NCBI RefSeq assembly: GCF_900104845.1
Contig: NZ_FNSR01000002.1
Span: forward strand, 372,001 to 436,000
Direction of reading: 5' to 3'
DNA from: Paraburkholderia caballeronis
GTDB lineage: Bacteria; Pseudomonadota; Gammaproteobacteria; Burkholderiales; Burkholderiaceae
Length of the DNA: 64,000 nucleotides
A model generated the notes under the pieces. That model saw only the letters and a program-made list of their open reading frames with translations. It did no database searches and was not told where the DNA came from. Position numbers and translations under genes: made by a program. Below, in pieces: positions 1-64,000 of the stretch (its first letter is position 1; the number at the start of each line of letters is the position of its first letter).

Positions 1-227
1 GTCACCGTCCGACGCCGCGCTGCGAAACACGGTGATATGCCACTCCGCCGACGCGTATCCCGACCCCACCCCCTGTTGCCTGACGGTCACCCCCATCGCC
101 GACAGCCCGCGAGCGCGGATCACACCGCGCGGCGGCGGCGCCCCGCTTCCCGGCATGCCATTACGGGTGCCCGAAACGACTCCTGTGGCGGCATTCCAGA
201 TAGCCGCCACGACATTGAAGGCGATGC
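1..227. other. Left-edge region, no supported gene
   Basis: This stretch precedes the Crp/Fnr gene. A minus-strand frame is open from about position 156 to the window edge and could be the start of a protein cut by the window, but it has no convincing ribosome binding site and no recognisable motif. The region probably also carries the promoter of the Crp/Fnr gene; no clear -35/-10 pair was seen. Confidence 0.3.
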
Positions 228-947
228 ATGGCACACGAGCAGCACAGCAGTGGAAACCACCTTCTCGCGGTATTGCCCGAGGCCGAGTGGATTCGCATCT
301 CCCCGCATCTGGTGCTTGTCGATATGCCGCTCGGACAGGTCATCTACGAATCCGGGCGTCGACTCAATCACGTCTATTTCCCGACGACGGCCATCGTTTC
401 GCTGCTGTACGTGATGGAAAACGGCGCATCGGGAGAAATCGCGATCGTAGGCAACGAAGGCATCGTGGGCATGGCGATCTTCATGGGCGGAGAAACGACG
501 CCTGGCCGTGCGGTCGTGCAGAGCGCGGGCAACGCGTACCGGCTCGACGCCCGTCTGCTGAAGGAGGAGTTTCATCGCGCAGGGCCGATGCAGCGGCTGC
601 TGCTGCGCTACACCCAGGCGCTGATCACACAGATGGCCCAGACCGCCGTGTGCAACCGGCATCATTCGATCGATCAGCAACTGTGCCGCTGGCTCCTGCT
701 GAGCATAGACCGGCTGCCGTCCAACGAAATGACGATGACGCAGGAACTGATCGCCAACATGCTGGGGGTACGCAGACCCGGCGTCACCGAAGCCGCAATG
801 AAATTGCAGGACGCGGGCCTGATCCGCTATAGCTACGGACACATCGAAGTCGTGGATCGCCCGAGGCTCGAAGAGCGGGTATGCGAATGTTATGCCGTCG
901 TCAAACGCGAATTCGACCGGTTGCTGCCCGATCTGCGGGCGCTTTGA
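228..947 (+). CDS. Crp/Fnr family transcriptional regulator
   Basis: Cytoplasmic DNA-binding regulator of 239 residues, the usual length for the Crp/Fnr superfamily. The N-terminal half (about residues 20-130) looks like a cyclic-nucleotide-binding-type beta barrel, with motifs such as GQVIYESGRR and a GEIAIVGNEG turn. The C-terminal part (about 150-215) is a winged helix with MTQELIANMLGVRRPGVTEA as recognition region. There is no N-terminal cysteine cluster, so an oxygen-sensing iron-sulfur Fnr is unlikely, and the effector cannot be told from sequence. It is a single gene followed by a non-coding gap. The tandem repeat GCTTTGACGG overlaps its stop codon at about 940-960. The family is certain; targets are unknown. 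Confidence 0.9.
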   Translation: MAHEQHSSGNHLLAVLPEAEWIRISPHLVLVDMPLGQVIYESGRRLNHVYFPTTAIVSLLYVMENGASGEIAIVGNEGIVGMAIFMGGETTPGRAVVQSAGNAYRLDARLLKEEFHRAGPMQRLLLRYTQALITQMAQTAVCNRHHSIDQQLCRWLLLSIDRLPSNEMTMTQELIANMLGVRRPGVTEAAMKLQDAGLIRYSYGHIEVVDRPRLEERVCECYAVVKREFDRLLPDLRAL

Positions 948-1279
948 CGGGCTTTGACGGAAAGAAGCCACGCAGACACGATTGGCTCTGTTTATCCGCA
1001 TGCGTCTTTTCGGCGGAAAGCGCCGCATTCGGGCGCCCGTGGAATTCGCGATTAGTGGGCGCCGGCCTCGTCCTCAAGCTCCGCGATCAGGCAATCGATG
1101 CCCGGTTGCGAGGTGCGCAGCGCCCGTGCGGCGGTCATCATCGGACAGGACCGAACAACCGTGTGAAACGCCTCGATCCATCTGCATTTCACCGTAGACC
1201 GACAAATATCCTTGATGACTACATTTAAGGGTTCTCTGTAAAATGTGTCACCTCACTGATTTTTGATAACGACTTCGTC
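948..1279. other. Intergenic region, no gene seen
   Basis: No reading frame here has coding character. The last 70 bases before the next gene are relatively AT-rich and presumably carry its promoter, but a -35/-10 pair with good spacing was not found. Confidence 0.4.
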
Positions 1280-2227
1280 ATGCATCGAATCGGATTCTTC
1301 GTTTGCCGCGGCCACGATGCGCTCGATCTTGCTGGACCACTTTCGGCTTTTAACCAGGTGGTCACGGCCGATGGACATACCCCCTATGATCTTCAGGTGA
1401 TCTCGCAGCCCGGAGGTCCAGTGGCCGGCAATACGGGCCTTCCGATCGAGACCAGACAGAGCGGGAAGCGCACGTTCGACACCGTCATATTCGTGGGCGG
1501 CGAGATCGATCCGATGCACGAGCCGGAGAACATCGCCGCTGCCAGGAAATTGAGCGCCAAGGCCTCGCGGGTGGCAAGCGTGTGTACAGGGGCATTCCTG
1601 CTTGCGGAAACCGGTTTGCTGGACGGCCGGAGAGCAACGACGCACTGGCGATACGCGGCTCAATTTCAGTCGCGCTTCCCTCGCACCAGGGTCGAGGGCG
1701 ATAGCATCTATATCGCGGACGGCCACGTCTGGACGTCGGCGGGCATCGCGTCCGGAATAGACCTGGCGCTCGCCATGATCGAAAAAGATATCGGCGCGAA
1801 AACCGCGCGCGCTGTCGCCAGGCTCCTCGTGGTCCCGTATCGTCGCCCAGGCGGTCAGTCCCAATTCTCCGCCATGTCGCAAATGGAGCCGGAATCGGAT
1901 CGCATCCGCATCGCGCTGAATTTTGCCAGGGAACATCTCGCTGAAGCGCTGCCTGTCGAACGACTCGCCGATGCCGCAAGCTTGAGTCTGCGGCAATTCG
2001 GACGGGCATTTCGCCGGGAAACAGGTGAAACGCCTGCCAGGGCGGTAGAGCGCCTGCGAGTCGAGGCTGCGAGACTGCGCCTGCAGGATGGCAGCGAACC
2101 GATCGAACAGATTGCTCTTGCCGTGGGATTCACCGATCCGGAACGGATGCGGAGGGCCTTCATCAAACTGCATGGACACCCGCCGCAAGCGATCCGGCGC
2201 GAGAGCAGGCTGGCCAGCGGACGCTGA
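1280..2227 (+). CDS. GlxA family AraC-type regulator with DJ-1/PfpI domain
   Basis: Transcriptional regulator of 315 residues. The N-terminal domain (about 5-170) is a DJ-1/PfpI (class I amidotransferase-like) fold with the nucleophile-elbow cysteine in VASVCTGAFLLAETGLL followed by a TTHW motif. The C-terminal domain (about 215-305) is an AraC/XylS double helix-turn-helix with ALPVERLADAASLSLRQFGR and the EPIEQIALAVGFTDPERMRR signature. Members often control catabolism of quaternary amines or nearby hydrolases. Here a second DJ-1 protein lies 0.6 kb away on the other strand, so that gene group is a plausible target. The start ATG lacks a strong ribosome binding site, but the domain begins at once after it. 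Confidence 0.93.
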   Translation: MHRIGFFVCRGHDALDLAGPLSAFNQVVTADGHTPYDLQVISQPGGPVAGNTGLPIETRQSGKRTFDTVIFVGGEIDPMHEPENIAAARKLSAKASRVASVCTGAFLLAETGLLDGRRATTHWRYAAQFQSRFPRTRVEGDSIYIADGHVWTSAGIASGIDLALAMIEKDIGAKTARAVARLLVVPYRRPGGQSQFSAMSQMEPESDRIRIALNFAREHLAEALPVERLADAASLSLRQFGRAFRRETGETPARAVERLRVEAARLRLQDGSEPIEQIALAVGFTDPERMRRAFIKLHGHPPQAIRRESRLASGR

Positions 2228-2236
2228 CCGATCGAC

Positions 2237-2264
2237 GGCCGACCCGCGCGCTGCCTGGTCGGCC
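2237..2264. terminator. Hairpin between convergent genes
   Basis: GGCCGACC at 2237-2244 is the exact reverse complement of GGTCGGCC at 2257-2264, giving an 8-bp stem with a 12-base loop 10 bases after the regulator's stop codon. There is no T-run, so termination activity is only inferred from its position between convergent genes. Confidence 0.4.
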
Positions 2265-2337
2265 TCCGTCTAAAGGCACCATGGCGCTTTCGGTGCGTGA
2301 CTATCTATTTCGCCGGACGTTCAACGACCATCGGATT

Positions 2338-2802
2338 TCAGCGCGCGTAGTCGTTCCAGATGTCGCGATGCAACTTCCAGGCGCCGCCCTCCTTCAGGAA
2401 AACGAGGATCTGCTTGGCGCGAAGTTTGAGCTTTCCGTCATGGTCATGGACCTCCGCATCCGAAACCTCCGTTACGATCCGATCATTACCGTAGAACTCG
2501 TAATGGCTGAACGATACGGTGTCGGGCTTTGCTCCGGCATACCCTTTGGTGAAGTATTCAGCGATCGCGCTGCCACCCGTGACTTTGTCGCCGCCGGGCG
2601 GCAAGAGCGTGCCGTCTTTCGTATAGAGGCGGCCTATCGCCTCATAGTCCCCGCGTCCGAACGCTTCCGCCCATCGCGCGTTCTCGGCCTTGATGGCCGC
2701 TTCGGTCTGAGACTGCGAGCCAGCGGCAGTTGCTGGCGCGGCAAATGCAAAAAGGGGGAGACAGGCTGCAAGAGCAGCCGCACAACGACGAATCTGTCGC
2801 AT
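2338..2802 (-). CDS. Exported NTF2-like (SgcJ/EcaC or DUF4440-type) protein
   Basis: Small exported protein of 154 residues. Residues 1-27 form a signal peptide (RR, then a hydrophobic Ala/Leu stretch, then ATAA). The rest is a single NTF2-like/SnoaL fold of the SgcJ/EcaC type, with the characteristic WAEAFGRGDYEAIGRLYTKDGTLLPPGGD and a C-terminal GAWKLHRDIWN strand. Proteins of this fold are ligand-binding or small isomerase/hydrolase domains; the ligand is not predictable. It is the last gene of a minus-strand group following the DJ-1 and SDR genes (61-base gap to the DJ-1 gene), suggesting co-transcription. Confidence 0.85.
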   Translation of the reverse strand: MRQIRRCAAALAACLPLFAFAAPATAAGSQSQTEAAIKAENARWAEAFGRGDYEAIGRLYTKDGTLLPPGGDKVTGGSAIAEYFTKGYAGAKPDTVSFSHYEFYGNDRIVTEVSDAEVHDHDGKLKLRAKQILVFLKEGGAWKLHRDIWNDYAR

Positions 2803-2863
2803 TTAATGATTTCCGGTCTTGACTTGAATGGAAGGGAGTTACACCCGATTGAACACGGGGGTT

Positions 2864-3718
2864 TCAGCGAACGCCTGGGATTCGTGCGAGTCCCCTGGAT
2901 GCGCCGGGCAGTTCCTTGTCGACCATCGCGATGACTTCCGGCCGCGCGTCTCTCGGATGACCGGAATGGAACGGCGGAGCGGGATCGTATTCGATCGCGA
3001 GTTGCGTGAATTCGGCGGCCTGTTGACCGCGCAGCTTCGCCGCAACGCGAAGTGCGAAGTCGATGCCCGCTGTCACGCCGCCGCCGCTCATGAACCGGCC
3101 GTTGTCGTCTTCGACGAAACGATCCGGAACGGGGATCGCGCCATATTCGGACAGCTTGTTGACGAAGGCCCAATGGCAGGCGCTTCGCTTGCCCTTGAGA
3201 ACGCCCGTTGCGGCGAGCACGAGCGATCCGTTGCAGACCGACGTAACATGTTTGGCGCTATCAGCCAGACGCCGGATCTGCGCTTGATACTCCGGGCGCA
3301 TCGGCGCCGCCAGATTGGACCCGCCGGGGACCAGGATCACGTCGGTCTTCTCAATGTCGGCCAGTCGTTCAGTCTTGCCGTACACGACGCCAAATTCGAG
3401 GGTCACGCTGCCCCCATTGAGGCTCGCATAGCGAACGTTCGTATTCGGCAGCCGATGGAAAATCTCGCTGGGGCCGGCGAAGTCGAGAAGCGTCCCGCCA
3501 TCGTAATTGACGATCAAAATATCGAGGGGATCGTTCGGGGCAAGTTCCCCTTCGCTGCCTGCCTGCGCAAGAACCGGCGCGGCGCGGCCAGGCAAGGCCA
3601 CGCCGCCCAGGACGGCGCCGAGCGTGGCGATGCTTCCAAACTTGAGAATATCGCGGCGCGAATGGCCTGCCCGGGTGAGCCGCTCGTCGGAGACGTTGTT
3701 TTCGCTATGGTCGGTCAA
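2864..3718 (-). CDS. Tat-exported DJ-1/PfpI family protein
   Basis: Protein of 284 residues if the TTG at 3718 is used. That codon is preceded by AAGGA about 10 bases upstream, and the open frame further upstream looks non-coding. Residues about 20-50 resemble a twin-arginine signal (SRRDILKFGSIATLGAVLGG), predicting periplasmic export. The remaining part is a DJ-1/PfpI domain with the nucleophile cysteine in TSVCNGSLVLAATGVL and a following CHW motif, as in isocyanide hydratase-like proteins. The same elbow occurs in the GlxA regulator nearby. It lies between SDR and NTF2-like genes on the same strand. The substrate is unknown, and the TTG start is an inference. Confidence 0.85.
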   Translation of the reverse strand: MTDHSENNVSDERLTRAGHSRRDILKFGSIATLGAVLGGVALPGRAAPVLAQAGSEGELAPNDPLDILIVNYDGGTLLDFAGPSEIFHRLPNTNVRYASLNGGSVTLEFGVVYGKTERLADIEKTDVILVPGGSNLAAPMRPEYQAQIRRLADSAKHVTSVCNGSLVLAATGVLKGKRSACHWAFVNKLSEYGAIPVPDRFVEDDNGRFMSGGGVTAGIDFALRVAAKLRGQQAAEFTQLAIEYDPAPPFHSGHPRDARPEVIAMVDKELPGASRGLARIPGVR

Positions 3719-3869
3719 GATAATTTTTCCTTGTACTTCGGCCCCTCTGCGAGCGCAGCCAGGTTGGGCCGGATTGAAGAACCACCACGACGAAGAGCGT
3801 GGCGGGCGTGCGATCAGGATGCGGAGGAGCCGGGACGACGTGCACGGCTCCGGATCGGGAACTGAAGCC

Positions 3870-4616
3870 TCAAAGCTGCGAAGCGCCGCCATCGACGACC
3901 AGTTCGGTGCCGACGACATAGGAGGACTCATCGCTGGCGAGATAGAGCGCCGCATAAGCAACGTCCTCGGCCTTGCCCATGTAACCCACCGGAATGGCTT
4001 TGGCGAACTCGGCCTTGCGGTCGCGAACCCACTCATCGGACATGCCCCACCTGGAGATCAGCGGCGTGTCCATCGCGCCCGGCGCGATCGCGTTGAAGCG
4101 GATCTTGCGGTCGAGAAACTCGTAGGACCAGCTACGGGCAAGTGATCGCACCGCGGCCTTCGCCGCCGCGGTCAACGAGATGCCATGCTGGCCGGTCTGC
4201 GCGACGAACGAAGTATTGAGGATGACCGAGGCCCCCTCCCGCAAGTCCGGCAGCACCGCCTGAAGCGTGAACACCACGCCCTTGACGTTGATGTCCATGA
4301 TCTCGTTGTAGAGACCTTCGTCGATGTCGTCGACCGCGGACGGGAAGGCTCGACCCGCGTTGGCGAACAGGACATCGAGGCCGCCGAACTGCTCTTTCAC
4401 TTCAGCGGCAATCGCCCGCATGTCCTCGATCGAACGGACGTCGCCCTTGAGAACGAGCGCGTTCTCGCCAAGCTCGGCCTTCACGCGCTCGAATACGGTG
4501 GCGTCGCGACCCGTAACCGCTACCCGGGCGCCTTCGGCAATGAACAGCCTGGCCGTCGCGAGACCGATGCCGCTAGTCCCGCCCGTGATCAAAGCTGACT
4601 TGTTTTTAAGCCTCAT
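3870..4616 (-). CDS. SDR family oxidoreductase lacking the usual catalytic Tyr
   Basis: Short-chain dehydrogenase/reductase fold of 248 residues, the classical length. The Rossmann motif TGGTSGIGLATA is near residues 11-22, and LFANAGRAF corresponds to the NNAG motif. At the active site the sequence reads GISLTAAAKAAVRSLARSW. The lysine is present, but the position four residues before it, normally tyrosine, is threonine (read as codon ACC). The enzyme may therefore be catalytically altered, or use another residue. The C-terminal VVGTELVVDGG motif is intact. It is the first gene of a minus-strand group with the DJ-1 and NTF2-like genes. Substrate unknown. Confidence 0.88.
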   Translation of the reverse strand: MRLKNKSALITGGTSGIGLATARLFIAEGARVAVTGRDATVFERVKAELGENALVLKGDVRSIEDMRAIAAEVKEQFGGLDVLFANAGRAFPSAVDDIDEGLYNEIMDINVKGVVFTLQAVLPDLREGASVILNTSFVAQTGQHGISLTAAAKAAVRSLARSWSYEFLDRKIRFNAIAPGAMDTPLISRWGMSDEWVRDRKAEFAKAIPVGYMGKAEDVAYAALYLASDESSYVVGTELVVDGGASQL

Positions 4617-5092
4617 CTTCTGTTCCTTTATCTACGTCGTGATTGACCAGGCCGGAGGTTCGAAGCGCAATCGTGTTGGTGCGCCTGTCTCGGCCTGATC
4701 TTCCACGCGAAGTATGGAACGCGACGCAGAAGGCGCAAAGGTCTTATAACCCTCAAAAAACGCCATCCGATCGCAGGCTGTTGGCCGAATGGCTGCCCTG
4801 ACGTGCGGATCCGCGTCGCTGCCGGATGGACCCGCTTTCGCGCTTGATTAAGGAAGGGTCGGCGAGATGCCGTCGGTAGTGAAGGCGCTGGCGCGACGGG
4901 TATGACGACGGTCGCCGTCACGCACGGGACGGGTTTGCACACGAAATGGCGGAGCAGTTCCTGGCCGGCCCAATGACATCGTGCAGGGCCGCCAGATCCG
5001 AAGGGTCGGCGGGGATGTGGAACGAGTCGAATAACCGCGACGCAGGAAAACAGGGAGACGCCCGTTTCGGACGGGCATCTCCGCTTTCACTC
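4617..5092. other. Intergenic region, no intact gene
   Basis: No intact coding frame is supported. Short minus-strand stretches near 4940-5040 translate to protein-like segments that are interrupted, and they may be decayed gene pieces next to the LysR remnant. The end adjoining 4616 presumably carries the promoter of the SDR group. Confidence 0.35.
5056..5080 (-). terminator. Hairpin after the LysR remnant
   Basis: The arms at 5056-5065 and 5071-5080 are complementary over ten positions with one mismatch (core GCCCGT/ACGGGC) around a five-base loop. It lies 13 bases past the stop codon of the LysR fragment, so it is probably that gene's surviving terminator. Confidence 0.55.
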
Positions 5093-5311
5093 CTATCGTT
5101 GCGCTTTCGTCCGCGAGTCGGTCGTGGAGCAACCGTCCGTCATGAAGTCGATGACACGCCGCAATCTGGGCGTCACGTGCGTGGCCGACGGCCACATGGT
5201 TCTGAAATACCCGCTGCTTTCCTCCGCACCGGGAAGGACGACCAGCAACCGGTAATCGGCCAGCCACTCGTCGATCGCATAGTCGGGCAGGAACGCGATG
5301 CCGGCCCCCTG
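5093..5311 (-). pseudogene. C-terminal remnant of a LysR-type regulator
   Basis: Reading the minus strand from about 5311 to the TAG at 5093-5095 gives about 72 residues typical of the end of a LysR effector-binding domain. It contains QGAGIAFLPDYAIDEWL, the common strand-helix that precedes the last helix, followed by LLVVLPG and a C-terminal helix RLRRVIDFM. No helix-turn-helix or first effector subdomain is present upstream, where the neighbouring sequence leads into the DUF308 gene. The gene therefore survives only as its last quarter, with its terminator hairpin. Loss by deletion is the simplest explanation. Confidence 0.7.
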
Positions 5312-5407
5312 GTGTGAGCGCTTTCAAACGGCCGCATGTCCGAAGCAGTGCGTCGCCAATAAGGCTGCGAGACTGCTCCGGACCACGCCAACGTGGCATG
5401 CAAGCGT

Positions 5408-5983
5408 TCAGGCAACCCTGCGCCGCGCTGCCATCACGTGCAGCGAGATGGCGGATATCAGGAAATAGATCGCGCCCACAGCCGCATAGCCGGCGATCTT
5501 GATGATGGCGGGCGGCGCAGACGCGTGGCTTTGCACGATGAAAAACGTGCCGGCCAGCGCGGATTGCGCGCCGCTCAAGACCATCGCCCACTGGGCACCG
5601 AAGTGCTTCCAGCGGCGCACAGCGGTGCCGAGCTGGAGCACGCCCGAAAGAATGGCCCAAACGCCGAACACCGTGAGCACGGCGTACATCGCTGAACCCA
5701 GCGCCAGGAACACGGCAACCGTCGTGATCGCACTGATCGCGACGTTGGCAGCCTGGGTGCGGTTTATGGCCATGCCGCCGCTACGCGACATGTCGACGAA
5801 ATTCGCAAGTGCATCCCAGGCGGGATAAACGACGAACAGGATCGCCGCTCCGGCCGGACTTTGCCGGCCGACGGAAAGCGCCAGTGCAACCCAGATCAGG
5901 GAAAATACCGCTCGGGAAAAGTAATACCGCTTCAGCCATCGCTCCTGGTTGGGGCGACTGAAATCAGGGTGACGGTCAACCAT
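5408..5983 (-). CDS. DUF308/HdeD-like membrane protein
   Basis: Integral membrane protein of 191 residues with about five or six hydrophobic segments (around 25-60, 80-105, 105-125, 135-155 and 162-182). It resembles the DUF308/HdeD-type family of small inner-membrane proteins; HdeD itself is linked to acid resistance, but no activity is shown for this type. A strong AAGGAG ribosome binding site lies 6 bases before ATG 5983. A truncated paralogue at 8183-8458 shares FGVWA, LSGA/SSGA and GAIYF/GAVYF motifs. A perfect 32-base palindrome at 6098-6129 lies about 115 bases upstream and is a candidate operator. Confidence 0.8.
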   Translation of the reverse strand: MVDRHPDFSRPNQERWLKRYYFSRAVFSLIWVALALSVGRQSPAGAAILFVVYPAWDALANFVDMSRSGGMAINRTQAANVAISAITTVAVFLALGSAMYAVLTVFGVWAILSGVLQLGTAVRRWKHFGAQWAMVLSGAQSALAGTFFIVQSHASAPPAIIKIAGYAAVGAIYFLISAISLHVMAARRRVA

Positions 5984-6097
5984 TTACACTCCTTGTCATA
6001 TCCGGCCATCGCTCCGGCCGGTCTGGGTAATTTCAAAAAAAACGGGACAGCAGCCTGATCGTTTTTTACCGCGCCAAGTATCGCAACCCGGCAGACT

Positions 6098-6129
6098 GGC
6101 CGCTATCGGTCAGATGACCGATAGCGGCC
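6098..6129. promoter_or_regulatory. Perfect 32-bp palindrome, candidate operator
   Basis: Two 15-base arms are exact reverse complements around the central GA. The core is ATCGGTCA-GA-TGACCGAT. It sits between the divergent DUF308 (minus) and HD/LuxR (plus) genes. The same core recurs at 8531-8558 upstream of the DUF308 paralogue, which argues for a shared regulator site rather than a terminator. Confidence 0.7.
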
Positions 6130-6283
6130 GGTTTCTCCAGCGGCCTGCCTCGGTATCCATGGGCATCGCGCACCATCGTTATGCCTGCGTCGCGCGCGGC
6201 CTCGAAAGCTCAAACGCGCGCATAAGCCTGTACGTCGCGTATGATTATTTGCCCCACCCTCATGAATTGTTCCGCCCTATTCG

Positions 6284-7756
6284 ATGTCCGACGCTGAAGC
6301 CAATCACGCCGCGCTGCGCATATTCGACTCTGTGAGGGCGCTTGCTTTCATCGGCGATCTAAGCATGGGACAGCCCACCGACCATTCGTTGCGCACCGGC
6401 TGGCTGGCGGCGCGACTCGCGCACGCGGCCGGACTCGACGCATCGGTTTGCGATGCGGTCCGCGAAGTGTCGCTGCTGCGCTGGTCGGGTTGCACGGCAA
6501 ACGCAGCGGGTTTCGCGCAGGTGTTCGGCGACGACGTGGCAATCCGCACCGCGATGCTCGAAAGCAGGCCGGGCATGGCCGAGGCAATCGGTAATGCCGG
6601 CGCAGCCATGGTCCCGCTGGCGCAGGTTCACTGCGAAGTATCGGGCGAGGTCGCGCGCATACTGGGCCTTTCGACGATGACCGAAACGGCGTTACGGCAC
6701 ATTTTCGAAACCTGGGACGGCAACGGACTGCCCGCGCGACTCGCGCACGAGAAGGTCCCGGCGGCCGTGCTGGTCGTCGCGCTGGCCGGCGATCTGGAGG
6801 TGTTCAGCCGCGCGTACGGCGTCGAGCAGGCGCTCGGATTGATCGGGCAACGCGCCGGCACGAGATATCCGGCGCGCCTCGTCGAGACGGCTGCAAGCCA
6901 CGCCGGAAACTGGCTGGCGGAACTGGAGCGTGCATCGCTGGCCGATTTCGATGCCGCGCTGGCGACGTCCGACATGCAGGGTTCGACGTCGGCGGAATTG
7001 ATCGCCGACGTCATCGATCTGAAGTTGCCGTGGATGACCGGTTTTTCGCGTTCGGTCGCGGTGACGGCGGCCGGGTGTTACGCCCGTCTCGCGTCGGACG
7101 ATGCCGGGCGCGAACTCGTGTACCGGGCTGGCCTGATTCACGGCATCGGCCGGGCCGCCGTGCCTAACGACGTGTGGAACCGGCCCGCGTCGTTGCCTGC
7201 GAGCGCGTGGGAAAAGGTGCGGCTGGTGCCGTACTGGACAGAGCGCGCCGGCAGGCAGACCGGCGCGCTGGGCGAAGCCGCCGTACTCGCGTCGTATGCG
7301 TACGAACGGCAGGACGGTTCAGGATATTTCCGCGGCGCGCGCGATCCGGCGCTGACACTGGAGGCTCGCGTGCTCGCTGCGTCGGTGGCGTGGGTTGCGT
7401 TGCGCTCGATGCGGCCGTGGCGCGCCGCGCTGACCGACGAGGCCGCCGCCCGCCTGTTGCGGGAAGAAGCAGCAAACGGCCGGTTATGCGGCGAGGCGGT
7501 GGGCGCGCTGGTGGCGGAAGGCGTTCCCGTCGCGAAACGCGTCGCACGAGGCGCGTCGCATAGCCCGCGCCTGTCTGCGCGAGAAATCGACGTGCTGCGC
7601 GCGATCTCCCGGGGTGCGAGCAACAAGGAGGTCGCCCAGGCGCTGACCATGAGTCCGAGCACGGTACGAACCCACGTCGAGAAGGCGTTTCGCAAACTCG
7701 AATGTTCGACGCGCGCTGCGGCGACCCTCAAGGCGTCGGCGATGGGCCTGATCTGA
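6284..7756 (+). CDS. HD-domain protein fused to LuxR-type DNA-binding domain
   Basis: Regulator-like protein of 490 residues. The N-terminal part has an HD-superfamily look (DHSLRTGWLAARLAHAAGLD near residue 34). The second half (about 275-380) resembles an HD-GYP domain, but its signature motifs are altered. Where HD-GYP enzymes have HDIGK it has HGIGR, and the GYP-side motif reads RQDGSGYFRG. Cyclic-di-GMP hydrolysis is thus doubtful, and a sensory role is more likely. The C-terminus (about 425-490) is a LuxR/FixJ helix-turn-helix with LSAREIDVLRAISRGASNKE and SPSTVRTHVEKAFRKL. It is transcribed divergently from the DUF308 gene across the 6098-6129 palindrome. The ribosome binding site is weak. 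Confidence 0.85.
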   Translation: MSDAEANHAALRIFDSVRALAFIGDLSMGQPTDHSLRTGWLAARLAHAAGLDASVCDAVREVSLLRWSGCTANAAGFAQVFGDDVAIRTAMLESRPGMAEAIGNAGAAMVPLAQVHCEVSGEVARILGLSTMTETALRHIFETWDGNGLPARLAHEKVPAAVLVVALAGDLEVFSRAYGVEQALGLIGQRAGTRYPARLVETAASHAGNWLAELERASLADFDAALATSDMQGSTSAELIADVIDLKLPWMTGFSRSVAVTAAGCYARLASDDAGRELVYRAGLIHGIGRAAVPNDVWNRPASLPASAWEKVRLVPYWTERAGRQTGALGEAAVLASYAYERQDGSGYFRGARDPALTLEARVLAASVAWVALRSMRPWRAALTDEAAARLLREEAANGRLCGEAVGALVAEGVPVAKRVARGASHSPRLSAREIDVLRAISRGASNKEVAQALTMSPSTVRTHVEKAFRKLECSTRAAATLKASAMGLI

Positions 7757-7774
7757 CGGCATGGCGTCGCCGCG

Positions 7775-8116
7775 TCAACGAAGCGGATCGGCCAGCACGA
7801 TATCCGGCACGCCGCCCGCCTGCACCATGATATAGACGACGTCCTCGTCCGTTTCGTTCTTGACGTGATGAATGACGCCGGGATCGATCGAGTAGAAATC
7901 GCGTACCCGGGCGCTCCGGATATGGCCGTCGATATTCAACTCTACGGTCAGCACGCCGCTCACCACGAGAAACCGGTCGCTGACGTTCGTATGGTGATGC
8001 CATTGCGTTTCGCCACCGGCTTGAACCGTCGTTCGGTGGACCGTGTAGCCATCCTCGCGCAACAGCATCTGATACTGCACCTTGCCATTGGCAAGCGGAA
8101 TATCCTTGTCGTCCAT
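7775..8116 (-). CDS. Cupin domain protein
   Basis: Single-domain cupin of 113 residues if ATG 8116 is used; that start has GAGGG eight bases upstream, while the alternative ATG 8131 has only a weak site. The first cupin motif is visible as GGETQWHHHTNVSDRFLVVSG, with the metal-ligand histidines and a Glu replaced by Asp, and the second around DPGVIHHVKN. Such proteins bind a metal and act as small isomerases, dioxygenases or sensors; the substrate is unknown. It is convergent with the HD/LuxR gene (18 bases apart) and on the same strand as the DUF308 fragment just upstream. Confidence 0.88.
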   Translation of the reverse strand: MDDKDIPLANGKVQYQMLLREDGYTVHRTTVQAGGETQWHHHTNVSDRFLVVSGVLTVELNIDGHIRSARVRDFYSIDPGVIHHVKNETDEDVVYIMVQAGGVPDIVLADPLR

Positions 8117-8182
8117 CTCATGCACCCTCATGCACCTATGAGTATCGATGACGCATCGACCGGCGTTCGGGTAGCCGGTCGT

Positions 8183-8458
8183 TCACGAGGGCCGCGCGCC
8201 CTTGCGTCGAAATCCGTCCGCCGACCACCACGACCCTGCGATGAAGAAGTAGACAGCGCCCATCGCATCGCTGGAAAGCAGCGCCCCCGCCAGCGCCGAG
8301 CGTGCGCCGCTCGATAACATTCCCCATCGTTCGCCGGAGCGTCTCCAGCGAACGGCGGCACTGCCAAGCTGGAAAAGGCCTGAAAAAACGGCCCAGACTC
8401 CGAATGCCCGGGGTAAGCCGCTCACAACCATGCAGACGACGAATTGACGTACCGACAT
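8183..8458 (-). CDS. Truncated DUF308-like paralogue
   Basis: A 91-residue frame opening at ATG 8458, with GGGAGG nine bases upstream. It aligns by eye with the second half of the DUF308 protein at 5408-5983: FGVWAVFSGLFQLGSAAVRW matches FGVWAILSGVLQLGTAVRRW, and SGARSALAG matches SGAQSALAG. Relative to that gene it lacks about the first 85 residues (the first membrane segments) and has a roughly 15-residue internal deletion before GAVYF. It could be an expressed short membrane protein or a decaying copy. Its upstream palindrome at 8531-8558 has the same core as the one before the full-length gene. Confidence 0.6.
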   Translation of the reverse strand: MSVRQFVVCMVVSGLPRAFGVWAVFSGLFQLGSAAVRWRRSGERWGMLSSGARSALAGALLSSDAMGAVYFFIAGSWWSADGFRRKGARPS

Positions 8459-8530
8459 TGCGCTCATCCTCCCGGAAGTCTCGACTGGCGTCGCTGCTCC
8501 GATGGGTAGCATGGCATTGGGTCGATGCCC

Positions 8531-8558
8531 GCGCCATCGGTCAAATGACCGATGGCGC
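8531..8558. promoter_or_regulatory. Second copy of the ATCGGTCA-N2-TGACCGAT palindrome
   Basis: Perfect 13-base arms around a central AA; the core is ATCGGTCA-AA-TGACCGAT. It lies 73 bases upstream of ATG 8458. The core half-sites match the palindrome at 6098-6129 exactly, while the flanks differ in sequence but keep complementarity, as expected for a protein-binding dyad. Confidence 0.7.
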
Positions 8559-8601
8559 CAGGAAGCGAATACACCCGGGGCGGTTCGCAGTGGGAGCCCG
8601 A

Positions 8602-9210
8602 TCACCCGCGCTCATCGTTGGGAATAGCGGACTCCACCGCCGACTTGAGCCTCGCCAGCCCCTTCTGGATGATCTCCGGATCCTCGACGGCCCGACGCTC
8701 GACCGGATTCACCTCATCCGGCCGCACGGTCTGAAACAGGCGTGTGAACAGACAGCTATCGGGGCCGATTGGCGTGACAGCGAACGTTGCGACGTACTGA
8801 ATGCGATCGCCCGGTTTGCCGTTGACAACGTCCTGTCCCGCGACCGTCCACAGAAACCCGTCGATCTGCGCGACCACGGTGTATTGCTTGCTGATGCCGC
8901 TTGTGTTCGCCGGATTCACGTTTTCAATCAGGACGTCCCCGAGCTGCGAAGGCGCGTCCAGCTTGCCGCGAACAACCGCTACGCCATGGGCGACAGGCAA
9001 CCATCGAGGAAGATTGCCCCACGTCGTCACCCAGTCGAACACGGCTCGCGCCGGGCGCTGGATCACGATGCGGTTCTCGACGAACCGAACGTTCATGCTG
9101 TCCGGGATCGGCGAATGGTACGGCCCGGACGACACGGACTGCGCCAGCGCCGCAGCGCGGGGAAACGCGCACACGAGCGCGAACGACAGACAAACGGCCA
9201 GCTTGTTCAC
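8602..9210 (-). CDS. Exported SRPBCC (START/Bet v1-like) protein
   Basis: Protein of 202 residues from the GTG at 9210, which has GAGGAG nearby upstream. Residues 1-24 form a signal peptide ending in ALAQS. The rest is an SRPBCC/polyketide-cyclase-like fold: RIVIQRPARAVFDWVTTWGNLPRWLP is the usual first strand-helix, and the final helix runs through RAVEDPEIIQKGLARLKSAVESA. The fold binds hydrophobic ligands, and no catalytic residues can be assigned. It is a monocistronic minus-strand gene, divergent from the dioxygenase gene. Export to the periplasm is inferred from the signal peptide. Confidence 0.82.
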   Translation of the reverse strand: MNKLAVCLSFALVCAFPRAAALAQSVSSGPYHSPIPDSMNVRFVENRIVIQRPARAVFDWVTTWGNLPRWLPVAHGVAVVRGKLDAPSQLGDVLIENVNPANTSGISKQYTVVAQIDGFLWTVAGQDVVNGKPGDRIQYVATFAVTPIGPDSCLFTRLFQTVRPDEVNPVERRAVEDPEIIQKGLARLKSAVESAIPNDERG

Positions 9211-9405
9211 GGCTGAACTCCTCAATAACTGTCGGCATTGGACGGGGCCGGGGTGGACATCAACGCGCACGCCTGGAACCGAACGGATCGAAAAATATCG
9301 GACACACAGACCGTTATTGACTATAACTTCCGGATAACGAAAATCAGAATATGACGTAAACCCCCATACACGCGGCTGTCTACGTGCCATATCTTTCACC
9401 ACATT

Positions 9406-9418
9406 GGACATATTGTCC
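9406..9418. promoter_or_regulatory. Inverted repeat before the dioxygenase operon
   Basis: GGACA-TAT-TGTCC lies 18 bases before the GTG start of the dioxygenase gene, in a locally AT-rich stretch. The position suits a repressor site. The IclR-family gene at the end of the same operon is the obvious candidate binder, which is an inference. Confidence 0.45.
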
Positions 9419-9436
9419 GTTTTGTGGAGATCCGCA

Positions 9437-10351
9437 GTGAAACTGGAAATCGAACCGTTCCCGTCGTGTCTCGGCGCCGAAGTACGCGGCATCGACCTGT
9501 CACAGCCGCTGACCGGCGACAACCGGGCGGCCATCGAAGCCGCCATCGCCAGGCATGCAGTGCTGGTGTTTCGCGACCAGCCGCTGTCGCAGGATGCGCA
9601 GGTCGCGCTCGCACGCGGCTTCGGGCCGCTCGATCTGGGCCTGAAGCGCGTGAAGAAAACCGTCAGCCGCTTCCGCCATGACGAACTGCTCGACATCTCG
9701 AACGTCGATACCAACGGCGAAATCGCCGCGCGCGACACGCGGCGCATCGTCGGCAATCTGGCGAACCAGCTGTGGCATAGCGATAGTTCGTTCCAGAAGC
9801 CGGCCGCGCGTTACTCGATGCTCTCCGCCATCGCGGTCGCGCCACAAGGCGGTGACACGGAGTTCTGCGACCTGCGCGCCGCCTGGGACGCACTGCCCGA
9901 AGACTGGAAACGCGAGATCGAAGGCCGCGAGGCGGTGCACTATGCGCTGCACTCGCGCTTCGTGCTCGGCGATACCGACTACACCGAAGCACAGCGCGCC
10001 GAACTGCCGCCCGCGACATGGCCGCTGGTCCGCACGCATCCCGACTCGCAGCGCAAGCTGCTGTTCGTCGGCGCGCACGCGAGCGAAGTGGTCGGCATGA
10101 CGCTGGCCGAGGGCCGCATGTTGCTGATGGATCTGCTGGAACACGTCACGCAGCGCGAATTCGTCTACGTGCATAAGTGGCAACCAGGCGATCTGGTGAT
10201 GTGGGACAACCGCAGCACGCTGCATCGCGGACGCCGCTACGACCTGTCGATCCGCCGCGAGATGCGTCGCACGACGACGCTCGACGTCGATGGCGACAAA
10301 CAGGCCGCCACGAGCGACACCGTCGACGAGTGCGCACACCAGACAGTCTGA
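9437..10351 (+). CDS. TauD/TfdA family alpha-ketoglutarate-dependent dioxygenase
   Basis: Non-haem Fe(II)/2-oxoglutarate dioxygenase of 304 residues, started at GTG 9437 because GGAG stands eight bases before it and the family motif EIEPFPSCLGAEVRGIDLSQPL begins at once. The iron-binding facial triad is visible: HSD in QLWHSDSSFQ (about residue 114) and the distal His in NRSTLHRGRRYD (about 261). The 2-oxoglutarate-anchoring Arg is in the following RREMRR. Members oxidise taurine, 2,4-D-type aryloxyacids or other small acids. The neighbouring organic-acid-type MFS transporter and IclR regulator suggest a catabolic operon for an imported carboxylate. The exact substrate cannot be chosen. Confidence 0.9.
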   Translation: MKLEIEPFPSCLGAEVRGIDLSQPLTGDNRAAIEAAIARHAVLVFRDQPLSQDAQVALARGFGPLDLGLKRVKKTVSRFRHDELLDISNVDTNGEIAARDTRRIVGNLANQLWHSDSSFQKPAARYSMLSAIAVAPQGGDTEFCDLRAAWDALPEDWKREIEGREAVHYALHSRFVLGDTDYTEAQRAELPPATWPLVRTHPDSQRKLLFVGAHASEVVGMTLAEGRMLLMDLLEHVTQREFVYVHKWQPGDLVMWDNRSTLHRGRRYDLSIRREMRRTTTLDVDGDKQAATSDTVDECAHQTV

Positions 10352-10454
10352 TGCGCGATCGGCGGCGCTGGCCACCACGACAAAAACAGCACCATCCGCA
10401 AGCCCCGGAGCAAGCGCACCTTGCCCGCTCCGGCAAAGGAGACAGGAAACGACG

Positions 10455-11810
10455 ATGAACATACCCACTGGACCGGCCGAACTGATGAACGCATCGACGG
10501 GCGTCAACGGCGAATTCCGCGCGGCCGGCGCGCACGACGCGGCCGAACTCGACCGCGTCGTCGACAAGGTCGGACGTCAGCTGATGTGGTTTCTGGTCGC
10601 GCTATATCTGGTCGCGATCATGGACCGCAGCAACATCTCGTTCGCCGCGCTGACCATGAACGGCGATCTCGGTCTGTCTCCGAAGGCCTATGGCATCGGC
10701 GTCGGCGCGATGTTCTTCACCTATGCGCTGTTCGAGGTGCCGAGCAACCTGCTGCTTGCGCGCATCGGCGCCCGCGCGACGCTCACGCGCATCGCGATGC
10801 TGTGGGGTATCGTGACGGTGCTCATGGCGTGCGCGGTCGGCCCGGTCAGCTTCTGGGCGCTGCGCGCCCTGCTCGGCGCCGCCGAATCGGGCCTGTTTCC
10901 GGGCGTGATGCTGTTCCTGAGCTTCTGGTTTCCGTACGCGTGGCGCGCGCGGTACAACGCTGCATTCAATCTGGCCGTGCCGATTGCGTACATTGCGTCG
11001 GGCATCGTGTCCGGTGCGCTGCTCACGCTGAACGGCGCGGGCGGACTCGCGGGCTGGCAGTGGCTGTTCGTGCTCGAAGGGCTGCCCGCCGTGCTGCTCG
11101 GCGTGATCGGCGCGTTCTGGCTGACCAACCGGCCGTCCGAGGCGACGTGGCTCTCGCTCGCCGAGCGACAGACGCTCGAAGCCGCGCTCGACGCGCATCC
11201 GCCTTCGGCGAAGGTGGTCGCGCCTACGTCGATGCTGCGCGCGCTCGTCAACCCGGTCGTGCTAACGATGGGCCTGTGCAACACGCTGCTGTTCTGCGGC
11301 CTCACGTCTGCGCAAATCTGGTTGCCGCAGATGCTGAAGACGTATCACTCGTCGTTCACCACGATCGGCCTGTTCTCCGCCATGCCGCCACTCGCGGGAT
11401 TGATCGGCATGGTTGCGCTCGGGCGACTGTCGGACCGCTCGCCGCATCGCTTCCTGCATGCGTCGCTCGCGTTCGCGCTGTCGGCGCTCGGTTTTGCGCT
11501 GGTCGCGCTGTCGCATTCGATGTGGCCGATGCTGCTCGGCTTCACGCTCGCCAGTGTCGGTATACTGGCGACCCAGGCGATTTTCTGGACCATCCCGCAG
11601 TCGTTCCTGCATCGCTCGACGTCCGCAGGCGCGATCGGCGCAATCGGCATGATGGGGAGCATCGGCGGCGCGATCATGCCGGCGATCGTCGGCGAACTGC
11701 GTGCGCAGACGCATGCGTTCACCGCGGGCTTCATCGTCGTGGCCGTCGCGTGTCTCGCGGGCTGCGCGCTGATCGGCGTGCTGCACGCAATGATGGCGCG
11801 GCAACGGTGA
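10455..11810 (+). CDS. MFS transporter, anion:cation symporter type
   Basis: Inner-membrane transporter of 451 residues with about 12 transmembrane segments. Start ATG 10455 follows AAAGGAGACAGG. After a 40-residue cytoplasmic tail, the first helix contains FLVALYLVAIMDRSNISFAA, the hallmark of the ACS family (tartrate, phthalate, hexuronate and similar carboxylates). RALLGAAESGLFPGVMLFLS is the matching helix-5 region. It lies about 100 bases after the dioxygenase gene and upstream of the IclR regulator, so it most likely imports the dioxygenase substrate. The specificity is inferred only from family and context. Confidence 0.9.
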   Translation: MNIPTGPAELMNASTGVNGEFRAAGAHDAAELDRVVDKVGRQLMWFLVALYLVAIMDRSNISFAALTMNGDLGLSPKAYGIGVGAMFFTYALFEVPSNLLLARIGARATLTRIAMLWGIVTVLMACAVGPVSFWALRALLGAAESGLFPGVMLFLSFWFPYAWRARYNAAFNLAVPIAYIASGIVSGALLTLNGAGGLAGWQWLFVLEGLPAVLLGVIGAFWLTNRPSEATWLSLAERQTLEAALDAHPPSAKVVAPTSMLRALVNPVVLTMGLCNTLLFCGLTSAQIWLPQMLKTYHSSFTTIGLFSAMPPLAGLIGMVALGRLSDRSPHRFLHASLAFALSALGFALVALSHSMWPMLLGFTLASVGILATQAIFWTIPQSFLHRSTSAGAIGAIGMMGSIGGAIMPAIVGELRAQTHAFTAGFIVVAVACLAGCALIGVLHAMMARQR

Positions 11811-11921
11811 TGCAGCCGTGGCAGGCCGGTTTTGTCCGAAACGCGTGATGGAAGCCGCCTCAACCCGTATCGACGCGTCCGGCAGATCCGCTCCGCCGGA
11901 CGCTTTTATTCCGCTCCGCAC

Positions 11922-12731
11922 ATGGCACTCGACACTCTCACGGACGCCCGCCCGAAAACCGCCGACGACGATGTTTCCGCCCTTTCGCGCGGCCTGTCGC
12001 TGCTGGAGACGATCACCGCGTCGCCGCATCCGCTGACCGTCAAGGAACTCGCCCAGCAAACCGGCATTCCGCGCCCGACCGTCGCGCGCATCGCCTCGAC
12101 GCTCGTCAATGCGGGTTATGTGCGGCAACTCGAAGGCAAGGACCGCTTCTTTCCGACGACGCGCTCGCTCGAACTGGCCAACACGTTTCTCGCGCACTTC
12201 GACATGTGCAAGGCCGTGCGGCCGTTCCTGCGCGAACTGGCGGAAGAATGCGGCGCGGCAGTGCATCTGTGTCTGCGCAACCGGCTCGACATGGTGGTGA
12301 TCGAATCGGTGCGGCCATCGGTCGGGCCGATCATCGTGCGGCTCGGCCTCGGCGATCGCCTGCAGCTTGCGCACTCGGCGATCGGCCGTGCGCATCTCGC
12401 CAGCCTGCCGCCCGAGGAACGCGATCCGCTCGTCGAATCGCTGCGGCTGTCGGGCGCGAACGAAGGCATGGATCTGCGCGCGATGGTGAAGAAGGCAGCG
12501 AGGGAACTGGGCGACAAGGGCTTCGTCAGCGCATTCGGCGACTGGCACAGCGACATCAACGCTGTGGCCGTGCCGTTGCAATCGCCGGCCGGCGAGCACT
12601 TCGCGATCAACTGCGGCGGCCCCGCGTTCCTGTTCTCGCGCGAGACGGTGCTCGAACACCTGGGTCCACGCCTCGTCGATACCGCGGCGAAAATCCAGGA
12701 ATTGATCGGCAGGGTCGTTCTTGGCGCGTGA
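11922..12731 (+). CDS. IclR family transcriptional regulator
   Basis: Regulator of 269 residues. The N-terminal winged helix (about 20-85) contains LSLLETITASPHPLTVKELA and the recognition segment GIPRPTVARIASTLVNAGYV. The C-terminal effector domain (about 95-265) has the IclR features RPFLRELAEECGAAVHLCLR and a late SAFGDWHSDINAVAVP strand. ATG 11922 was chosen because the open frame upstream is not conserved-looking. It follows the transporter by 111 bases on the same strand and probably controls the dioxygenase/transporter genes in response to their substrate. The inverted repeat at 9406-9418 is a possible site. Confidence 0.92.
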   Translation: MALDTLTDARPKTADDDVSALSRGLSLLETITASPHPLTVKELAQQTGIPRPTVARIASTLVNAGYVRQLEGKDRFFPTTRSLELANTFLAHFDMCKAVRPFLRELAEECGAAVHLCLRNRLDMVVIESVRPSVGPIIVRLGLGDRLQLAHSAIGRAHLASLPPEERDPLVESLRLSGANEGMDLRAMVKKAARELGDKGFVSAFGDWHSDINAVAVPLQSPAGEHFAINCGGPAFLFSRETVLEHLGPRLVDTAAKIQELIGRVVLGA

Positions 12732-13370
12732 GCGCGCACCGCTTCACGCGGCGTAACCGTTCGACCGCGAGTGTTCTTGACAGCGTGTCGATATCGGGCA
12801 GTTGGGCGCGAAGCGTGCATTCAGGCGTCGTCGCGGTGGAGTTGATCGGCAACGACTCGCGGCGGCAGTTTACCGACGAGATTGATCGGACGCTCAGCGA
12901 CGCGGGCAACGACGTGTGGTCGGCAGGCCGCATCCCTTGAAATCCAGCAGCACGTCGCGATCGTTCGGAGTCTGCGAACCTTTGGCCGTCGAGTCAAAAA
13001 ACCTGGACCCGTAGAACTTTACGGCCTCATGAATCGTTCGAGCGTGAGCAAGCGCTGTTCGACCCGCGTCGCGCGACACTCGCCCTGCAGCAGCGGCGGC
13101 CTTCTGCGCGATGGCGCCCAGACTGATATCTGTGGGCGCGTGTCGGTGCGTCATATACGGTCTCTGCAAACGGATATGCGATGCCGGCGTTCAATGCGCC
13201 TTCCACCGCGAGGCAGAAACGCAATTGATCCGGCTCCCGTCCGCTTTCGGTCCCACGCCAGAGACCAGATCGCAGCAGCAAGCCACGCGAACCCTCTTCG
13301 ATCGGACAGTCCAGCGCCCGCGGCACTGCTCAAAAAGGAAAAGACAGCGCGACTGCGACTACCCACACCG
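12732..13370. other. Long convergent intergenic region, no supported gene
   Basis: About 640 bases lie between the convergent IclR and YqjK-like genes. Several open frames cross it, including minus-strand ones at about 12894-13169 and 13027-13326. None has a good ribosome binding site, a recognised motif or the GC3 bias of its neighbours. It may hold decayed genes. Confidence 0.4.
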
Positions 13371-13673
13371 TCACCTCAGCGCAACCGCTCGCATCCACCT
13401 CACGATCCACGTGACAATCGCCGAGCGGAAGATCGCCGCCAGCCCTCGGTGGCGTCCGAGCACGAATGCGCCAGCAAATGCGCCAGCCAGGAGTTTCGCC
13501 TCCGGACTCGACAGAAGCGTCGACAATTCGCGCTCGATCGCCCACTGGCCTGGGCGGTCTGCGCGACGGACGGGCCGCAGCCGGCGCGCATCGGCGAGCA
13601 GCACCGCCCGGCTCTGCGTCATGCGCGCGAGCACGAGTGCCTGTGCCTCCTCATACGGGTGTCGCAGCCTCAT
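13371..13673 (-). CDS. Small YqjK-like protein
   Basis: A 100-residue basic protein whose ATG (13673) overlaps the TGA of the preceding holin-like gene by four bases, a sign of translational coupling. It has a hydrophobic patch near residues 58-75 (KLLAGAFAGAFVLGRHRG) and a second amphipathic stretch at the end. Position and size match the third gene of yqjDEK-type operons, but the sequence itself is too divergent for a firm family call. A role at the inner membrane, perhaps in envelope stress or ribosome association, would be by analogy only. Confidence 0.7.
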   Translation of the reverse strand: MRLRHPYEEAQALVLARMTQSRAVLLADARRLRPVRRADRPGQWAIERELSTLLSSPEAKLLAGAFAGAFVLGRHRGLAAIFRSAIVTWIVRWMRAVALR

Positions 13674-14044
13674 TTGAGTACCTCCTTGAGCGCATCCATG
13701 TCGCGCTGGATCTCCCCTCGCAACATCGACAACGGAACGCCTGGCCGACGCGTACGAACGACGGCAAACGCGATCAGCGACACCAGCAGCCAGACACCCG
13801 CCACGCCCCACACCGACGCGAGGAAATAACGCGTCTGCCATGCCGACGCAATCACCGCGATGCAGAAGAAAGACAGCGTGAACAACGCACCCACCGCCAG
13901 CACGACCAGCGCGATGACATCGCGAAGCAATCTCGTTTTCGCTTCCGCGAGTTCGATCGCAACCAGTTCGCCGTAATCGGATAACCGGTGGACACAAAAT
14001 CGCCCGATATGCCGCCACTGCGCAGCCTTCGAATAGAGTGACAT
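13670..14044 (-). CDS. Phage holin family (DUF1469/YqjE-like) membrane protein
   Basis: Membrane protein of 124 residues. ATG 14044 follows GGGAGG by five bases. Two strongly hydrophobic segments (about 46-70 and 76-97) are followed by a polar, basic tail; the N-terminal amphipathic part contains YGELVAIELAEAKTRLLRD, typical of DUF1469. Proteins of this group are annotated as holin-like but usually occur with YqjD and YqjK homologues in stationary-phase stress operons, not in prophages. No phage genes lie nearby. The downstream gene overlaps by four bases, and a CsbD-like gene lies 120 bases upstream on the same strand. Confidence 0.85.
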   Translation of the reverse strand: MSLYSKAAQWRHIGRFCVHRLSDYGELVAIELAEAKTRLLRDVIALVVLAVGALFTLSFFCIAVIASAWQTRYFLASVWGVAGVWLLVSLIAFAVVRTRRPGVPLSMLRGEIQRDMDALKEVLK

Positions 14045-14164
14045 CTGCACCTCCCGCCGCGCTAACCAGCACCTGGCGATATCAACGAACCCTTTCGGTC
14101 GGCGTGAGCAGCCCCACGATGGAGGCCGCTCACCAGACGTTCGCCACAGGGCTGGGGGAATCCG

Positions 14165-14428
14165 TTAGCGATCCCCGCTTCCGCCGCGCCAGATCGCACC
14201 CATCAGGAAACCGACCGCTGCGGCAATCGCTAGCGTAGTGATCGGATTGGTCGTCGTCGCGTCGCGGAGCATGCTCGTCGTATCCGCACACAGTTGCTGC
14301 GCCTTGCCGCCCAACTCCCGTGTCTTGCCGGCGAGCTGGGTCGACGTGTCACCGGTCAGGTCGCCCACTGCGCTCTCGACCTTGCCCGCCACTTCCTGCA
14401 CAGCCCCTTCAGCTTTGCTCGTTTCCAT
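14165..14428 (-). CDS. CsbD-like stress protein with a C-terminal membrane anchor
   Basis: Protein of 87 residues. The N-terminal half resembles CsbD: KAEGAVQEVAGKVESAVGDL is the conserved repeat of that general-stress family. The C-terminal half (TTTNPITTLAIAAAVGFLMG) is a glycine/alanine-rich transmembrane segment like that of YqjD/DUF883 proteins, which anchors ribosome-associated stress proteins to the inner membrane. The architecture is thus a blend of the two. AGGAG lies just before the start. Context with YqjE- and YqjK-like genes supports a stationary-phase or osmotic-stress role, which is inferred. Confidence 0.82.
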   Translation of the reverse strand: METSKAEGAVQEVAGKVESAVGDLTGDTSTQLAGKTRELGGKAQQLCADTTSMLRDATTTNPITTLAIAAAVGFLMGAIWRGGSGDR

Positions 14429-14681
14429 CGCGCTACTCCTTTCTCGGTTCGGGCACGGAGCCGACTATCCGGATTCCGGATCAATGTCTCGTGAATCGTA
14501 TCGCCAGGCTCACCACCCGGACGCGCAATCCGCGAGCCTGCTATCAGAGACGCTCATCGTTCGCCGCTATTCAGCAACCCGATCTGCGGTCCCTGCTTCA
14601 TCTCGTCGTGCTGACACAGTTCCATTTTCACGGAGAACTCGATCCTTTCTCCTTCGATAGACGCTGCCAACGAGAGGAACT

Positions 14682-15218
14682 TCACCTCGCGGCATCCGCC
14701 GCAGTCCCATCGGGGCCGGACTTTCTGCTACCCTCTGTCGCCGCCGCTGGCGCTTCGTCCCGGCCCGCTCCAGACAAGACCTCCTTCTCGCCGCCGGCCA
14801 TGCGCAGATACATTGCGGCCAGTCGACGCAATTCCGCCTCGGTCGCCTCCTCAATGCCGATCAGGTGATTGTTCGCCTGACGGTGCGACGAGATCAGCTC
14901 ATTCAGCTTCAGATGAAGCGCCACACTATCCTTGTTCTGGCTTTGCTGAATCAGGAACACCATCAGGAACGTAACAATGGTGGTGCCGGTATTGATAACC
15001 AGTTGCCAACCATCGGAATAGTGAAAAAGCGGCCCAGTCACAACCCATACCACGATCGTGATAACCGCTGAACCGAAGGCGATCGGCGAACCCGCCCACC
15101 GCGTTATGGTGCTCGCAAACGCGTCGAACAGTCGGGCGATCCGGTTGCCCGACGCATAAGCCAGGCTCGACGTCTCTGGAACGGGCGCCGGACCATCCGT
15201 GAGATCTTGCTGCTTCAT
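14682..15218 (-). CDS. Low-affinity iron permease family protein
   Basis: Membrane protein of 178 residues matching the low-affinity Fe/Cu permease family. FDAFASTITRWAGSPIAFGS opens the domain, two adjacent transmembrane segments follow (about 47-64 and 72-90), and FLIQQSQNKDSVALHLKLNELI is the most conserved stretch. The tail is polar and probably cytoplasmic. In bacteria the transport function is not established; the name comes from yeast Fet4-like proteins. AGGATG (5224-5229 on the complement) lies seven bases before ATG 15218. It is monocistronic, within a block of envelope-stress genes. Confidence 0.85.
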   Translation of the reverse strand: MKQQDLTDGPAPVPETSSLAYASGNRIARLFDAFASTITRWAGSPIAFGSAVITIVVWVVTGPLFHYSDGWQLVINTGTTIVTFLMVFLIQQSQNKDSVALHLKLNELISSHRQANNHLIGIEEATEAELRRLAAMYLRMAGGEKEVLSGAGRDEAPAAATEGSRKSGPDGTAADAAR

Positions 15219-15545
15219 GGCGACATCCTGAAAGAGACATGGCGACTCACCTGTTTACCAGGCGCGTAGCAACCGCGGGAAACAGGAAAACCGGGGCTTC
15301 GTATGGACCTGCGCGACGCGTAGGCGGCCGTCGGCCGCGATGCCCGGGAGAGGGGGTGGCCAGTTTCAGAGTCGGCACTCTGACGTGCACACCGCGGTTC
15401 GCCGTGCATGGAGGGGAGGGGCACGAGGAAGGAGCACGATCCGTTCCCGGAACTTGCGTTGACGTGGCCCGGGCGGGCGCGATACGTGCGCATCGGCACC
15501 TTGGGGCCGCCACCGGAGGTCGGAGTCGGGCAAACAAAGGCCCAG
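15219..15545. other. Intergenic region, no gene seen
   Basis: No frame shows coding bias or a recognised motif on either strand. The end near 15219 should hold the promoter of the iron-permease homologue. Confidence 0.4.
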
Positions 15546-15782
15546 TCAGCCAACCGGGCCAAGCAAAACATCGATTGCGGCTTGCCCGGCGATCTCGGCT
15601 ACCAGGTAGGCCCATCGTTCGGTGAAGGGCCCGTTGCGTAGCGGTATGCGTCCGCCTCGGGCGCCGAGCACTTCGAGATTAGTCCCGCCTTGTATCTGAA
15701 AAGTGACGTCAAACGTGTCGTCCGCCGATGGAGTCAATTCGACGTGAATTTCGAAGCCGCGATACGCGATCGTTCGGCGCAT
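15546..15782 (-). CDS. Small conserved-type protein of unknown function
   Basis: A 78-residue protein from ATG 15782, which has GGAGA a few bases upstream. The sequence begins MRRTIAYRGFEIHVELTPS and alternates short beta-strand-like segments with polar turns, ending in a helix (TERWAYLVAEIAGQAAIDVL). There is no signal peptide or membrane segment. I do not recognise the family; similar short cytosolic proteins are common in Burkholderia genomes. It stands alone between two non-coding stretches. Codon use and the ribosome binding site support a real gene. Confidence 0.65.
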   Translation of the reverse strand: MRRTIAYRGFEIHVELTPSADDTFDVTFQIQGGTNLEVLGARGGRIPLRNGPFTERWAYLVAEIAGQAAIDVLLGPVG

Positions 15783-16155
15783 GGATGTCTCCGTTTCGTC
15801 ACAGGAAATGAACCAGAAAAGAAAACCGGAAACGGCTTGCACAGTTGTCGGGCGAGCTTGTCCGCACGCCCCGCCCCATCACATTAAAAGCTTGCAAGCC
15901 GGGGGCGACCGGGCCGCAATGACCACTAGACAAGCGTGCACCGGCTGTTGGCGATACCGGCTTATGTGCCGGGCGCCCGCAACGTGCCGCACAGGACCTG
16001 CGCCGTCTGACCCACGCATTTCAGCGTGGTGGCTTAGGCGTCCGCAGCCAGTCGATCAGCCCGAGACGGATTGCCTTGCGCTCGACGAAGCGCTCGGCGA
16101 AAACCATCATCGGCCTGCTGCAATGTCAGCGAGCGGCGGCAAACCAAACGCAGCA
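15783..16155. other. Intergenic region with a small hairpin
   Basis: No coding frame is supported. At 16012-16029, CCACGC and GCGTGG form a six-base stem with loop ATTTCA. It lies downstream of the minus-strand DUF2934 gene and might contribute to its termination, but it has no T-run. Confidence 0.4.
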
Positions 16156-16608
16156 TTATTGCGCTTCGAAACCGACTACGCGGAGCCAGAATTCGTCCGC
16201 ACGCCCCTCCGGACAACCTTCCCGCTGCCACAACGCATATGCGCGCTCGCTCAGGTGTTGATCTAGCGCTCGATACCAGTACACCTCCGTTCGTCCGTCG
16301 AGGCGGCCGTCTTGCTCCCAAAGAGCGTAAGCGCGTTCACGAACCGCCTGTTCCAGGCCATCCTTCGTTTCGGAGCTTCGTTCAAGGTCGTCGCCATAGG
16401 GAGACATCTGCCCGCTCCGACTGACATGCAAGCGAGCCGTTAGACCTTCGATTTCATTGTCGGGAACCAGACGGCCGTGCGCCGCCGCCTCAAGCGCCTT
16501 CGCTTCATACAGGCTATCGTCCGCCGCATCCCCCCATTCCCCCAGGGTGATGGGGTACGTGTGCAGCACAGTGCCGCCGCCATTCAAAACATCAACCAGT
16601 CGTTGCAT
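16156..16608 (-). CDS. DUF2934 domain protein with two repeats
   Basis: Protein of 150 residues from ATG 16608, preceded by GGGAGGAG. The C-terminal half carries two copies of the DUF2934 motif: ERAYALWEQDGRLDGRTEVYW and ERAYALWQREGCPEGRADEFW, about 35 residues apart. DUF2934 is a short helical motif of unknown function found mostly in proteobacteria. The N-terminal 80 residues (VLNGGGTVLHTYPITLGEWG) resemble a small mixed fold and do not match a family I know. It sits in the stress/storage gene block and is separated from the hemerythrin gene by about 200 bases. Confidence 0.8.
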   Translation of the reverse strand: MQRLVDVLNGGGTVLHTYPITLGEWGDAADDSLYEAKALEAAAHGRLVPDNEIEGLTARLHVSRSGQMSPYGDDLERSSETKDGLEQAVRERAYALWEQDGRLDGRTEVYWYRALDQHLSERAYALWQREGCPEGRADEFWLRVVGFEAQ

Positions 16609-16810
16609 TACAACTCCTCCCATCCGCATTCGTATCAAGTCTGGGCCACCGCTTACGGCGGTGGGCGTATTGAGAACGACTGTGGCGATACCTTCGCGTC
16701 CCCCGTGGGGCTTCCGATGACGCCGGGAATAAACGTTTCCGCTTTTGTCGAGCTTCGAAGTCGTATCGGAACGATGCTGTGGAAGTCGATGAGGGCGATG
16801 CGATACAGGC

Positions 16811-17368
16811 TCACGAAAGCCGTGCAGAGTCGAATCGAAACGCTCCGGTCTTGTCACCCACCGACCGGCTTCCCACAGCATCCAGCTTGCTTTGCAACTC
16901 CGCCTTGCGCTTTGCCATCTTCCCTCCCAGCGTATGGAGATCACATTTCGATTTGCGCAATTCCGGGAAGAGCTGCTGCTCTTCTTCCTCGACGTGATGC
17001 CCCACCATCTCGCTCATCACCTTGAAGGTCGCATCGAATCCCTTTTCGCCGGCCTTCAGCGTTTCAAACTTCGCGATCAATGTCTTGACGAGAAAATGCT
17101 CGATACAGGCTTCGTCGACGTCGATCTTGCCGTCGCCGGGCAACGCTTCCTGAGCGGCCGGATAAAGAAACTCTTCTTCGAGGATCGTATGAATGGACAA
17201 CTCTTCGCATGCGCGCTGCGCCAGTGCCGACTTCCGTTCAAGGTCGTCGTCAGCCGATCTCTCGAACGCCGAGAACAGCTTTTCAACTGCGCGATGGTCC
17301 GCCTCAAGAAACGCCAACGCATCTTGCGACGCAGATCCCGCCTCAGTCTCGTTCAGTTTCGCTTCCAT
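16811..17368 (-). CDS. Hemerythrin (HHE cation-binding) domain protein
   Basis: Protein of 185 residues from ATG 17368, with GAGGAG nearby upstream. The four-helix HHE domain covers about residues 15-150. Likely di-iron ligands are the His in FLEADHRAVEKLF, His and Glu in LSIHTILEEEFLYPA, and the His/Glu pairs in MVGHHVEEEEQQLFPEL. Such proteins bind oxygen, nitric oxide or iron, and help in oxidative or nitrosative stress. The start lies inside the phasin gene (26-base overlap), so the two are translated from one mRNA. A link between PHA granules and iron/oxygen handling is suggested by that arrangement only. Confidence 0.88.
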   Translation of the reverse strand: MEAKLNETEAGSASQDALAFLEADHRAVEKLFSAFERSADDDLERKSALAQRACEELSIHTILEEEFLYPAAQEALPGDGKIDVDEACIEHFLVKTLIAKFETLKAGEKGFDATFKVMSEMVGHHVEEEEQQLFPELRKSKCDLHTLGGKMAKRKAELQSKLDAVGSRSVGDKTGAFRFDSARLS

Positions 17369-17912
17369 GATGATCTCCTCCGTCATGCGGTTGAAATTCG
17401 ACCCGTGGCGCGTCACCCGGCAGACCGTTCGACGAAATCGCGTGGCCGGTACTGTCGACGATCGAACCCGGCTCTACGCCGGCTTCCGGCGGCGGTTCCA
17501 CCCGGAGTACGTTAGCCTCGCTGGCATGCTCCTGAGCGGTGGCTGCGCTCGCAATGCCAGCCGTCTCAACCTGACTCTTCCAGGAAATACCGAAGCGCTC
17601 CGGGGCGGCCCCCAAGAGCTCCCGGCCCGTTTCCGCCGTAATTTCGTCCACGTGTCGCCAGTACGCGAAGACCTTCTTGATCGCTGCCGGGAATTGCTGT
17701 GACTGAAGATCGAGCGCTTCGCTAAACGATGCGGCGGAGAACAACGCGTCAACCACCGCCTGCTGCTCGGCGAAAAGCGTTCTTGCGGTCTGTACGTTCA
17801 ACTGGACGGTTTTCTCGAAACCGGCGAAGACCCCAGTCGCGCAGGCGAAAGCAGCTTCGACGGACGTATAGCGTTGCTGCGGCGACCATGGCGACATGAT
17901 TTCGGGGTACAT
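17343..17912 (-). CDS. Phasin family protein
   Basis: Protein of 189 residues from ATG 17912 (GGAG seven bases upstream). The region about 15-120 is a phasin-type amphipathic helical bundle: FEKTVQLNVQTARTLFAEQQ, FSEALDLQSQQFPAAIKKVF and YWRHVDEITAETG are typical segments. Phasins coat polyhydroxyalkanoate granules in the cytoplasm. The C-terminal 60 residues are low-complexity and rich in Glu, Pro and His. It is the first gene of a two-gene unit with the hemerythrin protein, overlapping it by 26 bases. A second, unrelated-looking phasin is at 20415-20906. Confidence 0.87.
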   Translation of the reverse strand: MYPEIMSPWSPQQRYTSVEAAFACATGVFAGFEKTVQLNVQTARTLFAEQQAVVDALFSAASFSEALDLQSQQFPAAIKKVFAYWRHVDEITAETGRELLGAAPERFGISWKSQVETAGIASAATAQEHASEANVLRVEPPPEAGVEPGSIVDSTGHAISSNGLPGDAPRVEFQPHDGGDHHGSETERD

Positions 17913-18193
17913 AGAGGCTCCGTTAAGGTAAGGGCGCGGCATGTGACGTGCATGCAGAAATGCATGACCGGGATTGCTCGGGGATACGCGCACGGGTCGT
18001 ACCTGAAACGAACCTTGAAGCGCCGCCGATTTCGTGGCGATCAAAGGCTGCGTTTCGTAGACACCTGAACCCGGTTCCGGAACGTCGGATAGCAGAGGGA
18101 ACGAAAAATGCTCGCTCTCCAGGCGAATCTAATTCGCCGAACGCTGCGGCCATGCCGGGTGCGTCGGTATCGACCAGGTCAGGGAGACGATCG

Positions 18194-19129
18194 ATGAACC
18201 AGACAGAAGATCCTGCAGACTATCTGGCGGCCGCGGAAGATTCCGCCCTATTCGTCCATCAACACGACGGCGCGGTTTCATGGGGAGCGGTGCTCGCCGG
18301 CGGCGTCGGTTCCGCGGCATTCGCGCTCATCCTGCTGACGCTGGGCACAGGCCTCGGCCTGACATCGATCTCCCCCTGGTCGTCGGGTGCCTCGAATGCG
18401 AAAGCGTTCGGCTTTGCGGCCGTGATATGGGTTTGCGTCACGTCCATTCTCACCTCGGGATTGGGCGGTTATCTGGCGGGGCGGCTACGTCGCCGCTGGC
18501 TGGCGGTTGACGTCGATGAAATTCACTTCCGCGACACCGCTCACGGCTTTCTGAGCTGGGCCGTTGCGACGCTTTTCACGGCGGCGATACTGACCTCGGC
18601 CGCAGCGGGAGTGGTACGGACGGGCGCTCAGGCCGCCGCGACCAATGCGTCGGCGAGCGACTACGGAACGCCTGGCGCAATGCAGCGCGGCAATGCAGGA
18701 GCCGCAATCAATACGTGGCCGCTCGGCTACCTTGTCGATTCGCTGTTCCGGATGCCCGCCGGTTCTCAACCCGCCGCAACCGCGACGATGGCGGCCGGCA
18801 GCGAGATACCGCGCCTGGAAGCGGCGCGCATCTTCCTCAATAGTTCGGCAACGGGGGATCAACTGTCGCCGGAAGATACCGCCTATTTAAGCCAGCAGGT
18901 TATGCAACGCACCGGCATTGCGCCGGACGCCGCGCACGCCCGTGTGGTGGCCACCTATACGAGCTTCCTGCAGAAAGTCGCAGCACTGGATGCCGCTGCA
19001 AGAAATGCAGCGGACAAGGCCCGCAAAGTCGCCATCGGGGCATCGCTGTGGTTATTCGTCTCGCTTCTGATGGGCGCGTTCTCCGCAAGCCTGATGGCAA
19101 CGTTCGGCGGCCGGGTACGCGACGCCTGA
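18194..19129 (+). CDS. Multi-pass membrane protein of unknown function
   Basis: Protein of 311 residues from ATG 18194 (AGGGAGACGATCG upstream). Four hydrophobic segments are visible: about 32-55 (GAVLAGGVGSAAFALILLTL), 75-100, 118-140 and 283-305 near the C-terminus. Between the third and fourth lies a long soluble region of about 140 residues with helical segments, containing YLSQQVMQRTGIAPDAAHAR. The topology suggests a large periplasmic or cytoplasmic loop. I do not recognise an enzyme motif. A tiny membrane peptide gene follows after 35 bases, probably in the same transcript. Confidence 0.78.
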   Translation: MNQTEDPADYLAAAEDSALFVHQHDGAVSWGAVLAGGVGSAAFALILLTLGTGLGLTSISPWSSGASNAKAFGFAAVIWVCVTSILTSGLGGYLAGRLRRRWLAVDVDEIHFRDTAHGFLSWAVATLFTAAILTSAAAGVVRTGAQAAATNASASDYGTPGAMQRGNAGAAINTWPLGYLVDSLFRMPAGSQPAATATMAAGSEIPRLEAARIFLNSSATGDQLSPEDTAYLSQQVMQRTGIAPDAAHARVVATYTSFLQKVAALDAAARNAADKARKVAIGASLWLFVSLLMGAFSASLMATFGGRVRDA

Positions 19130-19164
19130 CTGGAACTTCGATTCGTCTTCCCAAGGAGCTGCTC

Positions 19165-19239
19165 ATGCGTTCGATTCTTCTTTATCTGCTCGGCGTGCCC
19201 ATTCCCATCATCATCCTGATCGCGCTGTTCTGGCATTGA
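19165..19239 (+). CDS. 24-residue single-pass membrane peptide
   Basis: A very short gene: ATG 19165 preceded by AAGGAG with six bases spacing, and TGA at 19237. The product is almost entirely one hydrophobic helix (LLYLLGVPIPIIILIALFWH). Tiny proteins with this pattern occur widely in proteobacteria and are often missed by gene callers. It follows the multi-pass membrane protein by 35 bases on the same strand, so it may modulate that protein or another membrane complex. Coding status rests on the ribosome binding site and the hydrophobic pattern. Confidence 0.65.
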   Translation: MRSILLYLLGVPIPIIILIALFWH

Positions 19240-19480
19240 ATGCGGCCACGATGACCCGCGACGCACAGCAAGCCAGGCGAAACGGATGAACGGGCCATCC
19301 CTGCGGAGCCAGACCTTGACTAGCGCACAGCGACGGCAGGGCTCCAGACAGGCGGTTTCGTGGCCCCCGACAAGCTCTGCTCCCCTCGACGACACGCCCG
19401 GCGTTGTATTGGGGGCATGCCGGCGCCCTCGTACCGCGGCGCCGCAGCCGGTCCGTCTTCGGGCCAGCCGAAGCGTCGTG

Positions 19481-19503
19481 AAAAAATGAGCTGTTGTAGC
19501 TCA
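19481..19503 (-). terminator. Intrinsic terminator overlapping the methyltransferase stop codon
   Basis: On the minus strand TGAGCT-ACAAC-AGCTCA is followed by TTTTTT: a six-bp stem, five-base loop and T-run. The first TGA is the stop codon of the gene ending at 19501, so translation end and terminator share sequence. The stem can also act for the plus-strand genes coming from the left. Confidence 0.65.
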
Positions 19504-20409
19504 TCGGCTGTGAGGACCAGCGTGCAAGGGCAGTTTTTCTTTCTTGTGGAGCACGACTTGCACCAAGCAAGGAAGATACCTTCTATTCGTCGGGTTCATG
19601 CGAAGCAGGTCCTCCATCAATCTCGGCCAGCCACGCGGCGCCCGATATTCGATCAGATTGATCGTTTTAATGCCCGAAGACCATTCGCGCAAACAAGCGA
19701 CGATATTATTGGCATCGATGCCCCATGGCATGGGTGGCAGCCGGTAATAAGGGGTCTTCATCACGCCCCACAGGGTGAGGGAAGAAAACCATTGCGGAAC
19801 GACGTCGAAAACAAGCTCGGCTTCCGGAAAACGGGCGACCAGTCCGGCAAAAAGGCGCTTTACAGCCGTGGGCTGAAGATACATGAGCAGCCCCTGGGCG
19901 ACGATGAATACGTCGGTGGCCGGCCCTATCCCGTTGGCCCATTCGAGGTCAAGCGCATTCGCCGCGATGTGGCGAAAGCGCTTCGACGGTTTCAGGAAAT
20001 TTTCGCGAAACTCGATGGCCGCGGGAAGATCAACGGTAAGCCATTGCATTCGGCCGTTATCGACACGGCGCGCCTGGGTTTCCAGGCCTTCACCTAACGA
20101 AATGACCAGGCCATCAGGGTGAGTCCGAAGCCAGCGCACGATTAAACGATCGATTGCGGCTGCACGCGCAGCGAAGGAGCCGACCGGATGACCGAAGCGG
20201 CCGGCAAAGTCGTAGTCGATCGCCTCGCAGATCCGGGCGCTCTCGTGGTCCGTCAGGATGCCGTCTGATCGTCCTGACTCGCACGCCCGGTCATGCAGCG
20301 TCCACAGCATCGTTTCCGAAACGCCGTCAAGGTTCGATACGACATGGGTCGCTTCGACGAGATTGTCCTGCCGCATGGACTCCGCAGGAGGCGATGAGAC
20401 GGGGGCCAT
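19501..20409 (-). CDS. Class I SAM-dependent methyltransferase, leucine carboxyl methyltransferase/PPM family
   Basis: Protein of 302 residues, the usual length of the leucine-carboxyl-methyltransferase-like (TcmP/PPM) family. The SAM-binding motif I appears as LVISLGEGLETQARRV (about residue 103), a form of the family's LGxGLDTRxxR pattern. DVFIVAQGLLMYLQPTAVKR is the conserved GVxxYL helix, and HLxEYxxPRGWP-like NLIEYRAPRGWP is present late. Members O-methylate small acids or polyketides. It follows the phasin gene with a five-base gap, so both are likely co-transcribed. ATG 20409 has a poor ribosome binding site; the in-frame ATG 33 bases later is possible. Confidence 0.85.
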   Translation of the reverse strand: MAPVSSPPAESMRQDNLVEATHVVSNLDGVSETMLWTLHDRACESGRSDGILTDHESARICEAIDYDFAGRFGHPVGSFAARAAAIDRLIVRWLRTHPDGLVISLGEGLETQARRVDNGRMQWLTVDLPAAIEFRENFLKPSKRFRHIAANALDLEWANGIGPATDVFIVAQGLLMYLQPTAVKRLFAGLVARFPEAELVFDVVPQWFSSLTLWGVMKTPYYRLPPMPWGIDANNIVACLREWSSGIKTINLIEYRAPRGWPRLMEDLLRMNPTNRRYLPCLVQVVLHKKEKLPLHAGPHSR

Positions 20410-20414
20410 GGCGC

Positions 20415-20906
20415 TCAGAGGCTACTCAGGCGCTTCGCGTTGGCGGTGGCACGCTCGTGAATAGGCGCAAGACTTTCCCGCATCACGCGGGCAGTCGAAT
20501 TTGCCAAATGCAACGGATTGGCCGGCGCGTTGGCCGCGATGCCGGCCAACGCTGTCTGGTGCTCCAGCCACTGCGATGGCGATTGACTGGCCAGCAGGGC
20601 AACCGCCGCGACAGACGTTGCCCACATGCGGTTGCCCATATCGACGGCTATCACCATGGCGAGACTGAAAAACCCAAACCCCAAAGCCTGCAGCGATTCC
20701 GACGCCGCCTCCTTCTTTTCCCGGCTCATAAGGCTGAACTCGGTCTGATCGCGCTCGCTCGGTACGGGGCCGGCAAGCGCCATGCGTGCCGTGCGATGTC
20801 CCATGACCTGGGCGGTAGCGGCGAACATTTCTCCGGCCTCCGCGACGGTGCGCAACCACGTAACGGAAAGATCCCGAAGGGGGGAATACGGTGTAGACGG
20901 CGTCAT
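20415..20906 (-). CDS. Polyhydroxyalkanoate granule-associated phasin
   Basis: Protein of 163 residues resembling the short phasin type of Burkholderiales. An amphipathic region (about 20-55) contains AGEMFAATAQVMGHRTARMA. It is followed by SREKKEAASESLQALGFGFF and a hydrophobic, probably granule-contacting stretch (AMVIAVDMGNRMWATSVAAVALLA). The C-terminus is helical (NSTARVMRESLAPIHERATANAKRL). It differs from the phasin at 17343-17912 in both motifs and length. It is the first gene of a two-gene minus-strand unit with the methyltransferase. Granule binding is inferred from family likeness. Confidence 0.78.
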   Translation of the reverse strand: MTPSTPYSPLRDLSVTWLRTVAEAGEMFAATAQVMGHRTARMALAGPVPSERDQTEFSLMSREKKEAASESLQALGFGFFSLAMVIAVDMGNRMWATSVAAVALLASQSPSQWLEHQTALAGIAANAPANPLHLANSTARVMRESLAPIHERATANAKRLSSL

Positions 20907-21332
20907 GGAATGCTCCCTGGTTTACGTTGATGAAGCGGAAAAAACGTTGGTAGACGTAAGCCCGGCCGGATGGGTCAAACACGACCTCGATTCAACATTC
21001 CCGTCAAGAGAGCAAAAAAGGCGTCTGTCCAGAAGGTGCTACGTGCCGGTCCAGCATAGGCTTCGTCCTGCTGCAACGCAACGTATATCTAGCTTATCGT
21101 CCGTCGTTGAAAAGGAGCGGCCGGGCGACGCTGGAGCATGGCTCCGGCGCGATCGCGCTCAGGCAGCAAGCTATGCGAATGGCTTTGGAAAGATTTCAGA
21201 ACGCCGCCGCCGGCACACCTTCGTGCGGCGAAAAGCGCATATCCACAGATTGAACCTCAAGCCTGCAAACGCCGTCATTCGAGGCATCGATTTTGCTGAC
21301 CGCGAGGCATTCCGGTCAACGCAAGCGAAATC
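20907..21332. other. Divergent intergenic region between phasin and zwf
   Basis: No frame looks coding. The region must contain promoters for the minus-strand phasin gene and for zwf; no clear consensus elements or long inverted repeats were picked out by eye. Confidence 0.4.
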
Positions 21333-22928
21333 ATGTCGACGAACCACCCCACCAGCGATTCCCCCCGTGCGCCGACCAGCCCCAAAGCGGCCGCGCGGCC
21401 GCATGGCGCACCCGCGTCGCCGGCAGGCAGGCACCCCGCACCGCCCTGCACGCTCGTGATTTTCGGCGCCGGCGGCGATCTCACCAAACGTCTGCTGATG
21501 CCGGCGTTATACAACCTCGCCGTTGATGGCCTGCTCGACGACGGCATGAAGGTCATCGGTGTCAATCACGGCGAGCGCGAAACGAAGGCATGGTGCGAGG
21601 ATCTGCACAGTGCGCTCCAGCAGTTCGCCGCCGACAAGGCAAGCACCTTTCACACCGACAAGCTCGACGACAACGCGTGGAACTGGATCGCGCGCCGCCT
21701 GCACTATATCGCGGGCGATTTCGAGGACGACGACGCGTATCAGCACCTCGCGCAGCAACTCGACGGCAACGCGCAATGCAACGTCGTGTTCTACCTCGCA
21801 GTGAGCGCGCGCTTCTTCAAACCGATCGTCGAGCGTCTCGGCAAGGCCGGTTTGCTGAAGCAAGACGACGACGGTAACGGCCCATTCCGCCGTATCGTGA
21901 TCGAGAAGCCGTTCGGCACCGATCTCGCGTCGGCGCGCGATCTGAACCGGCATCTGCTGACCTTCGTGAGGGAAAGGCAGATCTATCGCATCGATCATTT
22001 TCTCGGCAAGGACACCGTCCAGAGCATTCTCGCCGTACGCTTCGCCAACGCGCTATTCGAGCCGATCTGGCGGCGCGAGTATATCGACAGCGTGCAGATC
22101 ACGGCATCGGAGATGATCGGCGTGGAAGGACGCGGCAGCTTCTACGAGCAGACTGGCGCGTTCCGCGACATGGTGCCGAACCACCTGTTCCAGCTACTCG
22201 GCATGGTCGCGATGGAGCCGCCCAATTCGTTCGACGCCGAAGCGGTGCGCGACAGGAAGGCGGAAATCTTCGATGCGCTCAAGCCGCTCACGCCCGACGA
22301 CGTGGTGTTCGGACAATACGGGAAAGGACTCTCGGGTGCGGCCTACCGCCATGAACCGGACGTCGCGCCAGACAGTCAAAGAGAAACGTATGCCGCCGCC
22401 CGGGTGCAGATCGACAACTGGCGCTGGGCGGGCGTGCCGTTCTATCTGCGTACTGGCAAGCGGCTTGCCGCGCGACGCACGGAGATTTCCGTGCACCTGA
22501 AAAACGTACCGTTTCGCCCGTTCCGCGCGACGGCCGTCGACACGCTGACGCCCAACGTCATGACGCTGCGCATCGATCCGTCGCATGGCACGAGCTTCCA
22601 TTTCAACGTCAAGACCCCGGGGCCGGTCATGCAGATCGATGCGGTGCATTCGTCGTTCGACTACGATGACTTCTTTGCGGAACGTGCGAACGTCGGCTAC
22701 GAAACGCTGCTGTATGACTGCATGCTCGGCGACGAGACGCTGTTTCAGCGCGCCGACAGCATCGAAGCGACGTGGGCCGCGGTGGACGGCGTACTGCATC
22801 CGAAGCACGGTGTCGCGATTCCGGTGTACGACTACGCTGCGGGCGGCGCAGGCCCGGCCGAGGCGGATGCGCTGCTCGCGTGCGACGGCCGCGCGTGGCG
22901 TTCGCTCACGCCGACTGAACCGACATAA
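21333..22928 (+). CDS. zwf: Glucose-6-phosphate 1-dehydrogenase
   Basis: Enzyme of 531 residues that oxidises glucose 6-phosphate to 6-phosphogluconolactone with NADP+ or NAD+, the entry to the Entner-Doudoroff and pentose phosphate pathways. The nucleotide-binding motif FGAGGDLTKRLLMPALYN starts at about residue 46. The catalytic signature RIDHFLGKDTVQSILAVRFAN is clear (about 218-238), and IEKPFGTDLASARDLN is conserved. About 35 low-complexity residues precede the domain, longer than in most homologues, and the ribosome binding site at ATG 21333 is weak, so a later start is possible. It forms a likely operon with the polyphosphate-type glucokinase 62 bases downstream, giving glucose to 6-phosphogluconolactone in two steps. 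Confidence 0.96.
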   Translation: MSTNHPTSDSPRAPTSPKAAARPHGAPASPAGRHPAPPCTLVIFGAGGDLTKRLLMPALYNLAVDGLLDDGMKVIGVNHGERETKAWCEDLHSALQQFAADKASTFHTDKLDDNAWNWIARRLHYIAGDFEDDDAYQHLAQQLDGNAQCNVVFYLAVSARFFKPIVERLGKAGLLKQDDDGNGPFRRIVIEKPFGTDLASARDLNRHLLTFVRERQIYRIDHFLGKDTVQSILAVRFANALFEPIWRREYIDSVQITASEMIGVEGRGSFYEQTGAFRDMVPNHLFQLLGMVAMEPPNSFDAEAVRDRKAEIFDALKPLTPDDVVFGQYGKGLSGAAYRHEPDVAPDSQRETYAAARVQIDNWRWAGVPFYLRTGKRLAARRTEISVHLKNVPFRPFRATAVDTLTPNVMTLRIDPSHGTSFHFNVKTPGPVMQIDAVHSSFDYDDFFAERANVGYETLLYDCMLGDETLFQRADSIEATWAAVDGVLHPKHGVAIPVYDYAAGGAGPAEADALLACDGRAWRSLTPTEPT

Positions 22929-22990
22929 ACGTCAACCCGATCGACGGGGCAAACGACATGACGACACACGCACCATCAACGGAGGAATGA

Positions 22991-23812
22991 GTGACCAGGA
23001 CGAAAGGCACGACGGGCGCGACGGGCGCGACGCCTGCATCGGCAGGCATTGAGAATATTCTGTCCATCGACGTGGGCGGGACCGGTTTAAAGGCCGCCAT
23101 CGTCGACGCGGACGGCGGAATGCGCACCGGGCGCGTGCGCGTGGCGACGCCGCATCCATGCACGCCGACCTTGCTCGTCGAAACGCTCCATGCGCTCGTC
23201 GAACCGCTTATCAAGCAGTATCAGCCGACGCATGTATCGGTTGGCTTTCCTGGTTTCGTGCGCGCGAACCACGTGCTGACTGCCCCCCATCTCGGCGTCG
23301 ATGGCTGGAGCGACGTGCCGCTCGCGAAGATGCTCGGCGAGCGCCTGGGCAATCCGTCGGTGCGCATGATCAACGATGCCGAAATGCAGGGCCTGGCCGC
23401 CATCGAAGGACGCGGCCTCGAATTCGTGCTGACGCTCGGCACGGGCACCGGCACTGCGATGTTCCGCGACGGCGAACTGATGCCGCATCTCGAACTCGCG
23501 CATCATCCGGTCAGCAGGAAACACGCGTACGACGAGTACATCGGCGATGCCGCACGTCATAAGGCCGGTGACAAGCGCTGGAACAGACGCGTCGAGAAAA
23601 TCATCGGCATTCTCGAATCGCTCGTGCACTACGACAAACTATGGATAGGCGGCGGCAACGCGGCGCGGCTCACGTTCGACCTGCCGCCGAACGTGACGAC
23701 TGTGTCGAACGATAGCGGCCTCGAAGGCGGGGCGCGTCTGTGGCATCCGCGGTCGGTGCGCGAAACGCGGCAGTTTCCCGAAGCGACGCAGCGGACAGGG
23801 ATTTTCAGGTGA
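22991..23812 (+). CDS. ppgK: ROK-family polyphosphate glucokinase-like protein
   Basis: Protein of 273 residues from GTG 22991, with GGAGG five bases upstream; an ATG four bases earlier is out of frame. The phosphate-1 motif SIDVGGTGLKAAIVD (about residue 25) and the glucose-binding INDAEMQGLAAIEGRG and VLTLGTGTGTAMF motifs match PPGK-type ROK kinases, which phosphorylate glucose with inorganic polyphosphate (often also ATP). ELAHHPVS corresponds to the family's E/H region. It lies downstream of zwf, so its product is the substrate of the preceding enzyme. Polyphosphate use is inferred from family resemblance and is not proven by sequence alone. Confidence 0.87.
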   Translation: MTRTKGTTGATGATPASAGIENILSIDVGGTGLKAAIVDADGGMRTGRVRVATPHPCTPTLLVETLHALVEPLIKQYQPTHVSVGFPGFVRANHVLTAPHLGVDGWSDVPLAKMLGERLGNPSVRMINDAEMQGLAAIEGRGLEFVLTLGTGTGTAMFRDGELMPHLELAHHPVSRKHAYDEYIGDAARHKAGDKRWNRRVEKIIGILESLVHYDKLWIGGGNAARLTFDLPPNVTTVSNDSGLEGGARLWHPRSVRETRQFPEATQRTGIFR

Positions 23813-24022
23813 TTCTCTTGGCTTCCCGTCTTCGGTCGTCTTTCCGATGATTTTTTCTCGATGCGGTTCGCTCCGGCCATTCATATATTTATCGGCAAAC
23901 GCCGTTGCGATTAAAGGCTGATTGCAGCGATCCATTCATGCCTTATCCGGCAATCCGCCAATACGTCGCGACACGCCACGGCGGGTAGAATGGCGAACCC
24001 GCCACTCGCCATTGCCGCCGCC

Positions 24023-24328
24023 ATGATTACCTGCCACGTCCGCTACGTGATCGACGCCAATCTGATCGCCGAATTCGAGACCTACGCGAAGATGTGGATT
24101 CCGCTCGTCGAGAAATTCGGCGGAAAGCATCACGGTTATTTTCTGCCGGCCGAAGGCGCGAACAACATCGCGCTCGCGCTGTTTTCGTTTCCGAGCCTCG
24201 CGGCCTATGAAACCTACCGGCAGGACTCGCAGCAAGACACCGATTGCCAGGCCGCGTTCGCCTACGCGGCCAAAACCCGCTGCGTATTGAGCTACGAACG
24301 CAGCTTCTTCAGGCCGGTGTTCGACTGA
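24023..24328 (+). CDS. NIPSNAP family protein
   Basis: Small protein of 101 residues, ferredoxin-like fold of the NIPSNAP group. It begins MITCHVRYVIDANLIAEFETYAKMWIP, typical for the family, then shows KFGGKHHGYFLPAEG and an ALFSFPSLAAYETYRQDS helix. A start 33 bases upstream is also open but would add residues unlike the family. Function is unknown; NIPSNAP proteins are often near enzymes of small-molecule catabolism. Its last 37 bases overlap the end of the convergent MFS gene. Confidence 0.85.
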   Translation: MITCHVRYVIDANLIAEFETYAKMWIPLVEKFGGKHHGYFLPAEGANNIALALFSFPSLAAYETYRQDSQQDTDCQAAFAYAAKTRCVLSYERSFFRPVFD

Positions 24329-25539
24329 CGCGTCGAATGCGGGGGTCTCGCGCGCCAGCCCCAGTGCGCGACGACGGGACACGCGCATTGCACCAGCACG
24401 ACGAGCGCGACGCACCCGGGCCAGCCGAACCGCGCCCACACCGCGCCGGGCACGATCGCGCCGAGACTCCCGCCGAGGTAATAACACGACAGGTAGATGC
24501 CGATCGCGGTCGCCTTCGCCGCTCCTGACGACGACGTCACGAACGAAGTCGCGGCGGCCTGCGCGACGAACACGCCGCTCGAACTGAGCGCGAGCCCGGC
24601 CAGCACCATCGCGAGCGAATGGCTCAACGTGACGAGCGAGCCGAGCGCGCCGAGCAGCGACGCGGCGAGCAGCAGTTGCGACTGCGGCCTCGACCGCGCG
24701 ACCCGCCCCGCCACCGGCGTCACCACCAGCGCGAGTAGAAACACCGCATAGATCGACCCGAGCGCGGCCGGCCCGAGCGAGAACGGCGGCCGCCCGAGAT
24801 AGAGGCTCGCATAGGTGAACGACGCAACCTGCGCGAACAGCACGCAAAAGCCGACCGCATACGCGGCGACCAGCGGGCCGCCGAACAGCGACGCCGCCGC
24901 CCCGCCGCCGCCCGCTTCGCGCCGATCGACAGCCGCATCGCGCGCCTCATGCGCGTCATGCGCCTCATGCGGCTGGCCATCCGCCAGCAGAACGCGAATG
25001 ACCAGCCCGACCAGCAGGCTCGCCGCCGCGAGCGCCTCGAATGCGCGATGCCAGTCCGCATACGCGGTCACGAGCGCCGCGATAAACCTTCCCGCAAAGC
25101 CGCCGACAACAGTGCCGGTCACGTACAGGCTCGTGACCTCGGTGATCCGCCGCGGCTCCCATCGCTCGCCGATGAACGCGACGGTGCTCGCGAAAACGAC
25201 CGGAATCAGCACCCCGGAAGCGAACCGCCACAGCAGCAGCGCGGCGAAGCTGGACGCGTGCGCGGACAGCGCCATCGGCGCCGCGAGCAGCATCGACGAC
25301 CACGCGATCACGCGCGGCCGCGCATACCCGCGCGTGAGCCGCCCGACGAACGGCGCGACGAGCGCGACCGCCAGCGTCGTCGCGGCGATCGTCAAGCCGG
25401 CCCGCTCCGCGTTCACGCGGAAGTCGTCCGCGAGTTCGCGCAACACGCCCTGGCTTGCATAGAGACTCAGGAACGCCGCGCAGCCGGCGAGCATCACCGC
25501 GATCCTGTCCCGACCTTCACGACTGTCACGACCATGCAT
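24292..25539 (-). CDS. MFS transporter
   Basis: Inner-membrane efflux-type transporter of 415 residues with about 12 hydrophobic segments. ATG 25539 was chosen because the frame upstream crosses the LysR gene promoter. The first helix is AVMLAGCAAFLSLYASQGVL. Helix 2-3 region TLAVALVAPFVGRLTRGYAR carries the MFS G-x-L-x-D/R-R-type loop, and YLSCYYLGGSLGAIVPGAVW is a late family motif of the YnfM/arabinose-efflux group. A low-complexity His/Glu/Ala loop (AHDAHEARDA) links the two halves. It is divergent from a LysR gene, the usual arrangement for a regulator and its target. Substrate unknown. Confidence 0.9.
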   Translation of the reverse strand: MHGRDSREGRDRIAVMLAGCAAFLSLYASQGVLRELADDFRVNAERAGLTIAATTLAVALVAPFVGRLTRGYARPRVIAWSSMLLAAPMALSAHASSFAALLLWRFASGVLIPVVFASTVAFIGERWEPRRITEVTSLYVTGTVVGGFAGRFIAALVTAYADWHRAFEALAAASLLVGLVIRVLLADGQPHEAHDAHEARDAAVDRREAGGGGAAASLFGGPLVAAYAVGFCVLFAQVASFTYASLYLGRPPFSLGPAALGSIYAVFLLALVVTPVAGRVARSRPQSQLLLAASLLGALGSLVTLSHSLAMVLAGLALSSSGVFVAQAAATSFVTSSSGAAKATAIGIYLSCYYLGGSLGAIVPGAVWARFGWPGCVALVVLVQCACPVVAHWGWRARPPHSTRQSNTGLKKLRS

Positions 25540-25645
25540 AGGGTTGGCACCGTTCTCCTTAACTGCGATATTTATACGGTCCGCGCCGCGCGTTGACCAA
25601 TACCGATTTCCAACCGATTGATACCCGGCGCCCACGCGCCCCGCC

Positions 25646-26545
25646 ATGGACCCACGCAAGCTCCGATACTTCGCCGCCGTCGCCGACGAACTGCACTTCG
25701 GCCGCGCCGCACAGCGGCTGCACATCGCGCAGCCGCCGCTCACCCGGCAGATTTCCGCGCTCGAAAGCGAACTCGGCTTCCGGCTGTTCGAGCGCAGCAC
25801 GCGCGCGGTCACGCTCACCGCCGACGGCGCGCGTTTCCTGCCTCATGCGCGCGACCTGCTCGCGCAACTCGACAAGACGACGTCGATCGCGAGGCAAACC
25901 GCGCTCGGCAACGCGGGGCACGTGGTGCTGGGCTACGCGAGTTCGATCGCGTTGTCGCCGCTGTTCGCCAACACGCTGCGCGCGTTCGCGAACGACGCGC
26001 CGGACGTGCATCTGACGCTGATCGAAACCGCATCGGCGTCCCAATGGATGCAGGTCGCCGACGGCCGCCTCGATATCGGGTTGGGCCGGATGGTGCTCCC
26101 CGACATCGACGGCATCGACGCGGTCACGCTGCACAGCGAACGGCTGCTCGCCGCGCTGCCGTCCGGCGATCCGCTCGCGCGGCAAGAGCACGTCACGCTC
26201 GAACAACTCGCGCAGCGGCCGTTCATCCGTTACCCGGACGGTTACGGTTCGGGGGTCAGCCAGCGGATCGACGCACTGTTCGGCGCGCGCGGGCTCGACA
26301 TCTCGACGCGTTATCTCGGCTCGCAGATCACGACGATCGTCGCGTTGATCGCGTCGGGGCTCGGCGTATCGATCGTGCCGGACTGCGCGACGACGATGAG
26401 CCGCGACGGGGTCGTCTATCGGCCGATCGACGCGGACGACGCGGTGATCGACATCCTGATGCTGACCCGGCGCGGCACGCGGTCGGCCGCGCTGGAACGG
26501 CTCTGCAACGCGCTGGTCGCGAACGGCGCGCCGACACGCGCCTGA
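25646..26545 (+). CDS. LysR family transcriptional regulator
   Basis: Regulator of 299 residues, standard LysR length. The helix-turn-helix (residues 1-60) reads MDPRKLRYFAAVADELHFGR with LHIAQPPLTRQISALESELG. The effector-binding domain follows from about 90, with the conserved GLGVSIVPD motif near 238. It is divergently transcribed from the MFS gene across about 105 bases containing an AT-rich patch, where LysR sites of the T-N11-A type would be expected. Regulation of the transporter and of itself is the natural inference. Confidence 0.93.
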   Translation: MDPRKLRYFAAVADELHFGRAAQRLHIAQPPLTRQISALESELGFRLFERSTRAVTLTADGARFLPHARDLLAQLDKTTSIARQTALGNAGHVVLGYASSIALSPLFANTLRAFANDAPDVHLTLIETASASQWMQVADGRLDIGLGRMVLPDIDGIDAVTLHSERLLAALPSGDPLARQEHVTLEQLAQRPFIRYPDGYGSGVSQRIDALFGARGLDISTRYLGSQITTIVALIASGLGVSIVPDCATTMSRDGVVYRPIDADDAVIDILMLTRRGTRSAALERLCNALVANGAPTRA

Positions 26546-26679
26546 CGCCGGCCAGGACGGAACCCGCCGTTTGCAATCGTCGGCGCGTCGCTTGTAAGCA
26601 CCCGGCGAACAGCCATCGCGACCTATCATGCTTGAGACCGGGCGGGACCCGACCGGGCGGCTCTCGCGCAAGGACAAGC

Positions 26680-27039
26680 ATGGAATACGACATCGGGCGG
26701 GCCATCCGCAGGTTTCCCGACCAGCGGGACGAACTCACGCGCAGCGCCGAAAAAGCATCGAAGCTCAGGCACGCGTGCGGCTGCGCGATGGGCGCGGCCT
26801 GCTTCGCCGCGACGACGCTCGCGTTCGTCGCGATGCTGATCTCAAGGCCGCCCGACTGGGCCGGCCTGCCATTGCGCATCGGCGCGGGCGTGCTGGCCGC
26901 GCTGCTCGCGACGGCGCTCGGCAAGGTCGCCGGCATCGCGTTCGCGCGGCTGCGGCTTGCGTGGCTCGTGCGCGGACTGCAACGCCGTTATCCGGTGGAG
27001 GATCGACACGATGACCACCTGCACCCGCTGGGTCGATAA
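26680..27039 (+). CDS. Small membrane protein upstream of the Cys/Trp-repeat phosphoesterase
   Basis: Protein of 119 residues with two hydrophobic segments (about 32-54 and 62-86) between polar ends. It starts MEYDIGRAIRRFPDQRDELT after an AAGGA-type site. No family is recognised. The last 29 bases overlap the start of the phosphoesterase gene, in another frame, so the two are translationally linked. A membrane-anchoring or partner role for the phosphoesterase, whose repeat domain is also partly hydrophobic, is a reasonable guess but nothing more. Confidence 0.72.
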   Translation: MEYDIGRAIRRFPDQRDELTRSAEKASKLRHACGCAMGAACFAATTLAFVAMLISRPPDWAGLPLRIGAGVLAALLATALGKVAGIAFARLRLAWLVRGLQRRYPVEDRHDDHLHPLGR

Positions 27040-29134
27040 GTTCGTCATCACCTGCGCGGACTGGACCAACGAGGTCAGCGAGACCTGCACGTCGTGGGCG
27101 GACGAAGGCGCGTATCAATGCTCGCAATGGGCGGACGAAGGTTCGAACCAGTGTTCGCAGTGGGCCGACGAAGGCTCGAACCAGTGCAGCGCGTGGGACG
27201 AATGCCACTGGTACACGCCGTGGGACTGCATCGCCGGCTTCTTCTGCAAGGCATGGTACTGGGTCGCGAACTGGGTGTGTCAGGCGTGGTACTGGGTCGC
27301 CGACTGGGTCTGCCAGGGCTGGTACTGGGTGGCGAAATGGGTGTGCAAGGGTTTCGCGTGGGTCGTCAACGCAGTGTGCATCGTGTTCTCGTGGGCGCTG
27401 CGGCTCGTCTGCGTCGCGTGGGACACGCTGCGCTGCGCGCTGCTCGCGTTCGGCCGATGGCTCGGCTCGTTAACCGGGCGCGCGGGCCGCGGAAAAACGC
27501 CGCCGCCGCGCATCGAGCGCGTGTTCGTGCTGACGCTGGAGAACCGTTCGTTCGATCATCTGTTCGGCTTCAGCGGCATCACCGGCGTCGATCCGCAAGG
27601 CAACCCGACGACGTTCAACGAAGGCTTCGATCCTGCGGTCAACAGCAACGTCGATCCGGTGACGAACGCGAACGTGTTCGTCAGCGCGCCCGCCGACTTC
27701 TTCCTGAAAGGCGTGGACGCGGACCCCGGCCACGAGTTCGAGGACACGCTCACCGCGCTCGGCGGCAGCGGCGCGGCGTATCAGCCGGTGCCGGGCGGTT
27801 ATCCGCCGATCGACAACTCGGGCTTCATCGACAACTACCATGCGCCGCGCGACGGCGAAAGCACGCCGTCGTCCACGCCCGACCGGATCATGCACTGCTT
27901 CGCCGCCGGCCAGTTGCCGGTACTGAACGCGCTCGCGCGCGAGTTCGCGGTGTGCGACTGCTGGTTCTCGTCGCTGCCCGGGCCGACGTGGCCGAACCGC
28001 TTTTTCCAGCTCGCGGCGACCTCCGGCGGACTCGACGACAGCCCCGGCAAGCTCGACGTCGTCACGAGCACGACGGTGGACGGCTATCGTTTCGAGAACG
28101 GCAACGTGTTCGACCTGCTCGACCAATACTGCATCGAGTGGAAGATTTTCGAGGGCGACGATTTCCCGGTCAGCTTCGCGCTCGAAGGAATGAACCTGAA
28201 CGAGTTGCAGGGCCGCTTCGCGTCGATGGACGATTTCGAGTCCGACCTCGGCAGCGCCGGTTTCGGCCCGAAGTTCGTGTTCATCGAGCCGAAGTACGGC
28301 GCGCACGAATTCGACGCGACCGGCCCCGGCGACTTCACGTGCGGAAACTCGATGCATCCGCTCGACGACGTGAGGCGCGGCGAGAAACTGGTGAAGCGCG
28401 TGTACGAAGGACTGCGCAACTCGCCGCTGTGGGAGAAGAGCGTGCTGCTGATCACGTTCGACGAGCACGGCGGCTTCTACGACCACGTCGCGCCGCCGCC
28501 CGCGGCGCCGCCCGGCGACCAGATCGATCAGAACTACGTGAAGCAGGGTTTCCTGTTCGACCAGTTGGGCGTGCGGGTGCCGGCGATCGTCGTGTCGCCG
28601 CTCGTGCCGCGCAACGTGATCGACCATACGCGATATGACCACACGTCGCTGCTCGCGTCGATGGAGCGGCTCTTCGGGATGAAGCCGCTGACCGCGCGCG
28701 ACGCCGCCGCGAACGACTTCCTGCATCTGCTGTCGCTCGCCGCGCCGCGCGCCGATGCGCCCGCCACGCTGCCCGCCCCCGACGACAGCCGCCCGCAGCT
28801 CGCCTGCGAAGGCGACGACGATACCGATAGCCAGTCCGCCGACCGCCTGCTGCAACAGCGTTCGACGCTGCGGCTCGCGCGCCGCGAAGGGCGCTACATG
28901 GCGCGCGCGGTCGCCGACTACCGGCTGAAGCCGTCGCAGGTCGGCTTCATGCAGGTCGCGCTGCTGAAGGTGCTGAACCGGACCACGCAGCCGGACAAGG
29001 CGCGCTGGCTCGACGCATATCGCGGCGTGCAGACCGGCATCGACGCGGCGATCTTCATGACCGACGCGAAGCTGAAAGTGAAGCACGGAATCGACGTGGT
29101 GCAGATAGAGCGGCTGGCGGCGCGGCGGCGTTAG
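27011..29134 (+). CDS. Phosphoesterase (phospholipase C/acid phosphatase family) with N-terminal Cys/Trp 11-residue repeats
   Basis: Protein of 707 residues from ATG 27011 (GGTGGAGG upstream). Residues 1-142 are a highly unusual repeat region. Cysteines stand at 4, 15, 26, 37, 48 and 59, and after a short break at 79, 90, 101, 112, 123 and 134, always 11 apart. Most are followed three residues later by Trp (C-x2-W). The first block is acidic (WADEGSNQC); the second is hydrophobic and aromatic (WYWVADWVC). Residues about 168-600 are an alkaline-phosphatase-superfamily phosphoesterase domain with LTLENRSFDHLFGF, SSLPGPTWPNRFF and FDEHGGFYDHVAPP. This family includes phospholipases C and acid phosphatases. 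No classical signal peptide is visible, so location is uncertain. Confidence 0.88.
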   Translation: MTTCTRWVDKFVITCADWTNEVSETCTSWADEGAYQCSQWADEGSNQCSQWADEGSNQCSAWDECHWYTPWDCIAGFFCKAWYWVANWVCQAWYWVADWVCQGWYWVAKWVCKGFAWVVNAVCIVFSWALRLVCVAWDTLRCALLAFGRWLGSLTGRAGRGKTPPPRIERVFVLTLENRSFDHLFGFSGITGVDPQGNPTTFNEGFDPAVNSNVDPVTNANVFVSAPADFFLKGVDADPGHEFEDTLTALGGSGAAYQPVPGGYPPIDNSGFIDNYHAPRDGESTPSSTPDRIMHCFAAGQLPVLNALAREFAVCDCWFSSLPGPTWPNRFFQLAATSGGLDDSPGKLDVVTSTTVDGYRFENGNVFDLLDQYCIEWKIFEGDDFPVSFALEGMNLNELQGRFASMDDFESDLGSAGFGPKFVFIEPKYGAHEFDATGPGDFTCGNSMHPLDDVRRGEKLVKRVYEGLRNSPLWEKSVLLITFDEHGGFYDHVAPPPAAPPGDQIDQNYVKQGFLFDQLGVRVPAIVVSPLVPRNVIDHTRYDHTSLLASMERLFGMKPLTARDAAANDFLHLLSLAAPRADAPATLPAPDDSRPQLACEGDDDTDSQSADRLLQQRSTLRLARREGRYMARAVADYRLKPSQVGFMQVALLKVLNRTTQPDKARWLDAYRGVQTGIDAAIFMTDAKLKVKHGIDVVQIERLAARRR
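27092..27346 (+). repeat. 33-bp tandem coding repeats (11-codon periodicity)
   Basis: Two blocks of imperfect 33-base repeats lie inside the phosphoesterase gene. The first (about 27092-27190) encodes copies of WADEGSNQCSQ; the second (about 27250-27346) encodes copies of WYWVADWVCQG. Third-codon positions vary between copies while the Cys and Trp codons are kept, which points to selection at protein level after old duplications. Confidence 0.85.
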
Positions 29135-29256
29135 GCGACGGCGGACAACAACCGCAAGGCGGCCGGCCTCTCGCCGCTCTCGCCGCGCCCGCCGCTATCC
29201 GATTATCATCCGGAACCATCCCCGCCACCGCTTTCACGCTCCCACGCCGCTCCGCC

Positions 29257-29958
29257 ATGCCGACTGCCCCGTTCGACGCCATCCTTTTCGACTGCGACGG
29301 CGTGCTCGTCGATTCCGAACTGATCACGCATCAGGTGCTGTCGGAGATGCTCGGCGAACTGGGCTGGTCGATCGCGCCGGAGGAGGCGATGCGCCTCTTC
29401 GTCGGCAAGGCGGTGAAGGACGAGGCCGCGCTGATCGAGGCGAACACGGGTTTCGCGCTCACCGACGATTGGCTTACGCAGTTCCGCGCGCGCCGCAACG
29501 AGGCGCTCGAACGCGATCTCGTCGAGATTCCCGGCGCGGGCGACGCGGTGCGCGCGGTGCACGACGCGTTCGGCGGCCGGATCGCGGTCGCGTCCGGCGC
29601 GGACCGCCGCAAGGTCGAACTGCAACTGCGCAAGGTCGGTCTGCTCGACTGCTTCGCGGGCCGCATCTTCAGCGGCCACGAGATGCCGCGCAGCAAGCCG
29701 CATCCGGACGTGTACCTCGCCGCCGCCGCGGGTCTCGGCGTCGAGCCGGCGCGCTGCGCGGTCGTCGAGGATTCGGTGACCGGCGCGCTGGCCGGTCTCG
29801 CGGCAGGCGCAACGGTATTCGGCTACAGTCCCGACGAGCCGGGTCACAGCAGCGCCGGCGCGCTGCGCGACGCCGGCGTCGCGCGCGTGTTCGCGGACAT
29901 GGCCGGGTTGCCGGCGTTGCTCGCGCAATGGTCCGGTGCGTCCGCACCGGATGCGTGA
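29257..29958 (+). CDS. HAD superfamily hydrolase, beta-phosphoglucomutase/phosphatase type
   Basis: Cytoplasmic HAD phosphatase of 233 residues. Motif I is AILFDCDGVLVDSE (nucleophile Asp at about residue 11). Motif II Ser is in AVASGADRRKVE, motif III Lys in RSKPHPDVYL, and motif IV acidic residues in CAVVEDSVTGALAG. A helical cap follows motif I (subclass I). Relatives dephosphorylate sugar phosphates, phosphoglycolate or similar, and substrate cannot be assigned. It is a single gene 122 bases after the phosphoesterase on the same strand, so read-through from that gene is possible. Confidence 0.9.
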   Translation: MPTAPFDAILFDCDGVLVDSELITHQVLSEMLGELGWSIAPEEAMRLFVGKAVKDEAALIEANTGFALTDDWLTQFRARRNEALERDLVEIPGAGDAVRAVHDAFGGRIAVASGADRRKVELQLRKVGLLDCFAGRIFSGHEMPRSKPHPDVYLAAAAGLGVEPARCAVVEDSVTGALAGLAAGATVFGYSPDEPGHSSAGALRDAGVARVFADMAGLPALLAQWSGASAPDA

Positions 29959-30111
29959 CCGGAAACAACCTCATTGCAGCACCGGGCGCGAAACGCGCGC
30001 CGCGTCGAAACGCTGAAAGGTCTGGAAAGGAAAACCGGCCCCGCCCGCCGCGTGGTACGGCCATGCCGGAAAGTTCGTTTGCTATCGAATTTTTAGGGTA
30101 TCATCCCGCCG

Positions 30112-30576
30112 ATGTCCAGCCTGCACACCCTGCGTCTCGCTGTCAGCAGCACGCTCGTCCTGGCCGCCCGCAAGTGGCGGCGCACGAGTCATGACGTGCT
30201 GTCCGCGTACAACGTGTCCGAAGCGTGCTCCACGCCGCTGCTGACCGCGGGCCGGCTCGGCGAGGCGGTGCGCCAGGTCGCGCTCGCTGAACACGTCGGC
30301 ATCGAGGGGCCGTCGCTCGTGCGGCTGCTCGACCAGTTGTGCGCGGCAGGCCTCGTGCGCCGCGACGAAGACCCCGACGATCGCCGCGCGAAAACGATCT
30401 CCCTCACCGACGAAGGCCGCCACGTCACCGAACGGATGGAGGACGACCTGCGCGCGCTGCGCGCCCGCGTGCTGAAGGACGTGAGCCGCGCCGATCTCGA
30501 AACGACGCTGCGCGTGCTGAACGCGTTCAACGCCGCGCTGTCGCCCGACGGCAACCCGCGCCACCCCACGAACTAG
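30112..30576 (+). CDS. MarR family transcriptional regulator of the efflux operon
   Basis: Regulator of 154 residues with a MarR winged helix. The recognition region QVALAEHVGIEGPSLVRLLDQLCAAG is followed by the wing RREDPDDRRAKTISLTDEG (motif DxRxxxxxLT), then a dimerisation helix. It is the first gene of a same-strand set with FUSC, DUF1656, HlyD and outer-membrane genes, starting nine bases before FUSC. MarR proteins in such operons usually repress them and are released by aromatic acids. An AT-rich patch at about 30075-30105 just before ATG is the likely promoter/operator, though no perfect dyad was found there. Confidence 0.92.
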   Translation: MSSLHTLRLAVSSTLVLAARKWRRTSHDVLSAYNVSEACSTPLLTAGRLGEAVRQVALAEHVGIEGPSLVRLLDQLCAAGLVRRDEDPDDRRAKTISLTDEGRHVTERMEDDLRALRARVLKDVSRADLETTLRVLNAFNAALSPDGNPRHPTN

Positions 30577-30585
30577 CCCCGCGTC

Positions 30586-32712
30586 ATGGTCTACCCCTCC
30601 GCCCGCGACTGGCTGTTCTCGGTCAAAACGTTTGCCGCCGCGATGCTCGCGCTGTATCTCGGCCTGCTGTTCGAGCTGCCGCGCCCGTACTGGGCGATGG
30701 CTAGCGTGTACATCGTGTCGAACCCGTTCGTCGGCGCGACCCGCTCGAAGGCGCTGTACCGCGCGCTCGGCACCGCGCTCGGCGCAGCGGGCGCGATCCT
30801 GCTGGTGCCGCCGTTCGTCGAGATGCCGCTGCTGTTCAGCATCGTCGTCGCGACGTGGACCGGCACGCTGCTGTATCTCGCGATCTCGGACCGCACCGCC
30901 CGCAGCTACGTGTTCATGCTCGCCGGCTACACGATGCCGCTGATCGCGCTGCCCACCGTCACCGATCCGGCCACGGTGTTCGACGTCGCGATCGCGCGGA
31001 CCGAGGAGATCGTTCTCGGCATCGTCTGCGCGAGCGTCGTCGGCAGCGCCGTGCTGCCGAGCCGGCTCGCGCCGACGCTGATCGAGCGCACCGACGCATG
31101 GTTCCGCGACGCCGCGTTCTACGGCCGCGAGACGCTGTCCGGCCACATCGCCGGCGCGGCGATCTCCGCGTGCCGGCAGCGGCTCGCGGCGACGGTCAAC
31201 GGGCTGGAGTTCCTGTTGAGCCAGTTGAGCTACGACCACACGCACCCGCAGATTCTCGAACGCGCGGAGGCGCTGCGCGGCCGGATGATGCTGTTCCTGC
31301 CGATCATGTCGTCGCTCGCGGACCCGATGATCGCGCTGATGCGCGACCTGAAGGTGCGCCCGCCCGGCCTCGACGAATTGCTCGCGGACACCGCGCAATG
31401 GTTCGGCGCGCCGCTCACGCACGCGCCGGACAGCGACGCGCAGGCGAGCAACGCGGCCGTCGATGCGCTGCACGCGCGGATCGCGGCGCTGCAGCCGGGC
31501 GGCGACGCGCTCGCGTCGTGGCAGGGCGCGCTGCTGTCGAACGCGTTGTGGCGGCTCGGCCAGATGATCGACATCTGGCAGGACTGCCGCGCGCTGCGCG
31601 CGAGCATCTCGCAGGAATCGGCAACGTGGCGGCCGCGCTTCCGGCACTGGCGGCTCGGCGGCACCGAGCGTTATTTCGATCGCGGGATCATGGCGTTTTC
31701 GACCGCGTCGGCGGTCGGCGCGATCATCGTCGCGTGCGGGCTGTGGATCAGTTCGGGCTGGCACGACGGCGCGGGCGCGGTCACGCTCGCGGCGGTCGCG
31801 TGCTGCTTCTTCGCGTCGCTCGACGAACCCGCGCCGCAGGTGTTCCGCTTCTTCGTCGCGACGGCCGTGGCCGTGGTGATCGCGGGGCTGTACCTGTTCG
31901 TCGTGCTGCCGCGCGTGCACGACTTCACGATGCTGGTCGTGATGTTCGCGGGGCCGTTCATCCTCGTCGGCACGCTGATACCGCGCCCGCAGTTCAACCT
32001 CGTGACGATGCTGGTCGCGGTGAACACGGCGACGTTCATCAGCATTCAGGGCGCTTACGACGCGGACTTCCTCGTGTTCCTGAACAGCAACATCGCGGGC
32101 GTCGTGGGGCTGCTGTTCGCGTTCCTCTGGACCCGCGTGACGCGCCCGTTCGGCGCGGAGCTGGCCGCCGCGCGCCTGCTGCGCTCCAGTTGGGCGGACG
32201 TCGCGCTGACCGCGTCGACGCAGCCGATCGCGGACCAGCGCAACCTCGCGTCGCGGATGCTCGACCGGCTGATGCAGCTGATTCCGCGGCTCGCGGCGTC
32301 GGACGACCACCGGCATCCGTCGATCGAGAGCTTCCGCGATCTGCGGATCGCGCTGAACGCGCTCGACCTGCGCCGCTCGCGGCACCGGCTCACCGGCGAA
32401 CTGCCGGCGACGATCGACGGCGTGCTCGCCGGCGTCAGCCGCTATTACGCGGGCTGCGCGGACCGCCGCGCGCGCCAGCCGGTGCCGCCCGCGTTGATGG
32501 CGACGATCGACGACGCGCTCGGCCGCGTGACGTCGCACGCCGCCGCGACGACGCGCGCGGTGAACGCCGAAGGCCCGGCCGCGAGCACCGCGCTGCGTGC
32601 GTCGCAACGCTGGCTGCGCGAGACGCGGCACGCGCTCGTCGGGCTGCGGCTGTCGCTCTTCCCCGCGGCGGCCGGCCAGCCGCCGCAACCCGCTAGCGAG
32701 GCGCAGGCATGA
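30586..32712 (+). CDS. FUSC family inner-membrane efflux protein (AaeB-like)
   Basis: Membrane protein of 708 residues with the FUSC layout. A first cluster of about six transmembrane segments (residues 10-165, starting LFSVKTFAAAMLALYLGLLF) is followed by a long soluble region (about 170-365), then a second membrane cluster (about 370-520, FSTASAVGAIIVACGLWISS) and a C-terminal soluble domain. AaeB-type proteins export aromatic carboxylic acids such as p-hydroxybenzoate together with an HlyD adaptor. Here the DUF1656 (AaeX-like), HlyD and outer-membrane genes follow directly, making a complete tripartite system. Substrate class is inferred from this organisation. Confidence 0.92.
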   Translation: MVYPSARDWLFSVKTFAAAMLALYLGLLFELPRPYWAMASVYIVSNPFVGATRSKALYRALGTALGAAGAILLVPPFVEMPLLFSIVVATWTGTLLYLAISDRTARSYVFMLAGYTMPLIALPTVTDPATVFDVAIARTEEIVLGIVCASVVGSAVLPSRLAPTLIERTDAWFRDAAFYGRETLSGHIAGAAISACRQRLAATVNGLEFLLSQLSYDHTHPQILERAEALRGRMMLFLPIMSSLADPMIALMRDLKVRPPGLDELLADTAQWFGAPLTHAPDSDAQASNAAVDALHARIAALQPGGDALASWQGALLSNALWRLGQMIDIWQDCRALRASISQESATWRPRFRHWRLGGTERYFDRGIMAFSTASAVGAIIVACGLWISSGWHDGAGAVTLAAVACCFFASLDEPAPQVFRFFVATAVAVVIAGLYLFVVLPRVHDFTMLVVMFAGPFILVGTLIPRPQFNLVTMLVAVNTATFISIQGAYDADFLVFLNSNIAGVVGLLFAFLWTRVTRPFGAELAAARLLRSSWADVALTASTQPIADQRNLASRMLDRLMQLIPRLAASDDHRHPSIESFRDLRIALNALDLRRSRHRLTGELPATIDGVLAGVSRYYAGCADRRARQPVPPALMATIDDALGRVTSHAAATTRAVNAEGPAASTALRASQRWLRETRHALVGLRLSLFPAAAGQPPQPASEAQA

Positions 32713-32764
32713 CGCGCCTGCTTTCCGTTTCCGTATTCGTTGCCGGTTCCGGCCGCAGACCGTC

Positions 32765-32974
32765 ATGATCGGCGAAATCGACATACTCGGCGTATTCGTG
32801 CCTTCGGTGCTGCTGCTGATGCTGATCGCGTATCTGGTCAACATCGTGATCCGCACGGTGCTCACGCGGATCGGCTTTTACCGGCTGGTCTGGCATCGTT
32901 CCATTTTCGATCTCGGCATCTACGTTCTGGTGCTGGGTGTCATCGTCGTCGTTTCACACCGTCTCGTAACGTGA
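32765..32974 (+). CDS. DUF1656 (AaeX-like) small membrane protein
   Basis: Protein of 69 residues with two transmembrane segments: about 12-34 (PSVLLLMLIAYLVNIVI) and 48-64. It starts MIGEIDILGVFVPSV, the characteristic DUF1656 beginning. These peptides are found in aaeXAB-type operons, with unknown function in efflux. The stop codon overlaps the GTG start of the HlyD gene by four bases (GTGA), so translation is coupled. Confidence 0.92.
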   Translation: MIGEIDILGVFVPSVLLLMLIAYLVNIVIRTVLTRIGFYRLVWHRSIFDLGIYVLVLGVIVVVSHRLVT

Positions 32975-33954
32975 AAAAAACCTGGTTTTCCGCTGGGCAG
33001 ATCCTGCTCACGCTGATCGTCGTCGCGATCGCCGCCGTCGTGCTGTGGCGCCTGGTCGATTACTACATGTTCTCGCCGTGGACGCGCGACGGCCACGTGC
33101 GCGCCGACGTGATCCAGGTCGCGCCGGACGTGTCCGGCCTCATCACGTCGGTCGAGGTGATCGACAACCAGGAAGTGAAGCGCGGCCAGGTGCTGTTCGT
33201 GATCGACCAGGCGCGCTACACGCTCGCGCTGCGGCTCGCGCAGGCGAACGTCGAGCAGCGCCGCGCGACGCTCGCGCAGGCGCGCCGCGAATACGCGCGC
33301 AACATCGCGCTCGGCAACCTCGTGGCGAGCGAAACGCTCGAAGAAAGCCGCACGCGCGTCGAACAGGGCGAAGCGGCGCTCGACGACGCGCAGGTGCAGG
33401 TCGACACCGCGCGCCTGAACCTGCAGCGCACGACGATCGTGAGCCCGGTCGACGGCTACCTGAACGACCGCGCGCCGCGCGTCGGCGAGTTCGTGACGTC
33501 GGGGCGCGCGGTGCTGTCGGTGGTGGACATGCATTCGTTCCGCGTCGACGGCTACTTCGAGGAAACCAAGCTGCACGGCATCCACATCGGCCAGCCGGTC
33601 GACATCTCGGTGATGGGCGAGCGGCGTCCGCTGCGCGGCCACGTGCAGAGCATCGTCGCCGCGATCGAGGACCGCGACCGCACGCAGAGCCCGAACCTGC
33701 TGCCGAACGTGAACCCGGCGTTCAGCTGGGTGCGGCTCGCGCAGCGCATTCCGGTGCGCGTCGCGCTCGACGAGGTGCCGGACGACTTCCGGATGATCGC
33801 GGGCCGCACCGCGACGGTCGCGGTGCGTGCCGGCGACGTGTCCGCGAAACGCGGCGCGGCCGGCGCAGGGGCAAGCGATGCGGCTGGGGCGTCGGCACCG
33901 TCCGCCGCGTCTGCCGCCCTGCCCGCGCCAGCCGCTTCCGGAGCGTCGCAATGA
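32971..33954 (+). CDS. HlyD family periplasmic adaptor (AaeA/EmrA-like)
   Basis: Membrane-fusion protein of 327 residues from GTG 32971. One N-terminal transmembrane anchor (about 9-28, LTLIVVAIAAVVLW) is followed by the barrel-sandwich segment VIQVAPDVSGLITSVEVIDNQ, a helical hairpin (about 85-145) and the return strand LNLQRTTIVSPVDGYLNDRA. The C-terminal 35 residues are Ala/Gly/Pro-rich and probably disordered. It bridges the FUSC inner-membrane protein and the outer-membrane channel encoded next, with a four-base ATGA overlap. Confidence 0.93.
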   Translation: MKKTWFSAGQILLTLIVVAIAAVVLWRLVDYYMFSPWTRDGHVRADVIQVAPDVSGLITSVEVIDNQEVKRGQVLFVIDQARYTLALRLAQANVEQRRATLAQARREYARNIALGNLVASETLEESRTRVEQGEAALDDAQVQVDTARLNLQRTTIVSPVDGYLNDRAPRVGEFVTSGRAVLSVVDMHSFRVDGYFEETKLHGIHIGQPVDISVMGERRPLRGHVQSIVAAIEDRDRTQSPNLLPNVNPAFSWVRLAQRIPVRVALDEVPDDFRMIAGRTATVAVRAGDVSAKRGAAGAGASDAAGASAPSAASAALPAPAASGASQ

Positions 33955-35408
33955 GCGCGCGCCGCGCGCCGCGCCGGTCGTCGCACGACTCGCGCGGACG
34001 GCTTTTCGCGCTCGCGCCGCTGACGCTCGTGCTCGCCGCGTGCATGACGGTCGGGCCGAACTACAAGCTGCCGGATAACGCGCTCGTCAACGCGCCGCTG
34101 GCGAACGCGCCGCTCGACAGCGCCGGCGCGCCGGTTTCGCAGGACCCGGTACCGTCGAACTGGTGGCGTCTGTACGACGACCCGGTGCTGGACCAATTGG
34201 TCGAGGACGCGCTGAAGTCGAACACCGACCTGCGGGTCGCGGCGGCGAACCTCGCGCGCTCGCGCGCGGCGCTCGCGGTCGCCGACGCGCAGGGCGGTTT
34301 CTCCGGCGGCGCGACCGCCGCGTTCGAGCGCGCGCAGGAATCGGCCGAGCAGTATCTGCTGTTCAGCAAGCTGCCGGTCGAGAACGAAGGCAACGTCGGC
34401 ATCAGCATCTCGTACGAAGTCGATCTGTTCGGCAAGCTGCGGCGCGGCGTCGAGGCCGCGCGCGCCGACAGCGACGCGGTCGAGGCGGCCGGCGACCTCG
34501 CGCGGATCGCGGTCGTCGCGGACGTCGTGCGCGCGTACGTCGAATCGTGCTCGGCGGCCGAGGAACTCGCGATCGCGCAGGACTCGCTGAAGCTGCAACG
34601 CGAACGCGTCGATCTGTCCAAGCGGCTGCGCGACGCCGGGCGCGGCAACCAGCCGGACGTCACGCGCGGCGTCACGCAGGTGCAGACGCTCGCCGCCGAC
34701 ATCCCGCGTTTCGTGTCCCGCCGCCGCATCGCGCAGTATCAACTGGCGATGCTGCTCGCGCGCTCGCCCGCCGACCTGCCGCCGGGCGCGCTCGCGTGCG
34801 AGCGTCTGCCGAGGCTGAACCAGCCGATTCCGGTCGGCGACGGCGCGACGCTGCTGAAGCGCCGCCCCGACGTGCGCGAGGCGGAACGGCAACTGGCGGC
34901 GTCGACCGCGCGGATCGGCGTCGCCGTTGGCGAGATGTATCCGTCGATCTCGATCGGCGCGTCGACCGGATCGACCGGCATTCTCGGCGACCTGCTCTCG
35001 CCGGAGACGAACCGCTGGGCGTTCGGTCCGCTGATTAGCTGGACGTTCCCGGCCAACGGGCAGCGCGCGCGCGTGCGCGAAACCGAGGCGGCGACGGGCG
35101 GCGCGCTCGCGCACTTCGACGGCGTCGTGCTGAACGCGCTGCGCGAAACGCAGACGAGCCTCGCGACCTATGCGGCCGACTATCAGCGCGCGGAATCGCT
35201 GCGGACCGCGTACGAGTCGGCGCGCGTGTCGGCCGATGAAACGCACCGGCTTTACGCGGCCGGGCGCGAGTCGTTCATCTCGGACCTCGACGCGACGCGC
35301 ACGCTGACCTCGGTGCATGCGCAGGTCGCGGCGGCGGAAGGCCAGGTCGCGCTCGATCAGGTGCGGTTGTTCCAGTCGCTGGGCGGGGGATGGGAGAAGG
35401 AGGAGTAA
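33951..35408 (+). CDS. NodT family outer-membrane efflux lipoprotein
   Basis: TolC-like outer-membrane factor of 485 residues. The signal peptide ends in a lipobox LVLAAC, with Cys31 as the lipidation site, followed by MTVGPNYKLP, the family's usual start. Two outer-membrane-efflux repeats are recognisable, with NWWRLYDDPVLDQLVEDALKS in the first and WTFPANGQRARVRETEAA in the second. It completes the tripartite export system with the FUSC and HlyD proteins. ATG 33951 overlaps the HlyD stop by four bases. Confidence 0.93.
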   Translation: MSARRAPRRSSHDSRGRLFALAPLTLVLAACMTVGPNYKLPDNALVNAPLANAPLDSAGAPVSQDPVPSNWWRLYDDPVLDQLVEDALKSNTDLRVAAANLARSRAALAVADAQGGFSGGATAAFERAQESAEQYLLFSKLPVENEGNVGISISYEVDLFGKLRRGVEAARADSDAVEAAGDLARIAVVADVVRAYVESCSAAEELAIAQDSLKLQRERVDLSKRLRDAGRGNQPDVTRGVTQVQTLAADIPRFVSRRRIAQYQLAMLLARSPADLPPGALACERLPRLNQPIPVGDGATLLKRRPDVREAERQLAASTARIGVAVGEMYPSISIGASTGSTGILGDLLSPETNRWAFGPLISWTFPANGQRARVRETEAATGGALAHFDGVVLNALRETQTSLATYAADYQRAESLRTAYESARVSADETHRLYAAGRESFISDLDATRTLTSVHAQVAAAEGQVALDQVRLFQSLGGGWEKEE

Positions 35409-35711
35409 GCGGGTGTGAGGTTTCGTCGTGGTTCGCGTTCGACCGGACCACGGCCTTCAATGCCGGATTCAAGCCTTCTGCCGGCCCCACTGCGTGGAAA
35501 TCCGGCGTTGCGCTTTCAGCCAACATCGCCCGACGCGAATGACAGGACGCGCCTCCTTCGTCGCGCCTCCTGTCAATCCCGTTGCCGCCCGCTTCCAGCG
35601 CGTAGTTCGCAGCGCCCCTGCATTCCCGCTTTCCACCTCACCCCGCCTCCCACCGCGTCCGCGGCACGCGGCTTGCTGAACCGTCGGCGTCGCCCCTTCG
35701 AGCGCCGCACG
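35409..35711. other. Intergenic region, no gene seen
   Basis: No coding frame is supported; GC3 bias drops compared with both neighbours. It presumably carries the promoter of the next operon, but no consensus element was recognised. Confidence 0.4.
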
Positions 35712-36776
35712 ATGAAGCCCGACCTGCCCGCCATTCCCCGCCCCGCCGCTGCCGACGACGATCCGCTGCGCTACGTCGAACGCCTGCTCGACACGCTCGA
35801 CGTGCCGGTCGGCAGCGACACGATCGGCCCGGCGAGCCGCACGCTCACGCGCTCGCTGCCGACGCTGCCGCAACCGGGCGACGGGCAGACGCTGCTGCGC
35901 TGGCGCATGCTCGCGGCGATCGCCGCGCGCGACCTGTCACTGGTGAAAATCTACGAAGCGCACGCGGACGCCGCCGCGATCCTCGCGGAACTCGGCGCCG
36001 CGCAGCCGGGACGCGGCACCGTGTGGGCCGTATGGGCGGCGCAGATGCCGGATGCGGTCGTGCGGATCGTCCGGCGCGACGGCGAACTCGCGCGGCTGAC
36101 CGGCGTGAAGGCGTGGTGCTCGGGCGCGGCGTTCGCCACGGACGCGCTCGTCACCTGCACCGGCGACGACGGCCGGCCGTGGCTCGGGGCGGTCGAACTC
36201 GCGCAGCCGGGCGTCGAAGTCGTCACGCGCGGCTGGCACGCGGTCGGCATGCACGCGACCGGCAGCGTCGAAGTGCATTTCGATGACGCGGCCGCGCGGC
36301 TCGTCGGCCGTCCGAATGCGTATCTGGAACGCGCGGGGTTCTGGTTCGGCGCGGCCGGCATCGCCGCCTGCTGGTACGGCGCGGCGGCCGCGCTCGCGAC
36401 CCGCCTCGCGCACGCGGCCACGCGGCGCGACGATCCGCATCTGCGCGCGCATCTCGGCGCGGCCGATGCCGCGTTATCGGCCGCCCGCGCGCTGTTGCGC
36501 GAGACCGCTGAGCAGATCGACCGCGCGCCGACATCGGATGCGCTGGCGCCCGCCTTGCGGGTCCGCGCGGCGGTCGAGACCGCCGTCGAAGCGGTGCTGC
36601 ATGCGACGGCCCGCGGCCTCGGCGCGGCGCCGTTCTGCCGCGACCGCCGGTTCGCGCGGATGGCCGCCGACCTGCCGGTGTTCGTGCGCCAGAGCCACGC
36701 GGAGCACGACCTCGCGACGCTCGGCGGCGCGCTCGCGGCCGACGCCGCAACGGAGCGCGAAGCATGGTCTCTCTGA
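35712..36776 (+). CDS. Acyl-CoA dehydrogenase family protein
   Basis: Flavoprotein-like enzyme of 354 residues, slightly shorter than typical acyl-CoA dehydrogenases. The middle beta domain is recognisable in GELARLTGVKAWCSGAAFATDALVTC and the helical domain in GFWFGAAGIAACWYGAAAALATRLAH. The catalytic base is not obvious, so substrate and even activity are uncertain. It starts an operon with a NodS-like methyltransferase (13-base overlap) and a family-2 glycosyltransferase (four-base overlap). In related bacteria such an acyl-CoA dehydrogenase often occurs with those two and a PIG-L deacetylase; no deacetylase is present here. Confidence 0.8.
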   Translation: MKPDLPAIPRPAAADDDPLRYVERLLDTLDVPVGSDTIGPASRTLTRSLPTLPQPGDGQTLLRWRMLAAIAARDLSLVKIYEAHADAAAILAELGAAQPGRGTVWAVWAAQMPDAVVRIVRRDGELARLTGVKAWCSGAAFATDALVTCTGDDGRPWLGAVELAQPGVEVVTRGWHAVGMHATGSVEVHFDDAAARLVGRPNAYLERAGFWFGAAGIAACWYGAAAALATRLAHAATRRDDPHLRAHLGAADAALSAARALLRETAEQIDRAPTSDALAPALRVRAAVETAVEAVLHATARGLGAAPFCRDRRFARMAADLPVFVRQSHAEHDLATLGGALAADAATEREAWSL

Positions 36777-37384
36777 CCACCGCCGCACGCGCGCGCTACT
36801 TCGACGCGAAGTTCGCGGCCGACGACGACCCCTGGCGCTATCGTGACAGCTGGTACGAGCGCCGCAAGCGCGACCTCGTGCTTGCCGCGCTGCCGCATGC
36901 GCGTTACCGCTCGGCGTTCGAACCCGGATGCGCGAACGGCGAGTTGTCCGCGCACCTTGCGCCGCGCTGCGAGCGCCTGTTGAGCGCCGACTTCGCGCCG
37001 ACCGCGCTCGCTCTCGCGCAACGCCGCGTCGCGCGTTTCGCGCACGTCAGCGTCGAGCGCCGCGCGATGCCGGACGACTGGCCGGCGGGCCGCTTCGATC
37101 TGATCGTCATCAGCGAATTCGCGTACTACCTGAGCCGCGAGCAATGCGCGACGCTGGCCGACCTCGGATGCGCATCGCTCGAAGCGGGCGGCACGCTGCT
37201 GTGCTGTCACTGGCGACACGGCGGCGAGGCGTGGATGCTCGATCCGGCCGACGTCCATGCGCGATTCGATGCGCGCGACGCGCTGCACAGGCACACCCGC
37301 ATCGAGGATCGCGACTTCCTGCTCGACGTGTGGACCCGCGAAACCGATACGCCCCCCCTCCCACCACCGGAGCACGACGCATGA
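36764..37384 (+). CDS. SAM-dependent methyltransferase, NodS-like
   Basis: Protein of 206 residues with a class I methyltransferase fold. It begins with YFDAKFAADDDPWRYRDSWYERRKR, the NodS-type lead, then motif I FEPGCANGELSAHLAPRC, an acidic end of strand 2 in LLSADFAP, and FDLIVISEFAYYLS as motif IV region. NodS methylates the amino sugar of Nod factors, but most relatives act on other metabolites. Tight overlaps with the acyl-CoA dehydrogenase and glycosyltransferase genes indicate a shared pathway, perhaps decoration of a lipid or small glycoconjugate, which remains unproven. Confidence 0.87.
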   Translation: MVSLTTAARARYFDAKFAADDDPWRYRDSWYERRKRDLVLAALPHARYRSAFEPGCANGELSAHLAPRCERLLSADFAPTALALAQRRVARFAHVSVERRAMPDDWPAGRFDLIVISEFAYYLSREQCATLADLGCASLEAGGTLLCCHWRHGGEAWMLDPADVHARFDARDALHRHTRIEDRDFLLDVWTRETDTPPLPPPEHDA

Positions 37385-38031
37385 TCGGCATCGTGATTCC
37401 CGCGCACAACGAAGCCGACCTGCTCGCTCGCTGCCTGCGCGCCGCGTGTACGGCGACCGCACGCCATCATGCGCACAGCGGCGAGATCGCGCGGATCGTC
37501 GTCGTGCTCGACGCGTGCAGCGACGGCAGCGACGCGATCTGCGCGGCGTTCGACGTCGATACGATCGCCGTCGATGCGCGCAACGTCGGCATCGCGCGCG
37601 CCAGAGGCACTGCACATCTGCTCGATCGCGGCGCACGCTGGCTCGCGTTCACCGACGCGGACAGCATGGTTGCGCCCGACTGGTTGAGCGAGCAACTGGC
37701 GCTCGGCGCGGACGCGGTATGCGGGCCGGTCGACATCGACGACTGGTCCGCGCATCCGCCGCAAACGCGCGACGCGTTCGCCCGCGCGTATGTCGATGCG
37801 GACGGCCACCGGCACGTGCACGGCGCAAACCTCGGCGTCAGCGCGGCCGCGTACCGGCTCGCGGGCGGCTTCGAGCCGCTCGAATGCGCGGAGGACGTCG
37901 CGCTCGTCTGCGCGCTGCTCGCGGCCGGCGTGCGCGTCGCGTGGAGCGCGCGGCCGCGCGTCGTCACCAGTGCGCGGCGGATCGCGCGCGTGCGCGGCGG
38001 CTTCGCGGACACGCTCGCGCGGATGGGCTGA
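37381..38031 (+). CDS. Family 2 glycosyltransferase
   Basis: GT-A fold transferase of 216 residues. It starts IGIVIPAHNEADLLARCLRA. The nucleotide-sugar and metal-binding part includes VVLDACSDGSD and the DxD-like FTDADSMVAPDWL, and NLGVSAAAYRLAGGFEPLEC with the EDVAL motif forms the acceptor side. There is no membrane segment. It is the last gene of the acyl-CoA dehydrogenase/methyltransferase operon (ATGA overlap) and ends 26 bases from the convergent SDR gene. Donor and acceptor are unknown. Confidence 0.9.
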   Translation: MIGIVIPAHNEADLLARCLRAACTATARHHAHSGEIARIVVVLDACSDGSDAICAAFDVDTIAVDARNVGIARARGTAHLLDRGARWLAFTDADSMVAPDWLSEQLALGADAVCGPVDIDDWSAHPPQTRDAFARAYVDADGHRHVHGANLGVSAAAYRLAGGFEPLECAEDVALVCALLAAGVRVAWSARPRVVTSARRIARVRGGFADTLARMG

Positions 38032-38057
38032 AACGCGCCCGCGCGCCGACGCTCAAG

Positions 38058-38846
38058 TCACTTCACGTTGCGATACCGCCCGGCCGGCAGCGCCTGCAGG
38101 AAATTCGGCACCATCGCCGCGCGCGCGCTGTCGTACGCGGCCCATTGCGCGGCATCCGGCAGCGGCGGAATCGTGATCGTCTCGCGACGGTCGTAACCGA
38201 CCAGCGCCGCATCGACCAGATCGCCGACCTCCATCACCGCCGCCAGCGAGTTCACGTCGCGGCCCGCGTGGTCCCAGATTTCGGTGCGCGTCGCGGACGG
38301 CAGCACCGCCTGCACATAAACGCCCTTCGGCCCGAGTTCGAGATGCAGTCCTTGCGACAGGAACTGCACGAATGCCTTCGTCGCGCCATAAACGGTCATG
38401 CCGAATTCCGGTGCGAGCCCGACCACCGAGCCGATGTTGACGATCGAGCCGCGGCCTTCCCGGACGAAGCGCGGCGCGACCGCCGCCGCGAGCCGCGCGA
38501 GCGCGGTCGCGTTCAGGTCGATGACCCGCGCGACATTCTCGACGCCCTGCTCGACGAACGTGCCGGCCGCCGTCGAACCCGCGTTGTTCACCAGCACGCC
38601 GATGCTTGCGTCGTCGCGCAGCCGCGCTTCGACCTGCGCGAGGTCGTCGCGATTGGTGAGGTCCGCGCGAACGATGTCCACCTTCACGCGATAGTCCGCG
38701 CGCAGGCGCTTCGCGAGTTCCTCCAGACGCGCGCGGTCGCGCGCGACCAGCACGAGGTCGTGCCCGCGCTTCGCGAAGCGGTCGGCATACACCGCGCCGA
38801 TCCCCGTGGACGCACCGGTAATCAGCACAGCAGGTTGAGCAGCCAT
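38058..38846 (-). CDS. SDR family oxidoreductase
   Basis: Short-chain dehydrogenase/reductase of 262 residues with intact motifs: TGASTGIGAVYADRFAKRG for the dinucleotide, VLVNNAGS, and a catalytic Ser (IVNIGSVVGL) with YGATK. The sequence resembles the DltE/YdfG-like group. It is divergent from a TetR gene across 128 bases carrying two matching dyads, so it is very likely repressed by that TetR protein, as is common for this gene pair. Substrate is unknown. Confidence 0.92.
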   Translation of the reverse strand: MAAQPAVLITGASTGIGAVYADRFAKRGHDLVLVARDRARLEELAKRLRADYRVKVDIVRADLTNRDDLAQVEARLRDDASIGVLVNNAGSTAAGTFVEQGVENVARVIDLNATALARLAAAVAPRFVREGRGSIVNIGSVVGLAPEFGMTVYGATKAFVQFLSQGLHLELGPKGVYVQAVLPSATRTEIWDHAGRDVNSLAAVMEVGDLVDAALVGYDRRETITIPPLPDAAQWAAYDSARAAMVPNFLQALPAGRYRNVK

Positions 38847-38893
38847 CGAGTTTCTCCAGTGATTTTCGATCGGGTCGATTGCATTCTTCTAAA

Positions 38894-38935
38894 CATGACA
38901 GTCATCATGTTTAAATTATCATGATGCCCGTCATG
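38894..38935. promoter_or_regulatory. Two tandem CATGA-N6-TCATG operator dyads
   Basis: The first dyad, at 38894-38909, is CATGACAGTCATCATG. It extends to perfect eight-base arms AAACATGA/TCATGTTT at 38891-38912. The second, at 38920-38935, is CATGATGCCCGTCATG. Their centres are 26 bases apart between the divergent SDR and TetR genes, which fits two TetR dimers covering both promoters. Confidence 0.75.
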
Positions 38936-38974
38936 TATCATGTCAAGCGTTGACGATGAAAAACGGGAGCCACG

Positions 38975-39547
38975 ATGAGGGTGAGTCGCGAGCAGGTTGC
39001 CGAAAACCGGCAGAAGATTCTGGCCGCCGCGAGCCGTCTGTTCCGCGAACGCGGCTTCGACGCGGTGACGGTCGCCGACGTGATGAAGGCCGCTGGCCTC
39101 ACGCATGGCGGTTTTTATGGCTATTTCAGGTCGAAGGACGACCTGATCGCGCAAACGCTCGCGCACGTGTACGCGCAGGGCGCGGCCGCAGAAACGGATG
39201 TTGCGCGTTATGCGGCGAACTATCTGTCGCCGTCGCACCGGGACAACCTCGCGGGCGGCTGCCCGACTGCCGCGCTCGGCGCGGAAACGGTGCGCCAGTC
39301 GCCCGACGCGCGCGCGGCGATGGCGAACGGACTGCGGCAACAGATCGAGCGTCTGAGCCGGGGTATTCCCGGCCTGCAGGCAGCCCAGGCGCGAAAAGCC
39401 GCGATAGGCAGTTGGTCCGCGATGGTCGGCGCGGTGATCCTCGCGCGCCTCGTCGACGACCCGGCGCTGTCCGACGAGGTGCTAGAAGCGACACGCTCAT
39501 GGATCGGCGAGCGCAATGCACCCGATGAAAAAATGAAATCGCGGTGA
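38975..39547 (+). CDS. TetR/AcrR family transcriptional regulator
   Basis: Repressor-type regulator of 190 residues. The helix-turn-helix (about 8-52) reads NRQKILAAASRLFRERGFDA with TVADVMKAAGLTHGGFYGYF. The ligand domain contains NLAGGCPTAALGAETVRQS, a motif seen in a common TetR subgroup next to reductases. GGGAGCCACG precedes ATG 38975. Autoregulation and control of the SDR gene through the dyads at 38894-38935 is the expected mode. The bidirectional terminator at 39609-39649 follows. Confidence 0.93.
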   Translation: MRVSREQVAENRQKILAAASRLFRERGFDAVTVADVMKAAGLTHGGFYGYFRSKDDLIAQTLAHVYAQGAAAETDVARYAANYLSPSHRDNLAGGCPTAALGAETVRQSPDARAAMANGLRQQIERLSRGIPGLQAAQARKAAIGSWSAMVGAVILARLVDDPALSDEVLEATRSWIGERNAPDEKMKSR

Positions 39548-39608
39548 TGCTATCGCTGCGATAGACGATCGCAATCGACTGCATAACGAACCGTTCTGAA
39601 GCACGAAA

Positions 39609-39649
39609 AAAGCCCGGAGGCCGCGCGTTATGCGCGGCCTCCGGGCTTT
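39609..39649. terminator. Bidirectional intrinsic terminator
   Basis: An 18-bp perfect stem (39609-39626 with 39632-39649) around a five-base loop, rich in GC and flanked by A-run and T-run ends (GAAAAAAGCCC...GGGCTTTA). It lies between convergent TetR and DUF4148 genes and should serve both. Confidence 0.88.
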
Positions 39650-39678
39650 ATCGCTTGATCCGTTCGATCGAACGCGGC

Positions 39679-39993
39679 TTAACGCGCGTTGTAGATCGGC
39701 GGCGAATAGCTGGTCGCCGCGCCGTCGTGACCGCCGCCGCTTTGCGATGAGCCGGCCGCGACCGGGCCATAACCGGTGGCTTCGGCGCCGTTCTGCTGCA
39801 CGCGGGCCTGCGCGGCCTGAATGTCGTCCGGATAATGCGGGTCGTTCAGGTTCGGACGATAACCGGCCTTTTCCAGCTGGATCAGCTGGTTGCGCACTTC
39901 GGCGCGGGTCAGCGGTTGATTGGATTGAGCGAACGAAACCGCCGGCACGACGAGCACAGCGGCAACCGCAACAGCCTTGATAAGCGACTTCAT
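39679..39993 (-). CDS. DUF4148 domain exported protein
   Basis: Protein of 104 residues from ATG 39993 (GGAGG upstream). A signal peptide (MKSLIKAVAVAAVLVVPAVS FAQ, cleaved after about residue 22) precedes the DUF4148 motif LTRAEVRNQLIQLEKAGYRPN, followed by the usual HYPDDIQAAQARV and a Ser/Gly-rich end. DUF4148 proteins are small, periplasmic, abundant in Burkholderia-group bacteria, and of unknown function. Monocistronic, with a terminator downstream. Confidence 0.92.
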   Translation of the reverse strand: MKSLIKAVAVAAVLVVPAVSFAQSNQPLTRAEVRNQLIQLEKAGYRPNLNDPHYPDDIQAAQARVQQNGAEATGYGPVAAGSSQSGGGHDGAATSYSPPIYNAR

Positions 39994-40382
39994 GATGAGC
40001 ACCTCCGAAAATTTGCCGGATCGCAGGCGCCCGCCTGCAACCGTTGAACAGGAGTCTAGAGACTCCGCGAACCCGGATAAATGCTCGCAGCGCGAAATCA
40101 CTGTTTTCCTCAGATAGACAATCGCTGCATATGCACGCCCACGGTGCAAAACGTCCATGCAACGCTGCTTCGCATGGCTGACACAATGTGTGTCTGCGGG
40201 GTGACACTCTCGTCCGACCGCTGACCCTCGCGTTATAACCTCATTCGCCGTAGGGTCGCGCTCGGCCTGACTATCACGGTTAATCCCTGTTTCCGGCACG
40301 GAACGTGCACGCGAATCGCTCCGGGTTTCGACGACGTTTCGACAACAACACGGACCGCGCAGCGGCACGGAGACACCGACCC
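39994..40382. other. Divergent intergenic region before the mxa operon
   Basis: About 390 bases with clearly lower GC than the flanking genes. It must contain promoters for DUF4148 (minus) and mxaR (plus). A perfect dyad GACACA-ATG-TGTGTC occurs at 40180-40194, and a TATAAC at 40234-40239 resembles a -10 box, without a good -35 at the right distance. Confidence 0.5.
40180..40194. promoter_or_regulatory. Inverted repeat upstream of mxaR
   Basis: GACACA-ATG-TGTGTC, six-base perfect arms, about 190 bases before the mxaR start. It could be a regulator site for the mxa operon. The binder is unknown. Confidence 0.4.
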
Positions 40383-41402
40383 ATGAGCGCCGACGAACGG
40401 CTGCAAGACTGGCGCCGCGATGCATTGCGGCTCGAAGAAGAAGTCACGAAGAGCGTGATCGGCCAGCAGACGGTCGTCCGGCTCATCAACATCGCGCTGT
40501 TCGCCCGCGGGCACGTGCTGCTGGAAGGCGGCGTCGGCGTCGGCAAGACGACCGTGCTGCGCGCATTCGCGCGCGCGGTCGGCGGCGACTTCGCGCGGGT
40601 CGAAGGGACCATCGACCTGATGCCCGGCGACCTCGTCTATCACACGTACGTGGACGCGGAAGGCCGCCCGCATATCGAGCCCGGCCCGCTGCTGCGCCAC
40701 GGCGAAAGTCTCACGACGTTCTTCTTCAACGAGATCAATCGCGCGCGTCCGCAGGTGCAGTCGCTGCTGCTGCGCGCGATGGCCGAGCGGTCGGTGTCCG
40801 CGTTCGATCGCGAATACCGCTTTCCGTCGATGACGGTGTTCGCCGATCGCAACAAGGTCGAAAAGGAAGAGACGTTCGAACTCGCGTCGGCCGCGCGCGA
40901 CCGCTTCCTGTTCGAACTGAACATGCCGACACCCGCCGATGACGACGTGCGCCGCGCGGTCGTGTTCGATCCCGCGTATCACGATCCCGATACGCTGCTG
41001 CAACGCATCACGCCCGGCATCGTGCAATGGCAGCAGTTGAACGACGTCGGCGTCGCGATCCAGCGAAGTGTAACCGCGAGCGATACGATTACCCGCTACG
41101 TGCTCGACATCTGGCGCGCGACCGAAACGCCGCGCGCGTTCGGCATCGAACTCGACAACGTCGACATGGACCGGCTGATCGTCGCCGGCGCGAGTCCGCG
41201 CGGCATCAGCGCGCTGGTGCGCGCGGCGCGCGTCGTCGCGTGGCTCGCGGAGCGCACGCATCTGCTGCCCGACGACATCCATGCGGTGCTGCTGCCCGCG
41301 CTCGGGCATCGCGTGTTCTTCTCGCCTGTGTACGAACTGCGGCGCGCCGAACTGGCCGATTCGCTGATCGCGCAGATCGTCGCGAAAGTCGCGGTACCGT
41401 GA
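40383..41402 (+). CDS. mxaR: MoxR family AAA+ ATPase
   Basis: Cytoplasmic ATPase of 339 residues. Walker A is GGVGVGKTT (about residue 44), Walker B FFFNEINRARPQ, and the sensor and lid regions continue through ARDRFLFELNMPTP. MoxR ATPases act with VWA-domain partners to mature enzymes. The mxa/mox version is needed for active methanol dehydrogenase in methylotrophs. It begins a six-gene operon (mxaRSACKL order) whose members overlap by four bases or nearly so, facing away from xoxF. GGAG lies 11 bases before ATG 40383. The identity rests on gene order as well as motifs. Confidence 0.88.
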   Translation: MSADERLQDWRRDALRLEEEVTKSVIGQQTVVRLINIALFARGHVLLEGGVGVGKTTVLRAFARAVGGDFARVEGTIDLMPGDLVYHTYVDAEGRPHIEPGPLLRHGESLTTFFFNEINRARPQVQSLLLRAMAERSVSAFDREYRFPSMTVFADRNKVEKEETFELASAARDRFLFELNMPTPADDDVRRAVVFDPAYHDPDTLLQRITPGIVQWQQLNDVGVAIQRSVTASDTITRYVLDIWRATETPRAFGIELDNVDMDRLIVAGASPRGISALVRAARVVAWLAERTHLLPDDIHAVLLPALGHRVFFSPVYELRRAELADSLIAQIVAKVAVP

Positions 41403-41412
41403 TACGCGAAAC

Positions 41413-42291
41413 GTGACCCCTACGATGGACGTGCTACGCGAATTCCACTACCGCCTGCCCGGACGCGCGGGCGGCTTTCGTCCCGGCTCGCATCCGGGCA
41501 CGAGCTTCGGCGTCGGCCAGGCGTTCGCGCTGCATGCGCGGCTCTTCGATCATCCCGATCCGCGCCGCGTCGATCTGCGCGCGAGCCTGCGCTCGGTGCC
41601 GCGCGAATGGCTCGTGCGGCTGAACCTGCAACGCGTCGCGGTGCCGGTGCATCTGCTGATCGACGTATCGGCGTCGATGCACTTCGGCTCGCGGCGCACC
41701 AAGCTGGCGAGCGCCGCGGAGTTCGCCGCGGCGCTCGGTTATAGCGCGTTTCGCGCCGGCGATCGCGTCGGCATGCTCGCGTTCGACGACGCGCCGCGCG
41801 ACGACCTGTATCTGCCCGCGCGCTACGGCCGTGCGACCGGCGACGCGATGGCGGCCGCGCTGCTGCGTTGCGAGCCGCCGCAACGCGAGCCGGGGTCCGG
41901 CATCGACGGACTGGCGCGCACGTTCGGCCGTATCGCGGGCGAAGCGGGGCTGGTGTTCGTCGTGTCCGACTTTCACTGGCCGCTCGACGGGCTGCCGGCT
42001 GCGCTCGATCTGCTCGTGAACGCCTGCGTGGTGCCGATGGTCGTGTGGGACGATGCGGAGGTCGAGCCGCCTGCTTCGGGCGCGCTGCTGCGCGTGCACG
42101 ATGCGGAGACCGGTGCGCCGCGTACGCTGTGGCTGCGCGAACGGACGCGTGCATCCTGGCGCGAGCGCGTGGCGCAGCGGCGCGCGACGCTCGTGCGCGC
42201 GTTCGGCCAGCGCGGCATCCGGCCGTTCTGGATGAACGGCGGGTTCGATGCGGACCGGCTCACGCAATACTTCGAGGAGATCGCGGCATGA
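41413..42291 (+). CDS. mxaS: DUF58 protein, MxaS-like
   Basis: Protein of 292 residues (288 if the in-frame ATG 41425 is the start; neither has a clear ribosome binding site). DUF58/VWA-like: it opens with LREFHYRLPGRAGGFRPGSH and has a metal-binding-like VPVHLLIDVSASMHFGS (a MIDAS DxSxS pattern) at about 80. DUF58 proteins are typical MoxR partners. In the mxa operon MxaS is implicated in methanol dehydrogenase maturation, probably metal insertion. It lies 10 bases after mxaR and overlaps mxaA by four bases. Confidence 0.85.
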   Translation: MTPTMDVLREFHYRLPGRAGGFRPGSHPGTSFGVGQAFALHARLFDHPDPRRVDLRASLRSVPREWLVRLNLQRVAVPVHLLIDVSASMHFGSRRTKLASAAEFAAALGYSAFRAGDRVGMLAFDDAPRDDLYLPARYGRATGDAMAAALLRCEPPQREPGSGIDGLARTFGRIAGEAGLVFVVSDFHWPLDGLPAALDLLVNACVVPMVVWDDAEVEPPASGALLRVHDAETGAPRTLWLRERTRASWRERVAQRRATLVRAFGQRGIRPFWMNGGFDADRLTQYFEEIAA

Positions 42292-43472
42292 AACCGTGCG
42301 GCGACGGGGCGGCGGTCTCCTGCGTTTCGCAGGTTGCGAAAAGGGGCGAAGCGAATGTGCGGCCTGCGATGCACGCTACGCCGGCTATCCGCTTCGACGA
42401 CCACGCGACGTTGCCGTCGCGCACTGTTGAACCGCACAACACAGTGCAGTCGCGTCAAACGAATACGCACCGCGCAAGCGTGGGGCCAATGTCGCGCGAT
42501 GCCCAGCACACCCGCGCTGAAGAATCCGCCAATCCAGGGGCAGCGCGCGTCGACGAGCAGAACGATCCGCGGCGTTTCGAGCCGCACGACGCCATCGAAT
42601 CACGCACGCAAACCCGATCGTTCGTCAAGGCCGCGACCTTCGCCCTGGCCGTCGCGTCCTCCTCATGCGCATTCGCCGCCGCAGCCCCCACGATCGAACC
42701 CCGCGCATTCGGCTACGTGCTCGGCGACGTGCTGACCCAGCGCGTCCGCATCGACGACGCAACCGGCGACATTCCCCCCACCGCGCTGCCGTCGTCGGGC
42801 CGCGTCGGCATCTGGCTCGAACGCCGCCCCTCGCGCATGGAAACCGGCGCGGACCGTCACCGCTGGCTCGTGCTCGACTACCAGGTCACGAATGCGCCGC
42901 AAACGCTGACGACGATCGAACTGCCCGCGCTGACGCTGAACCTGCGCAGCGGCCCGCCGCTGCGCATCGACGCGTGGCCGGTCAGCATCGGCCCGCTGAC
43001 GCCGGATGCCGTGTCGGGTTCCGGCGATCTCCAGCCGATGCGCCCGGACCGTCTGCCGCCGCGCGCGCCGATCACGCAGATCGAACGGCGTCTCGGCCTG
43101 TCGCTCGGCGCGCTCGCGCTCGTGCTGATCGCGTGGGCCGCATGGTGGGGGTGGCGCAACCGCCGCGAGTCCGCGCGGCTGCCGTTCGCGCGCGCGTGGC
43201 GCGACCTTCAGCCGGCGAACGCGGACGATCCGGCCGCGTGGCGCCGGCTGCATCGCGCGCTCGACGAAACCGCGGGCCGCGTCGTGCAGCACGGCTCTAT
43301 CGCCGCGCTGCTCGCGCACGCGCCATGGCTCGAACCGCTGCGCGCACCACTCGAACAGTTCTACCGGCAATCGGTCGCGCGCTTTTTCGCGACCGCCGAC
43401 CCGATCGCGCCGTATCCGCTGAAACAGCTTGCGCACGCGCTGTATCTCGCGGAAAGGCGGCATCAGCGATGA
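42288..43472 (+). CDS. mxaA: MxaA-like protein with atypical N-terminal extension
   Basis: The frame opens at ATG 42288, overlapping mxaS (ATGA) with GAGGAG upstream, giving 394 residues. The family-like part begins only at about residue 111 with a signal-peptide-like segment (VKAATFALAVASSSCAFAAA). It is followed by PTIEPRAFGYVLGDVLTQRV, a transmembrane helix (LSLGALALVLIAWAAWWGW, about residues 268-286) and a cytoplasmic tail. The first 110 residues are hydrophilic with markedly relaxed GC3, so the true start may be downstream (for example ATG 42489) or the segment is a tolerated extension. MxaA is linked to calcium insertion into methanol dehydrogenase. Confidence 0.78.
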   Translation: MKPCGDGAAVSCVSQVAKRGEANVRPAMHATPAIRFDDHATLPSRTVEPHNTVQSRQTNTHRASVGPMSRDAQHTRAEESANPGAARVDEQNDPRRFEPHDAIESRTQTRSFVKAATFALAVASSSCAFAAAAPTIEPRAFGYVLGDVLTQRVRIDDATGDIPPTALPSSGRVGIWLERRPSRMETGADRHRWLVLDYQVTNAPQTLTTIELPALTLNLRSGPPLRIDAWPVSIGPLTPDAVSGSGDLQPMRPDRLPPRAPITQIERRLGLSLGALALVLIAWAAWWGWRNRRESARLPFARAWRDLQPANADDPAAWRRLHRALDETAGRVVQHGSIAALLAHAPWLEPLRAPLEQFYRQSVARFFATADPIAPYPLKQLAHALYLAERRHQR

Positions 43473-44455
43473 ATCTCGCATTCGACTTCGCGCACCCGTG
43501 GCTGCTCGTGCTGCTGCCGCTCGCGTTGCTGCCGCTGCTGCGCCGGCGCGGCGACACGCTGCCGTTCGCCGCCGTCGCGCTGTTGCCGGACGACCGCGCG
43601 GGCCGCATCGCCGCGCGGCTGCTGCGCGCGTGCGGCGCGCTCGCCATCGCCGCGATCGTGCTCGGCCTCGCCGGCCCGGGCCGCTCGCATCTGCAATTGC
43701 TGCGCACCGGCAGCGGCGCGGAGATCCTGATCCTGATGGACCGCAGTGCGAGCATGGACGAGCCGATCAACCGCACCAGCATCTACGCGCAGAACGAAGC
43801 GAAGAACACCGTCGCGCGCCGCTCGCTGACGCGCTTCATCGAAGAACGCCCGAACGACCGCTTCGCGCTGATGATGTTCGGCATCAGCCCGCTCGTGTCG
43901 ATGCCGCTCACCGGCAATCACGGCGCAGTGGCCGACGCGCTCGACGCGACGCGGATCGGCCGCGGCCTGCCCGACACGCAGCTCGATCGCGGACTGATCG
44001 CCGCGATCGCGCAGTTCGACGGCCGGCCGCAACTCGCACGCCGCGCGATCGTGCTCGTCTCCGACGGCGGCGCGACGCTCGACGACGACGCGCGTGCGCG
44101 CATCGCGGAAGGACTCGTGCGCAACCGGATCGCGCTGTACTTCGTGTATCTGCGCAGCGGCCCGCTGAGCCCGAACCTGAACGCGACGACGCCGGCCACC
44201 GGCTCGATGTCCGCCGAGGCGCAACTGCATCGCTTTTTCCTGTCGCTGCACACGCCGTATCGTTTGTTCCAGGCCGGCGACGCCGATGCGATGGCCGACG
44301 CGATGGCCGAGATCAGCCGGCAGCAGCATTTCCCGGTGTCGTTCGTCGAGCAGTTGCCGCGCCAGGACGCGAGCCGCGCGTGTTATGCGATCGCGTTCGC
44401 GGCCGCGCTGCTGCTGGTGCTCGCGCGACTCGCGCAGGTGAGGAGCTGGCAATGA
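43469..44455 (+). CDS. mxaC: VWA domain membrane protein, MxaC-like
   Basis: Protein of 328 residues: two N-terminal transmembrane segments (about 8-24 and 50-70), a von Willebrand A domain (about 85-270) with MIDAS ILILMDRSASMDEPINR and LVSDGGATLDDDAR, and a C-terminal transmembrane segment (about 307-322). It resembles MxaC, needed with MxaA, MxaK and MxaL for metal loading of methanol dehydrogenase in Methylobacterium. Start overlaps the mxaA stop by four bases, and the end overlaps mxaK by four. Confidence 0.87.
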   Translation: MNLAFDFAHPWLLVLLPLALLPLLRRRGDTLPFAAVALLPDDRAGRIAARLLRACGALAIAAIVLGLAGPGRSHLQLLRTGSGAEILILMDRSASMDEPINRTSIYAQNEAKNTVARRSLTRFIEERPNDRFALMMFGISPLVSMPLTGNHGAVADALDATRIGRGLPDTQLDRGLIAAIAQFDGRPQLARRAIVLVSDGGATLDDDARARIAEGLVRNRIALYFVYLRSGPLSPNLNATTPATGSMSAEAQLHRFFLSLHTPYRLFQAGDADAMADAMAEISRQQHFPVSFVEQLPRQDASRACYAIAFAAALLLVLARLAQVRSWQ

Positions 44456-45018
44456 AGCGCAGATCGATGCATCTGCTGTTCGGCGTGCTCGCGCTAGGCT
44501 GCGCGGGTGTCGCCGCGTGGCAGGGGATACGGCTCATCGAGGCGCGCTCGCTCGATGCGGAGATCGCGCGGGTGCTTGGCGGCCGCGCGCCACAGTCCGC
44601 ATCCGCGCGCGACACCGCCCCGGCCTCGCCGCCGTTGCGGCTCGCGCAGGCGGTGATGCTCGCGAAGGCCGGCCACACCGCGCAGGCTGCCACGCTGTAC
44701 GACGCGCTGGTCGCCGCGTCGCCGGACCTCGCGGACCCGGTCGCGCGCGCGGCGCTCTACGACGCGGCCGGCATGAGCCTGCGCGAAGGCTCCGTCGATG
44801 GCGGCGCGGTGGAACTGCGCTCGCTGACGATGATCGCCGACGCGAAGACGCGTTATCGCACGCTGCTGCGCGCCACGCCGGACGACTGGGACGCACGCTA
44901 CAACCTCGAACGCGCGCTGCGGCTCGCCCCCGAGTTGCAGGGCGGCCCAGGCCCGGCCGACGTGAAGCATTCGAACGACGTGCGGCTGCGCGGCGCCGAA
45001 AGTCAGGACCTGCCGTGA
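44452..45018 (+). CDS. mxaK: MxaK-like membrane-anchored protein
   Basis: Protein of 188 residues. One N-terminal anchor (about 6-24, MHLLFGVLALGCAGVAAWQG) is followed by a helical, TPR-like domain (LAQAVMLAKAGHTAQAATLY; RYRTLLRATPDDWDARYNLE). The C-terminus is polar and Ala-poor. Its place between the two VWA genes and its length fit MxaK, whose exact role in methanol dehydrogenase maturation is unknown. Overlaps: ATGA with mxaC and GTGA with mxaL. Confidence 0.83.
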   Translation: MKRRSMHLLFGVLALGCAGVAAWQGIRLIEARSLDAEIARVLGGRAPQSASARDTAPASPPLRLAQAVMLAKAGHTAQAATLYDALVAASPDLADPVARAALYDAAGMSLREGSVDGGAVELRSLTMIADAKTRYRTLLRATPDDWDARYNLERALRLAPELQGGPGPADVKHSNDVRLRGAESQDLP

Positions 45019-46034
45019 ACCTGCCCTCGACGAATCAAACGCCGGTCGCGCGCGCGTTCGCCGCCGCGCGGCGCTGGTCGGTCGCGGCGGCGCTGCCGTT
45101 CATCGCGGCCGCGTTGTGGATGCCGCCGCTTCACCTGCCGCGCGACACGTTCAGCTATATCGCGACGTTCGACGTCACGCAGAGCATGGATACCGACGAC
45201 GTGTCGCTCGACGGCGCGCCCGCAAGCCGGCTCGGGTTCGCGAAGGCGTCGATGCGCGATGCGCTCGGCCGCCTGCCGTGCGGATCGAAGGTCGGCTGGA
45301 GCGTGTTCGCCGGCGAGCGCACGCTGTTGCTGCTGCCGCCCATCGAGGTCTGCGCGAACTACGACGCGCTGCTGTCGTCGCTCGCGGCGATCGACGGCCG
45401 GATGCGCTGGACCAACTGGAGCCGCATCGCCGAAGGGGGCGTCTGGTCGGCGGTGCGGACCGCGCGCCAGGCCGGCCCCGGCGTCGCGGTGCTGTTCTTC
45501 ACCGACGGCCAGGAAGCGCCGCCGCTGCTGCCGTCGAACCAGCGGCCGTGGACCGAGGGCCACGTCGTCAAAGGCTGGCTGATCGGCGTCGGCGGCACCG
45601 AGCCGGTGCCGATGCCGAAGTCCGATGCGAACGGCAACCGCATCGGCTTCTGGCGCGCGGACGACGTGATCCAGGTGCCGCGGGTGCCGGGCGAGCCGGC
45701 CGCCGGCGAGAGCCACGAGGAACTGTCGTCGCTGCGCGGCCCGTATCTCGCGGCGACCGCCGCGCGGGTCGGCTTCTCGTACCGGCGGCTGACCGACGCG
45801 GCGTCGCTAGGCGACGCGCTGACCGATCCGCGCTTCGGCCATCGCGAGCCGGTGCCGGTCGACGTGCGGGCGCTGCCCGCGTGCATCGCGTTGCTGCTGC
45901 TCGTGTGGCGTTATCTGCCCGAACGCGCGGCGTGGCGAACCGCGGCACGCGCATTCAGGCGGCCGTTTCAGCGTCCAGCGCCGCGCGGCACAACGGCCGG
46001 CGGAGCGAACACGCCGTACTCGCGTTCGAGGTAA
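45015..46034 (+). CDS. mxaL: VWA domain protein, MxaL-like
   Basis: Protein of 339 residues from GTG 45015. An N-terminal hydrophobic segment (about 21-36) precedes a VWA domain: ATFDVTQSMDTDDVSLDG is a MIDAS-like motif with one Ser altered (DVTQSMD), and VAVLFFTDGQEAPPL is the later strand. A second hydrophobic segment lies at about 290-303 (ACIALLLLVWRYLPE). It matches MxaL in order and type. The last 67 bases overlap the convergent LysR gene, so the C-terminal tail of 22 residues may be only loosely constrained. No mxaD follows. Confidence 0.85.
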   Translation: MNLPSTNQTPVARAFAAARRWSVAAALPFIAAALWMPPLHLPRDTFSYIATFDVTQSMDTDDVSLDGAPASRLGFAKASMRDALGRLPCGSKVGWSVFAGERTLLLLPPIEVCANYDALLSSLAAIDGRMRWTNWSRIAEGGVWSAVRTARQAGPGVAVLFFTDGQEAPPLLPSNQRPWTEGHVVKGWLIGVGGTEPVPMPKSDANGNRIGFWRADDVIQVPRVPGEPAAGESHEELSSLRGPYLAATAARVGFSYRRLTDAASLGDALTDPRFGHREPVPVDVRALPACIALLLLVWRYLPERAAWRTAARAFRRPFQRPAPRGTTAGGANTPYSRSR

Positions 46035-46933
46035 GGCGCGGCGTGTTCGAGCAGAAAGCGGCGAAACACGGTGCCGGTCGGCGATAGCTGTTTCGCGCGC
46101 ATATGCACGATCTGCCATGTGCGCTCGACCGGCGTGCCGTTCACGTCGAGCAGCGCGATCTCGTTGGTACGCAGTTCGAGCAGCAGCGTATGCAGCGAAA
46201 TCAGGCTCACGCCCATCCCCGCCATCACCGCCTGCTTGATCGTTTCATTGCTGCCGAGCGTGACGATTTTCGCGGGCGTGAACAGGTGCTGGCGGAACAT
46301 GTCCTCGGCCGCGATCCGCGTGCCGGAGCCCGGCTCCCGCAAAAGAAACGTTTCAGCGCGCAGTTCCTGAAGATCGAAGCGCCGCGCGTTCGCGAGCGGA
46401 TGCTCGACCGGCGCGATCAACACGTGCGGATGGCGCGCGAGCGGTTCCGCGATCGTGTCGAGTTCGGGCGGCGGCCGCCCCATGATCGCGAGGTCGATCG
46501 CGTTGTCCTGCAGCAGCCGCAACAGCATCTCGCGATTGCCGACGAGAAAGTGCACGTCGACGCGCGGATACTGCTGCGAATAACGCGCGAGCAGTTTCGG
46601 CGCGAAGCACGTCGCGGAGCTGACGATGCCGACCGCGATCGAGCCGCTGTCCGCCTGCTTCAGCGACGTCATCGTGTCCTCGGCGTCCTTGATCTCGCCG
46701 AGAATGCGGCTCGCGTGATGCGTGAGCTTCTCGCCGGCCTCGGTCAGCGCGAGCCGCCGCCCGATCCGCTCGAACAGCGGCAAGCCCGCCGCGTCTTCGA
46801 GCTGACGGATCTGCATCGAGATGGCGGGCTGCGTCAGATGCAGTTCGTCCGCCGCGCGCGCAAAACTCATATGCCGCGCGGCGACCGAAAATATCTGCAA
46901 CTGCCGCAGCGTCAGCGTGCGTATGAAGTTCAC
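45968..46933 (-). CDS. LysR family regulator, CbbR-like
   Basis: Regulator of 321 residues. The helix-turn-helix begins TLRQLQIFSVAARHMSFARA with LTQPAISMQIRQLEDAAGL. The effector domain shows LREPGSGTRIAAEDMF and GMGVSLISLHTLLLEL, close to CbbR-type proteins that control CO2 fixation or C1 genes. It sits at the end of the mxa operon (convergent, overlapping 67 bases) and about 100 bases upstream, in its own direction, of nothing but the xox block. Its place makes it a candidate regulator of methylotrophy here, but no site was identified. Confidence 0.9.
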   Translation of the reverse strand: MNFIRTLTLRQLQIFSVAARHMSFARAADELHLTQPAISMQIRQLEDAAGLPLFERIGRRLALTEAGEKLTHHASRILGEIKDAEDTMTSLKQADSGSIAVGIVSSATCFAPKLLARYSQQYPRVDVHFLVGNREMLLRLLQDNAIDLAIMGRPPPELDTIAEPLARHPHVLIAPVEHPLANARRFDLQELRAETFLLREPGSGTRIAAEDMFRQHLFTPAKIVTLGSNETIKQAVMAGMGVSLISLHTLLLELRTNEIALLDVNGTPVERTWQIVHMRAKQLSPTGTVFRRFLLEHAAPYLEREYGVFAPPAVVPRGAGR

Positions 46934-47031
46934 GGCGACGTCCGGCGCGGGAAAAAAGCCGCCGCGCGCGATGCACCGGTCGCGCGCGGCGAAGGAGACA
47001 GGGGAACGCCGCCGGCCCGGGCGTCGGCCGG

Positions 47032-47373
47032 TCAGCCGGTCTGCTGGCCGAACGCGTCGAGCGCGCGCGCCGAATAAACGAGCGCCGCGCCCGCGTTTAA
47101 TGCGATCGCGACCGCCAGCGCCTCCGCAACTTCCTCGCGGCTCGCACCCGCTTTCTGCGCGGCCGCCGAATGCACCGCGATGCAGCCGTCGCAGCGCGTC
47201 GTGACGGCCACCGCGAGCGCGATCAACTCGCGCGTCTTCGCATCGAGCACGCCGCCGCGCGCGGCCGCGCCATCGAGCGCCGCATAACCTTCGAGCAGCG
47301 CGGGCGCGGCTTCGCCCAGCTTGCCGACGGCGTCCATCAGTTTTGGCGTGTAGTCGTGCGTGTCGATCAGCAT
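47032..47373 (-). CDS. AhpD/carboxymuconolactone decarboxylase-like protein
   Basis: Protein of 113 residues with the AhpD-like helical fold. TRELIALAVAVTTRCDGCIAVHS contains the CxxC redox pair (CDGC) and the downstream His typical of AhpD peroxidases. No signal peptide is seen, so it is cytoplasmic. It is the last gene of the xoxF-xoxG-xoxJ minus-strand group, 30 bases after the unknown exported protein gene. A role in peroxide or disulfide handling during methanol oxidation is conceivable, but nothing in the sequence proves it. Confidence 0.87.
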   Translation of the reverse strand: MLIDTHDYTPKLMDAVGKLGEAAPALLEGYAALDGAAARGGVLDAKTRELIALAVAVTTRCDGCIAVHSAAAQKAGASREEVAEALAVAIALNAGAALVYSARALDAFGQQTG

Positions 47374-47403
47374 GTCGTCGTTCCTTGGGTAGCGGCCGCG
47401 CGT

Positions 47404-48183
47404 TCAGCGCGACGCGCGCGGCGCGTCCTGCGGTTTCGCGGCGGGCGCGCCCGGTTTGCCCGGCAGCTTGCGCACCACGGACTGGAAGCTCAGCGTCTCG
47501 GTCTCCACTGGATGCGCGAAGTCGCCGTTCGCGCCCGGCACCTCGGTGCGGATCATCGCGACGTGGCCCGGCACCCCGTCCGCGAGCAAGAACGTATAGC
47601 GTTTGCCGGTGTAGCGTTCGAAGCGTTCCGCGTTCGGATCGTGCAGATAAGGCTGCACGACGATGCGCCGCGCGGCGACCGGCTTGCCGCCGATCTCGCT
47701 CGTCACGGTCGAGATCTGCGGCCCCGCCGCGAGCGCGAGCCGCAGCCGCCGCTGGAAATAACGCCGCTGGCCGCCGGTCAACTGCTCCATCTCCGCGATG
47801 TCGCGTTCAAGGAAATAGATGATGACCGGATTGCACGGCAGCCCGTCGTTCGGCAGGTTCACCGCGCCGCCGCGGTCCGACACCTGGGCGTCGCTCTTCG
47901 TGTTGCCCGGGCTCAGCACGAGCACGCGCACCATGTCCGTATCGCGTTTCGGCTCGCCGGAGCGGACCATCGAATAGTCGAGTTCGGTCTGCGGCGTGAC
48001 GCCCTGCATGTGATCGGCGGTGAAGATCAACTGCTCGGCCGGCGTGATCGCATCGGATACCGACGCCCCCGCTGCGGCGTCCGGCACCGCGCCCCGCGCG
48101 GGCGGCGCGAAGGCAGCCGCGAGCGCGGCCGCCGCCGCGACAGCCAGCACCGCGCGCCGCGTCGCCGCGTGCGCGCCGCTCAT
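47404..48183 (-). CDS. Exported protein of the xox operon, unknown function
   Basis: Protein of 259 residues whose ATG (48183) overlaps the xoxJ stop by four bases. An N-terminal signal with RR (TRRAVLAVAAAAALAAAFAP) predicts export, possibly by the Tat route. The mature part contains LIFTADHMQGVTPQTELDYS, LPCNPVIIYFLERDIAEM and KRYTFLLADGVPGHVAMIR; it looks like a beta-rich periplasmic domain. I recognise no family. Being translated together with xoxJ, it very likely takes part in XoxF function, for instance assembly, electron transfer or metal delivery. Confidence 0.8.
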   Translation of the reverse strand: MSGAHAATRRAVLAVAAAAALAAAFAPPARGAVPDAAAGASVSDAITPAEQLIFTADHMQGVTPQTELDYSMVRSGEPKRDTDMVRVLVLSPGNTKSDAQVSDRGGAVNLPNDGLPCNPVIIYFLERDIAEMEQLTGGQRRYFQRRLRLALAAGPQISTVTSEIGGKPVAARRIVVQPYLHDPNAERFERYTGKRYTFLLADGVPGHVAMIRTEVPGANGDFAHPVETETLSFQSVVRKLPGKPGAPAAKPQDAPRASR

Positions 48184-49088
48184 TGATCGCCGCCTGCCGG
48201 CTTGCCCTGATTCGAGTCGATCGGCTTCAGCAGCGGCACCTGGTAGCTCGTCAGGATGCTGTCGATGGTGCTGCCGTTCGCGCCGATCCAGCTGTCCACC
48301 TTGTCGTGCCACGCCTGCTCGCCGTGCCGCACGCCCATCGAGATCTGATAGTCGAAGCGGATGCCGGGCGTGGCCCCGAACGGCACGAGCTTCACCTTGT
48401 CGCCCTCGCGGCTCGCGAAGTAGCCGGCGATCGGCCCCCACACGAACACCACATCGACGTTGCCCTGGTCGAGATCGTGCTCGATCATTTCGCCGGGGTA
48501 TGCCTGCGGGTCGCCGCTCTGCACCTGGTACGACTGCGCCTGGTCGATCAACCCGTGCGCGAGCAGCCAGTCCACCGCCGGCGTCTGCGTGAAGATGCCG
48601 AAGCGCAGCTTGTGCAGCACGTCGGGCGGCAGCTTCAGCAGGTCGTCCGGCGAGTTCACGCCCGCGAGTTCGGGTTTCTTCGCGAACACCATCGCATACG
48701 TCGAGCGCAGATACGGCCGCGTGGTCGCCGTCATGTCGTAACCCTTCGGCACGCCGATGACGAGGTCGCACTTGTAGCGGTCCGAGCCCTCGTCCTTCTC
48801 GCGCAGCGTATGGCGCACGAAGCCCATCCGCTGCGGAAAATACGTGTATTCGAGCTTGTAGCCGAAGTCGTGCGCCATCTGGCTCGCGATCCGGTTCTCG
48901 TAGCCTTCGCCCTTGTCGTTCGACAGCGGCATGTTGTGCGGGTCCGCGCACACGCGCAGCACGCCGTCGGCGCCGTCGTTGTTCGGCAGCGCCGGGCCGT
49001 CCGCGCGGGCCGCGCCGCTCGCGAGCGACGCGCAGCTCAACGCGGCGCACAGCGCCGCCAGCCTGAATACGGATTGTCTGTTACGCAT
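48180..49088 (-). CDS. xoxJ: XoxJ, periplasmic binding-type protein
   Basis: Protein of 302 residues from ATG 49088 (GGAG nine bases upstream). Signal peptide residues 1-29, then a type II periplasmic-binding fold. LRVCADPHNMPLSNDKGEGY is the conserved start of quinoprotein-dehydrogenase-associated binding proteins, and MAHDFGYKLEYTYFPQRMG and DLVIGVPKGYDM follow. MxaJ/XoxJ proteins are needed for methanol dehydrogenase activity and may help cofactor insertion or XoxG interaction. It lies between xoxG (40 bases) and the unknown exported gene (overlap). Confidence 0.9.
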   Translation of the reverse strand: MRNRQSVFRLAALCAALSCASLASGAARADGPALPNNDGADGVLRVCADPHNMPLSNDKGEGYENRIASQMAHDFGYKLEYTYFPQRMGFVRHTLREKDEGSDRYKCDLVIGVPKGYDMTATTRPYLRSTYAMVFAKKPELAGVNSPDDLLKLPPDVLHKLRFGIFTQTPAVDWLLAHGLIDQAQSYQVQSGDPQAYPGEMIEHDLDQGNVDVVFVWGPIAGYFASREGDKVKLVPFGATPGIRFDYQISMGVRHGEQAWHDKVDSWIGANGSTIDSILTSYQVPLLKPIDSNQGKPAGGDQ

Positions 49089-49128
49089 CGTCCAACTCCA
49101 GAAGAGTCGCCGGGTCATCGCACCACGC

Positions 49129-49551
49129 TCACTTCGCATCGTCGATCGGCTTCAGGTCGCCCGGCTTGATCTGCCCGTCCGAGCGGCCCTTCAGATACGC
49201 ATACAGGTACTGCCAGTTCTTCTGCATCATCTGGCTCGAACTGAAGTCCGGCATGCCCTTGTCCACGCGTCCGCCGAACACCGTGCGATGAAACTCGTTC
49301 GGGTCGAGCGTCTTGAACGCGTCCACCAGCGACGGCCCCACGAGCCCCTGCTGCTGCGCGCCATGGCAACGCTCGCAGTCGAGCGCGCGCCACGTTTTCC
49401 AGCCTTGCAGCGTATTGCCGTCGACCTTGTTGCCGCCCACGACCTTGTAGGCCGGGGGCGTCGCCGGCGCATTGTCCGCCTGTGCCGCCGTGAGTCCGGC
49501 GAATGCCGCCGCGGAAATGCCCGCCAGCAACAAGAGGGTTCTGCCTTTCAT
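49129..49551 (-). CDS. xoxG: XoxG, c-type cytochrome
   Basis: Exported mono-haem cytochrome c of 140 residues. Signal peptide MKGRTLLLLAGISAAAFAGL ending near ADN; the haem site is CERCH (about 60-64), and Met in DKGMPDFSS is the probable sixth ligand. XoxG accepts electrons from XoxF-bound PQQ and passes them on to a terminal oxidase branch. Located 181 bases after xoxF and 40 before xoxJ, in the usual xoxFGJ set, here in the order F-G-J. Confidence 0.93.
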   Translation of the reverse strand: MKGRTLLLLAGISAAAFAGLTAAQADNAPATPPAYKVVGGNKVDGNTLQGWKTWRALDCERCHGAQQQGLVGPSLVDAFKTLDPNEFHRTVFGGRVDKGMPDFSSSQMMQKNWQYLYAYLKGRSDGQIKPGDLKPIDDAK

Positions 49552-49732
49552 GCGTCTGTCTCCTTCGATGATCGCGCCGTCATGCGCCAGAGGTAATGCG
49601 CTTCGCTGCTTCACTTCGGTACTGTGCTTCGCTGCGGTTTCAGGCCCGCGCCGGCGGTCCGCTGCCAAGACCGCCCGCGCGCCCACGCGATGCGCTGGGC
49701 CGGCGCGCGGCCCAGCGCATCGTCCCGTCACA

Positions 49733-51544
49733 TCACGAACTCGGCAGAGCGAACACGAACAGCGTGCCGCCCAGCGCCGTGTACTTCGCCAGCTCGCGAT
49801 AGCCGCCGACCGCGCCGAGCCCTTCTTCCGACTTCTGGAGGCCCGCCGCCATCCCGATGCCAGCCCAGCCGCCGATGCCCGAATAGACGCCGACGTACTG
49901 CTTGCCCTGATACTCGTACGTGAACACGTTGCCGATGATCCCGGACGGGGTCTTGAAGCGCCACAGCTCCTTGCCGTCGCTGATGCGCACCGCCTTCAGG
50001 TAACCTTCGAGCGTGCCGTAGAACGCGATGTTGCCGGCCGTCGCGAGCGCGCCGGACCACACCGAGAAACGCTCCGGCTTCGACCAGACGATCTTGCCCT
50101 TGCTCGCGTCCCACGCGATGAAGTTGCCCATCGCGCCCTTCTCGTTCGGACCCGGGTACATTTCGAGCGTCGCGCCGACGTACGGCTGGCCGGACACGTA
50201 ATCGACGTCGAACGGCTCGTAGTCCATGCAGACGTGATTGGTCGGCACGAGGAACAGGCTCGTCTTCGGATCGAACGCGGCCGGCTGCTGGTCCTTCGAG
50301 CCGAGCGCGGCCGGGCAGATGCCCTTCACGTTGTGATCGGAGCCCGCGGCCTGCGTCGAATACGCGGCGTTGCGGATCGGCAGGCCGCTCTTCAGGTCGA
50401 CGTGGTCGGCCCAGTTCACCGCCGGGTCGTACTTCTGCGCGACCAGCAGTTCGCCCGTCTCGCGGTTCAGCGTGTAGCTGAAGCCGTTGCGGTCGAAGTG
50501 AACGATTGCCGGCACCTTCTTGCCGTTGACCGTCAGGTCGGACAGGATCATTTCGTTCACGCCGTCATAGTCCCACTCGTCGTGCGGCGTCATCTGGTAC
50601 ACCCACTTCGCCTCGCCGGTGTTCAGGTCGCGCGCGAAGATCGACAGCGACCACTTGTTGTCGCCGGGACGCTGCGTCGGGTTCCACGTACCCGGATTGC
50701 CGGTCCCGTAGTAGATGAGATTCAGCTTCGGGTCCCACGCATACCAGCCCCACGTGGTGCCGCCGCCGAGCTTCCACTGGTCGCCCTTCCACGACTTCAG
50801 CGACGAGTCCGCGCCGACCGGCACCATCTTGCCGTCCGCCCACGTCATCGTCTTGTCCGGGTTCATCAGCATTTCCTTGTCCGGACCCGTGCTGTACGCG
50901 GTCCAGGCCGGCTTGCCGGTCTTGATGTCGTAGGCGATCAGACGGCCGCGCACGCCGAACTCGCCGCCCGAGATGCCGGTCAGCACCTTGTCGCCGAACA
51001 CGTGCGGCGCGTTGGTGTTGGTTTCGCCGGCCTTCGGGTTGCCGTTCTTCGCGCTCCATACGACGTCGCCGGTCTTCGCGTTCAGCGCGACGAGCGTCGT
51101 GTCGGCCTGCTGCAGGAAGATCTTGCCGTCGCCGTACGCGAGCCCGCGATTGACCGTGTCGCAGCACATCACCGACACCACCTGGTCGTCCTGCTTCGGC
51201 TGGTACTGCCACAGGAAAGTCTGGTCCTTCAGGTTGATCGCGATGACCTTGTTCGGGAACGGCGAGTGGATGTACATCGTGTCGCCGATCACGAGCGGCG
51301 AGCCTTCGTGGCCGCGCAGCACGCCGGTGGACATCGTCCACGCGACCTGCAGTTTGCCCACGTTGTTCTCGTTGATCTGCTTGAGCGTGCTGTAGCGATG
51401 ATTCGCGTAATCGCCCGCCTGCGCCGCCCAGTTGGCGGGATTCTTGATGAGCCCGTCGAGTTGCGGATCGGCCTGCGCGGCGATCGAGCCAAGGGCTGCG
51501 GACGCGACGACCGCGAGCCCGAGAAACAGGTTGCGTAAGTTCAT
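49733..51544 (-). CDS. xoxF: XoxF, lanthanide-type PQQ methanol dehydrogenase
   Basis: Periplasmic PQQ enzyme of 603 residues oxidising methanol to formaldehyde (or further). Signal peptide 1-25 (ending AAQA). The eight-bladed propeller carries vicinal Cys127-Cys128 (SVMCCDTVN), which stacks on PQQ; Glu195 (SGGEFG), Asn283 (TGNPG) and catalytic Asp325 (WDYD). Asp327, two residues after the catalytic Asp, is Ala in calcium-type MxaF and is the extra lanthanide ligand of XoxF. TGGAGGAGAC precedes ATG 51544. Its leader lies in the 564-base region shared with the pterin dehydratase gene. No mxaF or mxaI is present. Confidence 0.97.
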
Positions 51545-52108
51545 GTCTCCTCCAGAATTGTCCTGCCGTTCAACTCACGAATGACCCGCGCTACCTTGTG
51601 CTTCCGACGCGCCTTCACGAATGCAGGTAACGATCAACGCCCTCGCCCGGTCGACGCCGGGCTTCGTGGCGGTGAACGGCAAACGCATAATCCATGCCGA
51701 CCTTCTTTTGCTCCGTTGTGCGAACATGCATCTCGCGCGGCTCGCGAGCCGCGGTGCGCGCCGACCGGCCTCGCCGTCAACGCTTGACGACCGGCGGCAC
51801 CGGGCGGCGCGCTGGCCCGACCACGAGCCGGTTGCGTGCAGCCCGTTCAGCGGCGATACATACTGTGTCAAAACCGCGAAGCATCGCCGCACGGCCGCGC
51901 GTGACGGGCATGCGCAGCCGCGTATCGCATCGGCCTGCACCGCTTGCACCGCCGGCCGCGCGACGCATGCGCGGCGATCCACGATCTCCGCGACCCGGCA
52001 ACGAGCCGCATGAATCGCGCTGCCCGACGCGTGCCTCGCGCACGGGCGGCGCATCGTTTGTTGCGAGGCGAGGTTCGACGGCGCGCGACGCGCGCGAGGA
52101 GTACGGCG
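51545..52108. other. Divergent region between xoxF and the pterin dehydratase gene
   Basis: About 560 bases without a supported gene. It contains an 18-bp perfect palindrome (51736-51753), a small hairpin GCCCGG-TCGACG-CCGGGC (51645-51662) in the xoxF leader, and a weak sigma-54-like match on the minus strand (51684-51699, GG-N10-GC). Both neighbouring C1 genes must be driven from here. Confidence 0.55.
51736..51753. promoter_or_regulatory. 18-bp perfect palindrome upstream of xoxF
   Basis: CGCGGCTCGCGAGCCGCG is its own reverse complement. It lies about 190 bases before the xoxF ATG on the minus strand and about 355 before the pterin dehydratase gene. It could be a regulator site or a chance GC-rich palindrome in a GC-rich genome. 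Confidence 0.4.
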
Positions 52109-52501
52109 ATGACCCAGGCTGACAAGGTGTATACGGACGACGAGATCGGCGCGCGGCTGACCGGTGCACTGCAACACTGGTATCTGGACGACGGCTGGCT
52201 CAGGCGGCGTTATCGCACCGAAGGCTGGAAAGGCACGCTGATGGTGGTGAACACGATCGGCCATCTCGCGGAGGCCGCGTGGCATCACCCTGACCTGACG
52301 GTGTCCTACGCATTCGTGATCGTCAAACTCAAGACGCATAGCGCGAAAGGGATCACCGACAAGGACTTCGCGCTCGCGACGAAGATCGAAGCAGTAATCC
52401 AGTGGCAACCCGGACGCGAAGGCGGGCCGCTGGAAGGCACACCGTCCGATCAGCGGTTCCGCTATATCAAGTACGACGACGATACGAAGCCCGCGGCATG
52501 A
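52109..52501 (+). CDS. Pterin-4a-carbinolamine dehydratase-like protein
   Basis: Protein of 130 residues from ATG 52109 (GAGGAG upstream). The PCD fold is seen in HWYLDDGWLRRRYRTEGWKG and the active-site helix GHLAEAAWHHPDLTVSYAFV, with the family's HHPD. PCD proteins dehydrate 4a-hydroxypterins or act in pterin metabolism. PCD-like genes recur in H4MPT gene clusters, so a role in making or repairing methanopterin is likely. It is the first plus-strand gene of the H4MPT block, 400 bases before the beta-RFAP synthase. Confidence 0.87.
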   Translation: MTQADKVYTDDEIGARLTGALQHWYLDDGWLRRRYRTEGWKGTLMVVNTIGHLAEAAWHHPDLTVSYAFVIVKLKTHSAKGITDKDFALATKIEAVIQWQPGREGGPLEGTPSDQRFRYIKYDDDTKPAA

Positions 52502-52901
52502 CGCGATGCTGCGATGCGGGAACGCATCGCATCGTTGTCCCCCTGCTCGCAGACCCTGCATCGGCCATTGCAATCGACTCAGGCATCCGACCTGCATCGT
52601 CTGGACGGCGCACGCGGCGCAGCAAATGCTCGTTACGCGTCCTTCCTGGCGCTTATCGAAGCGGGGCAGCACGACGGATGAGATTCGCGTCGTTCCACCC
52701 GCGACGCACCATCCGGACCACGCGGTGACACACTGCGCCCCGCGCGGCACAACGCCCGACGACCGGCCGCGCGCGACGCTGTGCACCGACACGCGATCCG
52801 CGCAAGCGGTAACGTGACGAGGATCGCGCCGCGCGCACGTCGCCGGCCGCTGGTACGCGTCCTGCTTCTGATGCGCGGCCGAGCCCGAACGAGGATCCCG
52901 C
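52502..52901. other. Gap between pterin dehydratase and beta-RFAP synthase, no gene seen
   Basis: No reading frame here has the GC3 bias or a ribosome binding site expected of a gene. It probably contains the promoter of the H4MPT operon. Confidence 0.4.
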
Positions 52902-53939
52902 ATGCCGCTCCAGTTCCGCCGCTTCCCGCCGCAGGCCGCCGTGACGGTCGATGCCCCCGCACGCCTGCACCTCGGCTTTCTCGACCCGAACGCGACGCTC
53001 GGCCGTGCGTTCGGCAGCCTCGGCCTGTTCGTCGACGGCCCCGGCACGCGGCTCGTCGCGCGCCGCGCGGATGTCGAGCGCATCGACGGCGCACTCGGCG
53101 ACGCGGACCGCGAACGCGTCGCGCGCTGGCTGCACACGCTGCACGCAACGTGGGGCGGACCGCCGGTCGCGCTCGACGTGCTGCATACGGTGCGCGCGCA
53201 TTCGGGCCTCGGCTCCGGCACGCAGCTCGCGCTCGCGGTCGGCAGCGCGTTCGCGCGGATCGCGGGCGTGCCGGCCACGACGACCGAACTCGCGGCGCTG
53301 CTCGGGCGCGGCGCGCGCTCCGGCATCGGCGTGCACGGCTTCGACGTCGGCGGCCTGCTGCTCGACGGCGGGCCGTCGAGTGCGTCCGCGCCGGGCGGCC
53401 CGCCGTCGCTCGCGCCGCTGCTGTCTCGGCTGCCGTTCCCCGATGCGTGGCGCGTGCTGCTGGTCAGCGACACGTCGCGCTCCGGCCTGTCCGGCCCGGA
53501 CGAGCGGCGCGGCCTCGCGGCGCTCGCGCCGTTCCCGCAGGCGCTCGCCGCGCATCTATGCCACCTGGTGCTGATGCGAATCCTGCCGGCCGTCGCCGAT
53601 GGCGACTTCGCGCCATTCGCGCGCGGACTGACCGAGATGCAGCAGATCATCGGCGAATACTTCGCGCCGGTGCAGGGCGGCGTGTTCACGAGTCCCGATG
53701 TCGAACTCGCGATCCGCGCGGTCGCCGCGCAGCAGCCGGCCGGCATCGGGCAGACGTCGTGGGGGCCGACCGGCTTCGCGATCGTCGCAAGCGAGCCGGA
53801 CGCGGTACGCGCACTCGCGGCCGCGCGCGACGCGACACGCGGCAGGCCGCACGTCGAATGCGCGGTGGTCGCCGCGCGCAACCGCGGCGCGACGATCGAC
53901 GCCTTCGCCGCCCGGCCGCGCCGCGCAGGCGTCGCATGA
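52902..53939 (+). CDS. Beta-ribofuranosylaminobenzene 5'-phosphate synthase
   Basis: Protein of 345 residues of the GHMP-kinase fold (no phosphorylation). It joins p-hydroxybenzoate or pABA to phosphoribosyl pyrophosphate, an early step of methanopterin synthesis. Motifs: VTVDAPARLHLGFLDPN at the start, HSGLGSGTQLALAVGSA as the glycine-rich loop and GRGARSGIGVHGFDVGG. This archaeal-type enzyme is the ORF4 equivalent of methylotroph H4MPT clusters. It is separated from mtdB by about 100 bases and begins the same-strand run to fae. Confidence 0.9.
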   Translation: MPLQFRRFPPQAAVTVDAPARLHLGFLDPNATLGRAFGSLGLFVDGPGTRLVARRADVERIDGALGDADRERVARWLHTLHATWGGPPVALDVLHTVRAHSGLGSGTQLALAVGSAFARIAGVPATTTELAALLGRGARSGIGVHGFDVGGLLLDGGPSSASAPGGPPSLAPLLSRLPFPDAWRVLLVSDTSRSGLSGPDERRGLAALAPFPQALAAHLCHLVLMRILPAVADGDFAPFARGLTEMQQIIGEYFAPVQGGVFTSPDVELAIRAVAAQQPAGIGQTSWGPTGFAIVASEPDAVRALAAARDATRGRPHVECAVVAARNRGATIDAFAARPRRAGVA

Positions 53940-54042
53940 CGCGCCGCCGCCCCGCCCGACCGCAAGGCTGCACGGGCCGCGGTCGCCGCAACGCCGCCGC
54001 ACGCGCCGCCTCCGATCCCCTTTGATGCGAGAGTCCGAGACC

Positions 54043-54969
54043 ATGTCCGAAGCCACCGAAAGGCCCTATATCCTGCACATGCTGACGGCCACCGCGCAGA
54101 TGAGCCCGTTCGACGTAAACATGGCCGCCGACGCGGGTTATAACGTGATCGTGCCGTACTGCAACGTGGACGCGTCGATGGTCACGAATCTCACCCAGGA
54201 CGCGATCTTCTCGCGCGGCCCGAAAGGCGTGTCGCGCACCGGCATCTTCATCGGCGGGCGCGACGTGATGCTCGCCGCCGACATGCTCGAAACCGCGCGC
54301 CGTGCAATGGTGCCGCCGTTCGAGGTGTCGGTGTTCGCGGACCCGAGCGGCTCGTACACGACCGCGGCCGCGCTGGTCGCGCTGGTCGAGCGGCATCTGA
54401 AACGTGCGCACGGCATGGAGCCCGGCGGCAAACGCGTGTTGATCCTCGGCGGCACCGGCGCGGTCGGGCGCATCGCGGCCGCGATGGCCGCGACGCTCGG
54501 CGCGGACGTGTCGATCGCGAGCCATCGCGACGCGTCCCACGCGAAGCGCGTCAGCGACGAGATCAACCGGCGCTTCGACATCGTGACGACCGGCATCGGC
54601 ACCGACACGTCGGACGCGCTGCGCCGCGCGCTCGCGGACGCGGAGATCGTGATCGCGGCCGCCGTCGCCGGCGTGCAGGTGGTCGGTCCGGACGACCTCG
54701 CACATGCGCGGCATCTGCTGATCGCGGCCGACGTGAACGCGGTGCCGCCCGAGGGGATCGCCGGCGTGAACGTGATGAACGACGGCGAACCGCTCGGCGA
54801 CGGCCCCGATCCGGGCACGATCGGCATCGGCGCGCTCGCGATCGGCAACGTCAAGTATCAGGTCGAGCATCGGCTGTTCGTGCGGATGCGCACCAGCGCG
54901 CGGCCGGTTTATCTCGGCTTCCAGCAGGCGTTCGACGAGGCGCGCGAAGTCGCCGCGTCGCTCGGCTGA
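54043..54969 (+). CDS. mtdB: Methylene-H4MPT dehydrogenase
   Basis: NAD(P)-dependent enzyme oxidising methylene- to methenyl-H4MPT, 308 residues from ATG 54043 (an in-frame ATG at 54025 is also possible). Early motif YILHMLTATAQMSPFDVNMA; Rossmann motif KRVLILGGTGAVGRIAAAM near residue 130; GVNVMNDGEPLGDG and GIGALAIGNVKYQVEHRLF are typical of MtdB/MtdA. It acts after Fae and before Mch. Mch is encoded two genes downstream. Confidence 0.93.
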   Translation: MSEATERPYILHMLTATAQMSPFDVNMAADAGYNVIVPYCNVDASMVTNLTQDAIFSRGPKGVSRTGIFIGGRDVMLAADMLETARRAMVPPFEVSVFADPSGSYTTAAALVALVERHLKRAHGMEPGGKRVLILGGTGAVGRIAAAMAATLGADVSIASHRDASHAKRVSDEINRRFDIVTTGIGTDTSDALRRALADAEIVIAAAVAGVQVVGPDDLAHARHLLIAADVNAVPPEGIAGVNVMNDGEPLGDGPDPGTIGIGALAIGNVKYQVEHRLFVRMRTSARPVYLGFQQAFDEAREVAASLG

Positions 54970-54997
54970 CGCGCCGCGCACGGAGGCCAGCCGAATC

Positions 54998-56215
54998 ATG
55001 GTTGCGCGCACGCAAGCCGCCGGCGCGCCGTTCGTCGCGATCGCCGGCCTGTCGGCCCGGCTGTTCGCGCAGTCCGCGCGGCGCGCGGGCTGGCGCGTCG
55101 CCGCGCTCGACCGCTTCGGCGACCGCGACACGCGCGACGCATCGCAGTGCTGGTTCGACATCGGCGACGCGGGGCTGTCGATCGACCGCGAACGGCTGAT
55201 CGAAGCGTTGACGCGCGTCGCGCGGCTGCCGAAGCTGATCGGCTGGATCGGCGTCGGCGGCGTCGAACCGTTCGTCGCGGACCTCGCGTCGATGCGCGGG
55301 CTGCCGCCGTACCTCGGCAACGAGGCGGCCGCGAGCGCGGCGGTGCGCGAGCCGCGCCGCTTCTTCGCGCTGCTGGACGAACTCGGCATTGCGCATCCGC
55401 CGGTCAGCGACACGCCGCCATCCGCGCCCGACGGCTGGCTGTACAAACTCGCGGACGGCTGCGGCGGCGTGCACGTGCGCGAAGCGGCGCGCGTGCTCGC
55501 GAGCGGCGAGACGCTCACGGACGGCAAAGGCTACTTCCAGCAGCGCCGCCCCGGCCTCGCGATGTCCGCGCTGTTCGTCGCCGCACGCGGCGACGCGCGC
55601 GTGATCGGCTTTTCGGAGCAGACGTCGTGCGCGTACGGCGACATGCCGTTCATCCATACCGGCGCGATCGGGCCGCTCGATCCGCCGCCGCGCACCGCTG
55701 AACGCATCGCCGACGCGATCCGCGCGATCGTTGCGCGGACCGGCCTCGTCGGCATCAACAGTTTCGACTTTCTGCTCGGCCAGGACGACGGTTCGTTCGA
55801 ATTGCTCGAAGTGAACGCACGGCCGTCATCGACGCTCGCGATCTACGACAACGCATGGCCTCACGCGTGGCCGCGCGGCCTGCTCGCGTGCCACGTCGAG
55901 GCATGCGTGCGCGGCGCGCTGCCGCCGCCTTCGCCGCGCGCGGCCGACGCGCGCGCGCGCGTCGCGCAGGAAGTGCTGTTCTCGCCGTGCCCGTTCGCGG
56001 TCGGCGCCGCATTCAGCGACGCGTGCGCGCACGACCCCGGCTGCGCGGACGTGCCGATGCCCGGCACGCGCGTCGCGACCGGCGACCCGGTCTGCACGCT
56101 GGTCGCGCGCGCGCCCGAGCTGACCGCGCTGCGCGGCGCGCTCGACGCGGCGCGCGAGCGCGTCCTTCAACGTCTGTCCCTCTGCCACGAGCCTGCCCAT
56201 GTCTTCGCCGAGTAA
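54998..56215 (+). CDS. ATP-grasp protein of H4MPT synthesis (ORF5 type)
   Basis: Protein of 405 residues. It begins with an N-terminal domain (FVAIAGLSARLFAQSARRAG) and then shows an ATP-grasp region: WLYKLADGCGGVHVREAARV with the nucleotide-binding lysine, and VGINSFDFLL...LLEVNARPSSTL with the metal-binding Glu/Asn. Such ORF5-type proteins (ATP-dependent carboligase-like) occur beside mch in methylotrophs and are thought to serve H4MPT biosynthesis. It lies 28 bases after mtdB and overlaps mch by 17. Confidence 0.85.
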   Translation: MVARTQAAGAPFVAIAGLSARLFAQSARRAGWRVAALDRFGDRDTRDASQCWFDIGDAGLSIDRERLIEALTRVARLPKLIGWIGVGGVEPFVADLASMRGLPPYLGNEAAASAAVREPRRFFALLDELGIAHPPVSDTPPSAPDGWLYKLADGCGGVHVREAARVLASGETLTDGKGYFQQRRPGLAMSALFVAARGDARVIGFSEQTSCAYGDMPFIHTGAIGPLDPPPRTAERIADAIRAIVARTGLVGINSFDFLLGQDDGSFELLEVNARPSSTLAIYDNAWPHAWPRGLLACHVEACVRGALPPPSPRAADARARVAQEVLFSPCPFAVGAAFSDACAHDPGCADVPMPGTRVATGDPVCTLVARAPELTALRGALDAARERVLQRLSLCHEPAHVFAE

Positions 56216-57230
56216 CTTGCCCAACGAGTCCGCCCCGCCGCCGTCGTTCGATCCTTCGCTGCCAGGCGTCAACGCGCTCGCGGAACCGCTCGTCGCGCAA
56301 CTTTGCGCGGACGCCGCGCTGCTGCGCGTCGCGCTCGCGCGCACCGACGCCGGCACGACGATCGTCGATGCGGGCGTCGCAGCGGCCGGCAGCCTCGAAG
56401 CGGGCCTGCTGGTCGCGCGCATCTGCATGGGCGGCCTCGGCCACGTCTCGGTGCGTTCCGCGAGCGAGCCCGAACCGGCGTGGCCGTTCGCGATCGACGT
56501 GCGCACGTCGTGGCCGGTGATCGCGTGCCTCGGCAGCCAGTACGCGGGCTGGAGCCTCGCGGCGACGAAGGAGCAGACCGGCGGCAAGAAGTTCTTTTCG
56601 CTCGGCTCCGGGCCGGCGCGCGCGCTCGCGGTGAAGGAGCCGCTCTACGCGGAACTCGGCTATCGCGACCGCCACGCGCGCGGCGCGCTGGTACTCGAAG
56701 TGGACCGTCTGCCGCCGCAGGTCGTGATCGACAAGGTGCTGCACGACTGCGGCCTGGCGGCGGACGCGCTGACGCTGATCGTCACGCCGACACAGTCTGT
56801 CGCGGGCACGGTGCAGGTCGTCGCGCGCGTGGTCGAAGTGGCGCTGCACAAGGTGCACGTGCTCGGCATCGCGCTCGACGAAGTGGTCGAGGCGGCAGGC
56901 AGCGCGCCGCTGCCGCCGCCCGCGCCGGACGGCATCGAAGCGATGGGCCGCACGAACGACGCGATCCTGTACGGCGGCCGCGTGCAGTTGACCGTGCGCA
57001 CCGACGCGGCCGCGAAACGGATCGCCACCGAACTGCCGTCGTCGAATTCGCGCGACTACGGCAGGCCGTTCGCGGACATCTTCCGTGCGTTCAACTTCGA
57101 CTTCTACCAGATCGACCCCGCGCTGTTCGCGCCGGCCGAAGTGTGGGCGAGCAGCCTCGAAAGCGGCAGGACGTGGCACGGCGGCCGCCTCGACGCCGAC
57201 CTGCTGCGCGAACAATGGAGCGCGCCATGA
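56199..57230 (+). CDS. mch: Methenyl-H4MPT cyclohydrolase
   Basis: Protein of 343 residues hydrolysing methenyl- to N5-formyl-H4MPT. Motifs: GTTIVDAGVAAAGSLEAGLL, VDVRTSWPVIACLGSQYAGWSL in the family form, SLGSGPARALAVKEPLY and GRTNDAILYGGRVQLTV, all typical of bacterial and archaeal Mch. It starts inside the preceding ATP-grasp gene (17-base overlap) and ends overlapping the next RimK-like gene by four bases. It completes the Fae-MtdB-Mch steps encoded here. Confidence 0.95.
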   Translation: MSSPSNLPNESAPPPSFDPSLPGVNALAEPLVAQLCADAALLRVALARTDAGTTIVDAGVAAAGSLEAGLLVARICMGGLGHVSVRSASEPEPAWPFAIDVRTSWPVIACLGSQYAGWSLAATKEQTGGKKFFSLGSGPARALAVKEPLYAELGYRDRHARGALVLEVDRLPPQVVIDKVLHDCGLAADALTLIVTPTQSVAGTVQVVARVVEVALHKVHVLGIALDEVVEAAGSAPLPPPAPDGIEAMGRTNDAILYGGRVQLTVRTDAAAKRIATELPSSNSRDYGRPFADIFRAFNFDFYQIDPALFAPAEVWASSLESGRTWHGGRLDADLLREQWSAP

Positions 57231-58210
57231 GCGACGACGGGCTGCGCATCGGCATCGCGACCGATGCGACCGGCTGGCATACGGGCCGCCTGCGCCGCGC
57301 GCTGCGCGAACGCGGCGCGAGCGCGCGCTGCTTCGATCTCGCGGACTGCCGGATCGACACGACGAGCGGCCCGCACGGCATCGTGCTGCCGGGTTTCGGC
57401 CAGACGCTGCCCGATGCGGTGTTCGTGCGCGGGATCGCGGGCGGCACGTTCGAGCAGGTGACGCTGCGGCTCGGCATCCTGCACGCGCTGCGCGAACTCG
57501 GCGTGCCGGTCTACAACGACGCGCGCGCGATCGAGCGCAGCGTCGACAAGTCGATGACGAGTTTCCTGCTGCACCGCCACGGCGTCCCGACGCCCGCGAC
57601 GTGGGCCGCCGAATCGGCCGCGTTCGCGCAGCGCGTGCTGATGCGCGAGGCGGCGGCCGGACGCCGCGTCGTCATCAAGCCGCTATTCGGTTCGCAGGGC
57701 AAAGGACTGCGGCGGCTCGGCGCGAACCCCGGACGCGGCGCGCGGGCCGGCACGCTGACGCCGTTGCCGCCGCTCGGCGGCGACTATCGGCGCGTCGCGT
57801 ATCTGCAGCGTTACGTCGAGGGCGCCAAGCCGGGTTTCGACTGGCGCGTGCTCGTGATCGGCGGTCGCGCGCTTGCCGCGATGCGGCGCGTCGGCGGCCG
57901 GCGCTGGATCCACAACTTCGCGCAGGGCGCATCGTGCGAGCCGGCCGAACTGGACGACGCGCTCGCACAGAGCGCGATCGCCGCGGCGCGCGCGCTCGGC
58001 CTCGACTATGCGGGCGTCGATCTGATCCCGAATCCGGACGACGCCGCGCGGCCGCTGGTGCTCGAAGTGAACGGCGTCGCCGCGTGGCGCGGGCTGCAAT
58101 CGGTGACGCCGTTCGACATCGCGGGCGCGCTCGCCGACGATCTGCTGTCGCGCCGGATGGGGCTGCCGGCGTTGCCCGGGAACGCGGCCGCCATTGCCGC
58201 GCTGCGGTAG
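57227..58210 (+). CDS. RimK-like ATP-grasp ligase (ORF17 type)
   Basis: Protein of 327 residues. ATP-grasp motifs: VDKSMTSFLLHRHGVPTPAT, VVIKPLFGSQGKGLRRLG for ATP, and LGLDYAGVDLIPNPDD then PLVLEVNGVAAWRGLQ for metal. It resembles RimK/MptN ligases that add glutamate to coenzymes; in methanopterin synthesis such an enzyme would add the side-chain residues. Overlaps mch by four bases, and orf7-type gene follows four bases later. Confidence 0.87.
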   Translation: MSDDGLRIGIATDATGWHTGRLRRALRERGASARCFDLADCRIDTTSGPHGIVLPGFGQTLPDAVFVRGIAGGTFEQVTLRLGILHALRELGVPVYNDARAIERSVDKSMTSFLLHRHGVPTPATWAAESAAFAQRVLMREAAAGRRVVIKPLFGSQGKGLRRLGANPGRGARAGTLTPLPPLGGDYRRVAYLQRYVEGAKPGFDWRVLVIGGRALAAMRRVGGRRWIHNFAQGASCEPAELDDALAQSAIAAARALGLDYAGVDLIPNPDDAARPLVLEVNGVAAWRGLQSVTPFDIAGALADDLLSRRMGLPALPGNAAAIAALR

Positions 58211-58214
58211 CGCG

Positions 58215-59174
58215 ATGGCCGCCCGTCCGCCTGTCTCCACGCTGATCGGCCGCGCGCGCGCCGCGTTTCTCGACGCATGCCGCCTCGACGTCGAAACCGC
58301 AAAGCCCGGCAACGTCAGCATCGCGAGCGCCGGTCACGGGATGACCGCCGCGCAGTTCGTCGCGAGCGCGGACGCCGCCGTCGACGCGCTGTTCGCGCCT
58401 GGCGCGAAAGTCGGCGCGCGGATACTCGACGCGGTGTCGCGCACGCACGAAGTCGCGGGCTGCAACACGAACCTCGGCATCGTGCTGCTGATCGCGCCGC
58501 TTGCGGCCGCCCTCGATCGCATCGACCCCGGCGACGACGGCGCAGCGCCGCTCGCGGCCGCCGCATGGCGCGCCGCAGCAGAAAAGGTGCTCGCGCAACT
58601 CGATGTCGACGACGCCCGCGCCGCGTACCGCGCGATCGCGCTCGCGAATCCGGGCGGCCTCGGCGACCCGCCCGAGCAGTCGGTCCATGCCACGCCGACC
58701 GTCAGCCTGCGCCAAGCGATGGCGCTCGCCGCCGAGCGCGACAGCATCGCGCGGCAGTATGCGAACGGCTTCGCCGACGTGTTCGGCGCGGGGCTCGCGG
58801 CGGTGCGCGAAGCGCCCGCGCACCGTCCGTCGCTCGCGACGCTGAACGCATATCTCGCGTTCCTCGGCGGCTGGCCCGACTCGCACATAGTGCGCAAGCA
58901 CGGCCTCGCGCTGGCGCAGAGTGTCACGCTCGCGGCACTCGAACATCACATGCGGCTGCGCCACGCGCTCGCGCAGCATCACGCGATCGAGGCCGCCGCG
59001 CTCGACGCATGGGACGCGCATCTGAAGGCGCGCGCCGTGAACCCCGGCACCAGCGCGGACCTGACCGTCGCGACGCTGTTCGTCGCCGCGCTGTGCGGAT
59101 TGCCGGCGCTCGCGCCGCCCGCGCCCGCCGGCGAGCGCGCCGAACCGGACCGCAACTGGCATGGAACGTGTTAG
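58215..59174 (+). CDS. CitG-like protein of H4MPT synthesis (ORF7 type)
   Basis: Protein of 319 residues of the triphosphoribosyl-dephospho-CoA synthase (CitG) family. DVETAKPGNVSIASAGHGMT is the conserved N-terminal motif, and SRTHEVAGCNTNLGIVLLIA and PHLKARAVNPGTSADLTVAT-like (HLKARAVNPGTSADLTVAT) the active-site region. Methylotroph ORF7 has this fold and is tied to H4MPT synthesis, probably as a phosphoribosyl-type transferase step. ATG 58215 is four bases after the previous stop, and a TTG further up is less likely. Confidence 0.87.
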   Translation: MAARPPVSTLIGRARAAFLDACRLDVETAKPGNVSIASAGHGMTAAQFVASADAAVDALFAPGAKVGARILDAVSRTHEVAGCNTNLGIVLLIAPLAAALDRIDPGDDGAAPLAAAAWRAAAEKVLAQLDVDDARAAYRAIALANPGGLGDPPEQSVHATPTVSLRQAMALAAERDSIARQYANGFADVFGAGLAAVREAPAHRPSLATLNAYLAFLGGWPDSHIVRKHGLALAQSVTLAALEHHMRLRHALAQHHAIEAAALDAWDAHLKARAVNPGTSADLTVATLFVAALCGLPALAPPAPAGERAEPDRNWHGTC

Positions 59175-59264
59175 TTGCAACCACCGTACTTCAGTCCCAG
59201 CAGGCGCGGACACCGTCCCGCGCGCGCTAACCGGCAGTTCCAGTCACTCAACAGGAGGAGCAGC

Positions 59265-59774
59265 ATGGCCAAGATCAATCGCGTCCTGGTAGGAGAGTCG
59301 CTCGTCGGCGACGGCAACGAAGTCGCCCACATCGACCTGCTGATCGGTCCGCGAGGTTCCGCGGCGGAAACCGCGTTCTGCAACGCGCTCACGAACAACA
59401 AGGACGGCTTCACGTCGCTGCTCGCCGTCGTCGCGCCGAATCTGCTGACGAAGCCGAACACGGTGATGTTCAACAAGGTCACGATCAAGGGAGCGAAACA
59501 GGCGGTGCAGATGTTCGGCCCCGCGCAGCACGGCGTCGCGCTCGCGGTCGCGGACAGCGTCGAGGACGGCACGATTCCGAAGGACGAGGCGGACGACCTG
59601 TTCATCTGCGTCGGCGTGTTCATCCACTGGCAGGCGGACGACGACAAGAAGATCCAGAAATTCAACTACGATGCGACGCGCGAGGCGATCCAGCGTGCGG
59701 TGGCCGGCGAGCCGAGCGCGGCGGAAGTCGTCGCGAAGAAGGCGAGCGTCGCGCACCCGTTCGCGGCGAACTGA
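59265..59774 (+). CDS. fae: Formaldehyde-activating enzyme
   Basis: Protein of 169 residues that condenses formaldehyde with H4MPT to methylene-H4MPT. It begins [25 protein letters not shown]; His22 is the expected catalytic residue. The core [36 protein letters not shown] is classic. AGGAGGAG before ATG 59265 is the strongest ribosome binding site of the cluster, in line with the high abundance of Fae in methylotrophs. It follows the CitG-like gene by 90 bases. Confidence 0.97.
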
Positions 59775-59904
59775 CGACGCGGCAAGACGTCGAAACATTG
59801 ATGCAAGGTCCACACCTCGCGGTGCGGGAAATGCACGGCGGACGCGGCGCCCACCACGGGCCGCGCTCCGTCGCGAAAGCAGAGGGAGTCGAGAGAGGCA
59901 ACGT

Positions 59905-60312
59905 ATGACCAACGCATGGCGAACGCTGATCGCCGGCTGCTGCATCGCAGCCGCACCGCTCGCGCTCGCTGCCGGCGACACCGGCGGCGACGATGGAGCC
60001 GCGCAGGGCGGTCATGATTATCCGACCCAGGTGCGCGTCGAGTATGTGCTGAGCTGCATGGACGACAACGGCCACGATTTCGTCAACGTGTACAAGTGCT
60101 CGTGCGTGATCGACAAGATGGCTGTTGCACTGCCGTATAACGATTTCGTCGAGCAGTCGACGTTCTCGAAGTACGCGTCGATGGGCGGCGAAGGCGGCGC
60201 CGAATTCCGCATGGACCGCGCCCGCGCACAGACGAAGAAGTATCTCGCGCTGCAGGCGGACGCGTACCGTTCCTGCGGGATCGGCAAGCAGACGACGGCG
60301 GCGGCTAAGTAG
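59905..60312 (+). CDS. Small exported Cys-containing protein after fae, unknown function
   Basis: Protein of 135 residues from ATG 59905 (GAGAGAGGC upstream). Signal peptide 1-22 (LIAGCCIAAAPLALAA). The mature part has four Cys: one in YVLSCMDDNGHDFVNVYK, two in CSC just after it, and one near the end (YRSCGIG), a pattern suiting two disulfides or a haem/metal site, though there is no CxxCH. I do not recognise the family. Its place between fae and the strong terminator at 60347-60392 links it to methylotrophy; a periplasmic partner of XoxF is a guess. Confidence 0.8.
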   Translation: MTNAWRTLIAGCCIAAAPLALAAGDTGGDDGAAQGGHDYPTQVRVEYVLSCMDDNGHDFVNVYKCSCVIDKMAVALPYNDFVEQSTFSKYASMGGEGGAEFRMDRARAQTKKYLALQADAYRSCGIGKQTTAAAK

Positions 60313-60346
60313 GCGCCGAGCCCGCCCGTTCACGGGCGTGTGCAGC

Positions 60347-60392
60347 ACGCATGCGGCGCGACCCATCGTTCGACGGGCCGCGCCGCATGCGT
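60347..60392. terminator. Bidirectional hairpin terminator
   Basis: Perfect 14-bp arms ACGCATGCGGCGCG (60347-60360) and CGCGCCGCATGCGT (60379-60392). A smaller hairpin CGCCCG-TTCA-CGGGCG (60323-60338) stands before it. It lies between the convergent exported-protein and FolB-like genes, so it most likely ends both transcripts, though T-runs are short. Confidence 0.72.
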
Positions 60393-60417
60393 CTGCGCGC
60401 TGGTGGCGCAGCGGCCG

Positions 60418-60930
60418 TCAATCCGGAATCAGCCCCTCTCCGAGCGACGCATACCCACCTTCATACGCAGCCCGAACCGGATCGCGCCGGCGCTCGATCA
60501 CGACGCCGACCGCATCGACGTCGTCGAAACGCGCGGGTTTCGCGACCTGCACGCGAACCCAGTGCGCGCCGAACCCGTCGATCAGTTGCTGCGCGACCGC
60601 CTCGGCCAGCGCCTCCAGCAGCTTCACGCCATGCGTCGCGAGCAGCGCGTGCAGCGCATCCCGGACCGCCGCATAATTGACCGTGTCCTCGATGCGGTCC
60701 GTATGGCATGCGCGCAGCGACGGCACGCCGATCGCGAGGTTCATCGTCACCGGCTGCGGCGTGTGCAGTTCGTCGTCGTCGATGCCGATGATGGTCCGGC
60801 CGCGAAAGTTCTCGATAAACACGATGTCCATGCTGGCGGGCGCCGCGTGCGGCGCGGCGAATGCGAACGGCAGCGCGGACGCGGCGACGCCGGACGCGCG
60901 GGAAAGTCGAACGGTATCGATCAGATTCAT
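60418..60930 (-). CDS. Dihydroneopterin aldolase (FolB)-like protein
   Basis: Protein of 170 residues if ATG 60930 is used (GGAG six bases upstream); the FolB domain itself starts at about residue 34 with MDIVFIENFRGRTIIGIDDD. FolB features include the tunnelling fold strands, LSDTVDYAAV-like DRIEDTVNYAAVRDAL, and LLEALAEAVAQQLIDGFG with the conserved Glu. It makes 6-hydroxymethyl-dihydropterin. Location inside the H4MPT block suggests a copy dedicated to methanopterin rather than folate; the 33-residue N-terminal lead is unusual and may not be translated. Confidence 0.83.
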   Translation of the reverse strand: MNLIDTVRLSRASGVAASALPFAFAAPHAAPASMDIVFIENFRGRTIIGIDDDELHTPQPVTMNLAIGVPSLRACHTDRIEDTVNYAAVRDALHALLATHGVKLLEALAEAVAQQLIDGFGAHWVRVQVAKPARFDDVDAVGVVIERRRDPVRAAYEGGYASLGEGLIPD

Positions 60931-61278
60931 GTCGGGCTCCGCCGCGCTGCGGCTCGGGGTGGTCGGGATGGGCCGCGCAACGGCACGGGACAGACTGCGC
61001 CAGCCCTGCAACGAGTGCGTCCGCCACGGCGGCGAACGCGCGCTTCCAGCCCGAAAAGCAAGAAGCGGGCGCGTTCGCGAGCCAGGGACAGTGGCTATTG
61101 AACAGAACACGCATCGAGCGTACAGTTTTTTGCGCAGTCCATTTAAAAGACGATCGAACACGGTCCATCAAACGTCGCGTCGGCCGGTCATTCACGCGAT
61201 GCAGCGATTCATTCGCAGGGCGAAGCCGGTTTCGGCGATGCCCGCTGCATCGAAGCCCGACGCCAGGAGACAAGCCTC
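60931..61278. other. Divergent region between folB-like gene and sigma-54 activator
   Basis: No coding frame supported. A small AT-rich patch near 61120-61160 may be promoter sequence. No GG-N10-GC sigma-54 box with good flanks was found. Confidence 0.4.
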
Positions 61279-63333
61279 ATGTCGTCGCTCGCAGAGATTC
61301 ATGCGCACGCGCGTCAAGTGCTGAACGTCGTCAACCATCAACTGGCGCTGCATCCCACCAGTGATTCCGTCACGCAGTCGTGGACGCGCTGCGTGAACGA
61401 GTTCCACCTCGACCCGTCGCGCTTCGTCGTGCCGCCGGTGCTGACCGAGCGCGAACTGGCCGCGCGCCGCGAGGCGCTGTCCGACCTGATCGCGTGCTCG
61501 AAGCTCGAAATGACCACGCTGTATCAGCAGCTCGCCGACCCGGAACTCGCGGTCGTGCTGGTCGATGCCGAAGGCGTGATCGTGCATCAGGTCGCGTCGG
61601 TGCCGTTCGCGGAGACCGTCGCCGCCGACGGCTTTCGCATCGGCGCAGTATGGAGCGAGCGCGAGGCCGGCACGAACGGCATGGGTACGTGCCTCGCGGA
61701 ACGCGACTGCATCGCGGTGCGCCAGCACGAGCACTTCTATCCGCGTTATACGTCGCTCACCTGCTCCGCCGCGCCGATCTTCGACGATCGCGGCGAGATC
61801 GCCGGCGTGCTCGACGTGACGAGCCGCTCGAAGCTGTTGCAGCAGCATTCGCTGGTGCTCGTCGGCATGTCGCGGCAGATGATCGAGAACCGGCTGATCG
61901 ACGCGCGCTACCGGCACGCGAACATGATCCACTTTCACAGTCGTCCTGAATTCGTCGGCACGCTGCACGGCGGCAAGCTCGCGGTCGGCGACGACAGCAC
62001 CGTGCTCGCCGCGAACCGCAGCGCGCTGTTCCAGCTAGGCTTCCGCTCGCTCGCGGAACTGCGCGGCAAGCGCATCGAGGAGGCGTTCAATGCGTCGCTC
62101 GAAGACATGATCGCGCGCAGCATCCGCGGCTCGTTCCATCCGGTCACCGTGTACAGCGCGAACGCGAGCAACCGCTTTTTCCTCGTCGCGCAGACGCCGC
62201 AGAACGGCACGAAGCACGCAAACCCGATCGTCGTCGCCCCGCCGGCCGCTCGCGGCGGCGGCGCGGGTGCCGCGACTACCACCGCCGCCACGCCGGATCG
62301 CCGCGAAACCCGCGGCCGGCTCGATCGCATCGCGCATCTGGAATTCGGCGATCCGCGGATGGCGTCGCAGATTCAACTGGCGGCGCGCGTGATCCAGCGA
62401 AAGATCCCGATCGTGCTGCGCGGCCCGACCGGCACCGGCAAGGAAGTGTTCGCGCAGGCGCTGCACGGCATCAGCCCGAATTCGGGCGGGACGTTCGTGC
62501 CGGTGAACTGCGCGTCGCTGCCGGAAAACCTGATCGAGAGCGAGCTGTTCGGTTATCGCGCGGGCGCATTCACCGGCGCGCAGCGCGAAGGACGGCGCGG
62601 CAAGATCCTGCAGGCGAACAACGGCACGCTGTTCCTCGACGAGATCGGCGACATGCCGCTCGCGTTGCAGGCGCGGCTGCTGCGCGTGATCGAGGAGCGC
62701 GAGGTGACGCCGCTCGGCGCGGAGACGACGACGAAGGTCGATTTCCAGCTCATCAGCGCGAGCCACCGCAACCTGCTCGAACTCGTGCAGGGCGGACTGT
62801 TCCGCGAGGACCTGTACTACCGGCTGAAGGGCATCGAACTGACACTGCCGCCGCTCGCGGAGCGCGCGGACAAGCTGCCGCTGATCCAGCATCTGCTCGA
62901 CAGCGAGACCGGCGGCGACCCGCCCGACCTGACCGACGAAGCGACGCACGCGCTGCTGAACTACGCGTGGCCCGGCAACATCCGCCAGTTGCGCCATGTG
63001 CTGCAGATGGCGATCGCGCTGTGCGATGGCGAGCCGATCCGCTGCTCGCATCTGCCGCCGGAAATCACCCAGGGCGCGCAGCCGACCGTCACCACGGCGA
63101 CCGCGATGCATGCGGAAACGCCGCATCTCGCGGACGATGCCGACATCTCCGCGCTGAACGCGATCCAGTTGAACGAGCGGACGACCGTGCTCGGGCTGCT
63201 CGACGAGCATCGCTGGAACGTCAGCAACGTCGCGAAGGTGCTCGGCATCAGCCGCAACACGCTGTACCGGAAGATGCACCGCCTGCACATCCGGCTGTCG
63301 CACGACGGCCTCGCGCCGGACGGCGACGCATGA
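61279..63333 (+). CDS. Sigma-54-dependent Fis-family transcriptional activator (AcoR-like)
   Basis: Activator of 684 residues. N-terminal sensory part: a GAF-like domain (about 60-205; VDAEGVIVHQVASVPFAETV, AGTNGMGTCLAERDC) and a PAS-like segment (about 215-300). A low-complexity linker leads to the AAA+ core: Walker A GPTGTGKEVFAQ (about 383), the sigma-54 contact motif GAFTGA (about 432), and Walker B GTLFLDEIGD (about 448). The C-terminal Fis helix-turn-helix is NVSNVAKVLGISRNTLYRKM. It overlaps the next gene by four bases, so it is co-translated with the flavoprotein. Targets probably include C1 genes here; unproven. Confidence 0.93.
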   Translation: MSSLAEIHAHARQVLNVVNHQLALHPTSDSVTQSWTRCVNEFHLDPSRFVVPPVLTERELAARREALSDLIACSKLEMTTLYQQLADPELAVVLVDAEGVIVHQVASVPFAETVAADGFRIGAVWSEREAGTNGMGTCLAERDCIAVRQHEHFYPRYTSLTCSAAPIFDDRGEIAGVLDVTSRSKLLQQHSLVLVGMSRQMIENRLIDARYRHANMIHFHSRPEFVGTLHGGKLAVGDDSTVLAANRSALFQLGFRSLAELRGKRIEEAFNASLEDMIARSIRGSFHPVTVYSANASNRFFLVAQTPQNGTKHANPIVVAPPAARGGGAGAATTTAATPDRRETRGRLDRIAHLEFGDPRMASQIQLAARVIQRKIPIVLRGPTGTGKEVFAQALHGISPNSGGTFVPVNCASLPENLIESELFGYRAGAFTGAQREGRRGKILQANNGTLFLDEIGDMPLALQARLLRVIEEREVTPLGAETTTKVDFQLISASHRNLLELVQGGLFREDLYYRLKGIELTLPPLAERADKLPLIQHLLDSETGGDPPDLTDEATHALLNYAWPGNIRQLRHVLQMAIALCDGEPIRCSHLPPEITQGAQPTVTTATAMHAETPHLADDADISALNAIQLNERTTVLGLLDEHRWNVSNVAKVLGISRNTLYRKMHRLHIRLSHDGLAPDGDA

Positions 63334-63926
63334 CCGGCACGCCCGCGCGTTCGCTCGCCGACTTCAAGCCGGACGCGCGCTTCGCGTGGTGCGTGACCGG
63401 CTCCGGCCATCTGCTCGAAGAATCGCTCGCGCTCGCGCTGCAACTGCCGCGCACCGATCTGTTTTTGTCGTCCGCCGCCGAGGAGGTGCTGCCTCTGTAC
63501 GGCTGGGAGCTTCCTCGCCTGCGCCAGCACTTCAAGGTGGTGCGCGACAACAGCGCGAGCAGCGTGCCGGTCGGGATGCTGTATCACGGGATGTATCACA
63601 CCGTCGTGATCGCGCCGGCAACCAGCAACACCGTCGCGAAATGCGCGCTCGGCCTGTCGGACACGCTGCCGACCAACATGTACGCGCAGGCCGGCAAGCA
63701 GTGCATTCCCGGCATCGTCTTTGCTTGCGACACCGAACCGACCGTCGTCACGCAAAGCCCGGACGAATGGGTCGAGCTGCGCCCGCGCCGGGTCGATCTG
63801 GAGCACGTCGAACGGCTCGCGCGGTTCGAGCACACGACGCTCGCGCGCACGCTCGACGAGCTGAAGACGGCCCTCGACGCACGACTCGCGACACTCGACC
63901 TCGCATGGAACACATCGTCTTCCTGA
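63330..63926 (+). CDS. Flavoprotein, dihydromethanopterin reductase (DmrB/AfpA)-like
   Basis: Protein of 198 residues of the flavoprotein (HFCD) fold. FAWCVTGSGHLLEESLALAL and VVIAPATSNTVAKCALGLSD are the phosphate- and flavin-binding segments, as in archaeal flavoproteins and DmrB. CGxPxxxFACD-like IPGIVFACDTEPTV follows. In methylotrophs this family reduces dihydromethanopterin to the active tetrahydro form. It is translated from the sigma-54 activator transcript (ATGA overlap), and its 22 last bases overlap the next gene start. Confidence 0.83.
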   Translation: MTGTPARSLADFKPDARFAWCVTGSGHLLEESLALALQLPRTDLFLSSAAEEVLPLYGWELPRLRQHFKVVRDNSASSVPVGMLYHGMYHTVVIAPATSNTVAKCALGLSDTLPTNMYAQAGKQCIPGIVFACDTEPTVVTQSPDEWVELRPRRVDLEHVERLARFEHTTLARTLDELKTALDARLATLDLAWNTSSS

Positions 63927-64000
63927 CCGGACGCCTCGCCGAAAAGAGCCTCGCACGGGTGCTGGACAGCATGGCGCCGACGCCGTTCAGCTGGGAGATC
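63905..64000 (+). CDS. Dihydropteroate synthase-like H4MPT gene, cut by the window edge
   Basis: Only the first 32 residues are in the window. They read MEHIVFLTGRLAEKSLARVL and then PFSWEI at the end. This start is typical of the N-terminal DUF6513-type part of the large dihydropteroate-synthase-like proteins in H4MPT clusters. It overlaps the flavoprotein gene by 22 bases. The cofactor block therefore continues to the right. Confidence 0.7.
   Translation, partial: MEHIVFLTGRLAEKSLARVLDSMAPTPFSWEI

Follow-up and report, generated by a model that had tools for sequence, protein, structure and literature searches.

A matched-arm Cys/Trp repeat module with a small CGC membrane protein gene beside it, carried by unrelated enzymes in scattered bacteria

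What kind of protein segment places a cysteine at exactly every eleventh residue, and why is it joined to a phosphoesterase and preceded by a gene for a small membrane protein? The question is raised by a locus of Paraburkholderia caballeronis within a stretch of 64,000 nucleotides (contig NZ_FNSR01000002.1, positions 372,001 to 436,000), the whole of which is called the window below. The features concerned are as follows, with window coordinates.

26680..27039, + strand: partner gene, 119 aa, with two hydrophobic segments (about 32-55 and 61-89); from the reading frame, alignment A2, hydropathy and co-occurrence
27011..29134, + strand: hairpin-phosphoesterase gene, 707 aa; from the open reading frame, ATG at 27011
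27017..27190, + strand: arm A, predicted helix 3-60, six repeats, family consensus C-S-x-W-A-D-E-G-S-N-Q; from AlphaFold and the repeat profile
27191..27217, + strand: predicted turn, residues 61-69, containing Cys65 (Cys73 belongs to the start of arm B); from AlphaFold
27218..27472, + strand: arm B, predicted helix 70-154, six repeats, family consensus C-[QK]-A-W-Y-W-V-A-[NK]-W-V; from AlphaFold, the repeat profile and hydropathy
27512..28681, + strand: PF04185 phosphoesterase (phospholipase C-like) domain, residues 168-557; Pfam E 3.4e-63

A sequence-only reading of this locus had described twelve cysteines in two blocks, spaced exactly 11 residues apart and mostly followed three residues later by Trp. 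Both points were confirmed: the ladder cysteines lie at 4, 15, 26, 37, 48 and 59 and at 79, 90, 101, 112, 123 and 134, and the residue at +3 is Trp in 10 of the 12 cases (6/6 in the first block and 4/6 in the second, where the other two are Phe). Cysteines outside the ladders occur within residues 1-142 at 65, 73 and 142. With 10 Cys pairs at spacing 11 the protein stands above all of 20,000 shuffles of residues 1-160, which over any period from 3 to 29 gave no more than 7. The two identical CSQWADEGSNQ units differ at 4 of 11 codons, so the repeat in the window is not the product of recent DNA slippage. Arm B becomes more hydrophobic towards the enzyme, with Kyte-Doolittle values up to 2.15 and the top at 118-136; among the hydropathy windows listed, values above 1.6 occur only close to the enzyme. 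The claim that no named domain has this pattern also stood, since residues 1-158 match no model in Pfam or NCBIfam. A PDB sequence search with the same residues gave no match up to E 10, no PHROGs model matches the hairpin repeat, and no paper on a Cys/Trp repeat domain was found in the open-licence literature. A survey of hendecad families, reportedly published in J Struct Biol in 2023, might already include these Cys/Trp sequences.

A search with residues 1-170 returned 433 proteins. Two Cys ladders of period 11 are present in 120/120 of the best 120 of the 433 (the window's own cluster, P0001, 98% identical, included) while other residues vary, as had been anticipated from the window alone. 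For further counts, the two protein lists used (best 120 of 433 and best 120 of 335) were taken together minus fragments, giving 191 proteins. Thirty short, mostly fragmentary proteins (P0121-P0150) are outside this set; 20 of them have two ladders (runs of at least 2), equal in 12 and unequal in 8. Across the 191 proteins, arm A has the profile C-S/T-x-W-A-D-E-G-S-N-Q (962 units, 610 distinct), with Trp in 96% of +3 positions, and arm B the profile C-Q/K-A-W/F-Y-W-V-A-K/N-W-V (963 units, 433 distinct), with Trp in 96% of +5 positions. Charge per unit is about -1.1 in arm A and +0.6 in arm B, and the mean repeat scores +2.5 and -3.9 kcal/mol, respectively, on the Wimley-White interface scale. 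All 12 ladder cysteines are invariant in alignment A1 (51 rows), partly by construction, as rows were chosen for their ladders. Among divergent members, L013 has one unbroken ladder of 14 cysteines, by eye seven amphipathic units followed by seven hydrophobic ones, and P0145/P0146 have one unbroken ladder of 10. The Cys/Trp repeat is a real protein module without a name, found in scattered bacteria.

The two arms have equal numbers of repeats in 180 of the 191 proteins, namely (6,6) in 73, (7,7) in 56, (5,5) in 49 and (8,8) in 2, with 11 unequal, over a range of 4 to 8 repeats per arm. When the pairing of arms was permuted 20,000 times, equality was obtained in a mean of 64 and a maximum of 88 proteins. 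Changes in copy number were followed on a FastTree tree of the enzyme domain alone, built from the 153 of 191 proteins with at least 600 aa, N-terminal ladders and the ENR motif, and giving long-branch warnings. The best tree requires a minimum of 22 changes in arm A and 23 in arm B. In independent pairs of these 153 phosphoesterases on well-supported branches, the arms changed together in 7.7 of 10 and never in opposite directions (median p 0.008); with a threshold at 7 copies they did so in 6 of 7 (p 0.031). A 7/7 protein (P0003) is nested in a 5/5 clade and an 8/8 protein (P0034) in a 6/6 clade. Such joint changes are what one-to-one pairing of repeats would predict. Whole-domain replacement by recombination could also yield them, but by itself it leaves the equal numbers across different fusions unexplained. 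Charge complementarity between arms was rejected at the level of whole proteins, where mean charges are uncorrelated (Spearman 0.08, n=191). At the level of repeats, antiparallel in-register pairing is the most negative (-0.33, with other offsets up to +0.32), a value confounded by end repeats that are atypical in both arms. Matched numbers in two blocks of different sequence, changing together in evolution, are unusual evidence from sequence alone of arms that measure each other, and the matched-arm module is also a natural template from which to build helical hairpins whose length can be programmed.

AlphaFold models of two full-length proteins bear on the shape of the module; their structure-search matches are dominated by the enzyme domains. 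In the window protein, helices 3-60 and 70-154 are predicted on either side of a turn (mean pLDDT 80.8; arms mostly 68-83, residues 1-10 at 58, and the turn region, residues 61-80, at a mean of 53-60). In L010, a propeller fusion, the helices are 11-81 and 86-152 (mean 86.7; hairpin mostly 82-92, falling to 64-76 near the turn). One antiparallel helical hairpin is therefore predicted in two unrelated fusions, with an acidic arm, a turn and a Trp/Tyr/Val-rich arm. The earlier proposal of a regular helical or solenoid rod kept its helical part in both models; the solenoid was set aside in favour of the predicted two-arm hairpin, with which the matched repeat numbers agree. In L010 each of the seven Cys pairs across the arms has a position sum of 166, against 167 for the helix ends, so that the Cys ladders would be level in the propeller type and Cys could face Cys. 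For the phosphoesterase model the corresponding sums are 138 (Cys pairs) and 130 (helix ends), with a low-confidence turn; level rungs are thus clear in the models for the propeller type only. AlphaFold takes no account of a membrane, and repeats yield weak contact information, which qualifies both hairpin models. The repeat has the 11-residue periodicity of hendecads, and arm A places C0/W3/A4/G7 at the 3+4+4 core positions (0, 3, 4, 7), whereas the mean arm B repeat is weakly helical; the helices themselves are predictions. The mean arm A repeat has a moment of 3.4 at 98 degrees vs. 2.7 at 180 degrees, a helical pattern, and that of arm B 4.3 at 180 degrees vs. 1.3 at 98 degrees, an alternation that taken alone would fit a strand more readily than a helix.

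The small two-helix membrane protein encoded just upstream had been suggested as a partner. Its gene overlaps the hairpin-phosphoesterase gene by 29 nt, and the product has a basic N-terminal part, a CGC motif at residues 33-35 before the first hydrophobic segment, and a GK...G...AR tail. In alignment A2 (10 rows) C33, G34, C35 and K82 are invariant, and the nine relatives are 20-37% identical to the window's protein; the kind of protein is kept better than its sequence. The profile was made from the window and L001-L006, L008, L010 and L011, where matches arise by construction; matches outside the sample were found at L007/L046, L009, L013/L043, L045, L053 and L054. Altogether the partner is adjacent or one ORF off for 16 of the 17 repeat genes whose surroundings were inspected (adjoining in the window, L001-L011, L045, L053 and L054; one ORF off in L043), L011/L053 and L045/L054 being close pairs by eye. 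At L042 no partner occurs within 15 kb, and at six PF04185 genes without the repeat none was found in stretches of 4.2-4.4 kb. Among 398 genomes of the phylum, with at most nine candidates scored per genome, the profile matched the two with the repeat, G000 and G256 (in G256 downstream of the repeat gene, with one ORF between), and marginally G358 (E 9e-4). The small upstream gene is a true partner of the repeat gene, and the gene pair is kept, as suggested.

Several observations concern this partner family and its surroundings. Putative metalloproteases with the repeat (P0159, P0217, L024) have a hydrophobic stretch of their own ahead of the repeats, by eye; at L024/L042, the one of these whose neighbourhood was inspected, the partner gene is missing, as if the hydrophobic stretch took over the partner's role in cis. 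In L009 two partner-like frames stand in tandem ahead of one repeat gene (7152-7514; within 6971-8017). Genome G433 carries a diverged two-TM copy without CGC (L044:7958-8407, - strand), with no repeat gene in the surrounding 10.6 kb and beside a 459-aa protein without a Pfam match (L044:8843-10222, - strand); this may be an earlier, or a separate, role of the family. Holin superfamily III (PF07332) matches 2 of 10 partner members at E up to 0.1 (best 0.00042), and the window's partner scores 15.8 bits, below the cut-off of 28.4. Large TcA-like genes lie near the module in two Chitinophagaceae records and one from Acetobacteraceae (L001:77-5785, L002:48-7652, L006:4152-7490), with PF18276 in all three and also PF20220 and PF18413 in L001 and L002; at E 1e-8 the other 13 of 16 loci compared have no relatives of them. 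Directly downstream of PF04185 genes of Azospirillum and Sinorhizobium that lack the fusion, a small protein is encoded with a few bases of overlap (L049:3045-3596, L050:2961-3473) and has a CGCFMEKK Cys motif close to its end.

Fusion to a phosphoesterase holds for the window protein, where the PF04185 score is 214.4 bits against a curated cut-off of 23. Its motifs ENR..DH and DEHGGFYDH, which we take to be those of PF04185 phosphoesterases, are conserved in A1 (E177, N178, R179, D182, H183, D484, E485, G487, G488, F489, Y490, D491 and H492 invariant; H486 in at least 90%). For the phosphocholine-specific phospholipase C model TIGR03396 it scores 98.6 bits, below the cut-off of 580.25, and the closest solved structure by sequence and fold (Foldseek best match) is plant NPC4 (8haw). 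The module is not confined to this enzyme. The hairpin is N-terminal in phosphoesterases and galactose-oxidase-like propellers, and in L013 in a putative reprolysin-like protease with HEAGH (Pfam 17.4 bits, under the cut-off). It is C-terminal in subtilases (P0059, P0151-P0153, P0184) and in a putative metalloprotease with HEG(Y/F)H (P0159, P0217, L024), for which P0159 and P0217 have no Pfam match. The hairpin is a mobile domain, not tied to phosphoesterases.

Eleven loci from several phyla include Chitinophagaceae, Rhodanobacter, Lysobacterales, Acetobacteraceae, Caulobacter, Streptomyces, Geothrix and others. The repeat is found in 2/398, 1/395, 1/296 and 2/297 genomes of four phyla, each count including its centre genome, and among 40 relatives searched only in the window's own genome; the module is rare and patchy. 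Within 24 genomes of the genus, the upstream LysR gene occurs in 1, its own (E 1e-80), and the downstream HAD gene in 23 (E 1e-60), so the module seems to belong to an accessory stretch beside a core gene. Beyond the HAD gene lie ordinary FUSC-family and HlyD-like genes of the aromatic acid or drug efflux type (30586-33951). Carriage by phages or plasmids was rejected: no relative of the repeat was found in viral_contigs (close relatives only) or phages, and although 152 plasmid records matched in tblastn, the 10 matches listed all start at query residue 160 or later. A defence system was rejected as well, as the sole PADLOC match among six proteins was that of P0151 to a generic subtilase model. 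Simple replacement of a signal peptide by the module found no support for this enzyme type on comparison with the six nearest PF04185 genes without the repeat, taken from plasmid records: five begin at the enzyme and have no signal peptide, and the sixth (P. sabiae) is uninformative, its annotated start lying inside the domain. Separately, Cys374, Cys444 and Cys599 of the window enzyme are invariant in 51 aligned fused phosphoesterases and present in none of the six non-fused relatives (position 374 falls in a gap in two of these and position 599 in one); the three cysteines may reflect a location with oxidising conditions or a contact made with the hairpin. In propeller fusions, C563 is the only Cys outside the hairpin kept at 90% or more.

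The reading that we prefer, at a probability of about 0.48, is that the two genes form a module which docks enzymes lacking a signal peptide at the membrane. The first gene would supply a small membrane protein that carries the CGC motif and is predicted to have two transmembrane segments, and the second an enzyme bearing a long antiparallel hairpin of 11-residue repeats. Repeat i of the acidic arm is predicted to be the neighbour of aromatic-arm repeat N+1-i, the two arms meeting along a shared stripe of Cys, Trp or another aromatic at +3, a small or aromatic residue at +4 and Gly/Ala at +7. The free side of the Trp/Tyr/Val-rich arm would partition into the membrane interface, its hydrophobic base perhaps dipping into the bilayer, while the acidic arm would shield it on the water side and the CGC protein would act as the cognate receptor. 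For the window phosphoesterase, a phospholipase-like active site would thereby be placed on its lipid substrate.

Arm B is strongly interface-seeking (about -3.9 kcal/mol per unit). It is too polar by Kyte-Doolittle, except near the enzyme, and too variable in length by whole units for a fixed transmembrane span to be likely; this favours a hairpin that lies in the membrane plane or enters it in part, its acidic arm towards water and the CGC protein receiving it. A docking device also makes sense for this enzyme class, since NPC4, in a passage of PMC9837106 that cites others, has a separate membrane tether, the S-acylated Cys533. Against docking, the additive interface scale ignores the face of arm B packed on arm A, a plain anchor leaves the retention of ladder cysteines unexplained, and the register of the phosphoesterase model (130 vs. 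138) fits imperfectly; the strand-like alternation of arm B and the uncorrelated mean charges of the arms also count against it. Among the three roles originally offered, membrane association is the best fit, disulfide stapling is possible, and metal binding found no direct support. If the module does dock or export signal-peptide-less enzymes, it would be a targeting route that has gone unrecognised, and re-annotation would be due for the many proteins carrying it that are labelled 'phospholipase C', subtilase or Kelch. A wider version is possible though on the doubtful side: a general bacterial targeting system, in which the hairpin is a handle on either end of unrelated enzymes that is recognised, inserted or exported by the dedicated CGC protein, with cross-arm thiol pairing in the mechanism, in principle a bacterial counterpart of Mia40 and its hairpin substrates.

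It is unlikely, in our estimate, that the cysteines themselves are the point, with level ladders forming disulfide rungs that staple the hairpin and a CGC protein that makes or exchanges them and so drives folding or export of the enzyme. The level pairs of L010 would allow it, CGC is invariant in the ten aligned partners, and the three extra cysteines of fused phosphoesterases, absent from the six non-fused relatives, point the same way. A precedent exists in Mia40, whose CPC motif forms the disulfides of antiparallel helices, as a passage of PMC7925007 describes. However, judged by eye, the basic segments at both ends of the partner suggest a cytoplasmic position for CGC, an environment that usually keeps thiols reduced; the few neighbouring genes scanned include no recognisable export gene, the Cys register fits poorly in the phosphoesterase model, propeller fusions retain a single Cys outside the hairpin, and the diverged L044 partner has no CGC.

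We likewise think it improbable that the aromatic arms are buried against one another in an oligomeric stalk or tube, acidic arms outside, forming a soluble rod or channel, variable in length, that carries or delivers enzymes. In its favour, nearly every side of arm B is hydrophobic and its helical moment is weak, and arms of 4 to 8 repeats are unlike a bilayer-spanning helix; the TcA-like genes in three loci would also fit, but they have no relative at E 1e-8 in the other 13 loci compared, and a soluble bundle leaves the tightly linked two-TM partner without a role. A ladder of thiophilic metals or a redox cofactor bound by the repeated cysteines, with the partner moving metal, would draw on the ladders in all of the best 120 of 433 proteins and on the CGC motif, yet cysteines in one arm are three helical turns apart, the profile has no conserved His or other usual ligand beside Cys, and the unrelated enzymes share no evident metal need, which makes it very improbable. 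A low-complexity or slippage artefact with no selected structure, to which near-identical units and varying copy number might point, is refuted by the synonymous divergence of identical units, by ladders in all of the best 120 of 433 proteins and across several phyla, and by matched copy numbers and partner linkage.

Known systems resemble the module in parts. The propeller fusions (e.g. L010) are galactose-oxidase-like by sequence and fold only, at 13-18% identity to galactose oxidase and the AA5 family, and bear the hairpin. The window protein has its catalytic domain in common with NPC4 and bacterial PF04185 enzymes; NPC4 has its own C-terminal domain and lipid tether, where the window protein has the N-terminal Cys/Trp hairpin. 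In mitochondria, twin-CX9C hairpins are handled by Mia40. Like the predicted module, these CHCH proteins have antiparallel helices with Cys repeated along each arm, and a CxC-motif protein, in Mia40 (CHCHD4) as possibly here, is the partner, a resemblance in working only. Unlike them, the module has C-x10-C rather than C-x9-C spacing, usually five to eight Cys per arm rather than two, an aromatic arm and a bacterial host, and its partner, unlike Mia40, has two TM segments and no Pfam match above cut-off. Hendecad coiled coils share the period of 11, the small or hydrophobic residues at 0, 3, 4 and 7 of arm A, and long helices (here predicted). The module differs from them in its Cys at 0 and the Trp at nearly every +3 of arm A, in arms that differ strongly in polarity and match in number, and in its mobility on enzymes with a partner gene. 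No description of the Cys/Trp code, of the matched arms or of the dedicated partner was found in the open-licence literature searched; hendecad helices arranged in a hairpin are a known building principle.
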